A DNA stretch of 64,000 bases. Source: Thermus thermophilus (GTDB lineage: Bacteria; Deinococcota; Deinococci; Deinococcales; Thermaceae). The translations under genes were made by a program, and so were the position numbers. This document shows positions 1 through 64,000 of this stretch, piece by piece. How positions within the stretch are numbered: position 1 is the stretch's first letter; every line of letters starts with the position of its first letter. The notes under the pieces are model-generated. The model saw nothing but the letters and a program-made list of their open reading frames with translations. It had not been told where the DNA came from and searched no databases. Where the stretch lies: contig NZ_AP025158.1 in assembly GCF_019974155.1 (NCBI RefSeq), forward strand, positions 1,116,001 to 1,180,000, in the 5' to 3' direction.

Positions 1-436
1 GACGGAAGCGGAGGTCCACGCCCGGCGCCTCGAGGCGAAACCCCTCCCCCTCCCGGTAAAACCGCCACCCCATGAGGTCCAGCTGCGGGCCGGGCAGGGC
101 CTCGCCCCTCTTTGCGAAGAGGTCTTGGTCCGCCACCTCCAAGAAGCGCCGCTTCCCGGTGCGGAGGTCGGTGAGGGCGAGGTGGGCGGCGTGAAAGGGC
201 CCGAAGAGGCTCCCGGGGAGGCCCAGGATGCGGTAGGAGGGCGGGGCGTAGGCCTTGAAGAAGGCGAAGTGGAAGGCGTAGGGCTCCACCCACCCCGAGG
301 CGTACCACCACTCCAGTTGGGCGGGCTTGGGGTCCCAGTCCTTGGGATCGGGGAGGCGGCCCGGGTCCACGGCGAGGAGGACGGGGGCGCAGGCCGCGAG
401 GAGGAGGGCAAGCCAGGCGGTCCGGAGAGGGCGCAT
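1..436 (-). CDS. Lipocalin-like (AttH/CrtC-type) secreted hydrolase family lipoprotein, 3' end outside window
   Basis: The gene reads leftward and runs off the window; about 145 residues are visible. The N-terminus is a short basic and hydrophobic signal sequence with a lipobox (LLAAC), so export and lipid anchoring are likely. The following segment has LEWWYASGWV and FHFAFFKAYAP, the start of the AttH/CrtC-like lipocalin fold (COG5621, predicted secreted hydrolase). The ATG at 436 follows a TATTAT hexamer (450-445) by 8 nt, which argues for leaderless expression divergent from the kinase gene. The family is seen directly in the motifs; enzymatic activity and substrate are unknown. Confidence 0.65.
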   Translation of the reverse strand, partial: MRPLRTAWLALLLAACAPVLLAVDPGRLPDPKDWDPKPAQLEWWYASGWVEPYAFHFAFFKAYAPPSYRILGLPGSLFGPFHAAHLALTDLRTGKRRFLEVADQDLFAKRGEALPGPQLDLMGWRFYREGEGFRLEAPGVDLRFR

Positions 437-443
437 CTTCGTC

Positions 444-455
444 CATAATAGCCGC
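444..455. promoter_or_regulatory. Shared -10 region of a divergent, leaderless promoter pair
   Basis: CATAAT (444-449) lies 6 nt before the kinase ATG (456). On the other strand TATTAT (450-445) lies 8 nt before the lipoprotein ATG (436). The two hexamers overlap, so the two genes probably cannot be initiated at the same time. Confidence 0.5.
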
Positions 456-1379
456 ATGGGGGAGAAGCCCGCGATCGCCCTCGTGGGGGAAAGCCTGGTG
501 GACTTGGTCTTGGAGGGGGAAAGCCCCCTTGCCTTCACCGGGATCTTGGGCGGCTCGGTCCTGAACACGGCCACGGTCCTCGCCCGGCTCGGCTACCCCG
601 TTCGCTTCTTTTCCGAGGTGGGGGAGGACTGGCTTTCCGCCTGGAGCGAGGCGGAGATGGCCCGTAGGGGCCTGAACCCGAAGCTTCAGCGCCACCCCGG
701 TCCCATGCCCTTGGCTCTCGTCCGTTTGGACCCGGAGGGGAACGCCCGCTACAGCTTCCACCGCCCCTTCCAGGCCCCCTTCCGGCCGGAGGCCGGCGCC
801 TTTCGTGGGGTGGGGGCCTTCCACTTCGGCTCCCTCTTCGCCCTCGAGGCCCGCACCGCGGAAGGGGTGGCCGCCCTTTTGGAGGAGGCCGGGAGGGCGG
901 GGGCCCTCCTTTCCTACGACCCCAACCTCAGGGGCCTCCCCTCGCCCGAGGAAAGGGCCCGGGTGGAAGCCTACCTCGGGCGGGTGGACCTCCTGAAGCT
1001 CTCCTTGGAGGACGCCCGCCTTCTCTTCCCCGAGGCGCCTTTGGAGGCCGTGCGCCGCCTCCCTCCCAGGCTCAAGGTCCTTACCCTCGGGCCCGAGGGG
1101 GCCTTGGCCTTCCTCGGGGAGGGGGAGGTGCGGGTTCCCGGGGTGCGGGTGCGGGTGGTGGACACCGTGGGCGCGGGGGACACCTTCACGGCAGGCCTCC
1201 TTGCCCTCCTCCTCAGGCGGGGCAGGGGGAGGGGGGTTCTGGAGGGCCTGGACCTCGAGGGCCTGCGGAAGGCTTTGGAAGGGGCCGTAGCCCTCGCCGC
1301 CTTGGCCTGCACCGTCCGGGGGGCGGGCCTCCCCGAGGAGGGCCTTGCCGCCTGGCGGGCCCGGTGGCTTGCGGGCTAG
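456..1379 (+). CDS. PfkB-family sugar kinase (fructokinase-like)
   Basis: This 307-residue protein is an ATP-dependent sugar kinase of the ribokinase/PfkB family. The N-terminal glycine-rich sugar-binding segment (GILGGSVLNTATVLARLG, about residues 31-48) and the C-terminal signature with the catalytic aspartate (DTVGAGDTF, near residue 240) are both present, and the length is normal for the family. The substrate cannot be fixed from sequence; fructose or 2-keto-3-deoxygluconate are both plausible. An upstream in-frame start would extend the ORF into the divergent gene; the ATG at 456 is preferred because a -10 hexamer ends 6 nt before it. Confidence 0.8.
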   Translation: MGEKPAIALVGESLVDLVLEGESPLAFTGILGGSVLNTATVLARLGYPVRFFSEVGEDWLSAWSEAEMARRGLNPKLQRHPGPMPLALVRLDPEGNARYSFHRPFQAPFRPEAGAFRGVGAFHFGSLFALEARTAEGVAALLEEAGRAGALLSYDPNLRGLPSPEERARVEAYLGRVDLLKLSLEDARLLFPEAPLEAVRRLPPRLKVLTLGPEGALAFLGEGEVRVPGVRVRVVDTVGAGDTFTAGLLALLLRRGRGRGVLEGLDLEGLRKALEGAVALAALACTVRGAGLPEEGLAAWRARWLAG

Positions 1380-2712
1380 GCCTCCTCGGCCATGAGCCTC
1401 AGAAAGGCCTCCACCACCTCGGGGTCAAACTGCCTGCCCGCCTGCTCCCGGAGGTAGGCCAGGGCCTTCGCCTTGGGCCAGGCCTTGCGGTAGGGCCGGT
1501 CCGAGGTGAGGGCGTCGTACACGTCCACCACGGCGAAGATGCGGGCGGAGAGGGGGATCTCCAGGCCCCTTAGCCCCCTCGGGTAGCCGGAGCCGTCCCA
1601 GCGCTCGTGGTGGGCGTAGGGGATCTCCAGGGCCTTCTTGAGGAAGGGGATCCCGGAGAGCCACTCGTAGGCGTAGACGGGATGGAGCTTCATCACCCGC
1701 CACTCCTCCTCCTCCTCCGTGAGAGGGCCGGGCTTTAAGAGGATGCTGTCGGGGATGGCGATCTTGCCCACGTCGTGGAGAATGGCCCCGCGCCGTAAAT
1801 CAGGGTGTCCCGGAGCCAGACGTAGGTTCCCTTCTGCCCGTGGAGGAAGCGGTAGGTGGCGATCTGGACCTCTCCCGGGTGGGCCACGGCCCGGCGCACA
1901 GCCTCCTCCACCTTGGCCCGGTCCTCCGGGTGGACCTTGGCGAAGAGAAAGGCGGGGTCTTCTAGGAGGGCTTCCGCCGGGTGGCCCAAAACCTCCCATG
2001 CCTGCCTGGGGGTGGCGTAGACCAAGGGGGCGTAAGCGGGGTCCTGGCCTTCCTCCACCCGGACCTGGTAGACTGCCCCCGGAAGGGCTTCCAGCACACC
2101 TTTTAGCCGGGCGCGCTCTTCTTCCAGCTCGCTTTCGTCGTGGACATTGATGACGATCCCTCTGACCGCAGGGTCTTCCAGGAGGTTCTTCCCCCAGACC
2201 CGCACCGCCCGCACCCGTCCCCAGGCGTCCAGGAGGCGCAAGCGGTACTCCCGGGTTTCCCCGGGGTGGCGGAGGAGGTCCTCCAGGGCGGCCTCGGCGT
2301 AGGGGCGGTCCTCGGGGTGGACGAAGTCCAGGATGAACAAGGTTTCGCGGGTGTGCCCTTCCGGGTCGTAGCCCAGGACATGGCGCACGTTGGGGGAGGC
2401 GTAGAGCACCTGGCCCTGGGGGCCGATGAGGTAGATGAGTTCGCGGCCGTTTTCCACCAGGGCGTGGAGGCGCCTTTGCGAGGCCTCCAAGGCCTTTCTT
2501 CGCGCGCTTTCGGCCAGCGCTTCCCTCCGGCTGAGGAGGTAGATCAGGAGGCTGGAGAGGAAGACGAAGGTAAGCCCCTTCCCCGTCTGCCAGCGGGTGA
2601 GCTCCTGGGGTTCGGGGAAGAGGAGGAGGAAGAGCCGGTCGCTTCCCAGGATCCAGGCGAGAGAGAAGAGGGCGTAGAAAAGCGCGATCTTCCGGGGGCT
2701 TCCTGGGCTCAC
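1376..2712 (-). pseudogene. PAS-PAS-HD-GYP phosphodiesterase, broken by internal deletion and frameshift
   Basis: Residues 1-60 hold a membrane segment, followed by two PAS domains (LVENGRELIYLIGPQGQVLY; later LPGAVYQVRVEEGQ). The PAS frame reaches WLRDTL near position 1800 and then, after only a few bases, the sequence continues in another frame as LRRGAILHDVGKIAIPDS, the second half of an HD-GYP domain, with HHERWDGSGYP intact. About 70-80 residues that normally lie between (end of PAS, first half of HD-GYP) are missing, so this is a deletion plus frameshift, not a simple sequencing slip. An intact protein would hydrolyse cyclic di-GMP. The GTG start at 2712 follows TAAAAT by 6 nt. Confidence 0.75.
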
Positions 2713-2718
2713 GCCCCT

Positions 2719-2724
2719 ATTTTA
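2719..2724 (-). promoter_or_regulatory. -10 hexamer of the PAS-HD-GYP gene (leaderless)
   Basis: TAAAAT on the minus strand, 6 nt before the GTG at 2712. It lies in a short palindrome (GCCCCTA/TAGGGGC, 2713-2729). Confidence 0.5.
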
Positions 2725-2746
2725 GGGGCTCGAGGCGCCCCCAGAG

Positions 2747-2850
2747 GTAAGTACCCCACCGCGGCTTTCGCCGCGGTGGGGGCCCCAAAAGGACCTTCCC
2801 AAGCCTTATTTCGGGCGACCCATGTTGCGAAATCAACGTGCAGCCACTTA
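2747..2850 (+). repeat. 104-bp hairpin repeat, copy 1
   Basis: This 104-bp non-coding element is closely matched by 51072-51175 and distantly (reverse orientation) by 51320-51419. It begins TAAGTACC, carries a perfect 10-bp hairpin (CCACCGCGGC/GCCGCGGTGG) with loop TTTC, then a conserved stretch with GGGGCCCCAAAA, and ends GCAGCCACTTA. Its right edge touches the target site of the IS630-type element. In copy 2 the loop reads GAAA, that is, the hairpin is inverted relative to the rest. No coding potential is evident; it could be a miniature mobile element or a REP-like sequence. Confidence 0.75.
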
Positions 2851-2852
2851 TA

Positions 2853-3948
2853 AGAAATCCCCCTGATCCATTCCCTCAGCATCCTCCCGGCCACCAGTGA
2901 AAGAGGGTATGGCTCCGAATTAGGCCCGGCTGGGTCTGCAGGTAGGCGCACCGGGCCTCTACCCTCGCCCAAAGCTCCTCCTCCGTCTCCACCCGCCCGT
3001 TGGCCACCACCGCGTCCACCAGAGGCCACACCCGCTCCACGGGTTGGAGCTCGGGAGAGTAGGGCGGCAGGAAGACCAAACCCACCCCCTCCGGCACCTC
3101 CACCCGCCCCGACACGTGCCACCCCGCCCGGTCCAAGACCAAAAGCAAAAGCTTCCCCTCCCCAGCCCCACGCAACCGGGCAAAGCGCCTTAGCACCTCC
3201 GAGAAGACCACAGCGTTCACCGTGGGCAAAAGCCAAAACTCGCTCTCCCCCGTACCCGGGCGCACGAAGCCGTACACGTAAAGCCACCGGTACCGCGGCC
3301 GCACCCAGGCCAGGGGCGTCTTCCCCCGGGGCGCCCACACCCGCCGGTACACGGGCTTCAGGCCCAACCTGTGTTCGTCAAAAGCCCAAAGCTCCAGGAC
3401 AAGCCAGGGGAAGAGGCACTTCAGGAGGACGACGGTGAAGAAGAGTTTTTTTTGAAGGCCTCCCCCTCTTCCACGTCCCTCTCCCGGTGCCGGGGACGGG
3501 GGCGGAGGGGGGCGAAGCCCAGGCGCTTCATCCAGGTCCAGGCCCGCCTGGGGTCCACGGGACGGCCCAGCCTCTCCGAGAGCCACTCGGCGGCGTTCCT
3601 TATCGTCCATATCCCGTCCTGGGGATGGGGCTGGAGGAGGGCCTGGCGGAAGGCTTCCTGAAGCTCCGGGGAGAGCAAGGGGGGCTGGCCTTCGTTGTAG
3701 CGGTGGAGGGTGTTGCGGACCCAGCGGGTGGAGTAGCCCAGGGTCTGGGCCACCTGGGGGATGGAGTGGCCTGTGGCGAGGAGCCAGATGGCGTGCCAGC
3801 GGGCGCGTTCCACGGGGTCTTCGCTTTCCCGGTAGAGGGCGTGCAGGTTGTCCGGGTGATGCCGCAGCTTGAGTTCCAGCCGGGGGCGGCGTTGGTGTTT
3901 GGTCAGCTGCATGACCCCATACTAAGAGAAAAACCCAGGGGGAGTTCT
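2853..3948 (-). mobile_element. IS630-family insertion sequence, 1096 bp, with TA target duplication
   Basis: The ends are 13-bp imperfect inverted repeats: AGAAATCCCCCTG (2853-2865) and the complement of AGAACTCCCCCTG (3936-3948), with one mismatch. A TA dinucleotide flanks each end (2851-2852 and 3949-3950), as expected of the IS630/Tc1-mariner superfamily. It contains a single transposase gene split over two frames. The insertion lies at the 3' end of the decayed GAF-PAS-EAL gene and abuts repeat copy 1. Ends and duplication are seen directly; family assignment rests on the transposase and the TA target. Confidence 0.9.
2876..3912 (-). CDS. IS630-family transposase, two frames joined by slippage on an A8 run
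   Basis: The first frame (3912 to about 3446) encodes a helix-turn-helix DNA-binding part (VAQTLGYSTRWVRNTLHRYNE) and ends in a run of eight A on the coding strand (3453-3446). The second frame carries the DDE catalytic domain: AFDEHRLGLKP (first Asp), LVLDRAGWH (second Asp) and PPYSPELQPVERVW (Glu). Neither half is complete alone. A -1 ribosomal shift, or addition of one A by RNA polymerase slippage, gives FKKKLFF and a continuous protein of about 345 residues. Transcriptional slippage on A runs is established for T. thermophilus dnaX, so the element is probably active, not broken. Confidence 0.85.
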
Positions 3949-4850
3949 TATTAGCCCTGCCCCGGGAGGAAGCCCAGGTTCTTCAGGTAGGCCAAGGTGG
4001 CCTCGTCCTCAATGCCCTCCGCGATGGCCTCGCAGGAGGTTTTTGCGGAAGGCGTTCCAGCGGGCCTCCCTCGCCTGGGCCTCGAGGCGCTCCCGCACGT
4101 CCACGCCGAGGGCGAAGACCTCGAGGACCTCTCCCCCGGGCCCGGGGATGGCCAGGAGGGTCCATTCCCACCCCTGGAGGGTGGCCGACTGGGGGTGGCC
4201 GGGGTGGGCCAGGGCCTGGGCCAGGGGGAGGGGTGGGGGTTGGAGGAAGGCCTCCCGGAAGGGGGCGTTGGCCCAGAGGAGCCTGCCCCTGCGGTCAAAG
4301 CGGGCCAGGTGGAAGGAGGTCTGGGCGAGGAGCCTTTCCAGGGAGTGATGGCGGGCGAAGAGGTCCAGGACCCGGGCCAGGGCCTCGGCCACCGTCCTCA
4401 AGAAGGCCTCTTCCTCCGGGCCGAAGCTCCGTTCCCGCTGGCAGTCGTCCACCCCCAGAAAGCCCCAAAGGGCCCCGTCCACCCGCACGGGCACCTTTGG
4501 ATCTCCTGGGCCTCGAGGAGGGGCCGCTCGGACTCGGGGAAGGCGCGTACGGGGCCGGCCACCGCCCGGTCCTCTCGGAAAAGCCGAAGCCAGCGGCCAT
4601 ACCCCGCCTCTTCCATGGGCAGGCTCTGCAGGGCGGGGTTTTGGATCTGCGGTGTGGCCACTACCCCCGCCCACTCGGCGAGCTGGGAGGCGTACCATCG
4701 GCCCTCCCGCTCCTCCAGGCGGAAGAGGTAGGCCCGGTGGGCCCGAAGCCCTTCCCCAAGGGCCCTTAGCGCCTCGGGAAGCCCGGAAAGCCCCTCCCGG
4801 AGAAGGGGAAGGAGGGCTTCCGCTAAGCGGTGGGCTTGTAACCCGTCCAT
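3949..4850 (-). pseudogene. GAF-PAS-(GGDEF)-EAL cyclic di-GMP protein, decayed
   Basis: From the ATG at 4850 the first frame gives a GAF domain (MDGLQAHRLAEALL onward) up to about 4497, where one base is missing and the frame moves to VPVRVDGALWGFLGVDD. A PAS domain follows (FDRRGRLLWANAPFREAFL) to AFRKNLL near 4045. The sequence then jumps directly to EAIAEGIEDEATLAYLKNLG, the last part of an EAL domain, so the GGDEF domain and most of EAL are deleted. The frame stops at the IS630-type element, which sits in what would be the Tyr codon of the usual GQGYLF motif. The gene cannot make a working enzyme. Confidence 0.75.
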
Positions 4851-4884
4851 AACCGGACCGCCTATAGTCCACACCGGGCCTGGG

Positions 4885-7035
4885 TCAGGCGAGGACGGAA
4901 AGCCCCTGGGCCTTGGCCTGGTACATGCGGGTGTCGGCGGCGGAGAGGAGCTCGTCGGGGGTCCTGCCGTCCTCGGGGAAGGCGGCGAGGCCGATGTTGA
5001 CCCCGAGGCAAAGCCCGTTAAAGCAGAGGGCCTCTATGGCCCGGGCGTAGCGGAGGGCGGCCCTTAGGGCCCCTTCCTTCCCGGTGTGGGGGAAGAGGGC
5101 CGCGAACTCGTCCCCGCCCCAGCGGAAGATCCGGTCCCCGTTCCGCCTTTGCCCCTCCAGGGCCTCCGCCACCTTCATGAGGGCGAGGTCGCCCACCGCG
5201 TGGCCCAGGCGGTCGTTCACCTGCTTGAAGCCCCTCAGGTCCATGACCGCGAGGGCGAGGGGGTAGCCGTAGCGCTCCGCCCGCTTGAGCTCTTCCAGGA
5301 AGGCCCGCTCAAAGGCCCTCCGGTTGGGCAGGCCCGTGAGGGGGTCGGTGAGGGCGGCCTCCTCCAGGAGCTTCCGGGTGCGGCTTTCGTGGAAGAGGGT
5401 GGCGAGGGGTGCGGCGAAGAAGCGGGCGGCCTCCAGGGAGTCCTCGCCGAAGGCTTTGGGGTCGTGGAGGTTGTCCAGGTTGAGGTAGGCCAGGACCTCC
5501 CCCTTGTAGGGGATGGGGAGGCAGAGGTTGGCCTGGATCTCCTGGGCCTTCCCGGCGGTGTCTATGACCTCGGGCGGGGCGGTCTCGTGGCTGATCTCGG
5601 CGATGGGCCTTTCCTCCACGCTGAGGAGGCGGGGCTCCCCTTGGCGGGCCTTTTCCTCCCCCAGGCCGTACCATTTGAGCTGGGCCTCCCGGGTGAAGGC
5701 CAGGGCCTTTAGGCCCTCCAGGTCGTAGCCGTGGGCCGCCTTGTAGCGGTAGGCCCCGCCTTCCCAGACCAAGAGGCTTCCCGCCTCCGCCCCCGGGACC
5801 TGGCGGATGGCCTCTTCCAGGACCGCCTGGTAGAGCTCCTCCGGAGGTTTTTCCAAAAGCTCCAGGAAGATCCGGTTGACCGCCTCGTGCCGGGCCTTTT
5901 CCGTGAGGCGTTCCAGCCCAAGGCCCAGGGTGCGGGAAGCGAGGAGGAGGAGGTCCACCTCGCTTCTCCGCCAAAGCCTCTCCGCCCTCTGGCCCACCAC
6001 AAAGACCTGCCTCGCCCGGGGCGCCCCCGGGGTGGGGACGGGGAGGGCGGCGAAGGTGCGCCAGTCCAGGGCCTTGAGGGCGGGCACCACCCGGGCCTCC
6101 TCGGCGTAGCGGGCGGTGAAAAGGGGGCTTCTCGTCTCGTAGACCTTCCAGGCGAGGCCTACCCCGTACGGGAGGCCCTCCTCCAGGACCTTGCGGAGGG
6201 CGGGTTCCTCCACGCCGTAGGCCGCGAGGCTCACCATGCGGGCGCCCCGGACCTCAAAGAAGGCGCCGGCCTCGAGGCCTAGCCCCTCCACCAGGAGGGC
6301 CAGGGCCTTCTCCGCCGCTTGGGCCAGGGTGGGGGCGCTTTGCAGCCTCTCCGCCAGCTCGGCCTGCAGCCTCCTTTCCCGCAGGTCGGCCAGGCGGTCC
6401 AGGTGGAGGCTCACCGCCTGGGCGAAGCGCTCCAGGCCCTCCCGGAGCTCCTCGGGAAAGGGCCGGTCCCGCTCCAGGTTGAGGACGGCCACCACCTCCC
6501 CCCTTTCCCGAAGGGGCAGGGCGAGCTCGGCGAGGGCCTTGTGGTCCGGGGGGGCGATGTAGTCCGGGTCCCGGCGCACGTCGGGCACGTACGCGGGCCT
6601 CCCCTCCCGAAAGGCCCGGCCCACCACGCCCCCGTAAGGGATGGTCTGTACGGAAAGGGGGGGGTGGGCGGCGAGGAGGCGGAGGGCTTGCCGCTCGGGC
6701 ACCCACACCCCTACGTGCCCCCGCTCCCCGAGGCGGGCGAGGCGTTCGGGGAGGCTCTTCAGGAGTTCTTCCCGGTTCTGGGCCTTGGGGAGGGCCTCCA
6801 GGGCTTCGGCGAGGAGCCTGTGGGTCTGGGCCAGGTGCTTGGCCCGGCGGTGGGCCTGGCGCAGGCTTCTCCCCACCTCCTCGGCGAGGAGGGCGGCGAG
6901 GAGGAGGGCGGCGAGGGAGGGGAGGTCCAAGGCCCCTTGGAACGCGAGGAGGAGGCCTGCGAGGCCCACGGCGACAAGCCCCGCTCCGAGCCCGAAGACG
7001 CTCGCTACGAGGCCCACGGCCACCCATGCTACCAC
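4885..7035 (-). CDS. Membrane-anchored diguanylate cyclase with three GAF-like domains
   Basis: This 716-residue protein starts with two or three membrane segments (residues 1-55), followed by three GAF-like sensor domains (roughly 75-235, 240-385, 395-545) and a C-terminal GGDEF domain (550-716). The catalytic GGDEF motif is intact at 640-644 (RWGGDEFAALF), and RNGD lies five residues before it, matching the RxxD product-inhibition site. It should make cyclic di-GMP from GTP in response to ligands bound by the GAF domains. The start is GTG at 7035. It is the only undamaged cyclic di-GMP gene in this block. Confidence 0.88.
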   Translation of the reverse strand: MVAWVAVGLVASVFGLGAGLVAVGLAGLLLAFQGALDLPSLAALLLAALLAEEVGRSLRQAHRRAKHLAQTHRLLAEALEALPKAQNREELLKSLPERLARLGERGHVGVWVPERQALRLLAAHPPLSVQTIPYGGVVGRAFREGRPAYVPDVRRDPDYIAPPDHKALAELALPLRERGEVVAVLNLERDRPFPEELREGLERFAQAVSLHLDRLADLRERRLQAELAERLQSAPTLAQAAEKALALLVEGLGLEAGAFFEVRGARMVSLAAYGVEEPALRKVLEEGLPYGVGLAWKVYETRSPLFTARYAEEARVVPALKALDWRTFAALPVPTPGAPRARQVFVVGQRAERLWRRSEVDLLLLASRTLGLGLERLTEKARHEAVNRIFLELLEKPPEELYQAVLEEAIRQVPGAEAGSLLVWEGGAYRYKAAHGYDLEGLKALAFTREAQLKWYGLGEEKARQGEPRLLSVEERPIAEISHETAPPEVIDTAGKAQEIQANLCLPIPYKGEVLAYLNLDNLHDPKAFGEDSLEAARFFAAPLATLFHESRTRKLLEEAALTDPLTGLPNRRAFERAFLEELKRAERYGYPLALAVMDLRGFKQVNDRLGHAVGDLALMKVAEALEGQRRNGDRIFRWGGDEFAALFPHTGKEGALRAALRYARAIEALCFNGLCLGVNIGLAAFPEDGRTPDELLSAADTRMYQAKAQGLSVLA

Positions 7036-7090
7036 GGCCTCGGCTTGGGGAGCGGGGGAGGGTGCGGTGGTTCACATTCAAAAAGTTTCG

Positions 7091-7096
7091 TATGAA
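7091..7096 (+). promoter_or_regulatory. -10 hexamer and possible operator of the marR-MFS operon
   Basis: TATGAA is followed after 5 nt by the GTG at 7102. The hexamer lies in an AT-rich patch (7076-7100) with TTTC...GAAA arms that could bind the MarR protein itself. Confidence 0.4.
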
Positions 7097-7101
7097 ATAA
7101 A

Positions 7102-7518
7102 GTGCCGCCCGTGGATTGGGAGCTCCTCGCCCGCTTCTTCCGCCTGCAGCGGCTTCTGCGCCAGGAGGTGGAGGCGCGGCTTGGGCCTTTGGGGCTTTCG
7201 GGCCTCGAGGCCTGGCTCCTCAAGGTGCTCTCCCAGCGCCCCTACCCCTCGGAGGCGGCCCGGGCCATGGGCCTCCCCCCGCCCACGGTGAGCCATATGG
7301 TGCGCCGGCTGGAGCAGGCGGGCTTTCTCGCCCGAGAGGTGGACCCGGAGGACCTCCGCCGCCACCGCCTCCGGCTCACGCCCAAGGGCGCGAAGGCTTT
7401 GAGGCGGGCGGAGGCCCTCATGGCCGAGGCTTTCGCCCGGCGGGCCTCCCGCCTCCGAGAGGAGGAGCGGGCGGAGCTTTTGCGCCTTTTCGCCAAACTG
7501 GAGGAGGACGCGGAATGA
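7102..7518 (+). CDS. MarR-family transcriptional regulator
   Basis: This 138-residue winged-helix protein has the recognition region SEAARAMGLPPPTVSHMVRR followed by the wing EVDPEDLRRHRLRLTPKGAKAL, typical of MarR repressors that respond to small aromatic or toxic compounds. Its stop overlaps the ATG of the downstream MFS exporter (ATGA), so the two are translated together and the regulator most likely controls the pump. The start is GTG at 7102, directly behind the -10; GTG at 7111 is an alternative. The ligand is unknown. Confidence 0.85.
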   Translation: MPPVDWELLARFFRLQRLLRQEVEARLGPLGLSGLEAWLLKVLSQRPYPSEAARAMGLPPPTVSHMVRRLEQAGFLAREVDPEDLRRHRLRLTPKGAKALRRAEALMAEAFARRASRLREEERAELLRLFAKLEEDAE

Positions 7519-9380
7519 ACCCTACCCTGAACGCCAAAGAGGTGCGCTACACCATGGTGGGCATCCTGCTGGGGCTTTTTCTGGCGGCCCTGGACCAGAC
7601 CATCGTCTCCACGGCCATGCCCCGCATCGTGGGCGAGCTTAAGGGGGCGGAGTACTACGCCTGGGTCACCACCAGCTACCTCCTGGCCTCCACCGTGTCC
7701 GCCCCCATCTTCGGCCGCCTCACGGAGCTTTTCTCCCGCAAGAGCATCCTCCTTGTGGCCGTGCTCCTTTTCCTCCTGGGCTCGGCCCTTTCGGGCCTCT
7801 CCCAGAACATGGCCGAGCTCATCCTCTTCCGCGGCCTCCAGGGGCTGGGGGGCGGGGCCCTCTTCGCCCTCGCCCTCACCACCATCGCCGTGCTCTTTCC
7901 CCCCAGGGAGCGGGGCAGGCTCGCCGGGGTCTTCGGGGCCCTGTTCGGCCTCTCCTCCGCGGTGGGGCCCTGGCTTGGGGGGCTTCTCACGGACCACCTC
8001 TCCTGGCGGTGGGTCTTCTACATCAACATGCCCGTGGGGGCCGTGGCCCTTTGGTTCATCCTCCGCTACATGCCGAGGCTTTCCCCAAGCCACCGGGAGT
8101 CTTTTGACTTCCTGGGGGCTTTGCTCCTTGCGGGCTGGGCGGTGCCTTTGATGCTCGCCTTCTCCTGGGGCGGGAGCACCTACCCTTGGGGAAGCCCCGA
8201 GATCCTGGGCCTTTTCGCTCTGGCGGCCTTGGGCCTCTCCCTCTGGGTGGGGGCGGAGCTTCGGGTGAGGCACCCCCTCTTTGACCTCTCCGTGTTCCGC
8301 ATCCCCACCTTCACCTTCGCCGCCTTGGCCTCCTTCTTCTACGGCCCGGCCTTTTTGGGGGCCGTGGCCTTCCTGCCCCTCTACCTGCAGGTGGTGAAGG
8401 GGGTTTCCGCCAGCCAAAGCGGCGTCACGGTCCTGCCCCTGACCTTGGGCGTGGTCCTGGGGAGCGTGGGAGGCGGGCAGCTTTCCGCCCGCCTGGGGCG
8501 GTACAAGGCCCTCCTCCTCGGGAGTGCCCTCTTCCTCCTCCTCCTCTTCCTCACCTTCCACTTCGTCCTCCGGGTGGACACCCCCCTTTGGCTGGCGGTC
8601 CTCCTCTTCTTCCTGGTGGGCCTGGGCTTAGGGCCTGCGCAAAGCCTCCTCAACATCGCCGCCCAGAACGACGTTCCAATGAGCCGCATCGGGAGCGCCA
8701 CCAGCGCCGTGCAGTTCATGCGCCAGATCGGCTCCACCATGGGCATCGCCCTTCTCGGCACGGTGCTTTCGGGAAACCTGAGCGCCCACCTCGCCCAGGC
8801 CTTCCCCGCCGGGGCCTCCGCGCCTTCCATGGCCCGGGTGGGGGAGGGGATGGCCCTGGACCTGGACCGGGAGTTCGCCCGCCTCGAGGACCTCCTCGCC
8901 CGCGCCCTCCGTGGGGACGAGGCGGCCTACCGGGCCCTCCTTCAGGACCCCATGGTCCCCAAGGCCTACCTCCAGGGCCTGCCCCCCGGGGGGATCCCCG
9001 CCCGCTTCGCCGCCCTGGAGGAAGAGGTGCGGGCTGCCCTTTCCGGGGACGAGGCCGCGCGGAGGGCCCTCCTTCAGGACCCCGCCCTCCCCGAGGACCT
9101 GAAGGCTTTCCTCCGCGCCCCCCAGGGCGCCTTGGGGCCCGGGGCGGTGGAGGCCGCCTTGGCCCAGGCTGAGGCGCGGGCTCTGGAGGAGGCCACGCGG
9201 CAAGCGGTGGCGGGCCTCGAGGCGGCGAAGGCCCGGCTCAAGGAGGCCCTGAGCCTCGGCATCACCGAGGCCCTGCGGCGGATTTTCCTCTATAGCGCCC
9301 TCTTCATCCTCGGGGCCTTGGTCTTCGTCCTCCTCCTTCCCGACCGGGAGCTCAAGGGGAGGCCCGCTCCGGTAGAGTGA
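7515..9380 (+). CDS. MFS drug exporter, DHA2 (EmrB/QacA) type, with a large extra loop
   Basis: A 621-residue, 14-helix proton antiporter: LDQTIVSTAMPRIVGEL is the DHA2 motif of helix 1, and GRLTELFSRKSILL is motif A. It is about 100-150 residues longer than EmrB because of an insert of about 180 residues between the last two helices (about 430-590). The insert is rich in Ala, Glu and Leu, probably helical, and contains an internal duplication (GDEAAYRALLQDP and GDEAARRALLQDP, about 55 residues apart). The last helix returns at RRIFLYSALFILGALVFVLL. Expressed with the MarR gene; substrate unknown. Confidence 0.85.
   Translation: MNPTLNAKEVRYTMVGILLGLFLAALDQTIVSTAMPRIVGELKGAEYYAWVTTSYLLASTVSAPIFGRLTELFSRKSILLVAVLLFLLGSALSGLSQNMAELILFRGLQGLGGGALFALALTTIAVLFPPRERGRLAGVFGALFGLSSAVGPWLGGLLTDHLSWRWVFYINMPVGAVALWFILRYMPRLSPSHRESFDFLGALLLAGWAVPLMLAFSWGGSTYPWGSPEILGLFALAALGLSLWVGAELRVRHPLFDLSVFRIPTFTFAALASFFYGPAFLGAVAFLPLYLQVVKGVSASQSGVTVLPLTLGVVLGSVGGGQLSARLGRYKALLLGSALFLLLLFLTFHFVLRVDTPLWLAVLLFFLVGLGLGPAQSLLNIAAQNDVPMSRIGSATSAVQFMRQIGSTMGIALLGTVLSGNLSAHLAQAFPAGASAPSMARVGEGMALDLDREFARLEDLLARALRGDEAAYRALLQDPMVPKAYLQGLPPGGIPARFAALEEEVRAALSGDEAARRALLQDPALPEDLKAFLRAPQGALGPGAVEAALAQAEARALEEATRQAVAGLEAAKARLKEALSLGITEALRRIFLYSALFILGALVFVLLLPDRELKGRPAPVE
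9373..9378 (+). promoter_or_regulatory. -10 hexamer of pxpBC (leaderless)
   Basis: TAGAGT at the very end of the MFS gene, 6 nt before the GTG at 9385. Confidence 0.4.
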
Positions 9381-9384
9381 GGGG

Positions 9385-10881
9385 GTGGTCCGGGGTTTTT
9401 ACCTGCGCTTCGGCGAGGGGGTCGTTGAGGAAGCGAACCGCAGGGCCCTCGCTCTGGCCGAGGCCCTCCTCCGCGCCCCGCCTCCCGGGCTTCTGGACGC
9501 CGTGCCCGCCTACGGCGTCCTCTACCTGGAGTACGACCCCAGGCGGCTTTCCCGAGGGTGGCTTTTGCGCCTTCTTAAGGGGCTTCCCCAGGAGCGGACC
9601 GAGGAGGGGCGGGTGGTGGAGATCCCCGTGCGCTACGACGGGGAGGACCTCCCCGAGGTGGCCTCCCGCCTTGGCCTCTCCCTCGAGGCGGTGAAGGCCC
9701 TCCACCAAAAGCCCCTCTACCGCGTCTACGCCTTGGGGTTTACCCCGGGTTTCCCCTTCCTGGCGGAGGTGGAGCCCGCCCTGCGCCTTCCCCGGAAGCC
9801 CCACCCGAGGCCCCGGGTGCCCGCCCACGCCGTGGCCGTGGCGGGGGTGCAGACGGGGATCTACCCCCTTCCCTCTCCCGGGGGCTGGAACCTGCTCGGG
9901 ACCAGCCTGGTGGCCGTCTACGACCCCCACCGCGAGACGCCCTTCCTCCTCCGCCCCGGGGACCGGGTGCGCTTCCTGGAGGCCGAGGGGCCCACGCCGC
10001 CCGAGCCCCGTCCCCTGGAGCTCCTCCCCGAGGAGCCCAGGCTTCCCGCCCTCCTCGTGGAGGAGCCCGGGCTTCTGGACCTGGTGGTGGACGGGGGCCG
10101 CTTCCTCGGGGGGCACCTCGGCCTTGCCCGCTCCGGTCCCCTGGACGCCCCTTCCGCCCGGTTGGCCAACCGGCTCGTGGGAAACGGGGAGGGGGCGCCC
10201 CTCTTGGAGTTCGCCTACAAAGGCCCCGTCCTCACCGCCCTCCGCGACCTGGTGGCGGCCTTCGCGGGCTACGGCTTCGTCGCCCTTCTGGAAGGGGAGG
10301 AGATCCCCCCGGGGCGAAGCTTCCTCTGGCCCCGGGGCAAGACCCTCCGCTTCCGCCCCCGGGGCCCGGGGGTGCGGGGCTACCTGGCGGTGGCGGGGGG
10401 CCTCGAGGTCCGGCCCTTCCTCGGCTCTGCCTCCCCGGACCTTCGGGGGAGGATCGGGAGGCCCTTGAGGGCAGGGGATCTCCTGGGCCTGGAGGCGCCT
10501 CGCCCGGTCCGCCCCGGGAGGGCCTTCCCCCAGCGCCCGCTCCCCGAGGCCTTCCGCCTCCGCCTCCTCCCCGGGCCCCAGTTTTCGGGGGAGGCCTTTA
10601 GGGCCCTTGGCTCCGGCCCCTTCCGGGTGGTGCGGGCGGACCGGGTGGGGGTGGAGCTTTCGGGGCCGGAGGTCCCTGGCGGAGAGGGGCTTTCCGAGCC
10701 CACTCCCCTCGGCGGGGTCCAGGTGCCCCCCTCGGGGAGGCCCCTGGTGCTCCTCGCCGACAAGGGGAGCTTGGGGGGGTACGCCAAGCCCGCCCTGGTG
10801 GACCCCCGGGACCTCTGGCTCCTGGGGCAGGTCCGGCCTGGGGTGGAGATATACTTCACAAGCGAATATAATCGTGAATAA
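9385..10881 (+). CDS. pxpBC: 5-oxoprolinase subunits B and C fused (PxpB-PxpC, KipI-KipA)
   Basis: The 498-residue protein joins two parts that are separate in E. coli. Residues 1-210 are PxpB/KipI (GFTPGFPFLAEV; PSPGGWNLLGT), and 215-490 are PxpC/KipA, the carboxyltransferase-like part (LARSGPLDAPSARLANRLVGN; GVRGYLAVAGG). With PxpA it would hydrolyse 5-oxoproline to glutamate using ATP; no pxpA is in the window. The last residues (YFTSEYNRE) come from the 45-bp GTG/CAC motif at 10845-10889, so the original C-terminus has probably been replaced. The GTG start follows TAGAGT by 6 nt. Confidence 0.85.
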   Translation: MVRGFYLRFGEGVVEEANRRALALAEALLRAPPPGLLDAVPAYGVLYLEYDPRRLSRGWLLRLLKGLPQERTEEGRVVEIPVRYDGEDLPEVASRLGLSLEAVKALHQKPLYRVYALGFTPGFPFLAEVEPALRLPRKPHPRPRVPAHAVAVAGVQTGIYPLPSPGGWNLLGTSLVAVYDPHRETPFLLRPGDRVRFLEAEGPTPPEPRPLELLPEEPRLPALLVEEPGLLDLVVDGGRFLGGHLGLARSGPLDAPSARLANRLVGNGEGAPLLEFAYKGPVLTALRDLVAAFAGYGFVALLEGEEIPPGRSFLWPRGKTLRFRPRGPGVRGYLAVAGGLEVRPFLGSASPDLRGRIGRPLRAGDLLGLEAPRPVRPGRAFPQRPLPEAFRLRLLPGPQFSGEAFRALGSGPFRVVRADRVGVELSGPEVPGGEGLSEPTPLGGVQVPPSGRPLVLLADKGSLGGYAKPALVDPRDLWLLGQVRPGVEIYFTSEYNRE

Positions 10882-10889
10882 AAGCACAA
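10845..10889 (+). repeat. Tripartite GTG/CAC motif, copy a
   Basis: Reads CACAAGC, then AATCGTGA, then CACAAG, with the spacing conserved in all four copies: CAC to CGTGA is 16 nt, and CGTGA to the next CAC is 7 nt of variable sequence. It lies over the 3' end of pxpBC and is preceded by a purine-rich stretch beginning GGAG. Confidence 0.7.
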
Positions 10890-10939
10890 GATGGCCGAAG
10901 ACCCCCTTCCAGCCCCCGGGAAGGGGAGGGGCCCAGGAC

Positions 10940-12145
10940 TCAGCCCACCCCCTCCACCACCACGGCGATGCCCTGGCCCACGCCGATGCACATGGTGGCG
11001 AGGCCGAACTGGACCTTTCGCCGCCTCATCTCGTGGACCAGGGTGGTGAGGATGCGGGCCCCGGAGGCCCCCAGGGGGTGGCCCAGGGCGATGGCTCCGC
11101 CGTTGGGGTTGAGGCGGGGGTCCTCCATGTCTAGGCCCCACTCCCGAAGGACGGCGAGGCTTTGGGCGGCGAAGGCCTCGTTGAGCTCAATGAGGCCGAG
11201 GTCGGAGAGGCTAAGGCCTGCCCGCTCCAGGGCCTTTCTGGTGGCGGGCACGGGGCCGATGCCCATGATCCTTGGGGGGACCCCGGCCACGGCGATGGCG
11301 CGGACGCGGGCGAGGGGTCTCAGGCCGTGGGCCTTGGCGTAGTCGTCGGAGACGAGAAGCACGGCCGCCGCCCCGTCGTTTAGGGGGCTAGAGTTCCCCG
11401 CGGTCACCGTGCCCCCCTCGCGGAAGACGGGCCGGAGAGCGGCGAGCTTCTCCAGGGAGGTGTCCCGCCTGGGGCCCTCGTCCACCTCCACCAGGGCCTC
11501 TTCCTTGCCGCGCTTCACCGGCACCGGGACCACCTCCTCCCGGAAGCGCCCCTCGTCCCAGGCCCGCACCGCCTTTTGGTGGGAGAGGAGGGCGAAGCGG
11601 TCCTGCTCCTCCCGGGGGATCTTGTACATCTCCGCCAGGTTCTCGGCGGTCTCGCCCATGCTCTCCGTGCCGTAGAGGGCCTGCATCCTGGGGTTGACGA
11701 AGCGCCAGCCCAGGGTGGTGTCGTACATGACGAGGTTGCCGGTGGGAAAGCCCCGCTCGGGCTTGGGGACGGCGTAGGGGGCGCGGGACATGGACTCCAC
11801 CCCGCTTCCGATATACACCTTGCCCTCCCCGGCCCAGATGGCCCTTGCCGCCTGGGCCACGGCCTCCAGGCCGGAGCCGCAGAGGCGGTTTACGGTGCAA
11901 CCCGCCACCTCCACGGGGAAGCCGGCGAGGAGGAGGGCCATGCGGGCGACGTTGCGGTTGTCCTCGCCCGCCTGGTTGGCGCAGCCCGCGTAGACGTCCT
12001 CCACCTCCTCCTTGGGGACGCCGGCGCGCTCCATGAGGGCGGAGAGGGCATGGGCCAGGAGGTCGTCTGGGCGCACGGAGGCCAGGGCCCCCCCGTGCTT
12101 GCCGATGGGGGTCCTGACGGCTTCCACGATCCAGGCTTCGGGCAT
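10940..12145 (-). CDS. Acetyl-CoA acyltransferase (thiolase, PaaJ/PcaF-like)
   Basis: This 401-residue thiolase has all active-site elements: nucleophilic Cys in VNRLCGSGLEA, NEAFAAQ, GHPLGASGAR (His) and the second Cys in TMCIGVGQG. It cleaves 3-oxoacyl-CoA with CoA. Sequence features such as YAGCANQAGEDNRNVARMA are those of 3-oxoadipyl-CoA thiolases, so it may complete the phenylacetate pathway encoded at 23-35 kb, but a fatty-acid role cannot be excluded. A good RBS (AAGGAGG) precedes the ATG, and a PfmR-like palindrome lies just upstream. The gene is flanked by copies a and b of the tripartite motif. Confidence 0.88.
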   Translation of the reverse strand: MPEAWIVEAVRTPIGKHGGALASVRPDDLLAHALSALMERAGVPKEEVEDVYAGCANQAGEDNRNVARMALLLAGFPVEVAGCTVNRLCGSGLEAVAQAARAIWAGEGKVYIGSGVESMSRAPYAVPKPERGFPTGNLVMYDTTLGWRFVNPRMQALYGTESMGETAENLAEMYKIPREEQDRFALLSHQKAVRAWDEGRFREEVVPVPVKRGKEEALVEVDEGPRRDTSLEKLAALRPVFREGGTVTAGNSSPLNDGAAAVLLVSDDYAKAHGLRPLARVRAIAVAGVPPRIMGIGPVPATRKALERAGLSLSDLGLIELNEAFAAQSLAVLREWGLDMEDPRLNPNGGAIALGHPLGASGARILTTLVHEMRRRKVQFGLATMCIGVGQGIAVVVEGVG

Positions 12146-12156
12146 GGGATCCTCCT

Positions 12157-12172
12157 TACCGAACGGTCGGTA
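12157..12172 (-). promoter_or_regulatory. PfmR-like operator of the thiolase gene
   Basis: TACCGAACGGTCGGTA has perfect 6-bp arms (TACCGA/TCGGTA) and lies between a possible -10 (TAAGCT on the minus strand) and the ATG. It is close to the TACCGACCGNTNGGTN box reported for the TetR repressor PfmR of T. thermophilus, from memory. This suggests control by acyl-CoA. Confidence 0.6.
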
Positions 12173-12214
12173 GTAGCTTAGCCGGGGGGCGGGGGCGGGG
12201 TCAAGCGGCTAGAC

Positions 12215-12258
12215 GGAGAAAGAAAGCACAAGCGGGTTTAATCGTGAAAAACCTCACT
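12215..12258 (+). repeat. Tripartite GTG/CAC motif, copy b
   Basis: Same orientation as copy a: CACAAGC, AATCGTGA, then TCAC, which overlaps the stop of the DUF255 gene. A purine-rich GGAGAAAGAAAG precedes it. Copies a and b bracket the thiolase gene as direct repeats. Confidence 0.7.
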
Positions 12259-14182
12259 AACCACCCCGTACCAGAGCCTCCACGTCCTCCCACCGCTCCA
12301 CCGGAAGAAAGCAAACCCCCTTCCGGCACACGTAGGCCTTCCCCGGCTCGCGGCCCTCGAGGGCGGGAAGCGCCCCGGCAGGCCCCAGGACCAGCTGGGT
12401 GAGGGGCAGGAAGGCCCCTCTTGCGGCCTCGAGGAGAGGGGAGGGCAGGGGCAGGGCGAGTTCCGTGCCCCTCTCCCAAAGCGCCTTGGCCAGGAGCGCC
12501 CCCGGGAGGGCGTGGGGATAGCGGGCCAGCCAAAGGGCCTTCTCCGCCAAGACCTCCTCCGCCCGCTCCCGGTACTCCCCGCCGAAAACGGCCCCAAGCC
12601 GGACCAAGGCCTCGGCCAGGGCGCTTTCCCCCGAGGGGAGGGCCCCCTCCTCCACCTCCTTGGCGGGGAGGGGGAGGGAAGGGCCTTCCCTAAAGAGCCT
12701 CCAGCCCGCCTCCGCGAACCTCTGCGCCCAGTCCAGGTAGGGCCACTCCCCCGTGGCGGCGTAGAGCTCCAAAAAGGCCAGGGCGGCGAAGGCCTGGTCC
12801 GAAAGGTAGGCCTCCTCCCCCAGGCTCCCCCGCCAGGTGTGCCGCAGGAGGCCTCCCCGGTACATGTGGGCGAGGAGGAAGCGGGCGCCCCTCTTGGCCG
12901 CCTCGAGGTAGCGTTCCTCCCCAAAAAGCCTCCCCGCCTCCGCCAGCGCCCTAATCGCCAAGGCGGACCAGTCCGCCAGGACCTTGTCGTCCAAGGCGGG
13001 GGGCATGCGCCGCCTACGGGCCCCTTGCAGCTTCGCCCGCACCCCTTCCCGCCAGGCGAAAAACCCCTCCCCCAGGGCCTTCCTCACCTCGGCCTCGCCC
13101 CAGGCGGTGAGGACGGACCTCTCCCCTAGGTCCTCCCCCAGGGCGAAGTAGCGCTGGGCCAGGGGGAAGTCCTCCCCCAGGGCCTCCCTAAGCTCCGCTT
13201 CGGTCCAGGTGTAGTAGCGCCCCTCCTCCCCCTCGCTTTCCGCGTCCAAGGCGGTGTGGAAGCCGCCCTCCCGGCGCTGCATGGAAAGGAGCCAGTCCAG
13301 GGTCTCCCGGGCCACCCGCAGGAAGAGGTCCTCGCCAAAGAGCTTGTAGGCTCCAAGGTAGACCCGGACGAGGAGGGCGTTGTCGTAGAGCATCTTCTCA
13401 AAGTGGGGGACCCTGAAGAAGCGGTCCACGCTGTAGCGGTGGAACCCCCCGCCCACCTGGTCGTACACCCCTCCGAGGGCCATGGCCCTGAGGGTGGGGC
13501 GGAGGAGGCGCGCGGCGCGCCCTTCCCCCTCCCAGGCCCGGGCGAGGAGGTAGAGGAGGAGGGGCCCCTGGGGGAACTTGGGGGCGGGGAGGAACCCTCC
13601 CCACTCGGGGTCAAAGGCCTGCTCCAAGTGGTCCAAGGCCTCCTCCTCCGCGCCTTCGGGAAGGGGCCCGGGGGGCGGGGTGAGGCTTTTCCAGAGGGCC
13701 CGGGTCAGCCGCTCCGCCTCTTCCAGGACGGCCTCCCGCTTCCCCGCCCAGGCCTCGGCCACGGCCAAAAGGACCCGCCTGAAGCCGGGAAGGCCCATCC
13801 GGTCCTCCTTGGGGAAGTAGGTGCCCCCGAAGAAGGGCTTGCCCTCGGGGGTGAGGAAGAGGCTCATGGGCCAGCCCCCCTGGCCGGTGAGGCTCACGAG
13901 GGCCCGCATGTAGGCGGCGTCCACGTCGGGGCGCTCCTCCCGGTCCACCTTCACCGGGACGAAGTGGGCGTTGAGGAGGCGGGCCACCTCCTCGTCCTGG
14001 AAGCTTTCCCGGTGCATCACGTGGCACCAGTGGCAGCTGGCGTAGCCCACGGAGAGGAAGATGGGTTTGTCCTCGGCCTGGGCCTTGCGGAAGGCCTCCT
14101 CGCCGAAGGGGTACCAGTCCACGGGGTCTTCCGCGTGGGCGAGGAGGTAGGGGCTGCGGGCGGCCTTTAGGCGGTTTCCCAT
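12257..14182 (-). CDS. DUF255 thioredoxin-domain protein (YyaL/SSP411 family)
   Basis: The 641-residue protein has an N-terminal thioredoxin-like domain with the motif CHWCHVM (about residues 50-56) and a long C-terminal (alpha/alpha)6-barrel-like region resembling N-acylglucosamine epimerases (from about 200). This architecture is conserved from bacteria to the mammalian SPATA20 protein, but no reaction is established for the family. Length is normal. The start ATG ([23 protein letters not shown]) matches the family's conserved N-terminus. The stop is overlapped by motif copy b. Confidence 0.85.
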
Positions 14183-14228
14183 CCCCTTCAGGCTAAGGCG
14201 GGGGGGCGAAGGGGAAGGACCCCTTTCT

Positions 14229-14234
14229 TACAAT
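14229..14234 (+). promoter_or_regulatory. -10 hexamer of the nad operon (leaderless)
   Basis: TACAAT is 6 nt before GTG 14241 and 9 nt before ATG 14244. Confidence 0.6.
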
Positions 14235-14240
14235 GGGGGC

Positions 14241-15092
14241 GTGATGGGCGAAGCCTTTTGGGAAACCGGCTTGGAGGAAGCCCTAAAGGCCTGGCTCCAG
14301 GAGGACCTGGGGCAGGGGGACCTCACGAGCCTCCTGGTGGTTCCGGAGGACCTCGAGGGCGAGGCCGTGATCCTCGCCAAGGAGGGGGGCATCCTCGCGG
14401 GGCTTGGGGTGGCGGAGCGGGTTTTCGCCCTCGCGGACCCACGCACCGCCTTCACCCCCCTGGTGGCGGAGGGGGCGAGGGTGGCGGAGGGGACGGAGGT
14501 GGCCCGGATCCGGGGGCCTTTGCGGGGCATCCTCGCCGGGGAGAGGCTCGCCCTCAACCTCCTGCAACGCCTCTCCGGGATCGCCACCCTGACCCGGGCC
14601 TACGTGGAGGCCCTCGCGGGCACCAAAGCCCAGATCCTGGACACCCGCAAGACCACCCCGGGGCTTCGCGCCCTGGAGAAGTACGCCGTGCGGGTCGGCG
14701 GGGGGAGGAACCACCGCTATGGCCTCTTTGACGGGATCCTCCTCAAGGAGAACCACGTCCGGGCGGCGGGGGGCGTGGGCGAGGCGGTGCGGCGGGCCAA
14801 GGCCCGCGCCCCCCACTACCTCAAGGTGGAGGTGGAGGTGCGAAGCCTGGAGGAGCTGGAGGAGGCCCTAGAAGCCGGGGCCGACCTCATCCTCCTGGAC
14901 AACTTCCCCCTCGAGGCCCTAAGGGAGGCGGTGCGCCGCGTGGGGGGGCGGGTGGCGCTGGAGGCGAGCGGGAACATGACCCTGGAGCGGGCAAGGGCCG
15001 CGGCAGAGGCCGGGGTGGACTACATCTCCGTGGGGGCCCTCACCCACTCGGCCAAGGCCTTGGACCTCTCCCTCCTGGTAGTGCGTCCATGA
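14241..15092 (+). CDS. nadC: Quinolinate phosphoribosyltransferase
   Basis: NadC condenses quinolinate with PRPP and decarboxylates it to nicotinate mononucleotide, the last de novo step before NAD assembly. The 283-residue protein has the family motifs [23 protein letters not shown] and the C-terminal barrel segment [26 protein letters not shown]. It opens a group nadC-vapB-vapC-nadA-nadB that is tightly packed with overlapping starts and stops. GTG 14241 (M-M-G-E) suits the -10 at 14229; ATG 14244 is the alternative. Confidence 0.95.
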
Positions 15093-15118
15093 TGGCAATA
15101 TGTGCTATCATGATGGCA
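15088..15118 (+). promoter_or_regulatory. vapBC promoter with a two-turn direct-repeat operator
   Basis: CATGATGGCA occurs at 15088-15097 and again at 15109-15118, exactly 21 bp apart, that is two helical turns. This is the usual layout for a ribbon-helix-helix antitoxin autorepressing its promoter. The -10 hexamer TATCAT (15106-15111) overlaps the second repeat and is 6 nt before the vapB ATG. Confidence 0.6.
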
Positions 15119-15366
15119 TGGTGCGCACCCAGGTGCAGCTCACCGAGGCCCAGTGGTCACGGCTCAAGGCCAAGGCCCGCGCGGAAGGGGTTTCCCTGGC
15201 GGAGCTGGTGCGCCGGGCAGTGGAGCGGTTTTTGGAGGAGGAGGAGGGCTACGAGGACAAGGCCAGGCGGGCCCTCCTCGCCCTGGGCCGCTTCGCCTCC
15301 GGCCAAGGGGACGTGAGCGAGGCCCACGACCGGTATCTGGAGGAGGCTTTTGGCCGTCTTCCTTGA
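15118..15366 (+). CDS. vapB: Ribbon-helix-helix antitoxin (VapB-like)
   Basis: The 82-residue protein begins with a ribbon-helix-helix fold (VRTQVQLTEAQWSRLKAKAR, then GVSLAELVRRAVERFLEEEE), which would bind the direct repeats in its own promoter. The C-terminal part is acidic and probably embraces the toxin. It overlaps vapC by 17 nt. The pair sits between nadC and nadA in the same orientation, so it is transcribed within the NAD operon as well as from its own promoter. Confidence 0.8.
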   Translation: MVRTQVQLTEAQWSRLKAKARAEGVSLAELVRRAVERFLEEEEGYEDKARRALLALGRFASGQGDVSEAHDRYLEEAFGRLP

Positions 15367-15766
15367 CACCTCGGCCCTCTACGCCCTTCTGGACCGGGAC
15401 GACGCCCACCACCAGGAGGCCGCCCGGACCTTCCGGGAGCTCCTCGAGGCCCGATGGCCGCTGACAACCCACGCCTACGTGGTGGTGGAGAGCGTGGCCC
15501 TGGTCCAAAGGCGGCTCGGCGTGGAGGCGGTCCGGGCCCTGGTCCACGACCTCATGGGGGTGGTGGAGGTAGCGCCCGTGGACGAGGCCCTGCACCGCGC
15601 CGCCCTCACGGCCCTCCTCGCCTCGGGCAGGCGGGAGGTGAGCCTGGTGGACTGGACGAGCTTCCTCTTCATGCGGGAAAGGCGGTTGGAAAAGGCCTTC
15701 GCCTACGACGAGCACTTCTGGGAACAGGGCTTCGTCTCCGTAGGGGAGGCCCTGCATAATGGATAG
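15350..15766 (+). CDS. vapC: PIN-domain ribonuclease toxin (VapC-like)
   Basis: The 138-residue protein has the PIN acidic residues: FLDTSALYALLDRDD (first Asp), VVVESV (Glu) and SLVDWTSFLFM plus FAYDEHF (C-terminal Asp). VapC toxins cut RNA, often tRNA or rRNA. The start is a TTG at 15350 with GGAGGAG 5 nt upstream; no ATG or GTG fits. Its stop overlaps the ATG candidates of nadA. Confidence 0.82.
   Translation: MAVFLDTSALYALLDRDDAHHQEAARTFRELLEARWPLTTHAYVVVESVALVQRRLGVEAVRALVHDLMGVVEVAPVDEALHRAALTALLASGRREVSLVDWTSFLFMRERRLEKAFAYDEHFWEQGFVSVGEALHNG
15755..15760 (+). promoter_or_regulatory. -10 hexamer before nadA
   Basis: CATAAT at the end of vapC, 7 nt before ATG 15768. It would let nadAB be expressed separately from vapBC. 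Confidence 0.45.
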
Positions 15767-15767
15767 G

Positions 15768-16691
15768 ATGCGTGGGGAAGCCCTGGCGCAGGAGGTCCTC
15801 AGGCTCAAGCGGGAGCGGAACGCCGTCATCCTGGCCCACTCCTACCAGCTCCCCGAGGTGCAGGAGGTGGCGGACTTCGTGGGGGACTCCCTGGGCCTCG
15901 CCCGAGAGGCCCAAAGAACGCGGGCCGAGGTCATCGTCTTCTGCGGCGTCCATTTCATGGCGGAGACCGCCGCCATCCTGAACCCCGAGAAGACGGTGCT
16001 TCTGCCCGACCTGGAGGCGGGCTGCTCCCTCGCCGACAGCATCCGGCCCGAGGACGTCCTGGCCTGGAAGGCAAAGCACCCCGACGGGATCGTGGTGGCC
16101 TACGTGAACACCAAGGCTGAGGTCAAGGCCCTGGCGGACGTCTGCGTGACGAGCGCGAACGCCGTGGAGGTGGTCTCCCGGCTTCCCCAGGACCGGCCCA
16201 TCTACTTCGTCCCCGACATGTTCCTGGGGGCCCACGTGGCCCGGGTCACGGGGAGGAGGCTGGACCTCTTCCCCGGGGAGTGCCATGTGCACGCGGGGAT
16301 CCGGGAGGAGCACCTGAAGGCCCTCCTGGAAGCCCACCCGGGGGCGGAGTTCCTCATCCACCCGGAGTGCGGCTGCGGCAGCGGATGCCTCTACCTCAAG
16401 CCCGACGCCAAGATGCTCTCCACGGAGGGGATGGTGCGCTACGCCAAGGGGGCGGAGGCCCGGGAGTTCGTGGTGGCCACGGAGGTGGGGATCCTCCACC
16501 GCCTTAAGAAAGAGGCCCCGGAAAAAGCCTTCTTCCCGGTGAAGCCCGACGCCGTGTGCGAGTACATGAAGCGGATCACCCTGGAGAAGGTCTACCTCTC
16601 CTTGAAGGAGATGCGCCACGTGGTCCGGGTGCCCGAGGAGGTGGCGAGGAGGGCGCGCCGGGCCCTCGAGGCCATGGTGGCCGTGGGGTGA
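15768..16691 (+). CDS. nadA: Quinolinate synthase
   Basis: NadA joins iminoaspartate and dihydroxyacetone phosphate to quinolinate with a [4Fe-4S] cluster. The three cluster cysteines are visible: LEAGCSLAD, HPECGCGSGC and PDAVCEYMK. Length (307) is normal for the shorter bacterial form. ATG 15768 is favoured by the -10 at 15755; ATG 15759 inside vapC is the alternative. Its stop TGA overlaps the nadB ATG by one base. Confidence 0.93.
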   Translation: MRGEALAQEVLRLKRERNAVILAHSYQLPEVQEVADFVGDSLGLAREAQRTRAEVIVFCGVHFMAETAAILNPEKTVLLPDLEAGCSLADSIRPEDVLAWKAKHPDGIVVAYVNTKAEVKALADVCVTSANAVEVVSRLPQDRPIYFVPDMFLGAHVARVTGRRLDLFPGECHVHAGIREEHLKALLEAHPGAEFLIHPECGCGSGCLYLKPDAKMLSTEGMVRYAKGAEAREFVVATEVGILHRLKKEAPEKAFFPVKPDAVCEYMKRITLEKVYLSLKEMRHVVRVPEEVARRARRALEAMVAVG

Positions 16692-18171
16692 TGGAGCGCC
16701 GCAGCGCCGACCTCCTCGTCCTGGGCGCCGGGGTGGCGGGGGTCTCGCCGCCTTGGCCGCGGAGGAGAGGGGGGCCCGGGTCCTCCTCGTGAGCAAGGAT
16801 CCTTTCCCTGCAGGCTCCACCCCCTGGGCCCAAGGGGGGGTGGCCTTCCCCGTGGGGGAGGAGGACCTCGAGGCCCACCTCCGGGACACCCTCGTGGCCG
16901 GCCGGGGCCTGGTGGAGGAAGGGGTGGCCCGCTCCATCCTGGAGGAGGTCCCCCGCCACCTGGAGAGGCTTCGCGCCTTCGGCCTCCCCTTCCACCCCGA
17001 GCCCACCCGGGAAGGGGGGCACTCCCGCGCGAGGGTCTTCCACTTGGGCGGGGACCGGAGCGGGCTTCTCCTCCTGGAGGGGCTCCTTAAGCGGCTTTCT
17101 ACCCCCGTGGTCCCCGCCCAGGCCCTAAGCCTCCTCGCCTCCGGGAACCGGGTGGCCGGGGCCCTCCTTTGGGGGCCGGAAGGGCTTTGGGAGGTCCGGG
17201 CCGGGGCCGTCCTCCTCGCCACAGGAGGGTTTGGCCGCCTCTTCCCCGTGACCACCAACCCCCAAGGGGCCACGGGGGACGGGATGGCCCTCGCCTGGCG
17301 GGCGGGGGCGGGGCTTAGGGACCTAGAGTTCGTCCAGTTCCACCCCACGGCCCTTCCCAACGGGGCCCTGGTCTCCGAGGCCTGCCGGGGGGAGGGGGCC
17401 ATTCTCCTGAACGCCCATGGGGAGCGGTTCATGCCCCGCTACGACCCCCTGGCGGAGCTCGCCCCCCGGGACGTGGTGGCCCGGGCCGTCTTCCGGGAGA
17501 GGGAGCGCACGGGCGGGGTCTACCTGGACCTGAGGCCCATCCCCCGCCTGGAGGAGCGCTTCCCCACGGTGGTGGCCCAGGCCCGCACCCTGGGCCTGGA
17601 CCCCCTGAAGGCGCCCCTTCCCGTGGCCCCGGCGGCCCACTACGCCATGGGCGGGGTGAGGACGGACGCCTTCGGCCACACGGGGATCCCCGGGCTCTTC
17701 GCCGCGGGGGAGGTGGCCTCCACCGGCTTCCACGGGGCGAACCGCCTGGCCTCCAACAGCCTCCTCGAGGGCCTGGTGGTGGGGTGGCGGGCCGCCCTAA
17801 GGGCCCTGGAGGACCTGGCCTTTCCCCCAAAAGCCGCCCCCCTCCCCGCCCTCGCCGCCCCGCCCGAGGCGGTGGCGGCCCTAAGAGAGGAAGCGGGGGA
17901 GGCCCTTGGGGTGGTGCGGCGCAAAGAGGCCCTCCTCGCCTTCCTCCGCCGGGCGGAGGCCGTGCCCCTGGAGGAGGTGGAAAGAGCCGGCAGGGACCGG
18001 CTCGAGGCGGGAAGCCTCCTCCTCCTCATGCGCCTCCTCGCCCGGGCGGCCTTGGCCCGGGAGGAGAGCCGGGGCGCCCACTTCCGGGAGGACTTCCCCC
18101 TGGAAGATCGCCCCAGGCACAGCCTCTTCCAGGGGTGGCGCCTCGCTTTCCTCCCCGTGGGTGTAGGATAG
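16691..18171 (+). pseudogene. nadB: L-aspartate oxidase with a single-base frameshift near the start
   Basis: NadB oxidises aspartate to iminoaspartate with FAD. The first 17 codons read MERRSADLLVLGAGVAG, the FAD-binding start, then lose frame. The correct continuation GLAALAAEERGARVLLVSKD is in the +1-shifted frame from about 16742, so one G is missing from a run of five (GCGGGGGTCTCG). The rest is complete: GGFGRLFPVTTNPQGATGDG, FHPTAL, and GEVASTGFHGANRLASNSLLE (quoted in part). Either a homopolymer sequencing error, a recent mutation or a slippage-tolerant site; without correction the product begins at an internal start and lacks the dinucleotide-binding loop. Confidence 0.8.
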
Positions 18172-18185
18172 GGGAGGAGGCGATT

Positions 18186-18662
18186 ATGAAGGGGCACCCC
18201 GAGGTGATCCAGAGCCTGCAGGAACGGCTTTCCGAGGAGCTCGCCGCCATCCTCCAGTACATGGTCCACGCGGAGCTGGCGGAGAACTGGGGCTTCAAGG
18301 CCCTGGCCCGCCACCTCAAGGCCCACGCCATCACCGAGATGCGCCACGCCGAGAAGCACATTGAGCGCATCCTCTTCCTCGAGGGCTTCCCCGAGGTGAG
18401 CCGCATCGGGGAGATCAAGATCGGCCAAAGCGTGGAGGAGATCCTCTTCAAGGACTACGAGGGGGAGGTCCAGGCGGTGAAGGGCTACAACGAGACCATG
18501 AACCTGGCCCAACGCCTCGGGGACAACGGCACCCGGGAGATGATCGCGGAGATCCTTAAGGACGAGGAGGCCCACGTGGACTGGCTGGAAAGCCAGCGGG
18601 AGCTTCTCCAGCAGATGGGCTTGGCCAACTACCTGCAGTACCTGGCCGGGGAAGCGGAGTAG
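18186..18662 (+). CDS. bfr: Bacterioferritin
   Basis: A 158-residue four-helix ferritin subunit. Ferroxidase ligands appear as SEELAAILQY (Glu18 region), TEMRHAEKHIERI (Glu51/His54, with the haem-ligating Met52 position) and DEEAHVDWLE (Glu127/His130). It stores iron as a 24-mer. The ATG follows GGGGAGGAGG. It lies 14 nt after nadB and may be read from the same transcript. Confidence 0.9.
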   Translation: MKGHPEVIQSLQERLSEELAAILQYMVHAELAENWGFKALARHLKAHAITEMRHAEKHIERILFLEGFPEVSRIGEIKIGQSVEEILFKDYEGEVQAVKGYNETMNLAQRLGDNGTREMIAEILKDEEAHVDWLESQRELLQQMGLANYLQYLAGEAE

Positions 18663-18680
18663 AGCCCCCCCGTGGAGGCC

Positions 18681-18998
18681 TTAGGCCACCGGGGCCTTTA
18701 GGTGCTTGCGGGCCCAGCGGTCAATGGCGGCGATGACCGCCTCCAGCTCCCGCCCCGCCTCCGTGAGGCTATAGCGGGTACGGGGCGGCATGTAGGACTC
18801 CACCCGCTTCTCCACCACCCCCAGGCGGACCAGTTGGTCTAAGCGCTGGGAGAGGGTGGCGGGGTTGACGCCCCCCACGGCCCGGGAAAGCTCGTTGAAC
18901 CCCTTGGGCCCCTCCAGGAGGGCCCGGATGATGTGCAGGGTCCACTTCTCCTGGAGGAGGTTCAGGGCCGCGTAGACGGGGCAGAAGGCCTCGGCCAT
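18681..18998 (-). CDS. HxlR-family winged-helix regulator
   Basis: The 105-residue protein has the HxlR pattern: FCPVYAALNLLQEKWTLHII, LEGPKGFNELSRAVGGVNPATLSQRLDQL (helix-turn-helix; quoted in part) and the wing RVESYMPPRTRYSLTEAG. The single N-terminal Cys (FCPV) is the residue often used for redox or aldehyde sensing in this family. Start ATG 18998 is preferred over upstream starts because TACCAT ends 6 nt before it. Target unknown; divergent from fbp. Confidence 0.85.
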   Translation of the reverse strand: MAEAFCPVYAALNLLQEKWTLHIIRALLEGPKGFNELSRAVGGVNPATLSQRLDQLVRLGVVEKRVESYMPPRTRYSLTEAGRELEAVIAAIDRWARKHLKAPVA

Positions 18999-19004
18999 AC
19001 CCCC

Positions 19005-19010
19005 ATGGTA
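19005..19010 (-). promoter_or_regulatory. -10 hexamer of the hxlR-type gene (leaderless)
   Basis: TACCAT on the minus strand, 6 nt before the ATG at 18998. Confidence 0.5.
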
Positions 19011-19108
19011 CCACAGGGGGTAAGCGCTTTGCCCGGTAAAGCGAAAGGGGGGCACCCTTGCGCCGGGACCCCGGGGCGTGGAAACATGGAAACGAAGGAG
19101 GTGAGGCT

Positions 19109-20200
19109 ATGAAGGTCACCTTGAGCGTGCTCAAGGCGGACATCGGCTCGGTGGGCGGGCACACCCTGCCCAGCCGCAAGGTCCTTGCCAGGGTGGAGGA
19201 GGTGGTCCGGGAGGAGGTGGGCCGCCTCCTCCTGGACGCCTACGTCTTCCACATCGGCGACGACATCGTCCTCCTCCTATCCCACACCCGAGGGGTGCGG
19301 AACCAGGAGGTGCACGCCCTGGCCTGGAAGGCCTTCCGTGAGGGCACCGAGGTGGCCAAGGCCGAAGGCCTCTACGGGGCGGGCCAGGACCTCCTCAAGG
19401 ACGCCTTCACGGGGAACCTCCACGGCCTCGGGCCCCAGGTGGCGGAGATGGAGTTCACCGAGCGCCCCTCGGAGCCCTTCATGGTCCTCGCCGCCGACAA
19501 GACCGAGCCCGGGGCCTTCAACCTCCCCCTCTACCTGGCCTTCGCCGACCCCATGTACTCCTCGGGCCTCCTCCTTTCCCCGGAGCTTAGGCCCGGCTTC
19601 CGCTTCCGCATCATGGACCTGGCCCAGACGGAGCGGGACAGCTACATTGAGCTGGACGCCCCCGAGCGCCTCTACGACATCGCCACCCTCCTTCGCGACT
19701 CCCACCGCTTCGCCATAGAGTCCATCTGGTCCCGGAAGCACGGGGAGCAGGCCGCCGTGGTGAGCACCACGCGCCTGAGGAACATCGCCGGGCGCTACGT
19801 GGGCAAGGACGACCCCGTGGCCATCGTCCGCACCCAGAAGATCTTCCCCGCCACGGAGGAGTTCGGCCCCGTCTTCGCCCTCGCCCCCTACGTGGCGGGG
19901 GACACCCGGGGAAGCCACCACATGCCCCTGATGCCCGTGCGGGCCAACACCCCGGCCTCCACCTTCTTCTGCGTGCCCATGGTGTGCGGCCTGGCCTTCT
20001 CCTTGCGGGAGGGGCGGCTTTCCGAGCCCGTGGACCTCTTCGCCGACCCCGTGTGGGAAGCGGTGCGGGCCAAGGTGGTGGAGAAGGCCCAGGAGATGCG
20101 CCGCCAGGGCTTCTACGGCCCCGCCATGCTTCCCATGGAGGAGCTGGAGTACACGGGGATCGCCGAGCGGCTGAAGGCTTTGGAACGGGAGTTCAGTTAA
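19109..20200 (+). CDS. fbp: Bifunctional fructose-1,6-bisphosphate aldolase/phosphatase
   Basis: This is the single-domain gluconeogenic enzyme of archaea and deep-branching bacteria that both condenses triose phosphates and dephosphorylates FBP. Family motifs are clear: LSVLKADIGSVGGHT at the N-terminus (metal ligands), GDDIVLLLSHTRG, GAGQDLLKDAFTGN, and ADKTEPGAFN. Length 363 is normal. A perfect Shine-Dalgarno (AAGGAGGTGA, 19094-19103) precedes the ATG, so this gene is not leaderless. Unidirectional gluconeogenic role; acts in the cytoplasm as an octamer in known members. Confidence 0.93.
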   Translation: MKVTLSVLKADIGSVGGHTLPSRKVLARVEEVVREEVGRLLLDAYVFHIGDDIVLLLSHTRGVRNQEVHALAWKAFREGTEVAKAEGLYGAGQDLLKDAFTGNLHGLGPQVAEMEFTERPSEPFMVLAADKTEPGAFNLPLYLAFADPMYSSGLLLSPELRPGFRFRIMDLAQTERDSYIELDAPERLYDIATLLRDSHRFAIESIWSRKHGEQAAVVSTTRLRNIAGRYVGKDDPVAIVRTQKIFPATEEFGPVFALAPYVAGDTRGSHHMPLMPVRANTPASTFFCVPMVCGLAFSLREGRLSEPVDLFADPVWEAVRAKVVEKAQEMRRQGFYGPAMLPMEELEYTGIAERLKALEREFS

Positions 20201-20217
20201 AGGCCAAAAGGGGGGCC

Positions 20218-20234
20218 CCCGGGAGGTTCCCGGG
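20218..20234 (+). terminator. GC-rich hairpin after fbp, weak terminator candidate
   Basis: CCCGGGA, loop GGT, TCCCGGG, within a longer G/C palindrome. There is no T tract, so termination is uncertain. Confidence 0.35.
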
Positions 20235-20237
20235 CCC

Positions 20238-20342
20238 GCCCTGGACCTCGAGGCCCAGAACCTCGCCCGCATCCTCCGGGAGACGGGCGCCCCCTGCTGG
20301 CCGCCCGACGCCCCGAGCACGGGCGCCTGCCCCGTGGAGTGA
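20238..20342 (+). other. Possible 3' remnant of an unknown gene
   Basis: A reading frame open to TGA 20340-20342 encodes ALDLEAQNLARILRETGAP, then CWPPDAP, and ends GACPVE. It has normal Thermus codon bias but no start codon in reach. It may be the tail of a lost gene between fbp and mgH; I do not recognise it. Confidence 0.3.
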
Positions 20343-20348
20343 TAGATT
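20343..20348 (+). promoter_or_regulatory. -10 hexamer of mgH (leaderless)
   Basis: TAGATT, 6 nt before GTG 20355. Confidence 0.5.
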
Positions 20349-20354
20349 GAGCCC

Positions 20355-21617
20355 GTGGCGCCTTTGAGGATGAAGGCGGTGGAGGTCCTCCAGCGCAACA
20401 GCCGGGGGGCCTTCACCGTCCCCGCGCACGGGCTCTACCCTTACCAGTGGCTTTGGGACTCGGCCTTCATCGCCCTGGGATGGACCCAGGTGGACTGGGA
20501 GCGGGCTTGGCAGGAGCTCCTCTGCCTCTTTGACTACGGCCAGGGCCCGGACGGGATGCTTCCCCACATCGTCTTCCACGAGCAAAGCCGGGACTACTTC
20601 CCCGGCCCTGAGGTCTGGGGCCGGGAGGCCCGGGCCCAGCCCGCCACCTCCGGCATCACCCAGCCCCCGGTGGTGGCCACGGTGGTCCGCTATCTCTACG
20701 AGAAGGACCCGGACCGGGACCGGGCCCGCTCCCGGGCCCAGTACCTCTTTCCCAAGCTCCTCGCCTTCCACCGCTGGCTCTACCACGCCCGCGACCCCTA
20801 CCGCACCGGCCTCGTGGTCATCGTCCACCCCTGGGAGTCGGGCATGGACAACAGCCCCGCCTGGGACAAGCCCCTAAGCCGGGTGCCCGTGGAGAACCTT
20901 CCCCCCTACGAGCGGCGGGACGTGAAGCACGTGAACCCTGAGGAGCGGCCCAGGAAGGAGGATTACGACCGCTACCTCTCCCTCCTCTACTTCTTCCGCC
21001 GCCTGGAGTACGACCCCCGGGAGATCTACCGCCAGTCCCCCTTCAAGGTGGTGGACGTGGGGTTCAACGCCATCCTCCAGCGGGCCAACCGGGACCTCTA
21101 CGCCCTCGCCGTCCTCCTTCAGGAGGACCCTTACGAGATTGAGGAGTGGATCGTGCGGGGGGAGGTGGGCCTCGAGGCCCTCTGGGACCGGGAGGCGGGG
21201 TTTTACTTCTCCTGGGACCTCGTGGCCGGGGAGCCCATCGCGGTGAAGACCTCCGCGGGCTTCCTGCCCCTCTTCGCCGGAACGCCCCACCAGGGGCGGG
21301 CGGGCCTCCTCGCCCAAGAGGCGGAGCGCTGGGGGGAAAGGGTGCGCTACCTCCTCCCCAGCGTGGACCCCACGAGCCCTTTCTTTGAACCCGGGCGGTA
21401 CTGGCGGGGCCCGGTGTGGATCAACGTCAACTGGATGGTGGCCGAAGGGTTTAGGGACTACGGTTTCGCCGCCCTGGCGGAAAGGCTCAAGGCGGACGCC
21501 CTCGCCCTCATGGAGGGGGCGGGCTTCCGGGAGTACTACGACCCCCTGACGGGGCAGGGGAGGGGGGGAGAGGGCTTCTCCTGGAGCGCCGCCTTGGCCC
21601 TCTTCTGGACGCGATGA
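20355..21617 (+). CDS. mgH: Mannosylglycerate hydrolase, GH63 family
   Basis: The 420-residue (alpha/alpha)6-barrel glycosidase matches the T. thermophilus GH63 enzyme that hydrolyses mannosylglycerate to mannose and glycerate. Visible signatures are YPYQWLWDSAFIALGW near the N-terminus, HPWESGMDNSPAWD (catalytic Asp region), and GRYWRGPVWINVNWMV with EYYDPLTGQG near the C-terminus. It is followed with a 4-nt overlap by the debris of a sugar ABC permease, suggesting uptake and hydrolysis were once coupled. Its substrate is the osmolyte made by mpgS/mpgP at 42.8-44.8 kb. GTG start supported by the -10. Confidence 0.85.
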   Translation: MAPLRMKAVEVLQRNSRGAFTVPAHGLYPYQWLWDSAFIALGWTQVDWERAWQELLCLFDYGQGPDGMLPHIVFHEQSRDYFPGPEVWGREARAQPATSGITQPPVVATVVRYLYEKDPDRDRARSRAQYLFPKLLAFHRWLYHARDPYRTGLVVIVHPWESGMDNSPAWDKPLSRVPVENLPPYERRDVKHVNPEERPRKEDYDRYLSLLYFFRRLEYDPREIYRQSPFKVVDVGFNAILQRANRDLYALAVLLQEDPYEIEEWIVRGEVGLEALWDREAGFYFSWDLVAGEPIAVKTSAGFLPLFAGTPHQGRAGLLAQEAERWGERVRYLLPSVDPTSPFFEPGRYWRGPVWINVNWMVAEGFRDYGFAALAERLKADALALMEGAGFREYYDPLTGQGRGGEGFSWSAALALFWTR

Positions 21618-21985
21618 GGGACCGGTACCTTCCCTACCTTCTGATCCTTCCCTCCATCCTCTTCCTCCTGGCCTTCTTCGCCTGGCCCCTCCTCAGCGCC
21701 CTGGTCCTCGCCTTCCGGGAAGGGGAGGGGGTGGGCTTGGCCAACTTCCGCAGAATGGCCCAGGACCTCTACTTCGGGGACGCCCTGCGGAACACCCTCC
21801 TCACCGCCCTTGTGGTCCCCCTTGGTCCTCGTCATCCTGGCGGCGGGCCTCCAGCTCATCCCCAGGGAGCTGCACGAGGCGGCCGAGGTCTTCGGGGCCA
21901 CGCCCTGGGTCCGGTTCCAGTGGAGGCCGTGAGCCTGGCCGACCACATCGCTGTTCCACCCGGAGACGGGGAAGGCCCTCGCCTG
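21614..21985 (+). pseudogene. Debris of a sugar ABC transporter (permease start and ATPase tail)
   Basis: The ATG overlaps the mgH stop and opens a MalF-like permease (DRYLPYLLILPSILFLLAFF, then FRRMAQDLYFGDALRNTL). At about 21825 the frame shifts after a deletion to LVILAAGLQLIPRELHEAAE and VFGATPWVRFQ, the EAA loop of such permeases, then breaks again. The last piece, LFHPETGKALA before TGA 21983-21985, is the C-terminus of a MalK-type ATPase. At least one permease and almost all of the ATPase are gone. By position it probably imported mannosylglycerate or a related sugar. Confidence 0.65.
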
Positions 21986-22038
21986 AGGGCGGATTTCCCT
22001 CCGCTCCCTATCTTCGCGAAAGGTACATTTCGCGCATG

Positions 22039-22044
22039 TATAAT
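22039..22044 (+). promoter_or_regulatory. -10 hexamer of the recombinase gene (leaderless)
   Basis: A consensus TATAAT, 6 nt before ATG 22051. Upstream, TTCGCG occurs twice (22014-22019 and 22029-22034), 15 bp apart, possibly an operator. Confidence 0.65.
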
Positions 22045-22050
22045 GCCCCC

Positions 22051-22977
22051 ATGCCGGAAGCCCCCGCGGCCCACGTGATCTGGAAAACCATCGGCCTTAA
22101 ACGGCCCGAGAAGGCCCTTTGGCCCCTCGCCCCCTACGCCGAGTACCTCCTCCTGGAGCGGGGGTACTCCCCTAGGGGGGTGCGCCGCTACCTCCAGGAC
22201 CTCGCCTTCTGGTTCCGCTTCCTCGAGGCGGAGGGCCTCCCCCCAAGCCCCGAGGCGGTGCGGGCCCTTCTCCTTAGGGAGCGCTGGGCCCCAAGGCGCG
22301 TCCAGGGGTTCTTGGCCGCCCTGAGGAGCTACTACCGCTACCTGCGGGAGGTGAGGGGCGAGGCGGCCTCGGACCCCACGGAGGGGATCGGCCGGCCCAA
22401 GGCGGGCCGGAGGCTTCCCCTGCACCCGAACCCCGAGGAGCTTAAACGCTTCCTTCAGGCCTTCCGCGAGGAGAAGGAGGCGGCCCTCCTCGAGGCCCTG
22501 GCCCGCTTCCTCTACGGCACGGGGCTAAGGATCTCCGAGGCCCTCTCCCTGAAGGGGCGGAACGTGGTCCTGGAAGGGGGCCACCCCGTGGCGGTGCGGG
22601 TGGTGGGCAAGGGGAACAAGGAAAGGCTTGTGCCGCTCTCCAAGACGGCCCGGGAGGTCCTGGAGGCCCTGGGGCGGCCGCAGGGAAATGTGAACATATT
22701 CACTTTTTCGCAGGGGCGGCGCAAAGGCCACGTCCCCTCGGCCCGCTGGGTGGAGGCCAAGTTCCGGGAGGCCGCCCTTAGGGCGGGCCTGGACCCCAGG
22801 CGCTTCACCCCCCACAAGCTCCGCCACGCCTACGCCACCCTCCTCGTGGAGCGGGGCGTGGAGCTGGACGCGGTGAAGGACCTCCTGGGGCACGAGTCCA
22901 TCGCCACCACCCAGATCTACCTCCACGCCTCTCGGGAGCGCCTTAAGGAGGCGGCCTCGAGGCTCCCCGAGCTCTGA
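22051..22977 (+). CDS. Tyrosine recombinase, XerC/XerD type
   Basis: The 308-residue protein has a SAM-like core-binding domain (LAPYAEYLLLERGYSPRGVR) and a catalytic domain with all active-site residues: Arg in GTGLRISEAL, Lys in VVGKGNKERLVPL, HKLRH, LLGHES and the nucleophile Tyr in TTQIYLHAS. Length fits chromosomal Xer proteins that resolve dimers. An unusual stretch QGNVNIFTFSQGRRKG lies in the catalytic domain, with lower GC than its surroundings. It lies between transporter debris and the paa cluster with its own leaderless promoter, so a role as an island integrase cannot be ruled out. Confidence 0.82.
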   Translation: MPEAPAAHVIWKTIGLKRPEKALWPLAPYAEYLLLERGYSPRGVRRYLQDLAFWFRFLEAEGLPPSPEAVRALLLRERWAPRRVQGFLAALRSYYRYLREVRGEAASDPTEGIGRPKAGRRLPLHPNPEELKRFLQAFREEKEAALLEALARFLYGTGLRISEALSLKGRNVVLEGGHPVAVRVVGKGNKERLVPLSKTAREVLEALGRPQGNVNIFTFSQGRRKGHVPSARWVEAKFREAALRAGLDPRRFTPHKLRHAYATLLVERGVELDAVKDLLGHESIATTQIYLHASRERLKEAASRLPEL

Positions 22978-23048
22978 ACCCCGCCCCAAGCGGGCCCGGG
23001 CAGGGCGGCGGGGACACTTGACCCTTCGCCCAGGTTGTGCGAAACTAA

Positions 23049-23062
23049 CAAACGATCGTTAG
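23049..23062 (+). promoter_or_regulatory. PaaR operator upstream of paaR-paaABCDZ
   Basis: CAAACGATCGTTAG fits the CNAACGNNCGTTNG box reported for PaaR of T. thermophilus HB8, ending 2 nt before the paaR ATG. Autorepression relieved by phenylacetyl-CoA is the expected behaviour. Confidence 0.8.
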
Positions 23063-23064
23063 CC

Positions 23065-23676
23065 ATGGACCGCCGGAGCCAGATCCTCACCATCGCCGGG
23101 CACCTCTTCAGCCAGAGGGGCTACCACGCCACCAGCATGCGGGAGCTCGCCCGCCACCTGAACCTCCAGGGCGGGAGCCTCTACGCCCACATCCAGTCCA
23201 AGGAGGAGCTCCTCCTGGAGGTGGTGCGCCAGGCGGCGGAGAGGTTCCAGAAGGTCTTGGAGGAGCTTCCTTCGGGAGACCCCGTGACCCGGATGAAGGC
23301 CCTCGTCCAGGGCCACCTCCGGGTGATCGCCGAGGAGCTTCCCCGGGCCACGGTCTTCTTCCACGAGTGGAAGCACCTCTCCCCTCCCCTCCTCGAGGAG
23401 GCCAAGGCCCTGAGGCGCCGCTACGAGGAGGGGGTGCAGGCCGTGGTGGAGGAGGGGGTAAGGGCGGGGGTCTTCCGGGTGGGGAACGTGCGCCTCGCGA
23501 CCCTCTTCGTCCTCTCCGCCCTCAACTGGACCTACCAGTGGTACCGGCCCGACGGTCCCCTTTCCCTAGAGGCGCTCGCGGAGGCCTACGCCGAGCTGGT
23601 CCTCAAGGCCCTTGGCGTGGCCCCTTCCCCGGAAGGGGAACGCCGCGAGGAAGGAGGCGAGGATGGTGAAGCTTAG
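23065..23676 (+). CDS. paaR: TetR-family repressor of phenylacetate genes
   Basis: A 203-residue TetR protein with the N-terminal helix-turn-helix ([20 protein letters not shown], then [12 protein letters not shown]) and a ligand-binding C-terminal part with the Trp/Tyr-rich segment [13 protein letters not shown]. Position at the head of the paa operon and the PaaR box in front of it identify it as the phenylacetyl-CoA-responsive repressor. Its end overlaps the paaA start by 14 nt, so the repressor and the catabolic genes share one transcript. Confidence 0.9.
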
Positions 23677-24634
23677 GATCGGCTACCCCGAGGACCCCGA
23701 CTACCAGGAGAGGTTGGAGGAGTTTGAGGCCCGGATCGCCCGGGGGGAGAAGATTGAGCCCGGGGACTGGATGCCCGCGGAGTACCGGCGTCAGCTCATC
23801 CGCATGATCTCCCAGCACGCCCACAGCGAATGGGTGGGCATGCTCCCCGAGGGCGCCTGGATCCCCCGGGCCCCCTCCTTGAGGCGAAAGCTCATCCTCC
23901 TGGCCAAGGTCCAGGACGAGGCGGGGCACGGCCAGTACCTCTACCACGCCGCCGAGACCTTAGGGATCACCCGGGAGGAGATGGTGGAGGCCCTCCTTTC
24001 GGGGAAGGCCAAGTACTCCAACATCTTCAACTACCCCACCCTCACCTGGGCGGACGTGGCCATCATCGGCTGGCTGGTGGACGGCATGGCCATCAAGAAC
24101 CAGACCATGCTGGCCCAGTGCTCCTACGGCCCCTACTCCCGGGCCATGGTGCGCATCTGCGCCGAGGAGACCTTCCACCACAAGCAGGGGAAGGAGGCGG
24201 TCCTCCTCTATGCCAAAGGCTCCCGGAAGCAAAGGCAGATGGTCCAGGACGCCCTGAACCGCTGGTGGTGGCCCACCCTGATGATGGCCGGCCCCCACGA
24301 CACCGACTCCCCCCACACCCCCCTCCTCCTCCGCTGGGGCATCAAGACCAAGACCAACGACCAGATCCGCCAGGAGTTCCTGAACGAGCACGTCCCCGAG
24401 CTCCTGGAGGCGGGGCTTAGCATCCCCGACCCCGACCTCCGCTACGACGAGAAGACCGGGAACTGGATCCACGGCCCCATCCCTTGGGACGAGTTCTGGA
24501 AGGTGATCGGGGGGGAAGGCCCCATGAACCGGCACCGCCTCGAGGCCAGGCGTAAGGCCCACGAGGAGGGGCGCTGGGTGCGGGAGGCCATGGAGGCCTA
24601 CGCCAAGAGGCGGCTCGCCCAGGCGGCGGACTAG
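23663..24634 (+). CDS. paaA: Phenylacetyl-CoA epoxidase, catalytic subunit A
   Basis: PaaA is the di-iron subunit that adds one oxygen to the ring of phenylacetyl-CoA. Iron ligands are seen as [10 protein letters not shown] (ExxH) and [11 protein letters not shown] (ExxH). The 323-residue length is normal. ATG 23663 (MVKLRIGYP) has AAGGAGGCGAGG upstream; a longer frame exists but lies inside paaR. It works with PaaC as a heteromer, PaaB linking them and PaaD assisting metal assembly. Confidence 0.93.
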
Positions 24635-24643
24635 GGAGGAGCC

Positions 24644-25165
24644 ATGTGGGGGACGGAGTGGCCCCGGTTTGAGGTGATCAAGCAGGACACGGAAAGGAGC
24701 CTGCCCCAGATGGTGGGCTCGGTGCACGCCACGGACCCCGAGCACGCCCTCCTCGTGGCCCGGCACGTCTTCGTGCGGAGGCCTTCGGCCTACGCCCTCT
24801 TCGTGGCCCCGGCGGAGGCCTTCTTCCACGTGACCCAGGAGGCCCTGAAGGACCCTAAGGCCCTGGAAGGACCCCTGGGGGAAGAAGAGGCCTACTGGGT
24901 CTTCGCCAAGAAGAGCCACCGCCGGAGCATGGTCTACGGGGACCTGGTGGGCCGCTTCCTGGCAAGAAGCCCAGGGGAGGCGGTGAAAGAGGCCCTCCTC
25001 GAGGCCCAGGGGGTGGCCTTCTGGGCGGTGCCGGAGAGGCTCGTGGCGGGCACCGAGCCCACGCCCGAGGTGGTGGAGAGCTGGTTCGCCCCCGCCCGGG
25101 AGAAGACCTACCGCCTGCAGAGCTATTACGGGCTCGTCACCGCCAAGGAGGAGCGCCATGCTTGA
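24644..25165 (+). CDS. paaB: Phenylacetyl-CoA epoxidase subunit B, tandem-domain form
   Basis: PaaB is a small bridging subunit, about 95 residues in E. coli. Here it is 173 residues and appears to hold two related segments: residues 5-65 ([20 protein letters not shown], then [20 protein letters not shown]) and 85-170 ([20 protein letters not shown], then [18 protein letters not shown]), each with the same strand-helix order. RBS GGAGG; overlaps paaC by 8 nt. The first half is canonical PaaB; the duplication is inferred. Confidence 0.85.
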
Positions 25166-25904
25166 GAGGCTCCTGGTGGAGAAGCTCACGGCCCTGGCCG
25201 ACGACGAGGTGGTCCTCGCCCAGCGCCTCTCGGAGTGGGTGGCCCACGCGCCCATCCTCGAGGAGGACATCGCCATCGCCAACCTGGCCCAGGACGAGCT
25301 GGGCCACGCCAAGCTCTACCTGGAGCTTAGAAGGGAGCTGGACGGGTCCGACCCCGACGAGCTCGTCTTCTTCCGCGACCCTCTGGAGTACCAAAACGCC
25401 GTCTTGGTGGAGCTTCCCAAGGGGGACTGGGCCTTCACGATGGTCCGCCAGTACCTCTTTGACCTCTACGAGAACCTCTGGCTGGAGGAGGCAAGGAAGA
25501 GCGCCTACCCTCCCCTCGCGGAGGCGGCCGAGAGGATCTTCAAGGAGGAGCGCTTCCACCTGAAGCACTCCGCCCTCTGGGTGGAGCGCCTGGGCCTGGG
25601 CACGAAGGAAAGCCACGCCCGGGCCCAGAAGGCCCTGGAGACCCTCTTCCCCTACGCCAAGCAGCTCTTCGTGCCCTTGCCGGGGGAGGAGGAGCTTTGG
25701 GCGGCGGGGTACGTGCCGGACCTAAACGCCCTTCGGGACCGCTACCTGGAGGAGGCCACGCGCCACCTGGAGCGCTCGGGGCTTAAGGCGCCGGAAGGGG
25801 GGTACGTGCCCAAGAGCCGGAAGGAGCACACGGAGTACCTATGGTCCCTCCTCGCGGAGATGCAGTCCGTGGCCCGGTGGGACCGGGAGGCGAAGGCGTG
25901 GTAG
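25158..25904 (+). CDS. paaC: Phenylacetyl-CoA epoxidase, structural subunit C
   Basis: The 248-residue ferritin-like subunit resembles PaaA in fold. [17 protein letters not shown] and [18 protein letters not shown] mark the ligand-like helices; in known complexes PaaC is catalytically silent and binds PaaA. It ends in the overlap GCGTGGTAG with the paaD start. Confidence 0.92.
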
Positions 25905-26353
25905 AGCGGTACTGGGAGGCCCTAAAGGGGGTGAAGGACCCGGAGATCCCCGTCCTCAACATCGTGGAGATGGGGATGGTCCTGGGGGTGGAGGCCGAGG
26001 GGAAAAGGGTCAAGGTGCGCTTCCGCCCCACCTTCTCCGGCTGCCCGGCCATCAAGCTCATCCAGGAGGAGATCGTCAAGGCCCTCAAGGAGGCGGGGGC
26101 CGAGGAGGTGGAGGTGGAGGAGGCCCGCACCCCCTGGAGCACCGAGGCCATGGCCGAGGAGGCCCGGGCGAAGCTTCTCGGCTACGGCGTCGCCCCGCCC
26201 CTTCCCCTCCCCATGGCCGGGGAGGACCCCCCCTGCCCCCGGTGCGGGAGCCGGGAGGTGGTCCTCAAGAACCCCTTCGGGGCCACCCTGTGCAAGATGC
26301 TCTACCAGTGCGCCGCTTGCGGCGAGGTCTTTGAGGCCTTTAAGACCGTCTAG
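25898..26353 (+). CDS. paaD: Phenylacetate degradation protein D, DUF59 plus zinc ribbon
   Basis: The 151-residue protein has a MIP18/DUF59 domain (LKGVKDPEIPVLNIVEMGMV; SGCPAIKLI) and a C-terminal zinc ribbon with paired Cys (CPRCGS and CAACGEVFE). It is needed for epoxidase maturation, probably of its iron site. The start is GTG 25898 in the paaC stop; longer starts fall inside paaC. Confidence 0.9.
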   Translation: MVERYWEALKGVKDPEIPVLNIVEMGMVLGVEAEGKRVKVRFRPTFSGCPAIKLIQEEIVKALKEAGAEEVEVEEARTPWSTEAMAEEARAKLLGYGVAPPLPLPMAGEDPPCPRCGSREVVLKNPFGATLCKMLYQCAACGEVFEAFKTV

Positions 26354-26367
26354 GGAAAGGACGCGCG

Positions 26368-28374
<2,007 letters not shown>

Positions 28375-28389
28375 GCCGGAAGGGAGGGG

Positions 28390-28815
28390 CTACGAGGGCG
28401 ACCGCTCCGCCTCCCAGCGCTCCTTGAGCCTCCGGAAGAGGGCCTCCACCTTGGCCTTGGGGAGGATCACCTGCTCCGTGCGCCCCACCCCGATGAGGTC
28501 CCCAAGCTCGTTGTAGGCCTCCACCCGCGCGTGGACCCGGTTCCCCTCGGTTCTCTCGTGGCGGGCCACGATCCTCACCCGCATCCCGGGAAGGGCCGAG
28601 GCCAGGTGCCGGGCCTCCACGTAGCTCCCGATCCCCTCCTCCCCCTCCTCCAGAAAGGGGAGGATGATCTTGCGCCCGGCGAGCTCCATGTGCTTGACCA
28701 TCCAGTAGGTGGCGTAGACGGGGTGGACGGGGCCCAGCTCCTCAAAGTGCACCGTCATCTCGGGGGTGACCACGGTCTCAAAGACCGCCTCGTAGCCTTC
28801 GGGGATGGGACGCAT
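28390..28815 (-). CDS. Hot-dog fold acyl-CoA thioesterase (FlK-like)
   Basis: The 141-residue protein has the hot-dog pattern of fluoroacetyl-CoA-like thioesterases: TVHFEELGPVHPVYATYWMV, then HLASALPGMRVRIVARH, and NELGDLIGVGRTEQVIL. It likely hydrolyses an aromatic or short acyl-CoA. The ATG overlaps the paaK stop (TGATG), and it is last in the paaI-paaK operon, so a salvage role for CoA during phenylacetate breakdown is likely but not shown. Confidence 0.75.
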   Translation of the reverse strand: MRPIPEGYEAVFETVVTPEMTVHFEELGPVHPVYATYWMVKHMELAGRKIILPFLEEGEEGIGSYVEARHLASALPGMRVRIVARHERTEGNRVHARVEAYNELGDLIGVGRTEQVILPKAKVEALFRRLKERWEAERSPS

Positions 28816-30152
28816 CACTTCCTCAAGTCCAGGACCCGCCTGAGCTTCCCCCCCTCGCTCCTTGGGGCCTGGCCCGGGGGGAGGAGGGTGACCTTCATGG
28901 TGACGCCGATGTTGTCCTTGATCTTGCGGGCGATCCGCTCCCTTAGGGCGTGGAGCCGGTGGTCCGCCTCCACCACCTCGTCGGAGAGGGCCTTCTGGCC
29001 GATCTCCCGGAAGAAGGCCTCGGAGACCTCCACCTTGAGCTCGGCCTCGTCCAGGGTGCCCTCCCGCCGCACCACGATCTGGTAGTAGGGCTCCACCTCG
29101 GGGATGTCCAGAAGGACCGCCTCCACCTGGGTGGGGTAGACGTTCACCCCCCGGATGATGAGCATGTCGTCGGTGCGGCCGAGGATGGGCCCCATGCGCA
29201 CGTGGGTGCGGCCGCAGGTGCAGGCCTCGTAGGTGAGGAAGGTGAGGTCCCCGGTCCAGTAGCGGAGGAGGGGCATGGCCTCTTTGGTGAGGGTGGTGAA
29301 GACCAGAACCCCCACCTTCCCCTCGGGGAGGGGCTCCCCGGTTTCCGGGTCCACCACCTCGGGCAGGAAGTGGTCCTCCCAGATGTGGCTTCCCTGGCGC
29401 TCCTCCACGCACTCGTTGGAAACCCCGGGGCCGATGATCTCGGAGAGGCCGTAGATGTTGGTGCTCCTCACCCCAAGGCCCTCGTCCACCTGCTTCCTGA
29501 TGGCCTCGGTCCAGGGCTCGGCGCCCAGGACGGCGTACTCCAGGGAGAGCTCCTCCGGGGAGATCCCCCGCTTTCGGAACTCCTCCGCCAGGGTCTGGGC
29601 GTAGGAGGGGGTGCAGGAGATCACCTCGGGGCGGAAGTCCTGGATGAGCATCACCTGCCTTTCCGTCATCCCCCCGGAGACCGGCACCACCGTCATCCCC
29701 AAGGCCTCCGCCCCTCCGTGGAGGCCGAGGCCCCCGGTGAAGAGGCCGTAGCCGTAGGCGTTGTGGAGCATCATCCCGGGCCTCGCCCCGGCCGCGGCCA
29801 AGGAGCGGGCCACCACCTCGGCGAAGACCTTGAGGTCGGCCCTGGTGTAGCCCACCACGGTGGGCTTGCCGGTGGTGCCGCTAGAGGCGTGGATCCTCGC
29901 CACCTCCTCCCGGGGCACGGCGAAGAGGCCGAAGGGGTAGTGGTCGCGGAGGTCCGTCTTCTTGGTGAAGGGGAGTTTGGGGAGGTCCTGAAGGCCCCTA
30001 AACCGCTTGGGGTCCACCCCGGCCTCGTCAAGTAGCCTCCGGTAGAAGGGAACCCGCTCGTAGACGTAGGCCACCACGCGGCGAAGCCTTTCTTCCTGAA
30101 GCGCCCTAAGCTTCTCCCTGGGCAGGGTTTCCAGTTCCGGCTGGTACATCAT
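28815..30152 (-). CDS. paaK: Phenylacetate-CoA ligase
   Basis: PaaK activates phenylacetate with ATP and CoA, the entry step. The adenylate-forming motif ASSGTTGKPTVVGYT and the later GRTDDMLIIRGVNVYPTQ are intact; LRYWTGDLT follows the family. Several ATGs overlap the end of paaI; ATG 30152 (MMYQPELETLP) is chosen because GGAGGTGA lies 5 nt upstream. Transcribed with paaI and the Liv-type transporter. Confidence 0.94.
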   Translation of the reverse strand: MMYQPELETLPREKLRALQEERLRRVVAYVYERVPFYRRLLDEAGVDPKRFRGLQDLPKLPFTKKTDLRDHYPFGLFAVPREEVARIHASSGTTGKPTVVGYTRADLKVFAEVVARSLAAAGARPGMMLHNAYGYGLFTGGLGLHGGAEALGMTVVPVSGGMTERQVMLIQDFRPEVISCTPSYAQTLAEEFRKRGISPEELSLEYAVLGAEPWTEAIRKQVDEGLGVRSTNIYGLSEIIGPGVSNECVEERQGSHIWEDHFLPEVVDPETGEPLPEGKVGVLVFTTLTKEAMPLLRYWTGDLTFLTYEACTCGRTHVRMGPILGRTDDMLIIRGVNVYPTQVEAVLLDIPEVEPYYQIVVRREGTLDEAELKVEVSEAFFREIGQKALSDEVVEADHRLHALRERIARKIKDNIGVTMKVTLLPPGQAPRSEGGKLRRVLDLRK

Positions 30153-30516
30153 CCCCATCACCTCCCAAGCGAAAGACCGTTCCCGTGAAGAGGGCCACGA
30201 GTTTCCCTTCGGAGACCACCTCCACCCGGTAGGTGGCCGTGCGCCGGGAGAGGTTCACCTCCACCGCCCTCGCCTCCACCCTCGCCCCTGTCCCAAGGGG
30301 CCGGAAGTAGTCCATGCGGCAGGAGAGGGCCACGGCGGGTCCCCGGGAGTTGCTGGCCAGGGCGAAGGCGCTGTCCGCCAGGGCGTAGAGGAAGCCCCCG
30401 TGGGCGGTGCCGTGGAGGTTCAGGTGGGCTTCCCCCACCTCCCCCGCCACCACCGCCTCCCCCGGGCCGAGGCGGAGGACCTTTAGGCCCAAGGCCTCCA
30501 TGAAGGGGTCCCTCAT
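30106..30516 (-). CDS. paaI: Phenylacetyl-CoA thioesterase
   Basis: A 136-residue hot-dog thioesterase with the active-site segment HLNLHGTAHGGFLYALADSA and the core SCRMDYFRPLGTG. It agrees closely, from memory, with the structurally studied T. thermophilus PaaI, including its GGDGDDVPAGTGN tail. It removes CoA from dead-end intermediates. Its 3' end overlaps the paaK start region, and its own start overlaps the livF stop. Confidence 0.93.
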   Translation of the reverse strand: MRDPFMEALGLKVLRLGPGEAVVAGEVGEAHLNLHGTAHGGFLYALADSAFALASNSRGPAVALSCRMDYFRPLGTGARVEARAVEVNLSRRTATYRVEVVSEGKLVALFTGTVFRLGGDGDDVPAGTGNPAQGEA

Positions 30517-31244
30517 CCCCCTTCCACCTCCCGCGCCGCCCCCAGGTAGGCCTCCACCACCCGGGGGTTGGCCTTAAGCTCCTCGGCCCGCCCCGAAAGG
30601 GCCACCTCCCCCGCCTCCAGGACCACCCCCCGGTCCGCCAGGGAGAGGGCCATCTTGGCGTTCTGCTCCACGAGGAGAAGGGTCACCCCCTCCCCCTTGA
30701 GGGCGGCCAGGGTGCGGAAGATCTCCTGGACGACGAGGGGGGCGAGGCCCAAGGAGGGCTCGTCCAGGAGGAGGAGGCGGGGCCTGGCCATGAGGGCCCG
30801 GCCGATGGCGAGCATCTGCTGCTCTCCGCCGGAGAGGGTTCCCGCGGGCTGGCGCCGCCTTTCCTCCAGGCGGGGGAAAAGGGCGTAGACCCGCTTGAGG
30901 TCCGCCCTGAGGTCCTCTCCCCTCCTAAAGCGGGCGAAGCCCCCGAGGAGGAGGTTGTCCTCCACGGATAGCCCAGGGAAGAGGGCCCGCCCTTCGGGGA
31001 CGAGGACCACGCCCCGCTGGAGGAGGGCCTCGGGGGTCCTGTGGGGGAGGGGCTTTCCCCCAAGGCGCACCTCCCCCTCGGCCCGGGCGAGGCCGAGGAT
31101 CCCCTTGAGGACGCTCGTCTTCCCCGCCCCGTTGGGGCCGATGAGGGCCAAGGCCTCCCCCTCCTCCAGGGCGAAGGAGACCCCGCGCGCGGCCTCCAGG
31201 GCCCCGTAGCGCACCGTGAGGTCCCGCACGGCCAGGGGGCTCAT
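30513..31244 (-). CDS. livF: Liv-type ABC transporter ATPase
   Basis: The 243-residue ATPase has Walker A GPNGAGKTS, signature LSGGEQQML, Walker B LLLLDEPSLGLA and the LivF-typical ending VVEAYLGAAREV. It powers uptake through the LivH/LivM-G proteins encoded just upstream, with 4-nt overlaps on both sides. Although of the branched-chain amino acid family, its operon with paaI and paaK and a PaaR box argue for aromatic acids as substrate. Confidence 0.88.
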   Translation of the reverse strand: MSPLAVRDLTVRYGALEAARGVSFALEEGEALALIGPNGAGKTSVLKGILGLARAEGEVRLGGKPLPHRTPEALLQRGVVLVPEGRALFPGLSVEDNLLLGGFARFRRGEDLRADLKRVYALFPRLEERRRQPAGTLSGGEQQMLAIGRALMARPRLLLLDEPSLGLAPLVVQEIFRTLAALKGEGVTLLLVEQNAKMALSLADRGVVLEAGEVALSGRAEELKANPRVVEAYLGAAREVEGG

Positions 31245-32998
31245 GCCGCCTCCACCTCCCCCAGGTAGGCCGCCCGCACCAGGGGGTTCTTCTGCACCTC
31301 CTCGGGCGTCCCCTCGGCGATCTTCTCCCCGTAGTTCATCACCACCACCCGGTCGGCAAGCCCCATGACGAGGTCCATGTCGTGGTCCACGAGGAGGACG
31401 CTGTACCCCTCGCGGGCGAGGGCCAGAAGGAGCTTCGCGAGCTCCCGCTTCTCCCCGGCCCTAAGCCCCGCTCCCGGCTCGTCCAAAAGGAGGACCTCCG
31501 CCCCCGAGGCGAGGAGCCGGGCAAGCTCCAAAAGGCGCTGCTGCCCCGCCGTGAGCCGGTCCGCCCGCTCCAAAGCAAGCTCCCCCAGGCCTACCCGCCT
31601 GAGGGCCTCGAGGGCGGTGGCCAGGGCCTGTGCCTCCTCCTTGCGGTGGAGGCCGAAAAGGACCTGCAAAAACCCCGCCCGGGTGCGGGCGTAGGTGGCC
31701 AGGGCCGCGTTCTCCAGGACCGTCATCTCCGGGAAGATGTGGGGGTGCTGGAAGGTGCGGCCCAGGCCCAAGGGGTGGACGCGGTAGGGAGGAAGCCCGG
31801 TGACCTCCTGGCCGAAGAGGAAGACCTGCCCCCCGTCCGGAGGGAGGGCCCCGGTGACGAGGTTGAAGGTGGTGCTCTTTCCCGCCCCGTTGGGGCCGAT
31901 GAGGGCGAGGATCTCCCCGCGCCTCAAGGCGAAGGACACGCCGTTCACGGCGAGAAGCCCCCCGAAGGCCTTCCTTAGGCCCCTCGCCTCCAAGACCACC
32001 TCCCCCCGCGGGCCCGAAGGGGGCCTTTGGGGAAGAGGCTTCGCCTCGGGGAGGGCCTGCCGCCCGAAGGCGCGCCTCCCCGCAAGGAGGGGCCAGAGCC
32101 CCTGGGGGGCGAAGAGGAGGATCCCCGCCAGCACCAGGCCGTAGGCGATGGTCTCGTAGTTCCCCTGGCGCCCGAGGAGGAGGGGAAGGAGGTCCTTGAG
32201 CCAGTCCTCGAGGCCCGTGAAGAAGGCGGCCCCCAGGACCACCCCGGGGATCGTCCCCACCCCGCCCGCCACCGCCATCACCAGGTACTTGATGGAGGCC
32301 TCGAGGGAGAAGGGGGTGGGGTTCACGAAGCGCAGGAAGTGGGCGTAGAGGAACCCCGCAAGCCCCGCGATCCCTCCCGCGAGGAGGAAGGCCTTAAGCC
32401 GGAGGGCCGCCGGGTCCACCCCGAAGCTCGCCGCGGTGAGGGCGTCCCCCCTAAGGGCGAGAAGGGCCCGGCCCAGGCGGCTTTCCCGGAGGTTATGGAG
32501 GGCGAGGACGAGGAGGGCGAGGAGGAAGAGGCTTAGGAAGGCGTAGCGGAAGGGGCTGTCCAGGGGGAGGCCGAAGAGGGCGAGGGCCGGGAGGTCGGTG
32601 AGCCCCGTGTGCCCTCCGGTAAGCCCCACCAGGTTTCCGGCGAGGATGTAAAGGGCCACCTGCCAGGCGATGGTGGAAAGGGGGAGGAAGTGCCCCTTGA
32701 GCCGGACGGTGAGGAGGCCCAGCACCAAGGCGAAGGCCAGGGTGAGGCCGAGGCCCAGGGCGAGCCCCGCCCAGGGGGAAACCCCCGCCCGCGTGGTGAG
32801 GAGGGCGGTGGCGTAGGCCGCCACCCCCATGAAGGCCGCCTGGGCGAAGCTCGTCATCCCGCCAAGCCCCGTGAGGACGTAGAGGGAGAGGGCCACCAAA
32901 GCGGCGATGGCGAAGAAGTTCAGGAGGGTGAGGTAAAAGGGGAAGGGCGCGAGGAGGAAGGGAAGGAGGAGCAGGACAAACCAGAGGTACCGCCTCAC
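31241..32998 (-). CDS. livMG: Liv-type ABC permease-ATPase fusion (LivM-LivG)
   Basis: The 585-residue protein joins a LivM permease (residues 1-305, about ten helices; GLTGGHTGLTDLPAL; GGIAGLAGFLYAHFLRFV) to a LivG ATPase (from about 335: Walker A GPNGAGKST, LTAGQQRLLELAR as signature, LLLDEPGAGL, then VDHDMDLVMGLADRVVVMNYG). The linker (310-335) is Pro-rich. In most bacteria these are two genes. Overlaps livH and livF by 4 nt. Confidence 0.9.
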   Translation of the reverse strand: MRRYLWFVLLLLPFLLAPFPFYLTLLNFFAIAALVALSLYVLTGLGGMTSFAQAAFMGVAAYATALLTTRAGVSPWAGLALGLGLTLAFALVLGLLTVRLKGHFLPLSTIAWQVALYILAGNLVGLTGGHTGLTDLPALALFGLPLDSPFRYAFLSLFLLALLVLALHNLRESRLGRALLALRGDALTAASFGVDPAALRLKAFLLAGGIAGLAGFLYAHFLRFVNPTPFSLEASIKYLVMAVAGGVGTIPGVVLGAAFFTGLEDWLKDLLPLLLGRQGNYETIAYGLVLAGILLFAPQGLWPLLAGRRAFGRQALPEAKPLPQRPPSGPRGEVVLEARGLRKAFGGLLAVNGVSFALRRGEILALIGPNGAGKSTTFNLVTGALPPDGGQVFLFGQEVTGLPPYRVHPLGLGRTFQHPHIFPEMTVLENAALATYARTRAGFLQVLFGLHRKEEAQALATALEALRRVGLGELALERADRLTAGQQRLLELARLLASGAEVLLLDEPGAGLRAGEKRELAKLLLALAREGYSVLLVDHDMDLVMGLADRVVVMNYGEKIAEGTPEEVQKNPLVRAAYLGEVEAA

Positions 32999-33999
32999 TC
33001 CTCCACCCCCTTCGCCCGGAGGCTCTGGTAGAAGAGGGCCGGCACCAAGAGGAGGAACACCAGGGCCTCCTTGTAGGCGCTCGCGTAGAAGCTGGTGAAG
33101 CTTTCAAAAAGCCCCACCAGGACCGCCCCCAAAAAGGCCACCGGGTAGCTCACGAGCCCACCCAGGATGGCCGCCACGAAGGCTTTGAGCCCCAGCATAA
33201 AGCCCATGAAGTAGGCGGCGTTGATGAGGGGCGCCAAAAGAAGCCCCGAAAGGGCCGCCATGAGGCTCGCAATGGCGAAGGCCACCATCCCCGCCTCCTC
33301 CGGGCGGATGCCGCAAAGCCTCGCCCCGACCCGGTTCTCCGCCGCCGCCAGAAGGGCCTTCCCGAAGAGGGAACGGCGGAAGAAGAGGTAGAGGGCCGCC
33401 GCGCTGACCAGGGCGAAGGCCAGGACCAAGACGCCCTGCCAGGTGAGGCCCACCGCCACCTCCCCCTGGAGAAGGGGGTCAGGGCGGAACTGCTCCGGGC
33501 CAAAGAAGACGAGGCCCAGGCCCTGGTAGGCCACGTGGAGCCCCACGGCCATGATGAGGAGGGCGAGGACCGTGGCCCCTCGGTGTTCCCCTTCCGGGGA
33601 AGCAGCCCGCATGGGCTGGAAGAAGACCCGGTAGGTGGCCACCCCCAGGTAGACCACGAGGAGGAGGGCCGCCAAATAGGCGAGGGCCGGGCTTCCCCGG
33701 GCGAGGAGGAAGAGGAGAAGAAGCCCCACCCCCCCGAGGAGGGGAAGGGCCCGGCCCCTTCCCCGCTCCAAAAGGGCCCAAAGGGCCCCCAGGGCGAGGG
33801 CGAGCCCGAGGGTGCCGGGGAGCCTTCCCTCTTGGAGCCAGACCAGGGAGAGGGGGGCGAACATCATGAGCTCCCCGATGGGCACCAGGATCACCCGGGT
33901 CACGGCGAAGACGAGGACCATGGCCAGGGCGAGAAGCCCGTAGATGACCCCGTTCTGCACGCCGTCCAGGAGGAGGAGGCCGAGGATGGTGGCGTCCAT
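32995..33999 (-). CDS. livH: Liv-type ABC permease
   Basis: The 334-residue membrane protein has the LivH signature LLDGVQNGVIYGLLALAMVL at its start, and ENRVGARLCGIRPEE (EAA-like coupling loop), AAILGGLVSYPVAFLGAVLVG near the end. About 8-9 helices are visible. It forms the membrane channel with the LivM part of the next gene. It follows the binding-protein gene after 3 nt. Confidence 0.88.
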   Translation of the reverse strand: MDATILGLLLLDGVQNGVIYGLLALAMVLVFAVTRVILVPIGELMMFAPLSLVWLQEGRLPGTLGLALALGALWALLERGRGRALPLLGGVGLLLLFLLARGSPALAYLAALLLVVYLGVATYRVFFQPMRAASPEGEHRGATVLALLIMAVGLHVAYQGLGLVFFGPEQFRPDPLLQGEVAVGLTWQGVLVLAFALVSAAALYLFFRRSLFGKALLAAAENRVGARLCGIRPEEAGMVAFAIASLMAALSGLLLAPLINAAYFMGFMLGLKAFVAAILGGLVSYPVAFLGAVLVGLFESFTSFYASAYKEALVFLLLVPALFYQSLRAKGVEE

Positions 34000-34002
34000 G
34001 GC

Positions 34003-35175
34003 CTAACGGAAGACCCGCTCCAGCTTCCAGCGGCCGTTCTCCACCCGCACCATCACCGCGGCGTCCTCAAAGCGGAGGCCCAGGTGGTCCTCCTTGGTGA
34101 AGGTGAAGACGCCGTGGGTGGCCACGAGGCCCTTGGTGGCCTCGATCTCGTCGCGCAGGGCGGCGCGGAAGGCGGCGAGGTCCTTGTCGGGGTCGGCCTT
34201 CTTGAGGGCGCGCTCCAGGGCGGGCCTAAGGATGAGCCAGGCGTCCCAGGCGTGGGCGCCGAAGGTGGAGTAGCTGCCGATGCCGTACCTGGCCTCGTAA
34301 CGCTGGATGTAGTCCAGGGCGACCCGCTTGGAGGGGAAGGCGCCGGGAAGCTGCTCCGCCACCAGGATGGGCCCGGCAGGAAGCAACGTCCCCTCCACGT
34401 CCTTGCCGCCCACCCGCAGGAAGTCGGGGTTGGCCACCCCGTGGGTCTGGTAGATGAGGCCCCGGTAGCCCCTCTCCTTCAGGGTGCGCTGGGGAAGGAC
34501 CGCCGGGGTGCCGCTCGCGCCGATGAGGACGGCGTCGGGCCTGCGGGCGAGGATCCTCAGGGCCTGGCCGGTGACGCTGGTGTCCGTGCGGTTGTAGCGC
34601 TCGCTCGCCACCACCTGGAGCCCCTTGGCCTTGGCCTCGGCCTCAAAGAAGCGGGCCCAGCCCTCCCCGTAGGCGTCGTTGAAGCCGATGTAGCCCACGG
34701 TCTTCACCCCGCGGGCCACCATGTCCGCCACGATGGCCCGGGCCATGAGCTCCTCCGTCTGGGGGGTCTTGAAGACCCAGAAGCGCTGGGCGTCCACGGG
34801 GTGGATGATGTCCTTGCTGGCCGCCAGGGAGATCATGGGCACCTTGGCCTCGGCCACCACGGGGATCATGCCCAAGGAGGCCGGGGTGGTGGTGGTGCCG
34901 ATGATCGCCACCACGCCCTCCTCCACGAGCCTCCGGGTGTTCCGCACCGCCTGGGTGGTGTCGGAGGCGTCGTCCAGGATGACGAACTCCACCTTCCGCC
35001 CGGCCACGCCCCCCTGGCGGTCCAAAAGCTCCTGGAGCATGAGGAAGGTGTTCCGCTCGGGGATGCCCAAGGAGGCCGCGGGCCCCGTGGCCGAAACCAC
35101 GACCCCCACCTTCAGGGCGCCTTGGGCCAGGGCCGCCAACGCCAAGAACGTCACCAACGCCAACGCGCGCTTCAT
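34003..35175 (-). CDS. Liv-type periplasmic binding protein, probably for aromatic acids
   Basis: The 390-residue type I periplasmic binding protein has a clear signal peptide (MKRALALVTFLALAALAQGA). Mature sequence shows the family pattern KVGVVVSATGPAASLGIPE and VAIIGTTTTPASLGMIPVV. As first gene of the operon with paaK and paaI, it probably binds phenylacetate or hydroxyphenylacetate rather than leucine; this is inference from context. ATG 35175 is preceded by AAAAGGAGG. Confidence 0.85.
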   Translation of the reverse strand: MKRALALVTFLALAALAQGALKVGVVVSATGPAASLGIPERNTFLMLQELLDRQGGVAGRKVEFVILDDASDTTQAVRNTRRLVEEGVVAIIGTTTTPASLGMIPVVAEAKVPMISLAASKDIIHPVDAQRFWVFKTPQTEELMARAIVADMVARGVKTVGYIGFNDAYGEGWARFFEAEAKAKGLQVVASERYNRTDTSVTGQALRILARRPDAVLIGASGTPAVLPQRTLKERGYRGLIYQTHGVANPDFLRVGGKDVEGTLLPAGPILVAEQLPGAFPSKRVALDYIQRYEARYGIGSYSTFGAHAWDAWLILRPALERALKKADPDKDLAAFRAALRDEIEATKGLVATHGVFTFTKEDHLGLRFEDAAVMVRVENGRWKLERVFR

Positions 35176-35222
35176 CTTGACCCTCCTTTTCTCCACACCG
35201 GGCTTGCCCGGTTTGGACCAAA

Positions 35223-35236
35223 CTAACGGCCGTTCG
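35223..35236 (-). promoter_or_regulatory. PaaR operator of the transporter-paaI-paaK operon
   Basis: CTAACGGCCGTTCG fits CNAACGNNCGTTNG and lies 48 bp before the binding-protein ATG, where the promoter must be. A small hairpin (CCGGGC/GCCCGG, 35199-35212) lies between box and RBS. Confidence 0.75.
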
Positions 35237-35272
35237 GTTCGCCTCCCAGTCTAGGAAGGGACCTTTGTCCCG

Positions 35273-36229
35273 TCAAGTGACGTGCTCGGGGAGGCCTTGC
35301 AGGACCGAGGGGCGCGTGGGCACGGGGTTGTCCTCGAGGTCCAGCAGTACGCTCCCCTCCAGGAACCAGCTCTTGGGCGTGCGGTGCCCCCAGAGGGTCT
35401 GGCGGCGGGGGTCGTTCAGGCTCCAGCGCACCGGGGGCAGGTCGGGGTCCACGGTGAGGTAGTCGGAGGTGTAAAGCTCTATGCGGTGCCCGTCGGGGTC
35501 CTTGAGGTAGAGGAACATGGCGTTGGAGATCCCGTGCCGCCCGGGGCCCCGCTCAATCTGGTCCGTGCGCATGGCCCCCGCCAGGATGTCCGCCGCCTTC
35601 AGCACGGCGAGGGGGTCGGGAAGCCAGTAGGCGAAGTGGTGGAGCCTGGGGCCTTCCCCGTTGGTGAAGGCGATGTCGTGCACGTTGCCCTTGCGGTGGA
35701 GCCAGCTCGCCCAAAGCCTTCCTTGGTCGTCCTCCGTGTACTCCGTGAGGCGGAAGCCGAAGACCTCCTGGTAGAACCGCGTGGCCTCCCCCACCACGGG
35801 GGAGAAGACGTTGAAGTGGTCTATGCGCAGGATCCCGGGCCCCCGGTGCTCGTGGTAGTTCTGGAGGACCCGGGGGAGCTTTTCCGCCTTGAAGTAGAAG
35901 GCCAGGGGGTAGCCGAAGGGGTCCTGGAGGCGGAGGATTTCAGGCCTGCCCCAGTCGGACTCGAGGCGATAGGGAACGCCTTCCTGCCTGGCCCAGGCCA
36001 GGCCCTGCTCCAGGCCCTTCTCGTCCACCTTGAAGCCCAGGGCGCGCACCGCGGGGAAGGGGGCCTGGGTGAGCTTGAGGCTCCACTCCAGCTCTTCATA
36101 GCCCCGGAGGTAGGCCGCCCCTTCCTCCCGGTGCTCCAGGCGGAAGCCCAGAAGCCCCTGGTAGAACTCCAGGCTTTTCTCCAGGTCCCGCACCCAAAGC
36201 TCTATGAACCCCACCCTCACGATGGCCAT
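35273..36229 (-). CDS. hpaD: 3,4-Dihydroxyphenylacetate 2,3-dioxygenase
   Basis: The 318-residue extradiol dioxygenase of the vicinal-oxygen-chelate fold has metal ligands in LRIDHFNVFSP (His), PRLHHFAYWLPD (His) and DPDGHRIELYTSDY (Glu). It opens the ring of homoprotocatechuate. It is the last gene of the hpa operon and starts in an overlap with hpaC (13 nt). A longer frame read-through from upstream is not the gene. Confidence 0.92.
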   Translation of the reverse strand: MAIVRVGFIELWVRDLEKSLEFYQGLLGFRLEHREEGAAYLRGYEELEWSLKLTQAPFPAVRALGFKVDEKGLEQGLAWARQEGVPYRLESDWGRPEILRLQDPFGYPLAFYFKAEKLPRVLQNYHEHRGPGILRIDHFNVFSPVVGEATRFYQEVFGFRLTEYTEDDQGRLWASWLHRKGNVHDIAFTNGEGPRLHHFAYWLPDPLAVLKAADILAGAMRTDQIERGPGRHGISNAMFLYLKDPDGHRIELYTSDYLTVDPDLPPVRWSLNDPRRQTLWGHRTPKSWFLEGSVLLDLEDNPVPTRPSVLQGLPEHVT

Positions 36230-36681
36230 ACCAACCTCCTGTAGCCCCTTTGGAAGTAGACCAAAGGAGGCCCCTCCTCCCCGAGCTCCACCCCCTCCAC
36301 CAGGCCCACCACGATCCGGTGGTCCCCCCCGGGGTAGAGGGCGTGGAGGCGGCAGCGGAGGACGGCGAGGGCCCCCTTCACCCTCCCCCCCTCCAGGGCG
36401 ATCCCCTCCCTGGGCCTTCCCGCGAAGTGCTCCGAGACCGCCTCCTGCCCCTCGCGGAGAAGGCTCACGGTGAAGGCCCCCGCCCCCTCGAGGACGGGGA
36501 GGAGCTTGGCCCGCTCGCTCACCGCCAGGGCCACGAGGGGGGGCTCGAGGCTCAAGGACATGAAGGCGGTGGCCGTCATCCCCCGTTCCTCCTCCCCAAG
36601 CCTGGCCGCCACCACCGTGACCCCGCTGGCGAAGCGGGCGAGGGCCTCCTTGAAGGCCTTCTGGGGCTCCCCTGAGGTCAC
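36217..36681 (-). CDS. hpaC: Flavin reductase for 4-hydroxyphenylacetate monooxygenase
   Basis: The 154-residue protein has the flavin-reductase pattern FASGVTVVAAR, TATAFMSLSLEPPLVALAVS and PGGDHRIVVGLVEGVE. It reduces FAD with NADH and hands it to HpaB. GTG 36681 overlaps the hpaB stop (GTGA). Confidence 0.93.
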   Translation of the reverse strand: MTSGEPQKAFKEALARFASGVTVVAARLGEEERGMTATAFMSLSLEPPLVALAVSERAKLLPVLEGAGAFTVSLLREGQEAVSEHFAGRPREGIALEGGRVKGALAVLRCRLHALYPGGDHRIVVGLVEGVELGEEGPPLVYFQRGYRRLVWPS

Positions 36682-38129
36682 GCCCGGACCTCCTCAAAGA
36701 CCTTGAGGCTTTCCCTGAGGAAAGCGCGGATCCTCTCCTTGTAGGGCTCCTTGTCGTAGACGTTGTAGAGGGTCTGGTACATGCGCACGGGGTCCCCGAA
36801 GAAGAAGCGCTCGTAGAGCTCCTGCCTCGCCCCGAAGCCGGAGAGGGTCATGTCCCAGGCCAGGCGGAAGAGGGCCACCCGCTCCTTGGCCTCGAGGGCC
36901 GCCCCCTGGAGGAACTTCTCCAAGAGGGGGCCGAGGGGCCCCTTGAAGTCCTTCTCCGAGGGGAGGGTGATGAGGCCGGAGGCCCCGATCTGCTCCAGGA
37001 TCTCCCGGATCCTGGGGTAAAGCCTCGGGTAGAGGTTCCTGGCCCCGTCCAGGGCCCCCCGGTCCGGGCAGAGAAGCCCATAGGCGTTCTCCTTGGCCTC
37101 CTCCTCGGCCCGGGTCCAGAAGGCCCGCATGGCCTCGAGGTAGACGATGATCTCGGCGATCTTCTCCTGGACGTGGCCGTAGACGTCCGCCCCGATGCCC
37201 TCGGCCATGAGGGCGGCCACCCCAAGGAAGGCCTCGGTCTTCGCCGTCTTCAGGGCCACCACCTGGTGGGCCATGTGGTTCAGGGCCCCCGTGGCCGCGT
37301 AGGCGTTGTTGCAGAGCTCCACGTTCCCCAGGATGAAGACCCTCTCCCAGGGGACGAGGACGTCGTCAAAGACCACCAGGCAGTCCATCTCCTCGAGGCG
37401 GCTGGAGAGGGGGTGGTCAAAGGGGCTATCCCCCCCCACCAGGCCCTCCCGGCAGACGAAGTGGAGGCCCGGGGTGGAGGTGGGCAGGGCGAAGGCGAGG
37501 GCGTACTTCTCCGCCCCGGGGCCCTCCTTGAGGAGGGTGGAGGGGAAGATGAGGACCTCGTCCGCCAGGGGGAAGGTGGCCGTCATCCGGGCTCCCCGGA
37601 CCACGATCCCCTTCTCCGTCTGCTTCACCACCCCCACGGGGATGTAGGGGTCGGGTTGGGCGGAAGGGGGCTTGGCCCGGTTCACCTGGGGGTTGGTGAG
37701 GGCGTGGGTGGTGGCGAGGTCCTGGTCCCGGAGGTAGCGGTAGTAGTTCCGGACGTTCTCGGCGAACTCCCCGAAGTAGTCGGCGCTCGCCGCGTAGGCC
37801 ATGACCACGGCGTTGAGGTAGTCGGGGCTCCGCCCCATCATCCCCAGGTTCTGGTCGGCCCAGAGCTTGTAGGCCCGCCCCCTCCGCTTCAGGTCCTCCT
37901 TGGTCTTGGGGATGAGGAAGCTCATCCCGTGCCGCTTCCCCTCCTCCTCGTAGGTGAGGACCTCCCGGTAGCGGGGGTCGTGCTGCAGGTCGTAGAGGGC
38001 GGCCATGGTGCGCACGATCCCCCGGAAGACGGGGTGGGTGGTGGGGTCTTGCACCCTCTCCCCCTTGTACCAGAGGTTGGGGGGACGCTCCTTAAGGGCC
38101 TCCATGTACTCCGCTCCGGTCCTGGCCAT
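36678..38129 (-). CDS. hpaB: 4-Hydroxyphenylacetate 3-monooxygenase, oxygenase component
   Basis: The 483-residue flavin-dependent hydroxylase shows family segments HGMSFLIPKTKEDLKRRGRA, ALTNPQVNRAKPPSAQPDPY and DCLVVFDDVLVPWERVF. It hydroxylates 4-hydroxyphenylacetate to homoprotocatechuate with FADH2 from HpaC. The HB8 protein is structurally known. RBS AGGAGGTGCC precedes the ATG; 10 nt after hpaE. Confidence 0.95.
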   Translation of the reverse strand: MARTGAEYMEALKERPPNLWYKGERVQDPTTHPVFRGIVRTMAALYDLQHDPRYREVLTYEEEGKRHGMSFLIPKTKEDLKRRGRAYKLWADQNLGMMGRSPDYLNAVVMAYAASADYFGEFAENVRNYYRYLRDQDLATTHALTNPQVNRAKPPSAQPDPYIPVGVVKQTEKGIVVRGARMTATFPLADEVLIFPSTLLKEGPGAEKYALAFALPTSTPGLHFVCREGLVGGDSPFDHPLSSRLEEMDCLVVFDDVLVPWERVFILGNVELCNNAYAATGALNHMAHQVVALKTAKTEAFLGVAALMAEGIGADVYGHVQEKIAEIIVYLEAMRAFWTRAEEEAKENAYGLLCPDRGALDGARNLYPRLYPRIREILEQIGASGLITLPSEKDFKGPLGPLLEKFLQGAALEAKERVALFRLAWDMTLSGFGARQELYERFFFGDPVRMYQTLYNVYDKEPYKERIRAFLRESLKVFEEVRA

Positions 38130-38139
38130 ACGGCACCTC

Positions 38140-39687
38140 CTACTTTCCGAACCTCGGCACGTGCGGGGGGCGGAGGGGAAGGGCGACGGTCTTGAGGTCG
38201 GTGTAGAAGTCCAGGGCGTAGGTGCCCCCCTCCCTCCGGTCCCCGCTTCCCTTCACCCCGCCGAAGGGCGTGGGCAGGTGGCGGACGTTGTGGCTGTTCA
38301 GGTAGACCATCCCCGCCTCGAGCTCCAGGGCGAGCCGGTGGGCCCTTTCCAAGTCCCGGGTGAAGACGTAGGCGGCGAGGCCGTACTTGGTGTCGTTCGC
38401 CTTCCTCAAGGCCTCCTCCTCGTCCTTGAAGGGGATGGCCACGAGGACAGGCCCGAAGATCTCCTCCTGGGCGATTTTCATGTGGTTCTCCCCCACGAAG
38501 ACCGTGGGGAGGAGGTAGTTCCCCCGGGAGAGGTCCTCCCCCCGGAAGGAGGTCTTGGCCCGCTCCCCGCCCACGAGGAGCCTCGCCCCCTCCCGCTTCC
38601 CCGTTTCCACGTAGCCCAGGACCCTTTGAAGGTGCTCGGGGTGGATCAGGGGCCCCACCTCCGTCTCCGGGTCCAGGGGGTGGCCCACCCGGATGGCCCT
38701 GGCCCTTTCCGCCACCTTCCCCACGAAGTCCTCAAAGATCTTCTCCTCCACGAGGAGCCTGGAGCTTGCGGTGCACCTTTCCCCGTTGAAGGAGAAGATC
38801 TGGAAGACCACGGCGTCCAGGGCCCTCTCCAAGTCGGCGTCGGCGAAGACCAGGGCGGGGCTTTTGCCGCCGAGCTCCGGGGAGAGGCGCTTGAGGTGGT
38901 CTGCGGCGTTGCGCATGACGATCTTCCCCGTCTCCGTCTCCCCGGTGAGGGTGAGGAGGGGGACGAGGGGGTGGGCCACCAGGGCCGCCCCCGCCTCCTC
39001 GCCAAACCCCTGGACCAGGTTGAAGACCCCCGGGGGAAGGTCTGCCTCCCTTAAGATCTCCGCGAGCTTCGTGGCGGTGAAGGGGCTCCACTCCGCGGGC
39101 TTCAGGACCACGGTGTTCCCGAAGGCGAGGGCGGGGGCGATGCGCCAGGTGGAGAGCATCAGGGGGGCGTTCCAGGGGGTGATGATTCCCACGGGGCCTG
39201 CGGGAACCCGCACGGTGTAGTAGAGCCAGTCCCGGTCCACGGGGAAGGTCCGGTCCTCCATGGCGTGCTCGGCGTACTCGGCGTAGAAGGCGAAGTTCTC
39301 CGCCGCCCGGGCCACCTGGGCCCGGACGATCCTCAAGACCTGCCCCGCGTCCAGGCACTCCATCACGGCGAGCTCGTCGGCGTGCTTCTCTATGAGCTCG
39401 GCGATCCTCAAGAGGTAGCGCTTCCTCTCCTTGGCCTGGGTGCGGCTCCACCTTGGGAAGGCCTCGTGGGCCGCCTTGGCCGCCCGGTCCACCTCCCTCT
39501 CCCCGCCCCTTGCCGCCACGCCCAGGACCTCGTTCGTGGCGGGGTCTAAGGAGGGAAAGGTCTCCCCGCTTTCCGAGGGGACGAACTCCCCGGCGATGAA
39601 GTGAAGGGCGGGCCTTTCCTTGAGGCGCCGGCGCACCTCCTCAATCGTCTCCCAGGGAATCCCGGCCACCCGGTCCGCGTACCTCAT
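38140..39687 (-). CDS. hpaE: 5-Carboxymethyl-2-hydroxymuconate semialdehyde dehydrogenase
   Basis: The 515-residue aldehyde dehydrogenase has VGIITPWNAPLMLSTWRIAP, ELGGKSPALVFADADLE (Glu) and SFNGERCTASSRLL (catalytic Cys). It oxidises the ring-cleavage aldehyde to the dicarboxylic acid. It overlaps hpaG by 4 nt (ATGA). Confidence 0.94.
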   Translation of the reverse strand: MRYADRVAGIPWETIEEVRRRLKERPALHFIAGEFVPSESGETFPSLDPATNEVLGVAARGGEREVDRAAKAAHEAFPRWSRTQAKERKRYLLRIAELIEKHADELAVMECLDAGQVLRIVRAQVARAAENFAFYAEYAEHAMEDRTFPVDRDWLYYTVRVPAGPVGIITPWNAPLMLSTWRIAPALAFGNTVVLKPAEWSPFTATKLAEILREADLPPGVFNLVQGFGEEAGAALVAHPLVPLLTLTGETETGKIVMRNAADHLKRLSPELGGKSPALVFADADLERALDAVVFQIFSFNGERCTASSRLLVEEKIFEDFVGKVAERARAIRVGHPLDPETEVGPLIHPEHLQRVLGYVETGKREGARLLVGGERAKTSFRGEDLSRGNYLLPTVFVGENHMKIAQEEIFGPVLVAIPFKDEEEALRKANDTKYGLAAYVFTRDLERAHRLALELEAGMVYLNSHNVRHLPTPFGGVKGSGDRREGGTYALDFYTDLKTVALPLRPPHVPRFGK

Positions 39688-40424
39688 GGCTCCTCCTCTA
39701 TGGGGTTTTCCAGGGCCCCAAGGCCCTCAATCTCCAAGCGCATCACGTCCCCGGGCCGCACCTGGCTGATCCCCTTGGGGGTGCCGGTGAGGAGGACGTC
39801 GTAGGGCTCCAGGGTCATGAACTCGGAGATGAACTCCAATAGCTCCGCCACGGAGTAGAGCATCCTCGAGGTGTGCCCCTCCTGCCTAAGTTCCCCGTTC
39901 ACGTAGGCCCGAAGCCAAAGGTTCTGGGGGTCTTCCACCTCCTCCACCACGAGGAAGGGCCCCAGGGGGAGGAAGGTGTCCCGCCCCTTGGCCCGGATGG
40001 GGGGGCGGAAGGTGTTGGTCACGTAGTCCCGGGCCACGAGGTCGTTGGCGATGGTGTAGCCGAGGACGTAGTCCAGGGCGTCCTTGGCCCTCACCCGCTT
40101 CATGGGGCGGCCCACCACCACGGCGAGCTCCACCTCGTAGTGGACGAACCTCGCCCCCTTGGGGTAGAGGACCACCCCCTTGTGGGGGAGGAGGCTGGAG
40201 TTGGGCTTCCAGAAGAGGGCGGGCTCCTCAGGGCGCGCTAGGCCTAGCTCCTCCGCGTGATCGGCGTAGTTCAAGGCCACGCCCAGGACCTTCCCCGGGG
40301 TGAAGGGGAGGAGCCAGGTGACGTCCTCCGGCCTGTGGGCCTCCCCCGCCTCGTCCAGGAGGAGGCCTTCCCGGTAGACCCCCTGGTGGACCCTTCCCTT
40401 GGCGAGAAACCGGGCGAGCTTCAC
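39684..40424 (-). CDS. hpaG: Fumarylacetoacetase-family decarboxylase/isomerase of the HPA pathway
   Basis: The 246-residue protein has KVLGVALNYADHAEEL, the metal-binding FVHYEVELAVVVGRPM and FMTLEPYDVLLTGTPKG. E. coli HpaG is a double-length fusion of isomerase and decarboxylase halves; here only one unit is present. It probably does the decarboxylation of 5-oxopent-3-ene-1,2,5-tricarboxylate. GTG 40424 with GGAGGTG upstream; overlaps the aldolase stop. Confidence 0.88.
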   Translation of the reverse strand: MKLARFLAKGRVHQGVYREGLLLDEAGEAHRPEDVTWLLPFTPGKVLGVALNYADHAEELGLARPEEPALFWKPNSSLLPHKGVVLYPKGARFVHYEVELAVVVGRPMKRVRAKDALDYVLGYTIANDLVARDYVTNTFRPPIRAKGRDTFLPLGPFLVVEEVEDPQNLWLRAYVNGELRQEGHTSRMLYSVAELLEFISEFMTLEPYDVLLTGTPKGISQVRPGDVMRLEIEGLGALENPIEEEP

Positions 40425-41317
40425 GCCACCTCCTTCTGGGGGATGAGGCCGTAGCGCTCGGCCATGCGCCGAAGCCTCTCCTCCACCTCCGGGGTGGTGG
40501 GGCCTAAGGGGGGCCGCCACTCCTTTTCCAATAGCCCCATCCAGGAGAGGACGGTCTTTAAGGGGATGGGGTTCGTGTCCCAGAAGATGGCCTCGTTGGC
40601 CTCGAGGAGGTAGAAGTGCATTTCCCGCGCCCCCTGGTAGTCCCCCGCCAACGCCCTTTCGCAGAGGAGGGCCACCTCCTTGGGGAGCCAGTTGGCGGTG
40701 GCGGCGATGGTCCCCACCGCCCCCAGGCTCATCATGGGGAGGGTGAGGCTTTCCAGGCCGCAGAAGACGAGGAAGTCCCGCCCCGCCTCTAAAAAGAGGT
40801 GGGAGAGGTACTCCAGGTCCTTGGAGGAGTGCTTGAGGCCCACGATGTTGGGGAAGTCCCGCCTCAAGCGCCCCACGGTCTTGGGGGCGATCTCCACCCC
40901 GGCCCGCCCCGGGATGTTGTAGATGAGGAGGGGAAAGTCGGGGACGGCCCTCGCCACCTCGGCGAAGTAGCGGTAAAGCCCCTCCTGGTTGGGCTTGACG
41001 TAGTAGGGGACGATGACCATGGCCCCCTGGGCCCCGGCCTCCTTGGCGAAGCGGGTGAGCTCCAGGGTCTCCTCCAGGCGAAGCGCCCCGGTCCCCGGGA
41101 TCACGGGGACGCGGCCCGCCACCTGGTCCAGAACGACCTCTATGGCCCGCTTCCTCTCCTCCAGGGTCTGGGCGCCGGGCTCGCCCGTGGTGCCCCCCAC
41201 GCTCACGCCGTGGGAGCCCCCCTGGACGACCCGCTCCACCAGGCGCCTTAGGGCCTCCTCGTCCAACCGGCCTCGCCGAAAGGGTGTGGGTAGGGGCGGT
41301 ATGGAACCGCGGAACAT
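40421..41317 (-). CDS. DapA-family class I aldolase, probable last enzyme of the HPA pathway
   Basis: The 298-residue (beta/alpha)8 protein has GTTGEPGAQTLEER, the catalytic Tyr in LLIYNIPGRAGVEI and the Schiff-base Lys in NIVGLKHSSKD. It belongs to the dihydrodipicolinate synthase/N-acetylneuraminate lyase superfamily. As first gene of the hpaDCBEG operon, where no HpaI is present, it most likely splits 2,4-dihydroxyhept-2-ene-1,7-dioate to pyruvate and succinic semialdehyde; this is inference. A lysine-biosynthetic role is unlikely because Thermus uses the aminoadipate route. ATG 41317 preceded by GAAAGGAG. Confidence 0.8.
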   Translation of the reverse strand: MFRGSIPPLPTPFRRGRLDEEALRRLVERVVQGGSHGVSVGGTTGEPGAQTLEERKRAIEVVLDQVAGRVPVIPGTGALRLEETLELTRFAKEAGAQGAMVIVPYYVKPNQEGLYRYFAEVARAVPDFPLLIYNIPGRAGVEIAPKTVGRLRRDFPNIVGLKHSSKDLEYLSHLFLEAGRDFLVFCGLESLTLPMMSLGAVGTIAATANWLPKEVALLCERALAGDYQGAREMHFYLLEANEAIFWDTNPIPLKTVLSWMGLLEKEWRPPLGPTTPEVEERLRRMAERYGLIPQKEVA

Positions 41318-41458
41318 GCTGGGCTCCTTTCGCTTCCCAGGATGCGGGGGCGGGCCGCCGGGGGCAACCGGTGAATTAGACAAAGATGCAGAAAAATTTG
41401 TTTTTTCATACAAAATTCTCTGCCCTCACGCCCCTTAGGGGCCGTGATATCGTGTAAG
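41318..41458. promoter_or_regulatory. AT-rich divergent regulatory region between hpa operon and pucR-type gene
   Basis: A 141-bp region with unusual A/T runs. It holds a quasi-palindrome (41427-41446, CACG...CCCTTAGGG...CGTG), possible -10 elements for the hpa operon on the minus strand (TATGAA, TCTAAT) and TAAGAT for the regulator on the plus strand. A likely site for the PucR-type activator. Confidence 0.45.
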
Positions 41459-42809
41459 ATGACAATGAAAAGCGAAAATTTTGTTCCCAAAGACACCTCT
41501 TTTGACGCCCTGGTGGGGGGGCTGGGCCTCGAGGTCCTCCGCCCTTCCTCCCGGCCCGTCCTCTACCTCCTCCCGGCGCCTAGGCCCCTCCTCTCCCCCG
41601 AGGGGGCCCTCCTCCTCTTCCGGCCCCAGGAGGGGCTTTACCGCTACCGCAGCGCCGCGGGCTTCCTCCTCCCGGAACCGGACCCCGAGGTCCTGGCCTT
41701 CGCCGAGCGGGAGGGCCTGGGCTTTGCCCTCTACCCCCCCTGGCTCAAGCGGGAAAGCCTGGAGCAGGCCCTCGCCCTCCGCCTCTTCGCCCTGGCCCCA
41801 GGGATGGCCCTGGCGGGGCTACTGGACCTCTTCCTGAGGCTTCCCGAGCGCGCCCTTTTGGAGGTCCTGCACCAGGCCACGGGGCTTGCCCTGGCCCACG
41901 TGGCCCCTTGGGGGGAGGTCCTGGGCTTCGCCGGGCCCGTCCCCGCCCGGCACCCCAAGGAGCCGGGCACGGGGAGGGGTTGGGCGGCCCTCGAGGCGGG
42001 GGAGGCCCTCCTCGTGGCCTACGGGGAGGAGGAAGACCTCCTCCGGGCCTGGGGGCTTTTGGAGGTGGCGGCAAGGCTCTTAAGGCTCCGCGCCCGGGAG
42101 CGGAGCGTGGAACGCATGCAGGAGGAGACCCTCGGGGGCGCTCTGCTGGAAGGGCTCATCCTGGGCGAGGCCGATCCGGAAAGGCTTTTCGCCTTCGGCT
42201 TCGTGGAGGGGGTGGAGTGGGTCCTCGCCCTGGTGGAGCCGCCCGCCGTCTTGGGGCGGCACCGCTTGGCGGAAGAGCGGAGGCGGGAGGCCACCCTGGA
42301 GCTCCGCCGCCGGATTGGGGCCTACCTGGACCGGCTCGGCGTCCCCTACCTCCTCACGGCCCGGGGGAACCGGGTGGCCGCCATGTGGCAGGTGCACAAC
42401 CCGAGGCGGGAAGCGGAGGCCCTCCTCGAGGCCCTACCCCCGGGAAGCCGCCTGGGCTACTCGGCGGTGCACGCCGGCGGCGAGGTCCAGGAGGCCTACC
42501 GCGAGGCCCTCATCGCCCTCAAGGCCGCCCGTCCCGGCGAGGCCCTCTCTTTCGCGGGCCTTGACCCCGTGGCCTTCGTCCTCCTGCAGCAGTCCCCCGA
42601 GGACCTCAAGGCCCTGGTGGAGCGCTTCCTCCCCCTCCCCCCCAAGCTTCTCCGCACCCTGGAGGTCTACATGGAAAGCGCCACCCTAGAAGAGGCGGCG
42701 CAGGCCCTCCACATTCACCCCAACACCCTCCGCTACCGCCTGAAGCGGGTGGAGGAGCGGATCGGCCCCTTGAGCGCCCCCGAGACCCTGGCCCGGGTCC
42801 ACCTGGCCC

Positions 42810-42838
<29 letters not shown>
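41459..42838 (+). CDS. PucR/CdaR-family transcriptional regulator
   Basis: The 459-residue protein ends in the PucR helix-turn-helix (YMESATLEEAAQALHIHPNT, then LRYRLKRVEERIG), preceded by a GGDEF-like/CdaR central region (about 200-350). The N-terminal 120 residues have no clear family. It is divergent from the hpa operon and probably activates it in response to an aromatic acid. Start uncertain between ATG 41459 and 41465. Its 3' end overlaps the convergent mpgP by 29 nt. Confidence 0.82.
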
Positions 42839-44820
<1,982 letters not shown>

Positions 44821-44823
44821 CAG

Positions 44824-45129
44824 CTACCCCAGCACCTTGGCCTGTTCCCACAGGATCCGCCGCCAGACCCCGGGGCGCACGGTATAGCGGTTAGCCCGCT
44901 CCCCGGGCGGCGAAACCGCTCCACGAGGTGAAGGCGTACCAGGTAGCCCAGGGCCGGGCCCAGGGCCCCCTTGCTCGCTCCTAGGGCCTGGGCCACCTCC
45001 TTGGCCGTGGGCTCGGGGGGTCGGCCACCAAGAGGAAGGCCAGAACCCGGCCCGCCATCCGAGGCACGCCCCCGGCCTCAAAGAGGCGGGCCGCCTCTTC
45101 CGCCCAGTGGGCGAGGTGGGGGTTGACGC
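44824..45129 (-). pseudogene. GbsR/MarR-like regulator relic
   Basis: With two corrected frameshifts the minus strand reads HWAEEAARLFEAGGVPRMAG, RVLAFLLVADPPEPTAKEVA, QALGASKGALGPALGYLVRL and further to AKVLG-stop, a GbsR-like winged-helix pattern. One C is missing in the run after GAC (near 45012-45024), and one G near 44915-44922, and no start codon precedes the frame. GbsR-type proteins control osmoprotectant genes in Bacillus, and this relic is directly upstream of mpgS-mpgP, so it may once have regulated osmolyte synthesis. Confidence 0.7.
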
Positions 45130-45198
45130 CTACAGGGCAGGAGGTTCAGAAAGAAAGTTTGGTCAAGTGCGAACACTCGGAATCCAGAATGGGCGTTG

Positions 45199-45243
45199 TG
45201 TGATAAACCTCACGATTACTCTCGTTTGTGCCTTTTCTCTCCC
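45199..45243 (-). repeat. Tripartite GTG/CAC motif, copy d
   Basis: On the plus strand: TGTGATAAACCTCACGATT, five variable bases, CGTTTGTG and the pyrimidine run CCTTTTCTCTCCCC. Same orientation as copy c, directly behind the serA stop. Confidence 0.7.
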
Positions 45244-45250
45244 CTTACGG

Positions 45251-46816
45251 CTACAGCTCCACCAGGTCCACCCGCTCCAGCACGGGAAGGGCCCTCAGGG
45301 CCTCCAGGACCTCAGGAGAGGGCTTCTGGTCCACGGTGAGCACGAAGAGGGCCCGGCCGCCGGGCACGTCCCGCCCGAGCTGCATCCCGGCGATGTTCAC
45401 CCCGGCCTCCCCCAGGAGGGTCCCCACCTGGCCCACCACCCCGGGGCGGTCGTAGTTGACGCAGACCAGCATGTACCCCTCGGGCACCACCTCCAGGGCG
45501 TAGCCGTCAATGCCCACGAGGCGGGGCCTTCCCCCGATCACCACTCCCCGGGCCCGGCGCTCCTCCTGGTCGGTGGAGAGCCTGGCCTCCACGAGCCGGG
45601 TGTACTCCCCCGCCTCCTCGGAACGCAGGGTGGTGAGGTGGATGCCCCGGTCCTTGAGGAGGGGCCTCGCCGAGACCAGGTTCACCGCCCCCTCCCCCAG
45701 GACCCGGGCGAGAAGCCCCTTGGCCACGGCGCTGGCCACGGGCTCGGGGTCCTTCTCAAACTGGCCCAGGAAGCGCACCTCCAGGGCCTGGGGGCGGCCC
45801 CGGGTGATCTGGGCAAGGAGCTTGCCCAAGGCCTCCCCCAGGGGCAGGAAGCCCCGGAGGGCCTCCAGGGCCTCGGGGTCAAACCCGGTGTTCAGGGCGT
45901 AGGAGAGGTCCCCCTCCAGGGTGCGCACCACCCTCTCCAAGATGGCCTCCCCCACCCGCTCCTGGGCCTCGAGGGTGTTCGCCCCCAGGTGGGCGGTGTG
46001 GACCACCCTGGGGTGGTGGATGAGGGGGTGGTCCTTGGGAGGCGGCTCCTCGGCGAAGACGTCCAGGCCCGCGGCGAAGAGGTGGCCCTCCTCCAGGACC
46101 TCGAGGAGGGCCTTCTCGTCTATGATCCCGCCCCGGGCCGCGTTCACCACCACCGCCCCCCGGGGCAGGAGGTAAAGCTCCCTCCGGCCGATCATCCCCC
46201 GGGTCTCCTCCGTGAGGGGGGTGTGGACGGTGAGGAAGTGGCTCTGCCGGAGGAGGTCCTCCAAGTGCTCCAGAAGCTCCACCCCGAGGCTTTCCGCCCG
46301 GGCCTTGGGGATGTAGGGGTCGTAGGCCAGAACCCGCATCTCAAAGGCCTTGGCGAAGCGGGCCACTTGGCTTCCGATGCGGCCTAAGCCCACGATGCCC
46401 AGGGTCTTTCCCTTGAGCTCCAGGCCCAAAAACTTCCGGTCCCACTCCCCCTGGCGCAGCTTCCGGTCGGAAAGGGCGATGCCCCGGGCGGCGGCGAGGA
46501 GGAGGCCGAAGGCAAGCTCGGCGGCGGAACGGGTATTGGCCTCGGGGACGTTCACCACCAGGATCCCGAGGCGGCTTGCCGCCTCGAGGTCCACGTTGTC
46601 CACCCCCACCCCGCCCCGGCCCACCACCTTAAGGCGCTTCCCCCTCTGGAGAAGCTCCGCGTCCACCCGGGTGCGGCTTCGGGTGATGAGGGCATCGTAA
46701 GCGGGGATGATCTCCAAAAGCTCCTCCCGCCCGATCCCCGGGCGGTAGTCCAGGATCACCCCCGGGTACCGCGCCTCCCCCAGACGCATGTCGTCCGAGA
46801 CCAGGACCCTCCACAT
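45251..46816 (-). CDS. serA: D-3-phosphoglycerate dehydrogenase, long form with ACT domain
   Basis: The 521-residue enzyme starts serine synthesis. It has the NAD-binding loop GKTLGIVGLGRIGSQVAR, catalytic Arg in NAARGGIIDEKAL, Glu in AEEPPPKDHPL and His in HTAHLGANTLEAQ. After residue 310 come the intervening domain and a C-terminal ACT domain (MLVCVNYDRPGVVGQVGTLL) that may sense serine. Start ATG 46816 follows TACTTT by 7 nt. Confidence 0.95.
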   Translation of the reverse strand: MWRVLVSDDMRLGEARYPGVILDYRPGIGREELLEIIPAYDALITRSRTRVDAELLQRGKRLKVVGRGGVGVDNVDLEAASRLGILVVNVPEANTRSAAELAFGLLLAAARGIALSDRKLRQGEWDRKFLGLELKGKTLGIVGLGRIGSQVARFAKAFEMRVLAYDPYIPKARAESLGVELLEHLEDLLRQSHFLTVHTPLTEETRGMIGRRELYLLPRGAVVVNAARGGIIDEKALLEVLEEGHLFAAGLDVFAEEPPPKDHPLIHHPRVVHTAHLGANTLEAQERVGEAILERVVRTLEGDLSYALNTGFDPEALEALRGFLPLGEALGKLLAQITRGRPQALEVRFLGQFEKDPEPVASAVAKGLLARVLGEGAVNLVSARPLLKDRGIHLTTLRSEEAGEYTRLVEARLSTDQEERRARGVVIGGRPRLVGIDGYALEVVPEGYMLVCVNYDRPGVVGQVGTLLGEAGVNIAGMQLGRDVPGGRALFVLTVDQKPSPEVLEALRALPVLERVDLVEL

Positions 46817-46823
46817 AGGGCCA

Positions 46824-46829
46824 AAAGTA
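46824..46829 (-). promoter_or_regulatory. -10 hexamer of serA (leaderless)
   Basis: TACTTT on the minus strand, 7 nt before ATG 46816. Confidence 0.45.
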
Positions 46830-46902
46830 GCACCAAGCGGGGCCTAGGGCAACTTCCCCCTTACACTACACCCGTGGTATCCTCTCTCGCGAAGGTGCGG
46901 CG

Positions 46903-47745
46903 ATGCGGATTGCCCTGGTAACCGACTCCACCTCCGACCTGCCCCAGGACCTGAGGGGGCGCCTCGGCGTCCGGGTGGTGCCCCTCTACGTGAACCTGGG
47001 CGGGGCCATTTACCGGGACTGGGAGGAGATCAGCCCCAGCGAGATCTTTCAGAAGGTCCGGGAGGGCGCGGCCTTCCCCACCACGAGCCAGCCCTCCCCC
47101 GAGGACTTCGCCCGGGTCTACGAGGAGGCCCTGGGGGAAGCAGACCACGTCCTCTCCCTCCACATCTCCGGGAAGCTTTCGGGAACGGTGCAGTCGGCGG
47201 AGCTGGCCGCCCAAGAGTTCCCGGGGCGGGTCACGGTGGTGGACACCCAGGCCGCTTCCCTGGGCGTGGGCATGATGGTCCTCAGGGCCAAGGAGCTCCT
47301 GGAGGAAGACCAAAGCCTGGAGGCGGTCCTCGCCGAGCTTGAGCGCCTCCGCCGGGACCACTTCGTCCGCTTCAGCGTGGCCACCCTGGAGTTTCTGAAG
47401 CGGGGTGGACGCATCGGCGGGGCCCAGGCCTTCCTTGGAACCCTCCTCAACCTGAAGCCCGTCCTCACCCTGAAGGAGGGCCGGGTGGAGGCCGCAGGCC
47501 GCGCCCGGGGGGAAAAAAAGGCCCGGGAGGAGATCCTCAAGGCCTTCCGGGCCTGGGCGGAGGGCCGGAAGCGGATCCGGGCCTACTTCCTCTACAGCGG
47601 GGACGAGGACGCGGTGGCGGCGCTCCGCCAAGAGGTCCTGGCCTCCGGCCTGCCCGTGGAAGAGGCCCTGGTGAGCGAGCTCGGGGCGGTGATCGCGAGC
47701 CACACGGGACCGGGAACCTATGGCTTTTACGCCTACAGCCTCTAG
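46903..47745 (+). CDS. DegV-family fatty-acid-binding protein, first copy
   Basis: The 280-residue protein has IALVTDSTSDLPQDL at the start, TTSQPSPEDF and the conserved [32 protein letters not shown] and LEFLKRGGRIGGAQAFLG. DegV (FakB) proteins bind a fatty acid for phosphorylation by FakA. A TATCCT hexamer (46878-46883) and GAAGGTG RBS precede it. Followed immediately by a second DegV. Confidence 0.9.
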   Translation: MRIALVTDSTSDLPQDLRGRLGVRVVPLYVNLGGAIYRDWEEISPSEIFQKVREGAAFPTTSQPSPEDFARVYEEALGEADHVLSLHISGKLSGTVQSAELAAQEFPGRVTVVDTQAASLGVGMMVLRAKELLEEDQSLEAVLAELERLRRDHFVRFSVATLEFLKRGGRIGGAQAFLGTLLNLKPVLTLKEGRVEAAGRARGEKKAREEILKAFRAWAEGRKRIRAYFLYSGDEDAVAALRQEVLASGLPVEEALVSELGAVIASHTGPGTYGFYAYSL

Positions 47746-47746
47746 C

Positions 47747-48571
47747 GTGGCCTTCGTGGCCGACACCACCCTGGGGCTTTCCCCGGAGGAGGCCCTGGCC
47801 CACGGCATCCACCTGGTGCCCCAGCAGGTGGTCCACGGGGGAAGGAGCTTCCGCGACCTCCTGGACATCTCCCCGGAGGAGGTGCTGGCCCTCCTGGCGA
47901 AGGGGGAAAGGCTCACCACCAGCCAGGTGGCCCCGGAGGACCTACGGGAAACCTACGAAAGGCTCCTCGCCACCCACGACCGGGTGGTCTCCGTGCACGT
48001 CTCCGGGAAGCTTTCCGGGACCGTGGCCACGGCCCAAGGGGTGGCCCGGGCCTTCGGTTCCCGGGTGAAGGTGCTGGACTCCTGGTCCTTGAACGGGGGG
48101 CTCTGGCTGGTCCTAGAGGAGGCCCGGCGGCTTTTGCGCTTTGGGGTGGTCTGGGAGCGGTTGGAGGAGGCCCTCGCTCCCTACCGCCAGAGGGTGAGGG
48201 GGTACGTCCTCCCCCAGACCCTCACCTACCTCCACCGCTCGGGGCGCATCGGGGGCCTGGCCCACTTCGTGGGGGGGCTTCTCCGGGTCCTGCCCATCCT
48301 CACCTTTCGGGAAGGCCGGGTGGAGGCCGGGCGCAAGGTGCGGGGCTTCGGGGAGGGCCTGCGCAAGGTGGCCGAGCTTTTCCGACAAGAGTTCCCAGAA
48401 AGGGGCCTGGTCCACCTGGCCCACGCGGGAAACCCCGAAGGGGTGGAGGCCCTGAAGGCCCTGGTGCAGGCCGAGGGGGTGGAGGTCCTGGCCGCCCTCC
48501 AGGCGGGGGCGGCGGTGAGCGTGCACGCGGGGCCCGGGACCGTGGCCCTCTTCGCCGGGCCCAGGAGGTAG
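47747..48571 (+). CDS. DegV-family fatty-acid-binding protein, second copy
   Basis: A 274-residue paralogue of the preceding gene: [82 protein letters not shown] 47747 begins right after the stop of the first copy; an in-frame ATG at 47720 would overlap it. The two may bind different acyl chains. No FakA-type kinase is next to them. Confidence 0.87.
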
Positions 48572-48573
48572 GC

Positions 48574-49032
48574 GTGCGGGCGGTGGTGCAGCGGGTCTCC
48601 GAGGCTTTCGTGGAGGTGGAGGGGGAGGTGGTGGGGCGGATCGGGCTGGGCCTTCTGGTCCTCCTCGGGGTGGGGCAGAAGGACAGCCTCGAGGACGCCC
48701 TCTACCTTGCCCGCAAGATCGTCAACCTCCGGATCTTCCCCGACGCCCAGGACAAGATGAACCTCTCCCTCAAGGACGTGGGAGGGGAGGTGCTTCTGGT
48801 CAGCCAGTTCACCCTCTACGCCGACACCCGCAAGGGCAACCGCCCCTCCTTCGTCAAGGCCGCTCCCCCCGACCAGGGAAAAAGGCTCTACGAGGCGGCC
48901 ATAGAGGCCTTCCTGCAGCAAGGGGTGCACGTGGAAACCGGGGTCTACGGGGCCCACATGCGGGTGCACCTGGTGAACGACGGCCCCGTGACCCTCCTCT
49001 TGGACTCGGAGGAGCGGCTTAGACCCCGGTGA
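48574..49032 (+). CDS. dtd: D-aminoacyl-tRNA deacylase
   Basis: The 152-residue enzyme frees tRNA from D-amino acids. The signature [17 protein letters not shown] and the trailing [19 protein letters not shown] are canonical (SQxT and NxGP motifs). GTG start 2 nt after the degV stop. Confidence 0.94.
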
Positions 49033-49116
49033 CCCCCTGGGCCCCGGGAGGGCTCTCATCCGCCTCATGGGGAAAGGGCATAGGCTAAAGCGCGCCCTAA
49101 AAAGCGCGGGATAGGC

Positions 49117-50157
49117 ATGAAAAAAGTAGAACCCAAAGACTGGATCCCCCTCATCAAGCCCTACACCAAGCCCCACCTCTCCCGAAGCCTCCGCCAGGTG
49201 GCGGATACCCTCCTGCCCCTCCTCCTCCTCCTCTTCTACCTGGCCCACAAGGCCCTCGAGGTCTCCTTGCTCCTCACCCTAGCCCTGGACCTCCTGGCCG
49301 CCCTCTTCCTGGTGCGGCTTTTCATCCTCCAGCACGACGCCGGGCACGGCTCCTTCTTCCCCAAGAAGTGGATGAACGACGCCCTGGGCTTCTTCGCCGG
49401 GGTGCTGACCCTGGTCCCCTACCACCACTGGCAGCTCTCCCACGCCCGCCACCACGCCACGAGCGGCAACCTGGACAAGCGGGGCGTGGGGGACATCTAC
49501 ACCATGACCCTGGAGGAGTACCTCAAGGCCACCCCCGGGGAAAGGCTTAGGTACCGCCTCTACCGCAACCCCTTCGTCATGTTCCTCCTGGGGCCCATCT
49601 ACGTCTTCATGCTCTCCTACCGCCTGCCCTTGGGCTACGGCTCAGAGAGGCCCTCCGTGCGCAACTCCGTGGCCCTCACCAACCTCTTCCTGGTCTTGCT
49701 TTGGACGGGCATCTACCTCGGTTTCGGCCTCAAGACCCTCCTCCTCGTCTACCTCCCCATCCAGTACCTCGCCGGAATGGTGGGCATCTTCCTCTTCTAC
49801 GTGCAACATCAGTTTGAGGACGCCTACTGGGAGCACGACCCCCGCTGGGAGCACCTGAAGGCGGCCATGGAGGGGAGCACCTACCTGAAGCTCCCCAAGG
49901 TCCTGCAGTGGCTCACCGGGAACATCGGCTTCCACCACATCCACCACCTGGCCCCCAAGATCCCCAACTACCTCCTGCCCAAGGTGCAGGAGGAGGTGGA
50001 CCTGGTGAAGGTGGCCCCCACCGTGACCCTGAAGGACGCCTTCCGCATCGCCTTCGCCGACATGCACCTCCACGACGAAAAGCGCCGCAAACTCGTGGGC
50101 TTCAAGGAGGCCCACCGCCTTCTCCGGGAGGGAAGCGCCGCCCCCGAGGGTGTATAA
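49117..50157 (+). CDS. Membrane fatty acid desaturase
   Basis: The 346-residue membrane protein has the three His boxes of di-iron desaturases: HDAGHG, HARHH and HHIHH, with helices at about 28-75, 95-115, 145-165 and 185-225. Desaturases are unexpected in Thermus, whose lipids are mainly branched and saturated, so the substrate may instead be a carotenoid or other lipid; carotenoid ketolases/hydroxylases share the same boxes. Its stop TAA is part of the tpiA promoter. Confidence 0.85.
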
Positions 50158-50158
50158 A
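50153..50158 (+). promoter_or_regulatory. -10 hexamer of tpiA (leaderless)
   Basis: TATAAA at the desaturase stop, 7 nt before ATG 50166. Confidence 0.55.
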
Positions 50159-50165
50159 AGAGGGC

Positions 50166-50918
50166 ATGCGGCGCGTCCTTGTGGCGGGCAACTGGAAGAT
50201 GCACAAGACCCCCTCCGAGGCCCGGGTGTGGTTCGCCGAGCTCAGGAGGCTCCTTCCCCCCTTGCAGTCGGAGGCCGCCGTCCTCCCCGCCTTCCCCATC
50301 CTCCCCGCGGCCAAGGAGGTGTTGGCCGAAACCCAGGTGGGCTACGGGGCCCAGGACGTCTCCGCCCACAAGGAGGGGGCCTACACGGGGGAGGTCTCCG
50401 CACGGATGCTTGCCGACCTCGGCTGCCGCTACGCCATCGTGGGTCACTCGGAGAGAAGGCGCTACCACGGGGAGACGGACGCCCTGGTGGCGGAGAAGGC
50501 CAAGAGGCTTCTGGAGGAGGGGATCACCCCCATCCTCTGCGTGGGGGAGCCCTTGGAGGTGCGGGAGAGGGGTGAGGCTGTGCCCTACACCTTGAGGCAA
50601 CTCCTAGGGAGCCTCGAGGGGGTGGAGCCCCCCGGCCCCGAGGCCCTCGTCATCGCCTACGAGCCCGTGTGGGCCATCGGCACCGGGAAGAACGCCACCC
50701 CCGAGGACGCCGAGGCCATGCACCAGGAGATCCGCAAGGCCCTCGCCGAGCGGTACGGGGAGGCCTTCGCGAGCCGGGTGCGCGTCCTCTACGGGGGGAG
50801 TGTGAACCCCAAGAACTTCGCCGACCTCCTCTCCATGCCCAACGTGGACGGGGGGCTCGTGGGCGGGGCGAGCCTAGAGCTGGAAAGCTTCCTCGCCCTC
50901 CTCCGGATCGCGGGTTAG
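50166..50918 (+). CDS. tpiA: Triosephosphate isomerase
   Basis: The 250-residue enzyme has [14 protein letters not shown] (Asn, Lys), [13 protein letters not shown] (His), and [14 protein letters not shown] (catalytic Glu and loop 6), then YGGSVNPKN. It interconverts the triose phosphates. The 3' end overlaps the PIN toxin relic on the other strand. Confidence 0.96.
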
Positions 50919-51319
50919 GGGAGTACCCGGATGGTCCCCTCCTGCGCCACCACGTGAAAGTGCCGGTCCAAGCTTAGGACCAGGCCCCCGTTCCGCTCGG
51001 CTACGGCGACGACCGCGGCGTCGGCAAAGCCCAAGGGCAGGTCCCGGTACCGGGCCACGAGCGCCCTGACCTAAGCACCCCACCGCGGCGAAAGCCGCGG
51101 TGGGGGCCCCAAAAGAACCCTCCCCGAGCCTTATTTCGGGCAACCCGTGTTGCGAAATCAACGTGCAACCACCTAGGGCAGGTCCTCTTCCCCGCACTCC
51201 AGGGAGAAGGCCCCGGCCTCGAGGTCTTGGAGGAAGGCCTCGAGGGCCGCAAGGCCCAGGCGCCTTTCCGCGAGGTAGGCGATCTCGGCGAGGATGCCCA
51301 TAGGCCCCCGGGTAGGGAC
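50915..51319 (-). pseudogene. PIN-domain toxin gene, split by repeat copy 2 and 5'-truncated at copy 3
   Basis: The C-terminal part (50915-51071) reads VRALVARYRDLPLGFADAAV, with the PIN Asp in FADAAV, then [20 protein letters not shown]-stop. The middle part (51176-51319) reads MGILAEIAYLAERRLGLAAL, then EAGAFSLECGEEDLP. Between them lies repeat copy 2. The N-terminal 45-50 residues, with the first catalytic Asp, are absent, and repeat copy 3 begins exactly at that edge. ACCTA flanks copy 2 on both sides. The gene is dead. Confidence 0.75.
51072..51175 (+). repeat. 104-bp hairpin repeat, copy 2
   Basis: Same length and orientation as copy 1 with about 15 substitutions. The 10-bp hairpin is identical but its loop is GAAA rather than TTTC. 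It interrupts the PIN gene; ACCTA stands on both sides and may be a target duplication. Confidence 0.78.
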
Positions 51320-51419
51320 TAAGCGCCCGCACCTTGACTTCGCCATGTGAACCGGAAGTAGGCCTTTGCAAAGCCTCTTTTGGGGCCCCCGCTCCGGCCC
51401 AAGCCAGAGCAGGATACAT
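51320..51419 (-). repeat. Divergent hairpin repeat, copy 3 (inverted)
   Basis: Reads in the opposite orientation to copy 2: TAAG, GCACCTTGACTTCGCC, CTCTTTTGGGGCCCCC, then a different hairpin (GCTCCGGC/GCCAGAGC). The parts keep the order and spacing of copies 1 and 2. Its end supplies the TAAAAT of the next gene. Confidence 0.6.
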
Positions 51420-51424
51420 AAAAT
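51419..51424 (+). promoter_or_regulatory. -10 hexamer of the TPR protein gene (leaderless)
   Basis: TAAAAT, 6 nt before GTG 51431, at the end of repeat copy 3. Confidence 0.5.
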
Positions 51425-51430
51425 GGCCCC

Positions 51431-52543
51431 GTGGCCCTGGAGCTTCCGGGAAACCCCCTGGCCCCCGCCCTCCGCCTCCTGGAGGAAGGGCGGGACCGGG
51501 AGGCGGAAGCCCTCCTCCAAACTTCCCAAGGAAGCCTCCCAGAGGCCGAGCGCCTGGCCCTTCTAGGCTTCGTAGAGGCCCGTAAGGGGAACCTTCGGGC
51601 CTACCGCGCCCTGGCCCTGGAGGCCGCCCGAAGGGCCCAGACCCCCCTCACCCTCTACCACCTGGGCCTGGCCCTCCCTCCAAAGGCGGGGGCCCTGGCC
51701 CTGGAAGAGGCCCTCCACCGCTTCCAGGGAGACCCCAAGGCCGAGGCCCGCCTCGCCTTCGCCCTGGCCCGCGCCCTAAGGGGGCTTGGCCGCCTCAGGG
51801 AGGCCCTGGGCTACGCCGCCCTGGCCCTTGCCCGGGGCTTTGGCCCCTCCGCCCTCCTGGAGTGGGCCTGGCTCGCCCTCCTCGCCGAGGAGGACCCTCC
51901 CCTCCCCGACCTCCTCCGGCAGGTGGAACTCCTGGCCCTGGAGAGAGGCACGGGGCTCTACGCCCGCTTCCTCATGGCCCACCTGCGCTTCCTCCAGGGG
52001 GAGGAGGCCTCGGGGAGGGCCTACCTGCGGAAGGCCCTGGAGGAGGCCCCTCTTCCCGCCCTTCCCTACCTCGCCCCCGCCGGGGTGCGCCTCCTGGGGA
52101 AGGAGGTCCTCCCCTTCCTCCAGGCGGCGAGGCCCTGGGCCAAGGAGCCCCTCACCCAGGCCCTCCTCGCCTTGGCCGAAGGGCTCTACCGGGAGGACGA
52201 GGAAGGGGTGGCCAAGACCCTGCCCCTCCTCCTGGAGGAGGTGGCGGAGGAGGCCATGCGGGGCCTCCTCTTCCTGGGAAGGCCCCACCCCCTCCTGGGA
52301 GAGCTCTCCCGGAGGGGGCAGGAGCTCCTCTGGGCCGCAAGCCCCTCGGCCCACTTCCAGGCCCTGGGGGAGCCAAGGCTTAACGGCGGGCCCCTCCCCC
52401 TGCGCCAGGCGGAGCTCCTCGTCCTCCTCCTCGCCCGGAAGGAGGGGTGGAAGGGGGAGGAGCTGGCTCTGGCCCTCTACGGGCGGTGCCTGGACGGAAC
52501 TCGCCTCCGGAATCTGGTACCGGGAGGAGGAGGGGAGGGTTGA
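51431..52543 (+). CDS. TPR-like helical protein with a cut-off SARP-type winged helix
   Basis: The 370-residue protein consists of helical repeats (about 1-310; LPGNPLAPALRLLEEGRDRE, AFALARALRGLGRLREALGY) followed by LGEPRLNGGPLPLRQAELLV and LLARKEGWKGEELALALYG, which is how the winged helix of SARP/BTAD-type activators begins. After residue 346 the sequence (CLDGTRLRN onward) no longer fits, so the DNA-binding domain is probably truncated by recombination or frameshift near 52490. It may be the original regulator of the peptide/ABC locus that follows. Confidence 0.55.
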   Translation: MALELPGNPLAPALRLLEEGRDREAEALLQTSQGSLPEAERLALLGFVEARKGNLRAYRALALEAARRAQTPLTLYHLGLALPPKAGALALEEALHRFQGDPKAEARLAFALARALRGLGRLREALGYAALALARGFGPSALLEWAWLALLAEEDPPLPDLLRQVELLALERGTGLYARFLMAHLRFLQGEEASGRAYLRKALEEAPLPALPYLAPAGVRLLGKEVLPFLQAARPWAKEPLTQALLALAEGLYREDEEGVAKTLPLLLEEVAEEAMRGLLFLGRPHPLLGELSRRGQELLWAASPSAHFQALGEPRLNGGPLPLRQAELLVLLLARKEGWKGEELALALYGRCLDGTRLRNLVPGGGGEG

Positions 52544-52544
52544 A

Positions 52545-52700
52545 ATGGACTTTTCGCCACCCCTCTTCACCGAGGAGAGCGTGCAGAAGTTCGCTGCATA
52601 CGCCCAAGGGAAAATGGCCCAAGCCATCCCCGAGGAAAAGGCATTCTGGGAGGAAGAGCTCCGCTTTGTAAAGGAGCAGCACGCTCTTTGGTTCAGATGA
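52545..52700 (+). CDS. Small acidic-aromatic protein of unknown function (51 aa)
   Basis: Begins MDFSPPLFTEESVQKFAAYA and ends HALWFR. The frame is open upstream as well (ELASGIWYREEEGRVE), so it might be the end of a longer, broken gene. Its stop TGA lies in GATGAGGAG, which forms the RBS of the next gene, so the two are coupled. GC is lower than in the neighbours. No family recognised. Confidence 0.5.
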   Translation: MDFSPPLFTEESVQKFAAYAQGKMAQAIPEEKAFWEEELRFVKEQHALWFR

Positions 52701-52707
52701 GGAGCTT

Positions 52708-53268
52708 GTGGTAAGCCTCCTGGAAAGGGCCTTCTTGGAGAGGATCCCTCTCCTCCTGAAGGAACCGCAGCGCCAGGAGCTTAGGGCGAAGCTGAGGGAA
52801 ATCGTGAGGCAGATGAAACGGTATGGTCCGGAGAACCTCCCCGGGGGTGGAGGCTTCCAGGGATTGCCCCCGGAGCTCAAGACCCCTGACGGGGGAATGG
52901 TGGTGGGCCCGGACACCTTTTCCCTCCTGGTCCAGTACCTGGGCCCCCAGTCTCTTTTCCCCTCTTGTAGCCTGGCGGCCTCGGCCATGCCCACTACGGC
53001 CTCTCCTGGGGCTAAGGCCTACGCTACCGCCAGCTGCTCTACCGAAAGCGTCATCTGGGGCCAGGTGGAAACCCGGACCAGCGCCAGGGCGGCGAGCAAC
53101 TGGCCCCCACCTTGCTACGACTCGGGTTGGCCCACTTCCCAGTGCATGAGCGTGGCCTACGGGAGTATGGGGTGCTACAGCTCAGCCTGGGCAGGTTACT
53201 ATTACCAGTGGACAGACCTTAGGATTTACTCAAGCAGGCGTTCTTCGTCTAACTCCAGGTGTTTTTGA
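52708..53268 (+). CDS. Cysteine-rich, Trp/Tyr-rich protein of unknown function (186 aa)
   Basis: Residues 1-60 are charged and helical (LLERAFLERIPLLLKEPQRQ, ELRAKLREIVRQMKRYG), then a Gly/Pro stretch (LPGGGGFQGLPPEL), then from about 83 a Ser/Thr/Tyr/Trp-rich part with all six Cys and motifs such as VIWGQVETRTSARAASN and SSAWAGYYYQWTDLRIY. Thermus cytoplasmic proteins are poor in Cys, so export and disulfide bonding are likely. There is no Sec signal; a leader-plus-mature-domain design is possible. Start GTG 52708 with GAGGAG 3 nt upstream. Third-position GC is clearly lower than in neighbours. Confidence 0.6.
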   Translation: MVSLLERAFLERIPLLLKEPQRQELRAKLREIVRQMKRYGPENLPGGGGFQGLPPELKTPDGGMVVGPDTFSLLVQYLGPQSLFPSCSLAASAMPTTASPGAKAYATASCSTESVIWGQVETRTSARAASNWPPPCYDSGWPTSQCMSVAYGSMGCYSSAWAGYYYQWTDLRIYSSRRSSSNSRCF

Positions 53269-53332
53269 ACGCGCAGGCGAGTCGGAGCCGGCACCTCGCC
53301 CCTGCACGGGCTAGGGAAAGGAGGTGAGGAGG

Positions 53333-53422
53333 ATGCGGTGGGTGGTGAAGCCTTCTCGGGTGCAGCCCTTGGGTGACCCGGGTTGCGGTGGAAGGATGCC
53401 CGCGCCCTGCCCTCAAAGATAA
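53333..53422 (+). CDS. 29-residue peptide, candidate secreted or modified peptide precursor
   Basis: ATG 53333 follows AAGGAGGTGAGGAGG, a perfect match to the 16S 3' end and far stronger than most RBS here. The peptide starts MRWVVKPSRVQPLGDPG and continues with a Cys, GGRMPAP, a second Cys and PQR before TAATAG. The basic/aromatic first half with KP...LG recalls leader peptides of ribosomally made, modified peptides; the second half is short, Gly/Pro-rich and has two Cys. A 13-bp hairpin follows after 23 nt, then an ABC-2 transporter. No modification enzyme is adjacent. Confidence 0.55.
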   Translation: MRWVVKPSRVQPLGDPGCGGRMPAPCPQR

Positions 53423-53445
53423 TAGGGCTAATGTAGCCAAGTCCT

Positions 53446-53492
53446 GGATGGCAGCAGGCTACCAGGTGCCAAGAAACTTCCTGCTGCCATCC
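53446..53492 (+). terminator. 13-bp perfect inverted repeat between peptide and ABC genes
   Basis: GGATGGCAGCAGG (53446-53458) pairs with CCTGCTGCCATCC (53480-53492) over a 21-nt loop; ACATCTTT follows. It may terminate most transcripts after the peptide, or stabilise its mRNA, giving more peptide than transporter. Confidence 0.6.
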
Positions 53493-53512
53493 ACATCTTT
53501 AGCGAGGTCTGC

Positions 53513-54265
53513 ATGCTCTGGCCGCTTTGGAGCGAGTTCCTGCTCTCTTGGGCCCGAACCCGGCGTTACTGGTTCAACACGCTGGCCAACCTGGGGGGGA
53601 GCCTCCTCTACTTCTACGCGATCCTTTTGGGCTTTAGCCGGCTTACCCCCGAGGAGGCCCGCTTCTTGGACCCAGGCCCCCTGCTTCTGGTCTTCACGGC
53701 CTTCAACCTCACTTTGTTCACCTTCCAGTCCATCGCCTACACCGTCCAGGGCGAGGCGCAACTGGGGACCCTGGAACACATGGCCCTGGCCCGGGGAGGC
53801 CTCCTGCGCCAGCTCCTCCTTCGGGCCCTGGTGCAAAGCCTATTCGGGGTTCTCTGGAGCCTTTTGGTCCTCCTACCCTTGGCCTTGGCCTTCGGCGTGG
53901 CCCTAGGCCCCCTGGCCCGCTGGCCTTTGGGGTTCTTGCCCCTTTTCCTGGCCGCCTTGGGCTTCGGCCTCCTCATGGGGGCCACTGCCTTGTACTTCAA
54001 GCAGGTGGACGAGTTTTTCACCATCGTCCAGTTCCTCTTCCTGCCCTACTTCTTCTATCTGGTCCGGTTTGAGCCCTGGATGGCCCACCTGCCCTTTGCC
54101 CCGGGGGCCTACCTCCTCCGGCTCGCCTTCACAGGGGAGGAGGTTTCTCCGGGGCTTCTCCTCCTGGCCCTGGTCCAAGCCCTCCTCTTCCTCGGGGCGG
54201 GGCTTTTCGCCATGGCCTGGGTCTACGCGGCGGTGCGGCGGAGGGGCCTATTAGGGAGGTACTGA
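53513..54265 (+). CDS. ABC-2 type membrane permease
   Basis: The 250-residue protein has six helices (about 23-42, 55-75, 105-130, 140-160, 175-190, 215-240) and the ABC-2 family segment TVQGEAQLGTLEHMALARGG. ABC-2 permeases export drugs, lipids or peptides. It shares one overlapping base with the ATPase gene. By position it probably exports the 29-residue peptide or the Cys-rich protein, or confers self-protection. Confidence 0.8.
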   Translation: MLWPLWSEFLLSWARTRRYWFNTLANLGGSLLYFYAILLGFSRLTPEEARFLDPGPLLLVFTAFNLTLFTFQSIAYTVQGEAQLGTLEHMALARGGLLRQLLLRALVQSLFGVLWSLLVLLPLALAFGVALGPLARWPLGFLPLFLAALGFGLLMGATALYFKQVDEFFTIVQFLFLPYFFYLVRFEPWMAHLPFAPGAYLLRLAFTGEEVSPGLLLLALVQALLFLGAGLFAMAWVYAAVRRRGLLGRY

Positions 54266-55181
54266 TGCGGCTTTTGGTGCAGAACGTCCACAAGCGCTTC
54301 GGCAAGCTGGAGGCCCTCAAGGGGGTGAGCCTGGAGCTTGGGGCCGGGGAGATCCTGGGCCTTTTGGGCCCCAACGGGGCGGGCAAGACCACCCTCATCA
54401 AGGTCGTCCTCGGCCTCCTCCTCCCCGATGGGGGGGAGGTGGTCCTGGAGGAGGGCGGGGCGCGGCGCAGGCCCCAGGGCCACGAGTTCGGTGTCCTCCT
54501 GGAGGGAAGCCGCAACCTCTACGTCAACCTGAGCCTCCTGGTGAACGCCCTCTACTTCGGGGGCATCCGGGGGCTTCCCCCTAAGGAGGTCCGGCCCCGG
54601 TTTGAGGCCTGGCTGGAGCGCTTTGGCCTAAGGGACCGCCTCCACGCCCCCCTCGCCTCCCTCTCCCGGGGCATGCAGCAGAAGGCGGCCTTGGCCCTCG
54701 CCCTCGCCCTCAAGCCCCGCTTCCTCCTCCTGGACGAGCCCACCCTGGGCCTGGACCCCGTGAGCCGGAGGGAGTTTGAGGGGATCCTCCTGGAGCTCAA
54801 GAAGGAGGGCTGGGGCATCCTCCTCACCTCCCACGACCTCGAGGTGGTGGAGCGGGTGAGCGACCGCGTGGCCTTCCTCCACCGGGGCGAGGTGCGGCGG
54901 CAGGGCCCCACCCGGGCCCTCCTCCGGGACTGGGCCGGGGAGGGGTACCGGGTGCGCCTCGCCGAGCCCAAGGCGGAGGCCCTCCTCAAGGCCTTGGGCC
55001 CCGGCTGGAGTGCGGAAAGCCCCGAGGTCCTCTTCTTCCTGGGGCCGTGGGAGGCGCTGCGGGAGGCCTTGGGAACCCTCCCCGTGGAATGGAAGTGTTG
55101 GAGGTCTCCCGGGGGACGCCGAGCCTCGAGGCCCTCTTCCTCCACCTCTTCGGGGAGGCCCACCCTTTCCCCAGCGCATAA
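54265..55181 (+). CDS. ABC transporter ATPase, partner of the ABC-2 permease; frameshift near 3' end
   Basis: Walker A GPNGAGKTT, signature LSRGMQQK, Walker B FLLLDEPTLGLD and the switch His in LLTSHDLE are intact. At about 55089 one base is missing: the frame LPVEWKCW replaces the expected continuation MEVLEVSRGTPSLEALFLHL ending in EAHPFPSA-stop at 55181, a normal end for this family. Uncorrected, the frame runs to 55437 into the next gene. The ATPase core is unaffected, so function may persist. Powers the ABC-2 permease. Confidence 0.8.
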
Positions 55182-55189
55182 CTTTGCGC

Positions 55190-55195
55190 TACCCT
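55190..55195 (+). promoter_or_regulatory. -10 hexamer of the aminotransferase operon (leaderless)
   Basis: TACCCT, 6 nt before ATG 55202. Confidence 0.45.
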
Positions 55196-55201
55196 ATCCC
55201 C

Positions 55202-56320
55202 ATGCGCCTCCACCCCCGCACCGAGGCGGCCAAGGAGAGCATCTTCCCCAGGATGAGCCGGCTCGCCCAGCGCCTGGGCGCGGTGAACCTGGGCCAGGGG
55301 TTTCCCTCCAATCCCCCGCCTCCCTTCCTCCTGGAGGCGGTGCGGCGCGCTTTAGGCCGCTACGACCAGTACGCCCCCCCGGCGGGGCTTCCCGCCCTCC
55401 GGGAGGCCCTCGCCGAGGAGTTCGCCGTGGAGCCTGAGGGCGTGGTGGTCACCTCCGGGGCCACGGAGGCCCTTTATGTCCTCCTGCAAAGCCTCGTGGG
55501 CCCGGGGGACGAGGTGGTGGTGCTGGAGCCTTTCTTTGACGTCTACCTGCCGGACGCCTTCCTGGCGGGGGCCGAGGCCAGGCTTGTGCGCTTAGACCTC
55601 ACCCCAGAGGGCTTCCGCCTGGACCTTTCCGCCCTGCAAGGGGCCCTCACCCCAAGGACCCGGGCCCTCCTCCTCAACACCCCCATGAACCCCACGGGGC
55701 TTGTCTTCGGGGAGAGGGAGCTTGAGGCCATCGCCCGCCTCGCGAGGGAGCACAACCTCTTCCTCATCTCCGACGAGGTCTACGACGAGCTCTACTACGG
55801 GGAAAGGCCAAGGCGCCTCCGGGAGTTCGCCCCCGAGCGCACCTTCACCGTGGGGAGCGCGGGGAAGCGCCTCGAGGCCACAGGCTACCGGGTGGGCTGG
55901 ATCGTGGGGCCCAAGGAGTTCATGCCCCTTCTCGCGGGAATGCGGCAGTGGACGAGCTTCTCCGCCCCCACGCCCCTCCAGGCCGGGGTGGCGGAGGCCC
56001 TAAGGCTGGCGAGGCGCGAGGGCTTTTACGAGGCCCTGCGGGAGGGCTACCGGAGGCGGCGGGACCTCCTCGCCGGGGGGCTTAGGGCCATGGGGCTTAG
56101 GGTCTACGTCCCCGAGGGCACCTACTTCCTCATGGCCGAGCTTCCCGGGTGGGACGCCTTCCGCCTCGTGGAGGAGGCGCGGGTGGCCTTAATCCCCGCC
56201 TCGGCCTTCTACCGGGAAGACCCCCCTAAGGACCTCTTCCGCTTCGCCTTCTGCAAGGCCGAGGAGGAGCTTCACCTCGCCTTGGAGCGCCTGGGGCGTG
56301 TGGTAAACTCCGCCCTGTGA
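55202..56320 (+). CDS. Class I aminotransferase (glutamine/kynurenine aminotransferase type)
   Basis: The 372-residue PLP enzyme has NLGQGFPSNPPPPFLLEAV, TSGATEALYVLLQSL, NTPMNPTGLVF, ISDEVYDELYYGE (Asp/Tyr binding PLP) and the Schiff-base Lys in GSAGKRLEATGYRVGW. From memory it is nearly identical to the HB8 glutamine aminotransferase of known structure. It transaminates Gln, Met or aromatic amino acids with 2-oxo acids. It overlaps the E1 alpha gene (GTGA). Confidence 0.9.
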   Translation: MRLHPRTEAAKESIFPRMSRLAQRLGAVNLGQGFPSNPPPPFLLEAVRRALGRYDQYAPPAGLPALREALAEEFAVEPEGVVVTSGATEALYVLLQSLVGPGDEVVVLEPFFDVYLPDAFLAGAEARLVRLDLTPEGFRLDLSALQGALTPRTRALLLNTPMNPTGLVFGERELEAIARLAREHNLFLISDEVYDELYYGERPRRLREFAPERTFTVGSAGKRLEATGYRVGWIVGPKEFMPLLAGMRQWTSFSAPTPLQAGVAEALRLARREGFYEALREGYRRRRDLLAGGLRAMGLRVYVPEGTYFLMAELPGWDAFRLVEEARVALIPASAFYREDPPKDLFRFAFCKAEEELHLALERLGRVVNSAL

Positions 56321-57357
56321 AGCCCAAAGTGGTCCAGTACCTGGAAGAAGGCGAGTTCCCCCTAGCGGAGGAAGAAGCCCTAAGGCTCTACCGGGCCATG
56401 CGGCGGGCCCGGTTTTTTGACGAGAAGGCCCTCACCCTCCAGCGCCAGGGGAGGCTTGGGGTCTACGCCCCCTTCATGGGCCAGGAGGCGGCCCAGGTGG
56501 GGGTGGCCCTGGCCCTGGAGGCGAAAGACTGGGTCGTCCCTTCCTACCGGGAAAGCGCCCTGCTCCTCGCCCGGGGGCTTCCCATCCACACCCTGATCCT
56601 CTACTGGCGGGCCCACCCCGCGGGCTGGCGCTTCCCCGAGGGGGTGCGGGCCGTGAACCCCTACATCCCCATCGCCACCCAGATCCCCCAGGCGGTGGGC
56701 CTCGCCCTGGCCGGGCGGTACCGGGGGGAGAACTGGGTGGTGGCCACCTCCATCGGGGACGGGGGGACGAGCGAGGGGGACTTCCACGAGGGGCTGAACT
56801 TCGCCGCGGTCTTCGGTGCCCCCGTGGTCTTCCTGGTGCAGAACAACGGCTACGCCATCAGCGTTCCCCGGTCCAAGCAGATGCGGGTGGACTACATCGC
56901 CCGGCGCGCCGAGGGGTACGGGATGCCCGGAGTGGTGGTGGACGGGAACGACGCCTTCGCCGTTTACCTCGAGGCCAAAAAGGCGGTGGAGCGGGCCCGC
57001 AAGGGGGAAGGCCCCACCCTCCTCGAGGCCCTCACCTACCGCCTCGCCCCCCACACCACCTCCGACGACCCCTCCCGCTACCGCTCCAAGGAGGAAGAGG
57101 AGGCCTGGCGGGCCAAGGACCCCATCCTCCGCCTGCGGAAGGCCCTGGAGGGGCGGGGCCTTTGGGACGAAGAGGCGGAAAGGGCGCTCCTACTTGAGCT
57201 TGAAGAGGAGTTCCAAAGGGAGCTCGCCCTGGCCGACGAGGCCCCCGAGCCCCGCCCCGAGGAGATCGTGGAGCACGTCTACAAGGAGATGGGCCCCGAC
57301 CAAAAGCGGGCCTGGGAAGCCCTCAGGCGAGGCCTCCACGTGGAGGAGGTGGGCTGA
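56317..57357 (+). CDS. 2-Oxoacid dehydrogenase E1 component, alpha subunit
   Basis: The 346-residue subunit has the thiamine-diphosphate motif [19 protein letters not shown] and [13 protein letters not shown], and the phosphorylation-loop-like [16 protein letters not shown]. With E1 beta it decarboxylates pyruvate or a branched-chain/methylthio 2-oxo acid. GTG start inside the aminotransferase stop. E2 and E3 are not in the window. Confidence 0.9.
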
Positions 57358-58337
57358 TGCGCGTCCTCAACATGGTCCAAGCCATCAACGAGGCCCTGGA
57401 CCTGGCCCTCGCCCGGGACGAGCGGGTCCTGGTCTTCGGGGAGGACGTGGGGCGGCTCGGGGGGGTCTTCCGGGTCACGGAGGGCCTGCAGGCGAAGTAC
57501 GGGGAGGGGCGGGTCTTTGACACGCCCCTGGCGGAAAGCGGCATCCTGGGCCTGGCCATCGGGCTCGCCATGGGGGGGATGCGGCCCGTGGCCGAGATCC
57601 AGTTCGCCGGGTTCCTCTACCCCGCCTTGGACCAGATCCTCTCCCACCTCGGCCGCTGGCGGCACCGCTCCCGGGGACGGGTGGGGCTTCCCGTGGTGGT
57701 GCGGGCCCCCTACGGCGGGGGCGTCCACACCCCGGAGCAGCACGCCGACTCCCCCGAGGCCCTCCTCGCCCACACCCCGGGGGTCAAGGTGGTAATCCCC
57801 TCAAGCCCCGATCGGGCCAAGGGGCTTCTCCTTTCCGCCATTGAGGACGAGGACCCGGTCTTCTTCCTCGAGGCCATCAAGCTCTACCGGGGGGCGAGGG
57901 CGGAGGTGCCGGAAGGGTACTACACCCTGCCCCTGGGGAAGGCCCGGGTCCTGAAGGAGGGGAAGGCCGCCACCCTCATCGGCTACGGGGGCATGGTGGA
58001 GGTGATGCTGGAGGCGGCGGAGGTGGCCCGGAAGGAGGGGGTGGAGGTGATGGTGGTGGACCTGGAGACCCTGGTCCCCCTGGACGAGGAGACCCTCCTC
58101 GAGGCCGTGCGGGAAACGGGCCGGGCCATCGTGGTCTACGAGGCCATGCGCACCGGGGGCTTCGGGGCGGAGATCGCCGCCCGCATCGCCGAAGGGGCCA
58201 TAGATTACCTCCAGGCCCCCGTCCTCCGGGTGGCGGGCTACGACGCCCCCTACCCCCCCTTCAGCGCCATTGAGCACCTCTACCGGCCCAACGCGAGGAG
58301 GGTCCTCGCGGCCCTGAGAAAGGCGCTAACCTACTAG
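57357..58337 (+). CDS. 2-Oxoacid dehydrogenase E1 component, beta subunit
   Basis: The 326-residue partner has [39 protein letters not shown] (catalytic Glu) and [23 protein letters not shown] overlaps the alpha stop by one base (TGATG). Same operon as the aminotransferase, so 2-oxo acids made by transamination may be its substrates. Confidence 0.92.
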
Positions 58338-58349
58338 GGAGGAGGCCCC

Positions 58350-58883
58350 ATGGTCAAGACCCGCCTGACGGCTGAAGAGTTCTTCGCCCTGCCTCTAGAG
58401 CGGGGGGAGCTTGTGGACGGGGAGGTCCGGGAGGAAATGCCGCCCAAGCCGGAGCACGGAAGGATCGCCGGTGAAGTGTTTTTCCGCATTCGCCTTTGGC
58501 TGGAGGAGACGAGGCGCGGCGTGGCCGGGGTGGAGGGGGGCTTCGTCCTCCGCCGGGACCCCGACCGGGTGCGAAGCCCCGACGTCTGGTTCCTCTCCCA
58601 CGAAAGGCTCAAGGAGGTGGCCCGGGAGGGGTTCTACGAGGGGGCCCCGGACCTCGCCGTGGAAGTGGTCTCCCCCGGGGAGGAGGCGGAGGGGGTTTTG
58701 GCCAAGGTGCTGGACTACCTGGAGGCGGGGGCCAAGGCGGTGTGGCTCGTCTACCCCGAGCTCAAGGCGGTGGAGGTCTACGGCCAGGGCGGGGCGGGGA
58801 GGCTTTTAAGGTCCCACGAGGCGCTGGAAGGGGGAGAGGCCTTACCGGGCTTCCGGTTGCCCCTGGAGGCCCTTTTCCCCTAG
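58350..58883 (+). CDS. Uma2-family (DUF820) putative nuclease
   Basis: The 177-residue protein has the PD-(D/E)XK pattern of Uma2 proteins: ELVDGEVREEMPPKPEH, RSPDVWFLS, PDLAVEVVSPGEEAEGVLAK and VLDYLEAGAKAVWLVYP. Such proteins are abundant in Thermus and cyanobacteria; activity is unproven. It overlaps the convergent SMR gene by 4 nt. Confidence 0.85.
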   Translation: MVKTRLTAEEFFALPLERGELVDGEVREEMPPKPEHGRIAGEVFFRIRLWLEETRRGVAGVEGGFVLRRDPDRVRSPDVWFLSHERLKEVAREGFYEGAPDLAVEVVSPGEEAEGVLAKVLDYLEAGAKAVWLVYPELKAVEVYGQGGAGRLLRSHEALEGGEALPGFRLPLEALFP

Positions 58884-59197
58884 TCGCCCAGGCGGATGAG
58901 GACCACCCCCACCGCCACCAGGGCGATGCCGAGCCACCCCTTGGGGGAGATGGCCTCCCCGAAGAAAAAGGCCCCGATGAGGGCAATGGCCGCCGTCCCC
59001 ACCCCGGCCCAGACGGCGTAGGCCAGGCTCAGGGGAACGGTCTTTAAGGCGAGGCTCAGGAAGTAAAAGGCGAGGCCGTAGCCTCCCACCACCACGAGGC
59101 TCGGGAGGAGGCGGCTGAAGCCCTGGGAGGCCTTGAGGGCGCTGGAAGCCAGGACCTCGGAGAGGATGGCGAGGAAGAGGTAGGTCCACCCGCTCAT
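58880..59197 (-). CDS. Small multidrug resistance (SMR) transporter
   Basis: The 105-residue protein has four helices and the essential membrane Glu in LFLAILSEVLASSALKASQG, plus PLSLAYAVWAGVGTAAIALI and GEAISPKGWLGIALVAVGVV. Either an EmrE-type drug antiporter or a Gdx-type guanidinium exporter. ATG 59197 gives the family's normal length; a longer frame runs into hemL. Confidence 0.88.
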   Translation of the reverse strand: MSGWTYLFLAILSEVLASSALKASQGFSRLLPSLVVVGGYGLAFYFLSLALKTVPLSLAYAVWAGVGTAAIALIGAFFFGEAISPKGWLGIALVAVGVVLIRLGD

Positions 59198-59232
59198 CCC
59201 TCCGAGGCTACCTTTTCCCGGGGGAAAACCGC

Positions 59233-59238
59233 TAGAGT
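59233..59238 (+). promoter_or_regulatory. -10 hexamer of hemL (leaderless)
   Basis: TAGAGT, 7 nt before ATG 59246. Confidence 0.45.
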
Positions 59239-59245
59239 GGAGGGG

Positions 59246-60520
59246 ATGGAGCGGCCCATCTCCGAGGCCTACTTCCAGGAGGCGAAGCGGCACATCCCGG
59301 GCGGGGTGAGTAGCCCGGTCAGGGCCTTCAAGGCCGTGGGGGGCACCCCGCCCTTCCTGGTGCGGGGCGAAGGGGCCTACGTGTGGGACGCGGACGGAAA
59401 CCGCTACCTGGACTACGTGATGAGCTGGGGCCCCTTAATCCTGGGCCACGCCCACCCCAAGGTCCTCGCCCGGGTGCGGGAGACCTTGGAAAGGGGCCTC
59501 ACCTTCGGGGCGCCAAGCCCCCTGGAAGTGGCCCTGGCCAAGAAGGTCAAGCGGGCCTACCCTTTTGTGGACCTGGTGCGCTTCGTGAACTCGGGGACGG
59601 AGGCCACCATGTCGGCCCTCCGCCTCGCCCGGGGGTATACGAATAGGCCCTACATCGTCAAGTTCCGGGGGAACTACCACGGCCACGCGGACGGCCTTTT
59701 GGTGGAGGCGGGCTCGGGGGCCCTCACCCTGGGGGTGCCTTCCTCCGCCGGCGTACCGGAGGAATACGCCAAGCTCACCCTGGTCCTGGAGTACAACGAC
59801 CCCGAGGGCCTGCGGGAGGTCTTAAGGAGGCGGGGCGAGGAGATCGCCGCCATCATCTTTGAGCCGGTGGTGGGGAACGCCGGGGTCCTGGTCCCCACGG
59901 AGGAGTTCCTAAAGGCCCTCCACGAGGCCCGGGAGTTTGGCGTCCTCCTCATCGCCGACGAGGTGATGACGGGCTTCCGCCTGGCCTTCGGCGGGGCCAC
60001 GGAGCTTCTTGGCCTTAAGCCCGACCTCGTCACCCTGGGGAAGATCCTGGGCGGGGGGCTTCCCGCCGCGGCCTACGCGGGGAGGCGGGAGATCATGGAG
60101 AAGGTGGCCCCCTTAGGCCCCGTCTACCAGGCAGGGACGCTTTCCGGGAACCCCTTGGCCATGGCGGCGGGGCTTGCCACCCTGGAGCTCTTGGAGGAGA
60201 ACCCCGGCTACTACCGCTACCTGGAGGACCTGGGGGCCCGGCTGGAAAGGGGCTTGAAGGAGGTCCTTGCGCAAAAGGGCATCCCCCACGCGGTGAACCG
60301 GGTGGGCTCCATGATCACCGTCTTCTTCACGGAAGGCCCCGTGGTCACCTTCCAGGACGCCAAGCGCACGGACACGGAGCTCTTCAAGCGCTTCTTCCAC
60401 GGCCTCTTGGACCGGGGCATTTATTGGCCTCCCTCCAACTTTGAGGCGGCCTTCCTCTCCGTGGCCCACACGGAGGAGGATGTGGAAAAGACCCTGGAGG
60501 CCCTAGAGGATGCCCTATAA
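59246..60520 (+). CDS. hemL: Glutamate-1-semialdehyde 2,1-aminomutase
   Basis: The 424-residue PLP enzyme makes 5-aminolevulinate for haem and cobalamin. Motifs: IPGGVSSPVRAFKAVGGTPP, FVNSGTEATMSALRLARGYT, IADEVMTGFRLAFGG and the Schiff-base Lys in DLVTLGKILGGGLPAAAYAG. ATG 59246 is chosen by the -10; GTG 59237 would add three residues. Its stop overlaps a TATAAT hexamer and the hicA-like ATG. Confidence 0.95.
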   Translation: MERPISEAYFQEAKRHIPGGVSSPVRAFKAVGGTPPFLVRGEGAYVWDADGNRYLDYVMSWGPLILGHAHPKVLARVRETLERGLTFGAPSPLEVALAKKVKRAYPFVDLVRFVNSGTEATMSALRLARGYTNRPYIVKFRGNYHGHADGLLVEAGSGALTLGVPSSAGVPEEYAKLTLVLEYNDPEGLREVLRRRGEEIAAIIFEPVVGNAGVLVPTEEFLKALHEAREFGVLLIADEVMTGFRLAFGGATELLGLKPDLVTLGKILGGGLPAAAYAGRREIMEKVAPLGPVYQAGTLSGNPLAMAAGLATLELLEENPGYYRYLEDLGARLERGLKEVLAQKGIPHAVNRVGSMITVFFTEGPVVTFQDAKRTDTELFKRFFHGLLDRGIYWPPSNFEAAFLSVAHTEEDVEKTLEALEDAL

Positions 60521-60771
60521 TGGGCGGGAGAGAGGAGCTTCTCGCCAGGGTCCGCGCCCGGGTCGCCAGGTGCTCCTGGGAAGATTTCCTGCGCCTGGCC
60601 GAGGCTTACGGCTTCTCCCTGCACGTGGGCAAGGGTAGCAGGAGGAGGCTCGTGCATTCCACAGGGGTAGTGGTCAGCGTCCACGAGCCCCACCCGCGGA
60701 GCAAACCCGTTCACCCTGAGGCGGTAAAAGCCCTTCTTAGGGCCATCCGGAGGCTTGAGGATGAGGCTTAA
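60520..60771 (+). CDS. HicA-like mRNA interferase toxin
   Basis: The 83-residue basic protein resembles HicA (dsRBD-like fold): SWEDFLRLAEAYGFSLHVGK, then SRRRLVHSTGVVVSVHEPHP (His region) and KPVHPEAVKALLRAIRRLED. The order toxin-antitoxin with an overlapping start fits hicAB. A consensus TATAAT (60516-60521) straddles the hemL stop and could drive the pair together with mnmE. Confidence 0.65.
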   Translation: MGGREELLARVRARVARCSWEDFLRLAEAYGFSLHVGKGSRRRLVHSTGVVVSVHEPHPRSKPVHPEAVKALLRAIRRLEDEA

Positions 60772-60967
60772 AGTCTTGGTGGAATACCATCCCGAGTTGG
60801 AAGGCGAGCACGAGCCCTACGTGGCCCGGATTTTGGACTACCCGGAGCTTCAGGGGTACGGCTTCACCCCGGAGGAAGCCCTTCAGGACGCGCTCGCCTT
60901 TTTGGAGGAGCACCTGGGCCGGCCCTTGAAGGTGATCCGGGAAGAGGTCCAGGTGGACGTGGCGTGA
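60761..60967 (+). CDS. HicB-like antitoxin
   Basis: The 68-residue protein has the HicB pattern RLKVLVEYHPELEGEHEPYV, then YPELQGYGFTPEEALQDALA. It lacks the usual C-terminal DNA-binding domain, so it may only neutralise the toxin. ATG 60761 overlaps the toxin stop; its own stop overlaps the mnmE GTG. Confidence 0.7.
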   Translation: MRLKVLVEYHPELEGEHEPYVARILDYPELQGYGFTPEEALQDALAFLEEHLGRPLKVIREEVQVDVA

Positions 60968-62262
60968 ACCTCAAGGACCCCATCTGCGCCATCGCCACCC
61001 CCCCGGGGAAAGGAGCCATCGGGGTGGTGCGGCTTTCCGGGGAAGGCGCCCTGGAGATTGCCGCCAGGGTCTGGCGGGGCAAGGACCCCAGGCGCCTCAA
61101 GGGAGGGCGCTTCACCCTGGGGGAGGTGGTGGACCCCAGGACGGGGGAGGCCATTGACCAAGCCCTCCTCCTCGTCTTCCGCGCCCCCCGTTCCTACACG
61201 GGGGAGGACCTGGTGGAGTTCCAGACCCACGGCTCTTTGGCGGTGCTCCGCCGGGTGATGGAGGTCCTGGTGGCGGAAGGGGCAAGGCCCGCGGGGCGCG
61301 GGGAGTTCACCTTTCGCGCCTACATGAACGGCAAGCTGGACCTGGCCCAGGCGGAGGCGGTCTTGGCCCTCGTGGAGGCGGAAGGGGAGCTTGCCCGGAG
61401 GCAGGCCCTGAGGGCCTTGGAGGGGGCCCTTTCCCGCCGGATTGAGGCCTTGGAGAACCGGCTTCTGGACCTCCTCGCCCACATCCAGGCCCTTTTGGAC
61501 TACCCCGAGGAGGGGGTGGAGCCCTTGGAGGCGGAAAGGACCATCCGGGAGGTCCTCGCCGAGGTGGAGGCCCTCCTCGCCCAGGCCAAGGCCTCCCGCC
61601 TGGCGCAAAAGGGGGCTAGGCTTGCCCTCATCGGGGCCCCCAACGCCGGGAAAAGCTCCCTTCTGAACGCCCTTCTGGGCTACGAGCGGGCCCTCGTTTC
61701 CCCCATCCCGGGCACCACCCGGGACTACCTCGAGGCCCCCCTGGAGCTCTTCGGCATCCCCCTGGTGGCCGTGGACACCGCCGGGGTGCGGGAGACGGAG
61801 GACCCCTTGGAGCGGATGGGGGTGGAGAGGGCCCTGAGGATCGCCGAGGAGGCCGACCTCGTCCTCTACGTGGTGGACCGCTCCCAGCCCAAGCCCGCCC
61901 CGCCCCCCCTGCCCTGGGCGAGGACGCTGAAGGTGGCCACCAAGAGCGACCTCCCCCCGGCCTGGGAGGACCCGGAGTTCCTCCCCGTCTCCAGCCTCAC
62001 GGGAGAGGGTCTGGACCGGCTCAAGGAGGCCCTAAGGGAGGCCCTTTTGGGGAGGGAGGGGGGAGAGGTGCTCCTCACCGAGCGCCAGGTGGAAGCCCTC
62101 CTCAGGGCCAAAGCGCGCCTGGAAGAGGCCCTTGCCCTCCCCGAGGACCTCATGGGCCTCGCCCTGGAGGAGGCGGCCTGGGCCCTCGCCCTCCTCACGG
62201 GCAAGGAGGTGGCCGAGGAGGTGGTGGCCCGGGTCTTCCAGAACTTCTGCGTGGGGAAGTGA
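60964..62262 (+). CDS. mnmE: tRNA modification GTPase
   Basis: MnmE with MnmG installs cmnm5U34 on tRNA. The 432-residue protein has the N-terminal tetrahydrofolate-binding domain (DPICAIATPPGKGAIGVVRL), G1 GAPNAGKSSLLNALLG, G3 DTAGVRETED, and the C-terminal FCVGK with the conserved Cys. GTG start inside the hicB-like stop. Confidence 0.95.
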   Translation: MNLKDPICAIATPPGKGAIGVVRLSGEGALEIAARVWRGKDPRRLKGGRFTLGEVVDPRTGEAIDQALLLVFRAPRSYTGEDLVEFQTHGSLAVLRRVMEVLVAEGARPAGRGEFTFRAYMNGKLDLAQAEAVLALVEAEGELARRQALRALEGALSRRIEALENRLLDLLAHIQALLDYPEEGVEPLEAERTIREVLAEVEALLAQAKASRLAQKGARLALIGAPNAGKSSLLNALLGYERALVSPIPGTTRDYLEAPLELFGIPLVAVDTAGVRETEDPLERMGVERALRIAEEADLVLYVVDRSQPKPAPPPLPWARTLKVATKSDLPPAWEDPEFLPVSSLTGEGLDRLKEALREALLGREGGEVLLTERQVEALLRAKARLEEALALPEDLMGLALEEAAWALALLTGKEVAEEVVARVFQNFCVGK

Positions 62263-62281
62263 TACCACCCCATACCGGCTT

Positions 62282-62311
62282 ACGCCCCTTTGGCAAAAGC
62301 CAAAGGGGCGT
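62282..62311. terminator. Bidirectional terminator between mnmE and purH
   Basis: Perfect 13-bp stem (ACGCCCCTTTGGC / GCCAAAGGGGCGT) with loop AAAA, located between two convergent genes that end 19 and 2 nt away. No long T run, as often seen in Thermus. Confidence 0.8.
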
Positions 62312-62313
62312 CC

Positions 62314-63804
62314 CTAGTGGCGGAAGTGGCGCACGCCGGTGAAGACCATGGCGATCCCCGCCTCCTCCGCCGCCCGGATGGAGTCCCCGTCCCGCACACT
62401 CCCCCCGGGCTGGATGATGGCGGCGACGCCGTAGGAGGCGGCGAGGCGCACCACGTCGTCAAAGGGGAAGAAGGCGTCGGAGGCCAAGACGGCGCCCTTG
62501 GCCCTTTCCCCGGCGGCCTCTAGGGCGTGCCGGGCGGCGGCCAGGCGGTTCGTCTGCCCCACCCCGATCCCCAAGGTCTGGCCCCCCTTGGCCACCACGA
62601 TGGCGTTGGAGCGCACGTGCTTCACCACCTTCCAGGCGAAGCGGAGGTCGGGCCACTCCTCCGGGGTGGGAGCCCTTTGTGTGACCACCTTGGGCTCCAC
62701 GGGGTCCTCGGTGTCCGCGTCCTGGAGGAGGACCCCGCCCCGGAGGCGCCTCAGGTCCAGGTAAGGCCCTTGGGCAAGGAAGGGCACCTGGAGGAGGCGG
62801 AGGTTCTTCTTCCTGGCGAGGACCGCCCGGGCCTCGGGGCTAAAGGAGGGAGCGAGGACCACCTCCAGGAAGACCTCCGCCAGGGCCTCCGCCGTGGGGC
62901 CGTCCAGGGGGCGGTTGAAGGCCACGATGCCGCCGAAGATGGAGACGGGATCGGCCTCGTAGGCCTTCCGGTAGGCCTCCAGGGGGGTCTCCCCCAGGGC
63001 CACGCCGCAGGGGTTCTGGTGCTTCACGGCCACGCAGGCGGGCTCGGCGAACTCGGACACCAGGTTCCAGGCGGCCTCGGCGTCCAGGTAGTTGTTGAAG
63101 CTCATGGCCTTCCCCTGAAGCACCTGGGCCTCGAGGAGAGGCCCCCTCTCCCCCACCACCCGGTAAAGCGCCGCCTCCTGGTGGGGGTTCTCCCCGTAGC
63201 GCAAGGCGGCCTCCCGCCTGAGGGCCAAAAGCTTCTCCTCGGGGAACTTCTCCCCGGAAAGCCACTCGGCGATGGCGGCGTCGTAGAGGGCGGTGTGGGC
63301 GAAGGCCTTGCGGGCGAGCTTTCGGCGGAAGTCCGGGGAGGGCCCCGCCTTGAGCGCCTCCAGGACCTGGGGGTAGTCCTCGGGATCGCACACGGGAAGC
63401 ACCGCCTGGTGGTTCTTGGCCGCCGCCCGGAGCATGGCGGGGCCCCCGATGTCAATCTGCTCCAGGGCCTCCTCCAAAGAGGCCCCCCGGGCCACCGTCT
63501 CCCGGAAGGGGTAGAGGTTCACCGCCAAGACCCCGATGCGCTCCAACCCCAAGGCCTTAAGCTCCTCCTCCTGGTCCGGACGGGCGAGGAGGGCGGCGTG
63601 CACCTTGGGGTGGAGGGTCTTGACCCTCCCCTCCAGGATCTCGGGAAAGCCGGTGAACTCGGAGATATAGGTCACGGGAAGCCCCGCCTCGCGGAGGGTG
63701 CGGTAGGTCCCCCCTGTGGCGAGGAGGCGGAAGCCGAGCTCCGCAAGCCCCCGGGCAAAGTCCACGATCCCCCGCTTGTCCGCGACGGAAAGAAGGGCCC
63801 ACAT
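62314..63804 (-). CDS. purH: AICAR transformylase / IMP cyclohydrolase
   Basis: The 496-residue bifunctional enzyme completes IMP synthesis. The N-terminal cyclohydrolase part has [20 protein letters not shown] and [17 protein letters not shown]; the transformylase part has [20 protein letters not shown], and [22 protein letters not shown] 63804 follows TAGAAT by 7 nt; ATG 63813 is a three-codon longer alternative. Confidence 0.95.
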
Positions 63805-63814
63805 GGACCGCATT

Positions 63815-64000
<186 letters not shown>

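Follow-up and report, generated by a model that had tools for sequence, protein, structure and literature searches.

A six-cysteine open reading frame of Thermus thermophilus as the probable 3' remnant of a surface lipoprotein gene at a modified-peptide locus

A 186-codon open reading frame (ORF) in Thermus thermophilus, which lies within a 64,000-nucleotide stretch of DNA (the 'window', meaning the whole stretch analysed, from genome G000 of 2.17 Mb), is very probably the 3' part of a gene inactivated in the recent past (a pseudogene), whose intact counterparts form a family of cysteine-rich surface lipoproteins linked to RiPP loci. The window copy would be expected to yield no working product. 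What appeared to be a tidy ORF, composed of a leader and a cysteine domain, is on this evidence a gene fossil; once that misreading is corrected, the locus becomes more interesting than the ORF.

The reported frame and the damage upstream of it

When checked against the window sequence the ORF is present as described: it starts with GTG, encodes 186 amino acids, and joins a charged, helical N-terminal part to an aromatic, serine-rich C-terminal part, with all six of its cysteines within the last ~100 residues. The initial annotation was therefore sound as to frame, cysteine placement and composition, but not in treating this bipartite product as a complete protein, because relatives are longer and carry a signal peptide. 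The conservation of the frame is far beyond chance, homologues within the genus reaching an E value of 1e-114. Identity to the T. arciformis/T. parvatiensis protein is 90-91%, and in relatives the corresponding region is met only inside a longer frame. The pattern of variable sites marks the window's lipoprotein gene as a mosaic of two T. arciformis copies, mainly copy A, with copy-B tracts at 52720-52766 and from about 53176 onward.

Table 1. Features of the locus, in positions of the window
Feature	Positions	Strand	Remarks
Putative SARP/TPR-type regulator gene, 3'-truncated	51431..52483	+	Intact homologues (487 aa) share 97% DNA identity as far as 52483
Deletion junction	52483..52484	.	blastn: regulator up to 52483, lipoprotein gene from 52484
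Lipoprotein N-terminal part after the signal peptide	52494..52691	+	Frame differs from the reported ORF; TELASGIWYREEEGRVEMDFSPPLFTEE...KEQHALW
Frameshift (one-base insertion)	52692..52696 (near 52693)	+	DNA alignment, against all five relatives aligned
Reported ORF	52708..53268	+	Encodes the final ~186 lipoprotein residues, with six Cys; T. arciformis copies A and B combined as a mosaic
Maturase 3'-end remnant, 48 bp	53267..53314	+	ERAGESEPAPRPCTG and stop codon; directly after the lipoprotein stop
28-nt element CCCTGCACGGGCTAGGGAAAGGAGGTGA	53300..53327	+	Small hairpin and Shine-Dalgarno sequence
Short peptide gene MRWVVKPSRVQPLGDPGCGGRMPAPCPQR	53333..53422	+	29 codons; leader MR[WY][VI]x[KR]P conserved, Cys-containing core variable
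ABC-2 type permease	53513..54265	+	Kept downstream of the peptide in relatives; weak Pfam match PF12698
ABC transporter ATPase	54265..55100	+	PF00005, 1.6e-26; frameshifted near C-terminus

Two lesions separate the reported ORF from the remainder of its gene (Table 1). The larger is a deletion, amounting to 890 bp by comparison with T. arciformis (L020, 5290-6179) and to 881 bp by comparison with Thermus sp. JCM 17653 (L021), at whose junction no microhomology was seen. It removed ~130 codons from the 3' end of the upstream regulator, along with the lipoprotein's start codon and signal peptide, and fused the two genes; the listed regulator ORF runs past the junction into lipoprotein DNA, as far as 52543. 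(The SARP/TPR-type name is our own reading of the regulator's layout and should be taken as putative, Pfam having returned just weak TPR matches for this protein and its relatives.) The segment that follows the junction, TELASGIWYREEEGRV...KEQHALW, is 74% identical to its counterpart in L018, and ends at the second lesion, the one-base insertion.

In the window copy, then, no signal peptide stands in frame with the cysteine domain, its region having been deleted and the frame shifted. The absence of a Sec signal, which had been taken as a feature of the protein, is real for the window ORF but is due to these two lesions, intact relatives having such a signal; and the charged 'leader-like' half, once proposed to direct export, is instead the helical central region of the full-length lipoprotein, whereas a 29-residue gene nearby looks like the true leader/core peptide. 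Both the missing signal and the 'charged leader' are thus artefacts produced by the gene's decay. The locus as a whole is decaying, because the downstream ABC ATPase is also frameshifted: within its ORF (54265-55437) the C-terminal frame is lost by comparison with L018 and L079, and then reads into the next gene.

Two other accounts of the frame can be set against these observations. It is very unlikely that the 186 residues constitute a functional protein in their own right, in which the charged half would direct export or bind a chaperone and the six-cysteine half would be the secreted effector. The frame is indeed open, a possible Shine-Dalgarno sequence (AGGAG) lies upstream of 52708, and the dN/dS of the fragment (0.22-0.35) gives no visible sign of relaxed selection, though too few changes have accrued; but the same C-terminal region stands behind a signal peptide in full-length relatives, the window still contains the gene's upstream half in another frame, and six cysteines would, without export, remain reduced in the cytoplasm. 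Hardly any weight can be given, either, to the idea that the frameshift is a false one and that the gene is otherwise functional as a fusion to the regulator. A single inserted base is a common type of sequencing error, but an indel error cannot account for the 890-bp deletion in which the start codon and signal peptide were lost, the upstream frame that would be joined is an out-of-frame reading of the regulator gene, and the neighbouring ATPase is frameshifted too.

The intact lipoprotein family

Intact relatives of the inactivated gene encode about 280-322 residues, with ~110-130 extra N-terminal residues that include the signal peptide. Of the 13 N-termini checked, 10 have a PROSITE-like lipobox (...LVVLSGLFAGC, ...LLAGC, ...LLASC and others), a count in which three close Thermus N-termini share one motif; the other three, all from Thermus, keep the hydrophobic signal segment but not the lipobox cysteine. 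The intact relatives are thus Sec-exported proteins, and lipoproteins in most lineages. The suggestion that the cysteine-rich C-terminal half is secreted holds for these relatives, and the window ORF does lie within a peptide locus that includes an ABC exporter.

The signal peptide is followed by a brief beta stretch (WxELAPGIxY...), then by a helical central region and a C-terminal domain of ~100 residues with the pattern C..AxAxPTTxxPGAKAYAxxxC...GW...C.S..A...RC, which contains four invariant cysteines. An extra pair (PPC...SQC) is gained or lost together, giving a total of four or six cysteines in 10 of 11 sequences, a distribution that suggests two constant disulfides and one optional disulfide in this domain. 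AlphaFold2, supplied with shallow alignments, returned pLDDT values of 43.6 (intact protein) and 41.2 (C-terminal domain), too low for a usable model. The copies of relatives are under purifying selection: dN/dS mostly falls at about 0.1-0.3 between pairs, one distant pair reaching 0.54, and dS is saturated in distant pairs.

A profile search found the family in 16 of 111 Deinococcota genomes. No credible match was obtained in Pfam, NCBIfam, PHROGs or PDB sequences, and none was found in phages and viral contigs; matches in plasmids consisted only of unannotated 5' fragments in T. thermophilus. Searches for Rfam families and tandem repeats returned nothing. As far as these searches extended, the proteins would constitute an exported lipoprotein family that has no database entry and is confined to the Deinococcota.

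Several copies lie outside peptide loci, among them one between a secretin-like gene and aroC (G024) and one beside tyrS (G017). An apparent 5' remnant of the lipoprotein gene after the regulator in G013 was rejected, being really the start of an NHL-like ORF (L079, 7805-8788) that shares ~28-35 codons with it; the match covers the first ~28 codons of that ORF, and this shared start may be a sign of recombination at a common upstream segment. In G039 (L088, 4722-5801) an exported C39 peptidase-like protein and a small glycine-rich ORF are encoded divergently from a lipoprotein relative, and a C39 gene (45% identical) also occurs near the plasmid fragment in L060.

The peptide gene and the lost maturase

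The short peptide gene downstream of the reported ORF (Table 1) was too short for the program's ORF list. Its leader, MR[WY][VI]x[KR]P, recurs with distinct cores in the window and in eight further genomes (G001, G004, G005, G009, G014, G016, G023 and G025), the cores of relatives differing as, for example, MRWVVKPGLRIAPSGDCGYNCGQNSGCGINTKLW and MRYIVKPTRSAEPLGCGIFICGSNSGPK; it thus has the conserved leader and variable core of a RiPP precursor. Of 27 Thermus genomes, 13 contain the combined pattern of leader and Shine-Dalgarno sequence, against one match in the control, and the leaders of G009 and G016 (residues 1-9) weakly match TIGR04333. The 28-nt element that precedes the gene varies hardly at all upstream of the nine peptide genes that were aligned, while the DNA upstream of it diverges (its last few bases fall where the nine-gene alignment starts to vary); it may be a regulatory unit of hairpin and Shine-Dalgarno sequence.

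Directly upstream of the peptide, six Thermus genomes (G001, G004, G005, G013, G014 and G023) have a full-length frame for a radical-SAM/SPASM maturase, interrupted in G014 by one internal stop. Its best family is TIGR04463 (363-395 bits, against a curated cut-off of 525), followed by TIGR04334 (Clo7bot; 259-284 bits, against 600). G000, which matches neither family, and T. arciformis and T. parvatiensis (G012 and G021) have no maturase. In the window, the only trace of a maturase beside the precursor gene is the 48-bp remnant, which matches the final 48 bp of the T. altitudinis maturase ORF (positions 1393-1440) at 93.8% identity (E 1.5e-14). Because this remnant persists, and because other Thermus keep a whole maturase there, the lipoprotein gene sits in the former place of the maturase, which it has replaced. 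The window peptide is apparently an orphan precursor of RiPP type in its genome. A separate locus, L083 of G009 (5607-5714), has a maturase cut to an N-terminal stretch and a PCTG C-terminus beside the peptide gene, and represents another route of maturase loss.

The proposed course of events would begin with a Thermus locus comprising a regulator, a maturase, a short leader/core peptide and an ABC-2 exporter; the lipoprotein gene would then have taken the maturase slot, after which the window copy would have lost its start and signal peptide in the deletion that truncated the regulator, and gained its frameshift.

Role of the intact protein and comparison with known systems

The neighbourhoods of the lipoprotein gene in two other Deinococcota lineages bear on what the intact protein does. 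In G099 a large regulator that shares the SARP-type C-terminal domain (phmmer, 118.8 bits) lies at a distance of 1.1 kb from the lipoprotein gene, and LanC (PF05147, 1e-30) and ABC-2 genes lie downstream of it; in G093 the lipoprotein gene is located 0.8 kb from an ORF with a SARP-type domain (131 bits) and a MacB-type permease. Such domains number three in G093 and five in G099, per genome of ~3 Mb. The homology between the Thermus and G099 regulators concerns the C-terminal domain alone, as judged by phmmer and comparison with shuffled sequences, the full-length BLASTP match being weak with composition correction. Downstream of the lipoprotein relative in G099, the region L099 (G099:C65, 8127-17583) contains the LanC-like gene, several ABC-2 permeases and, at 14672-14866, a 64-residue ORF with an FDLD leader-like motif, and could represent a lanthipeptide locus in a member of the Deinococcota.

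It can be proposed, tentatively, that the intact protein is a cell-surface lipoprotein that serves peptide systems in an accessory or self-protective (immunity-like) capacity, a role that is favoured because the SARP-type/ABC neighbourhood recurs in G099 and G093. The association could be partly a matter of chance, given the copies outside peptide loci, and there is a substantial, if somewhat less than even, prospect that the gene was a passenger that landed in a recombination-prone, decaying RiPP locus in which it has no role. That account concerns the role only and fits with the pseudogene; it agrees with the lipoprotein copies found elsewhere in Thermus genomes without peptide genes, with the mosaic make-up of the locus and its variation between genomes (MFS genes, the NHL-like ORF, IS), and with the 5' fragments on T. 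thermophilus plasmids, which speak of a patchy and mobile history. Against it stand the independent SARP-type and ABC transporter neighbourhoods of G093 and G099, despite the few such domains there. A broader and rather doubtful extension of the accessory role is that undescribed cysteine-rich surface lipoproteins of the Deinococcota repeatedly accompany SARP-regulated modified-peptide systems, as immunity proteins, receptors or export accessories, and displaced the maturase in some Thermus, where the peptide would then be unmodified or have been put to another use.

The literature search yielded no paper on the Thermus locus described here, and novelty is therefore claimed only relative to the sources searched. 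Within those sources, the radical-SAM peptide locus of Thermus appears to be undescribed, its peptide gene being short enough to escape notice. If the link between lipoprotein and peptide holds, the intact T. arciformis and T. parvatiensis copies would allow direct bench tests in a model thermophile genus.

Three known systems offer points of comparison. The initial annotation noted a vague likeness to lactococcin 972 relatives, an impression of a small secreted protein rich in aromatic residues and serine; no Pfam profile for that family matched the window ORF or any relative scanned, even at E<=1. Nor is the architecture that of a short precursor bearing a Sec signal of its own: the domain forms part of a ~300-residue lipoprotein with conserved cysteines, intact Thermus relatives being 280-322 residues long with a helical middle domain, and the window ORF has no signal. 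Immunity lipoproteins of the LanI type are found in lantibiotic loci. The likeness to them lies in an exported lipoprotein beside a modified-peptide gene and an ABC-2 transporter (and, in the relative of G099, beside LanC and ABC-2 genes), and the difference in a cysteine-rich C-terminal domain and in the lack of sequence similarity in the libraries searched. Radical-SAM/SPASM RiPP loci (TIGR04463 or TIGR04334/Clo7bot) resemble those of related Thermus in their maturase, their short cysteine-containing peptide with a conserved leader and their ABC exporter; they differ in that the Thermus maturases all score below the curated cut-offs and that Thermus adds a SARP-type regulator, while the window departs further from them, with its maturase reduced to 48 bp and a lipoprotein gene in its stead.
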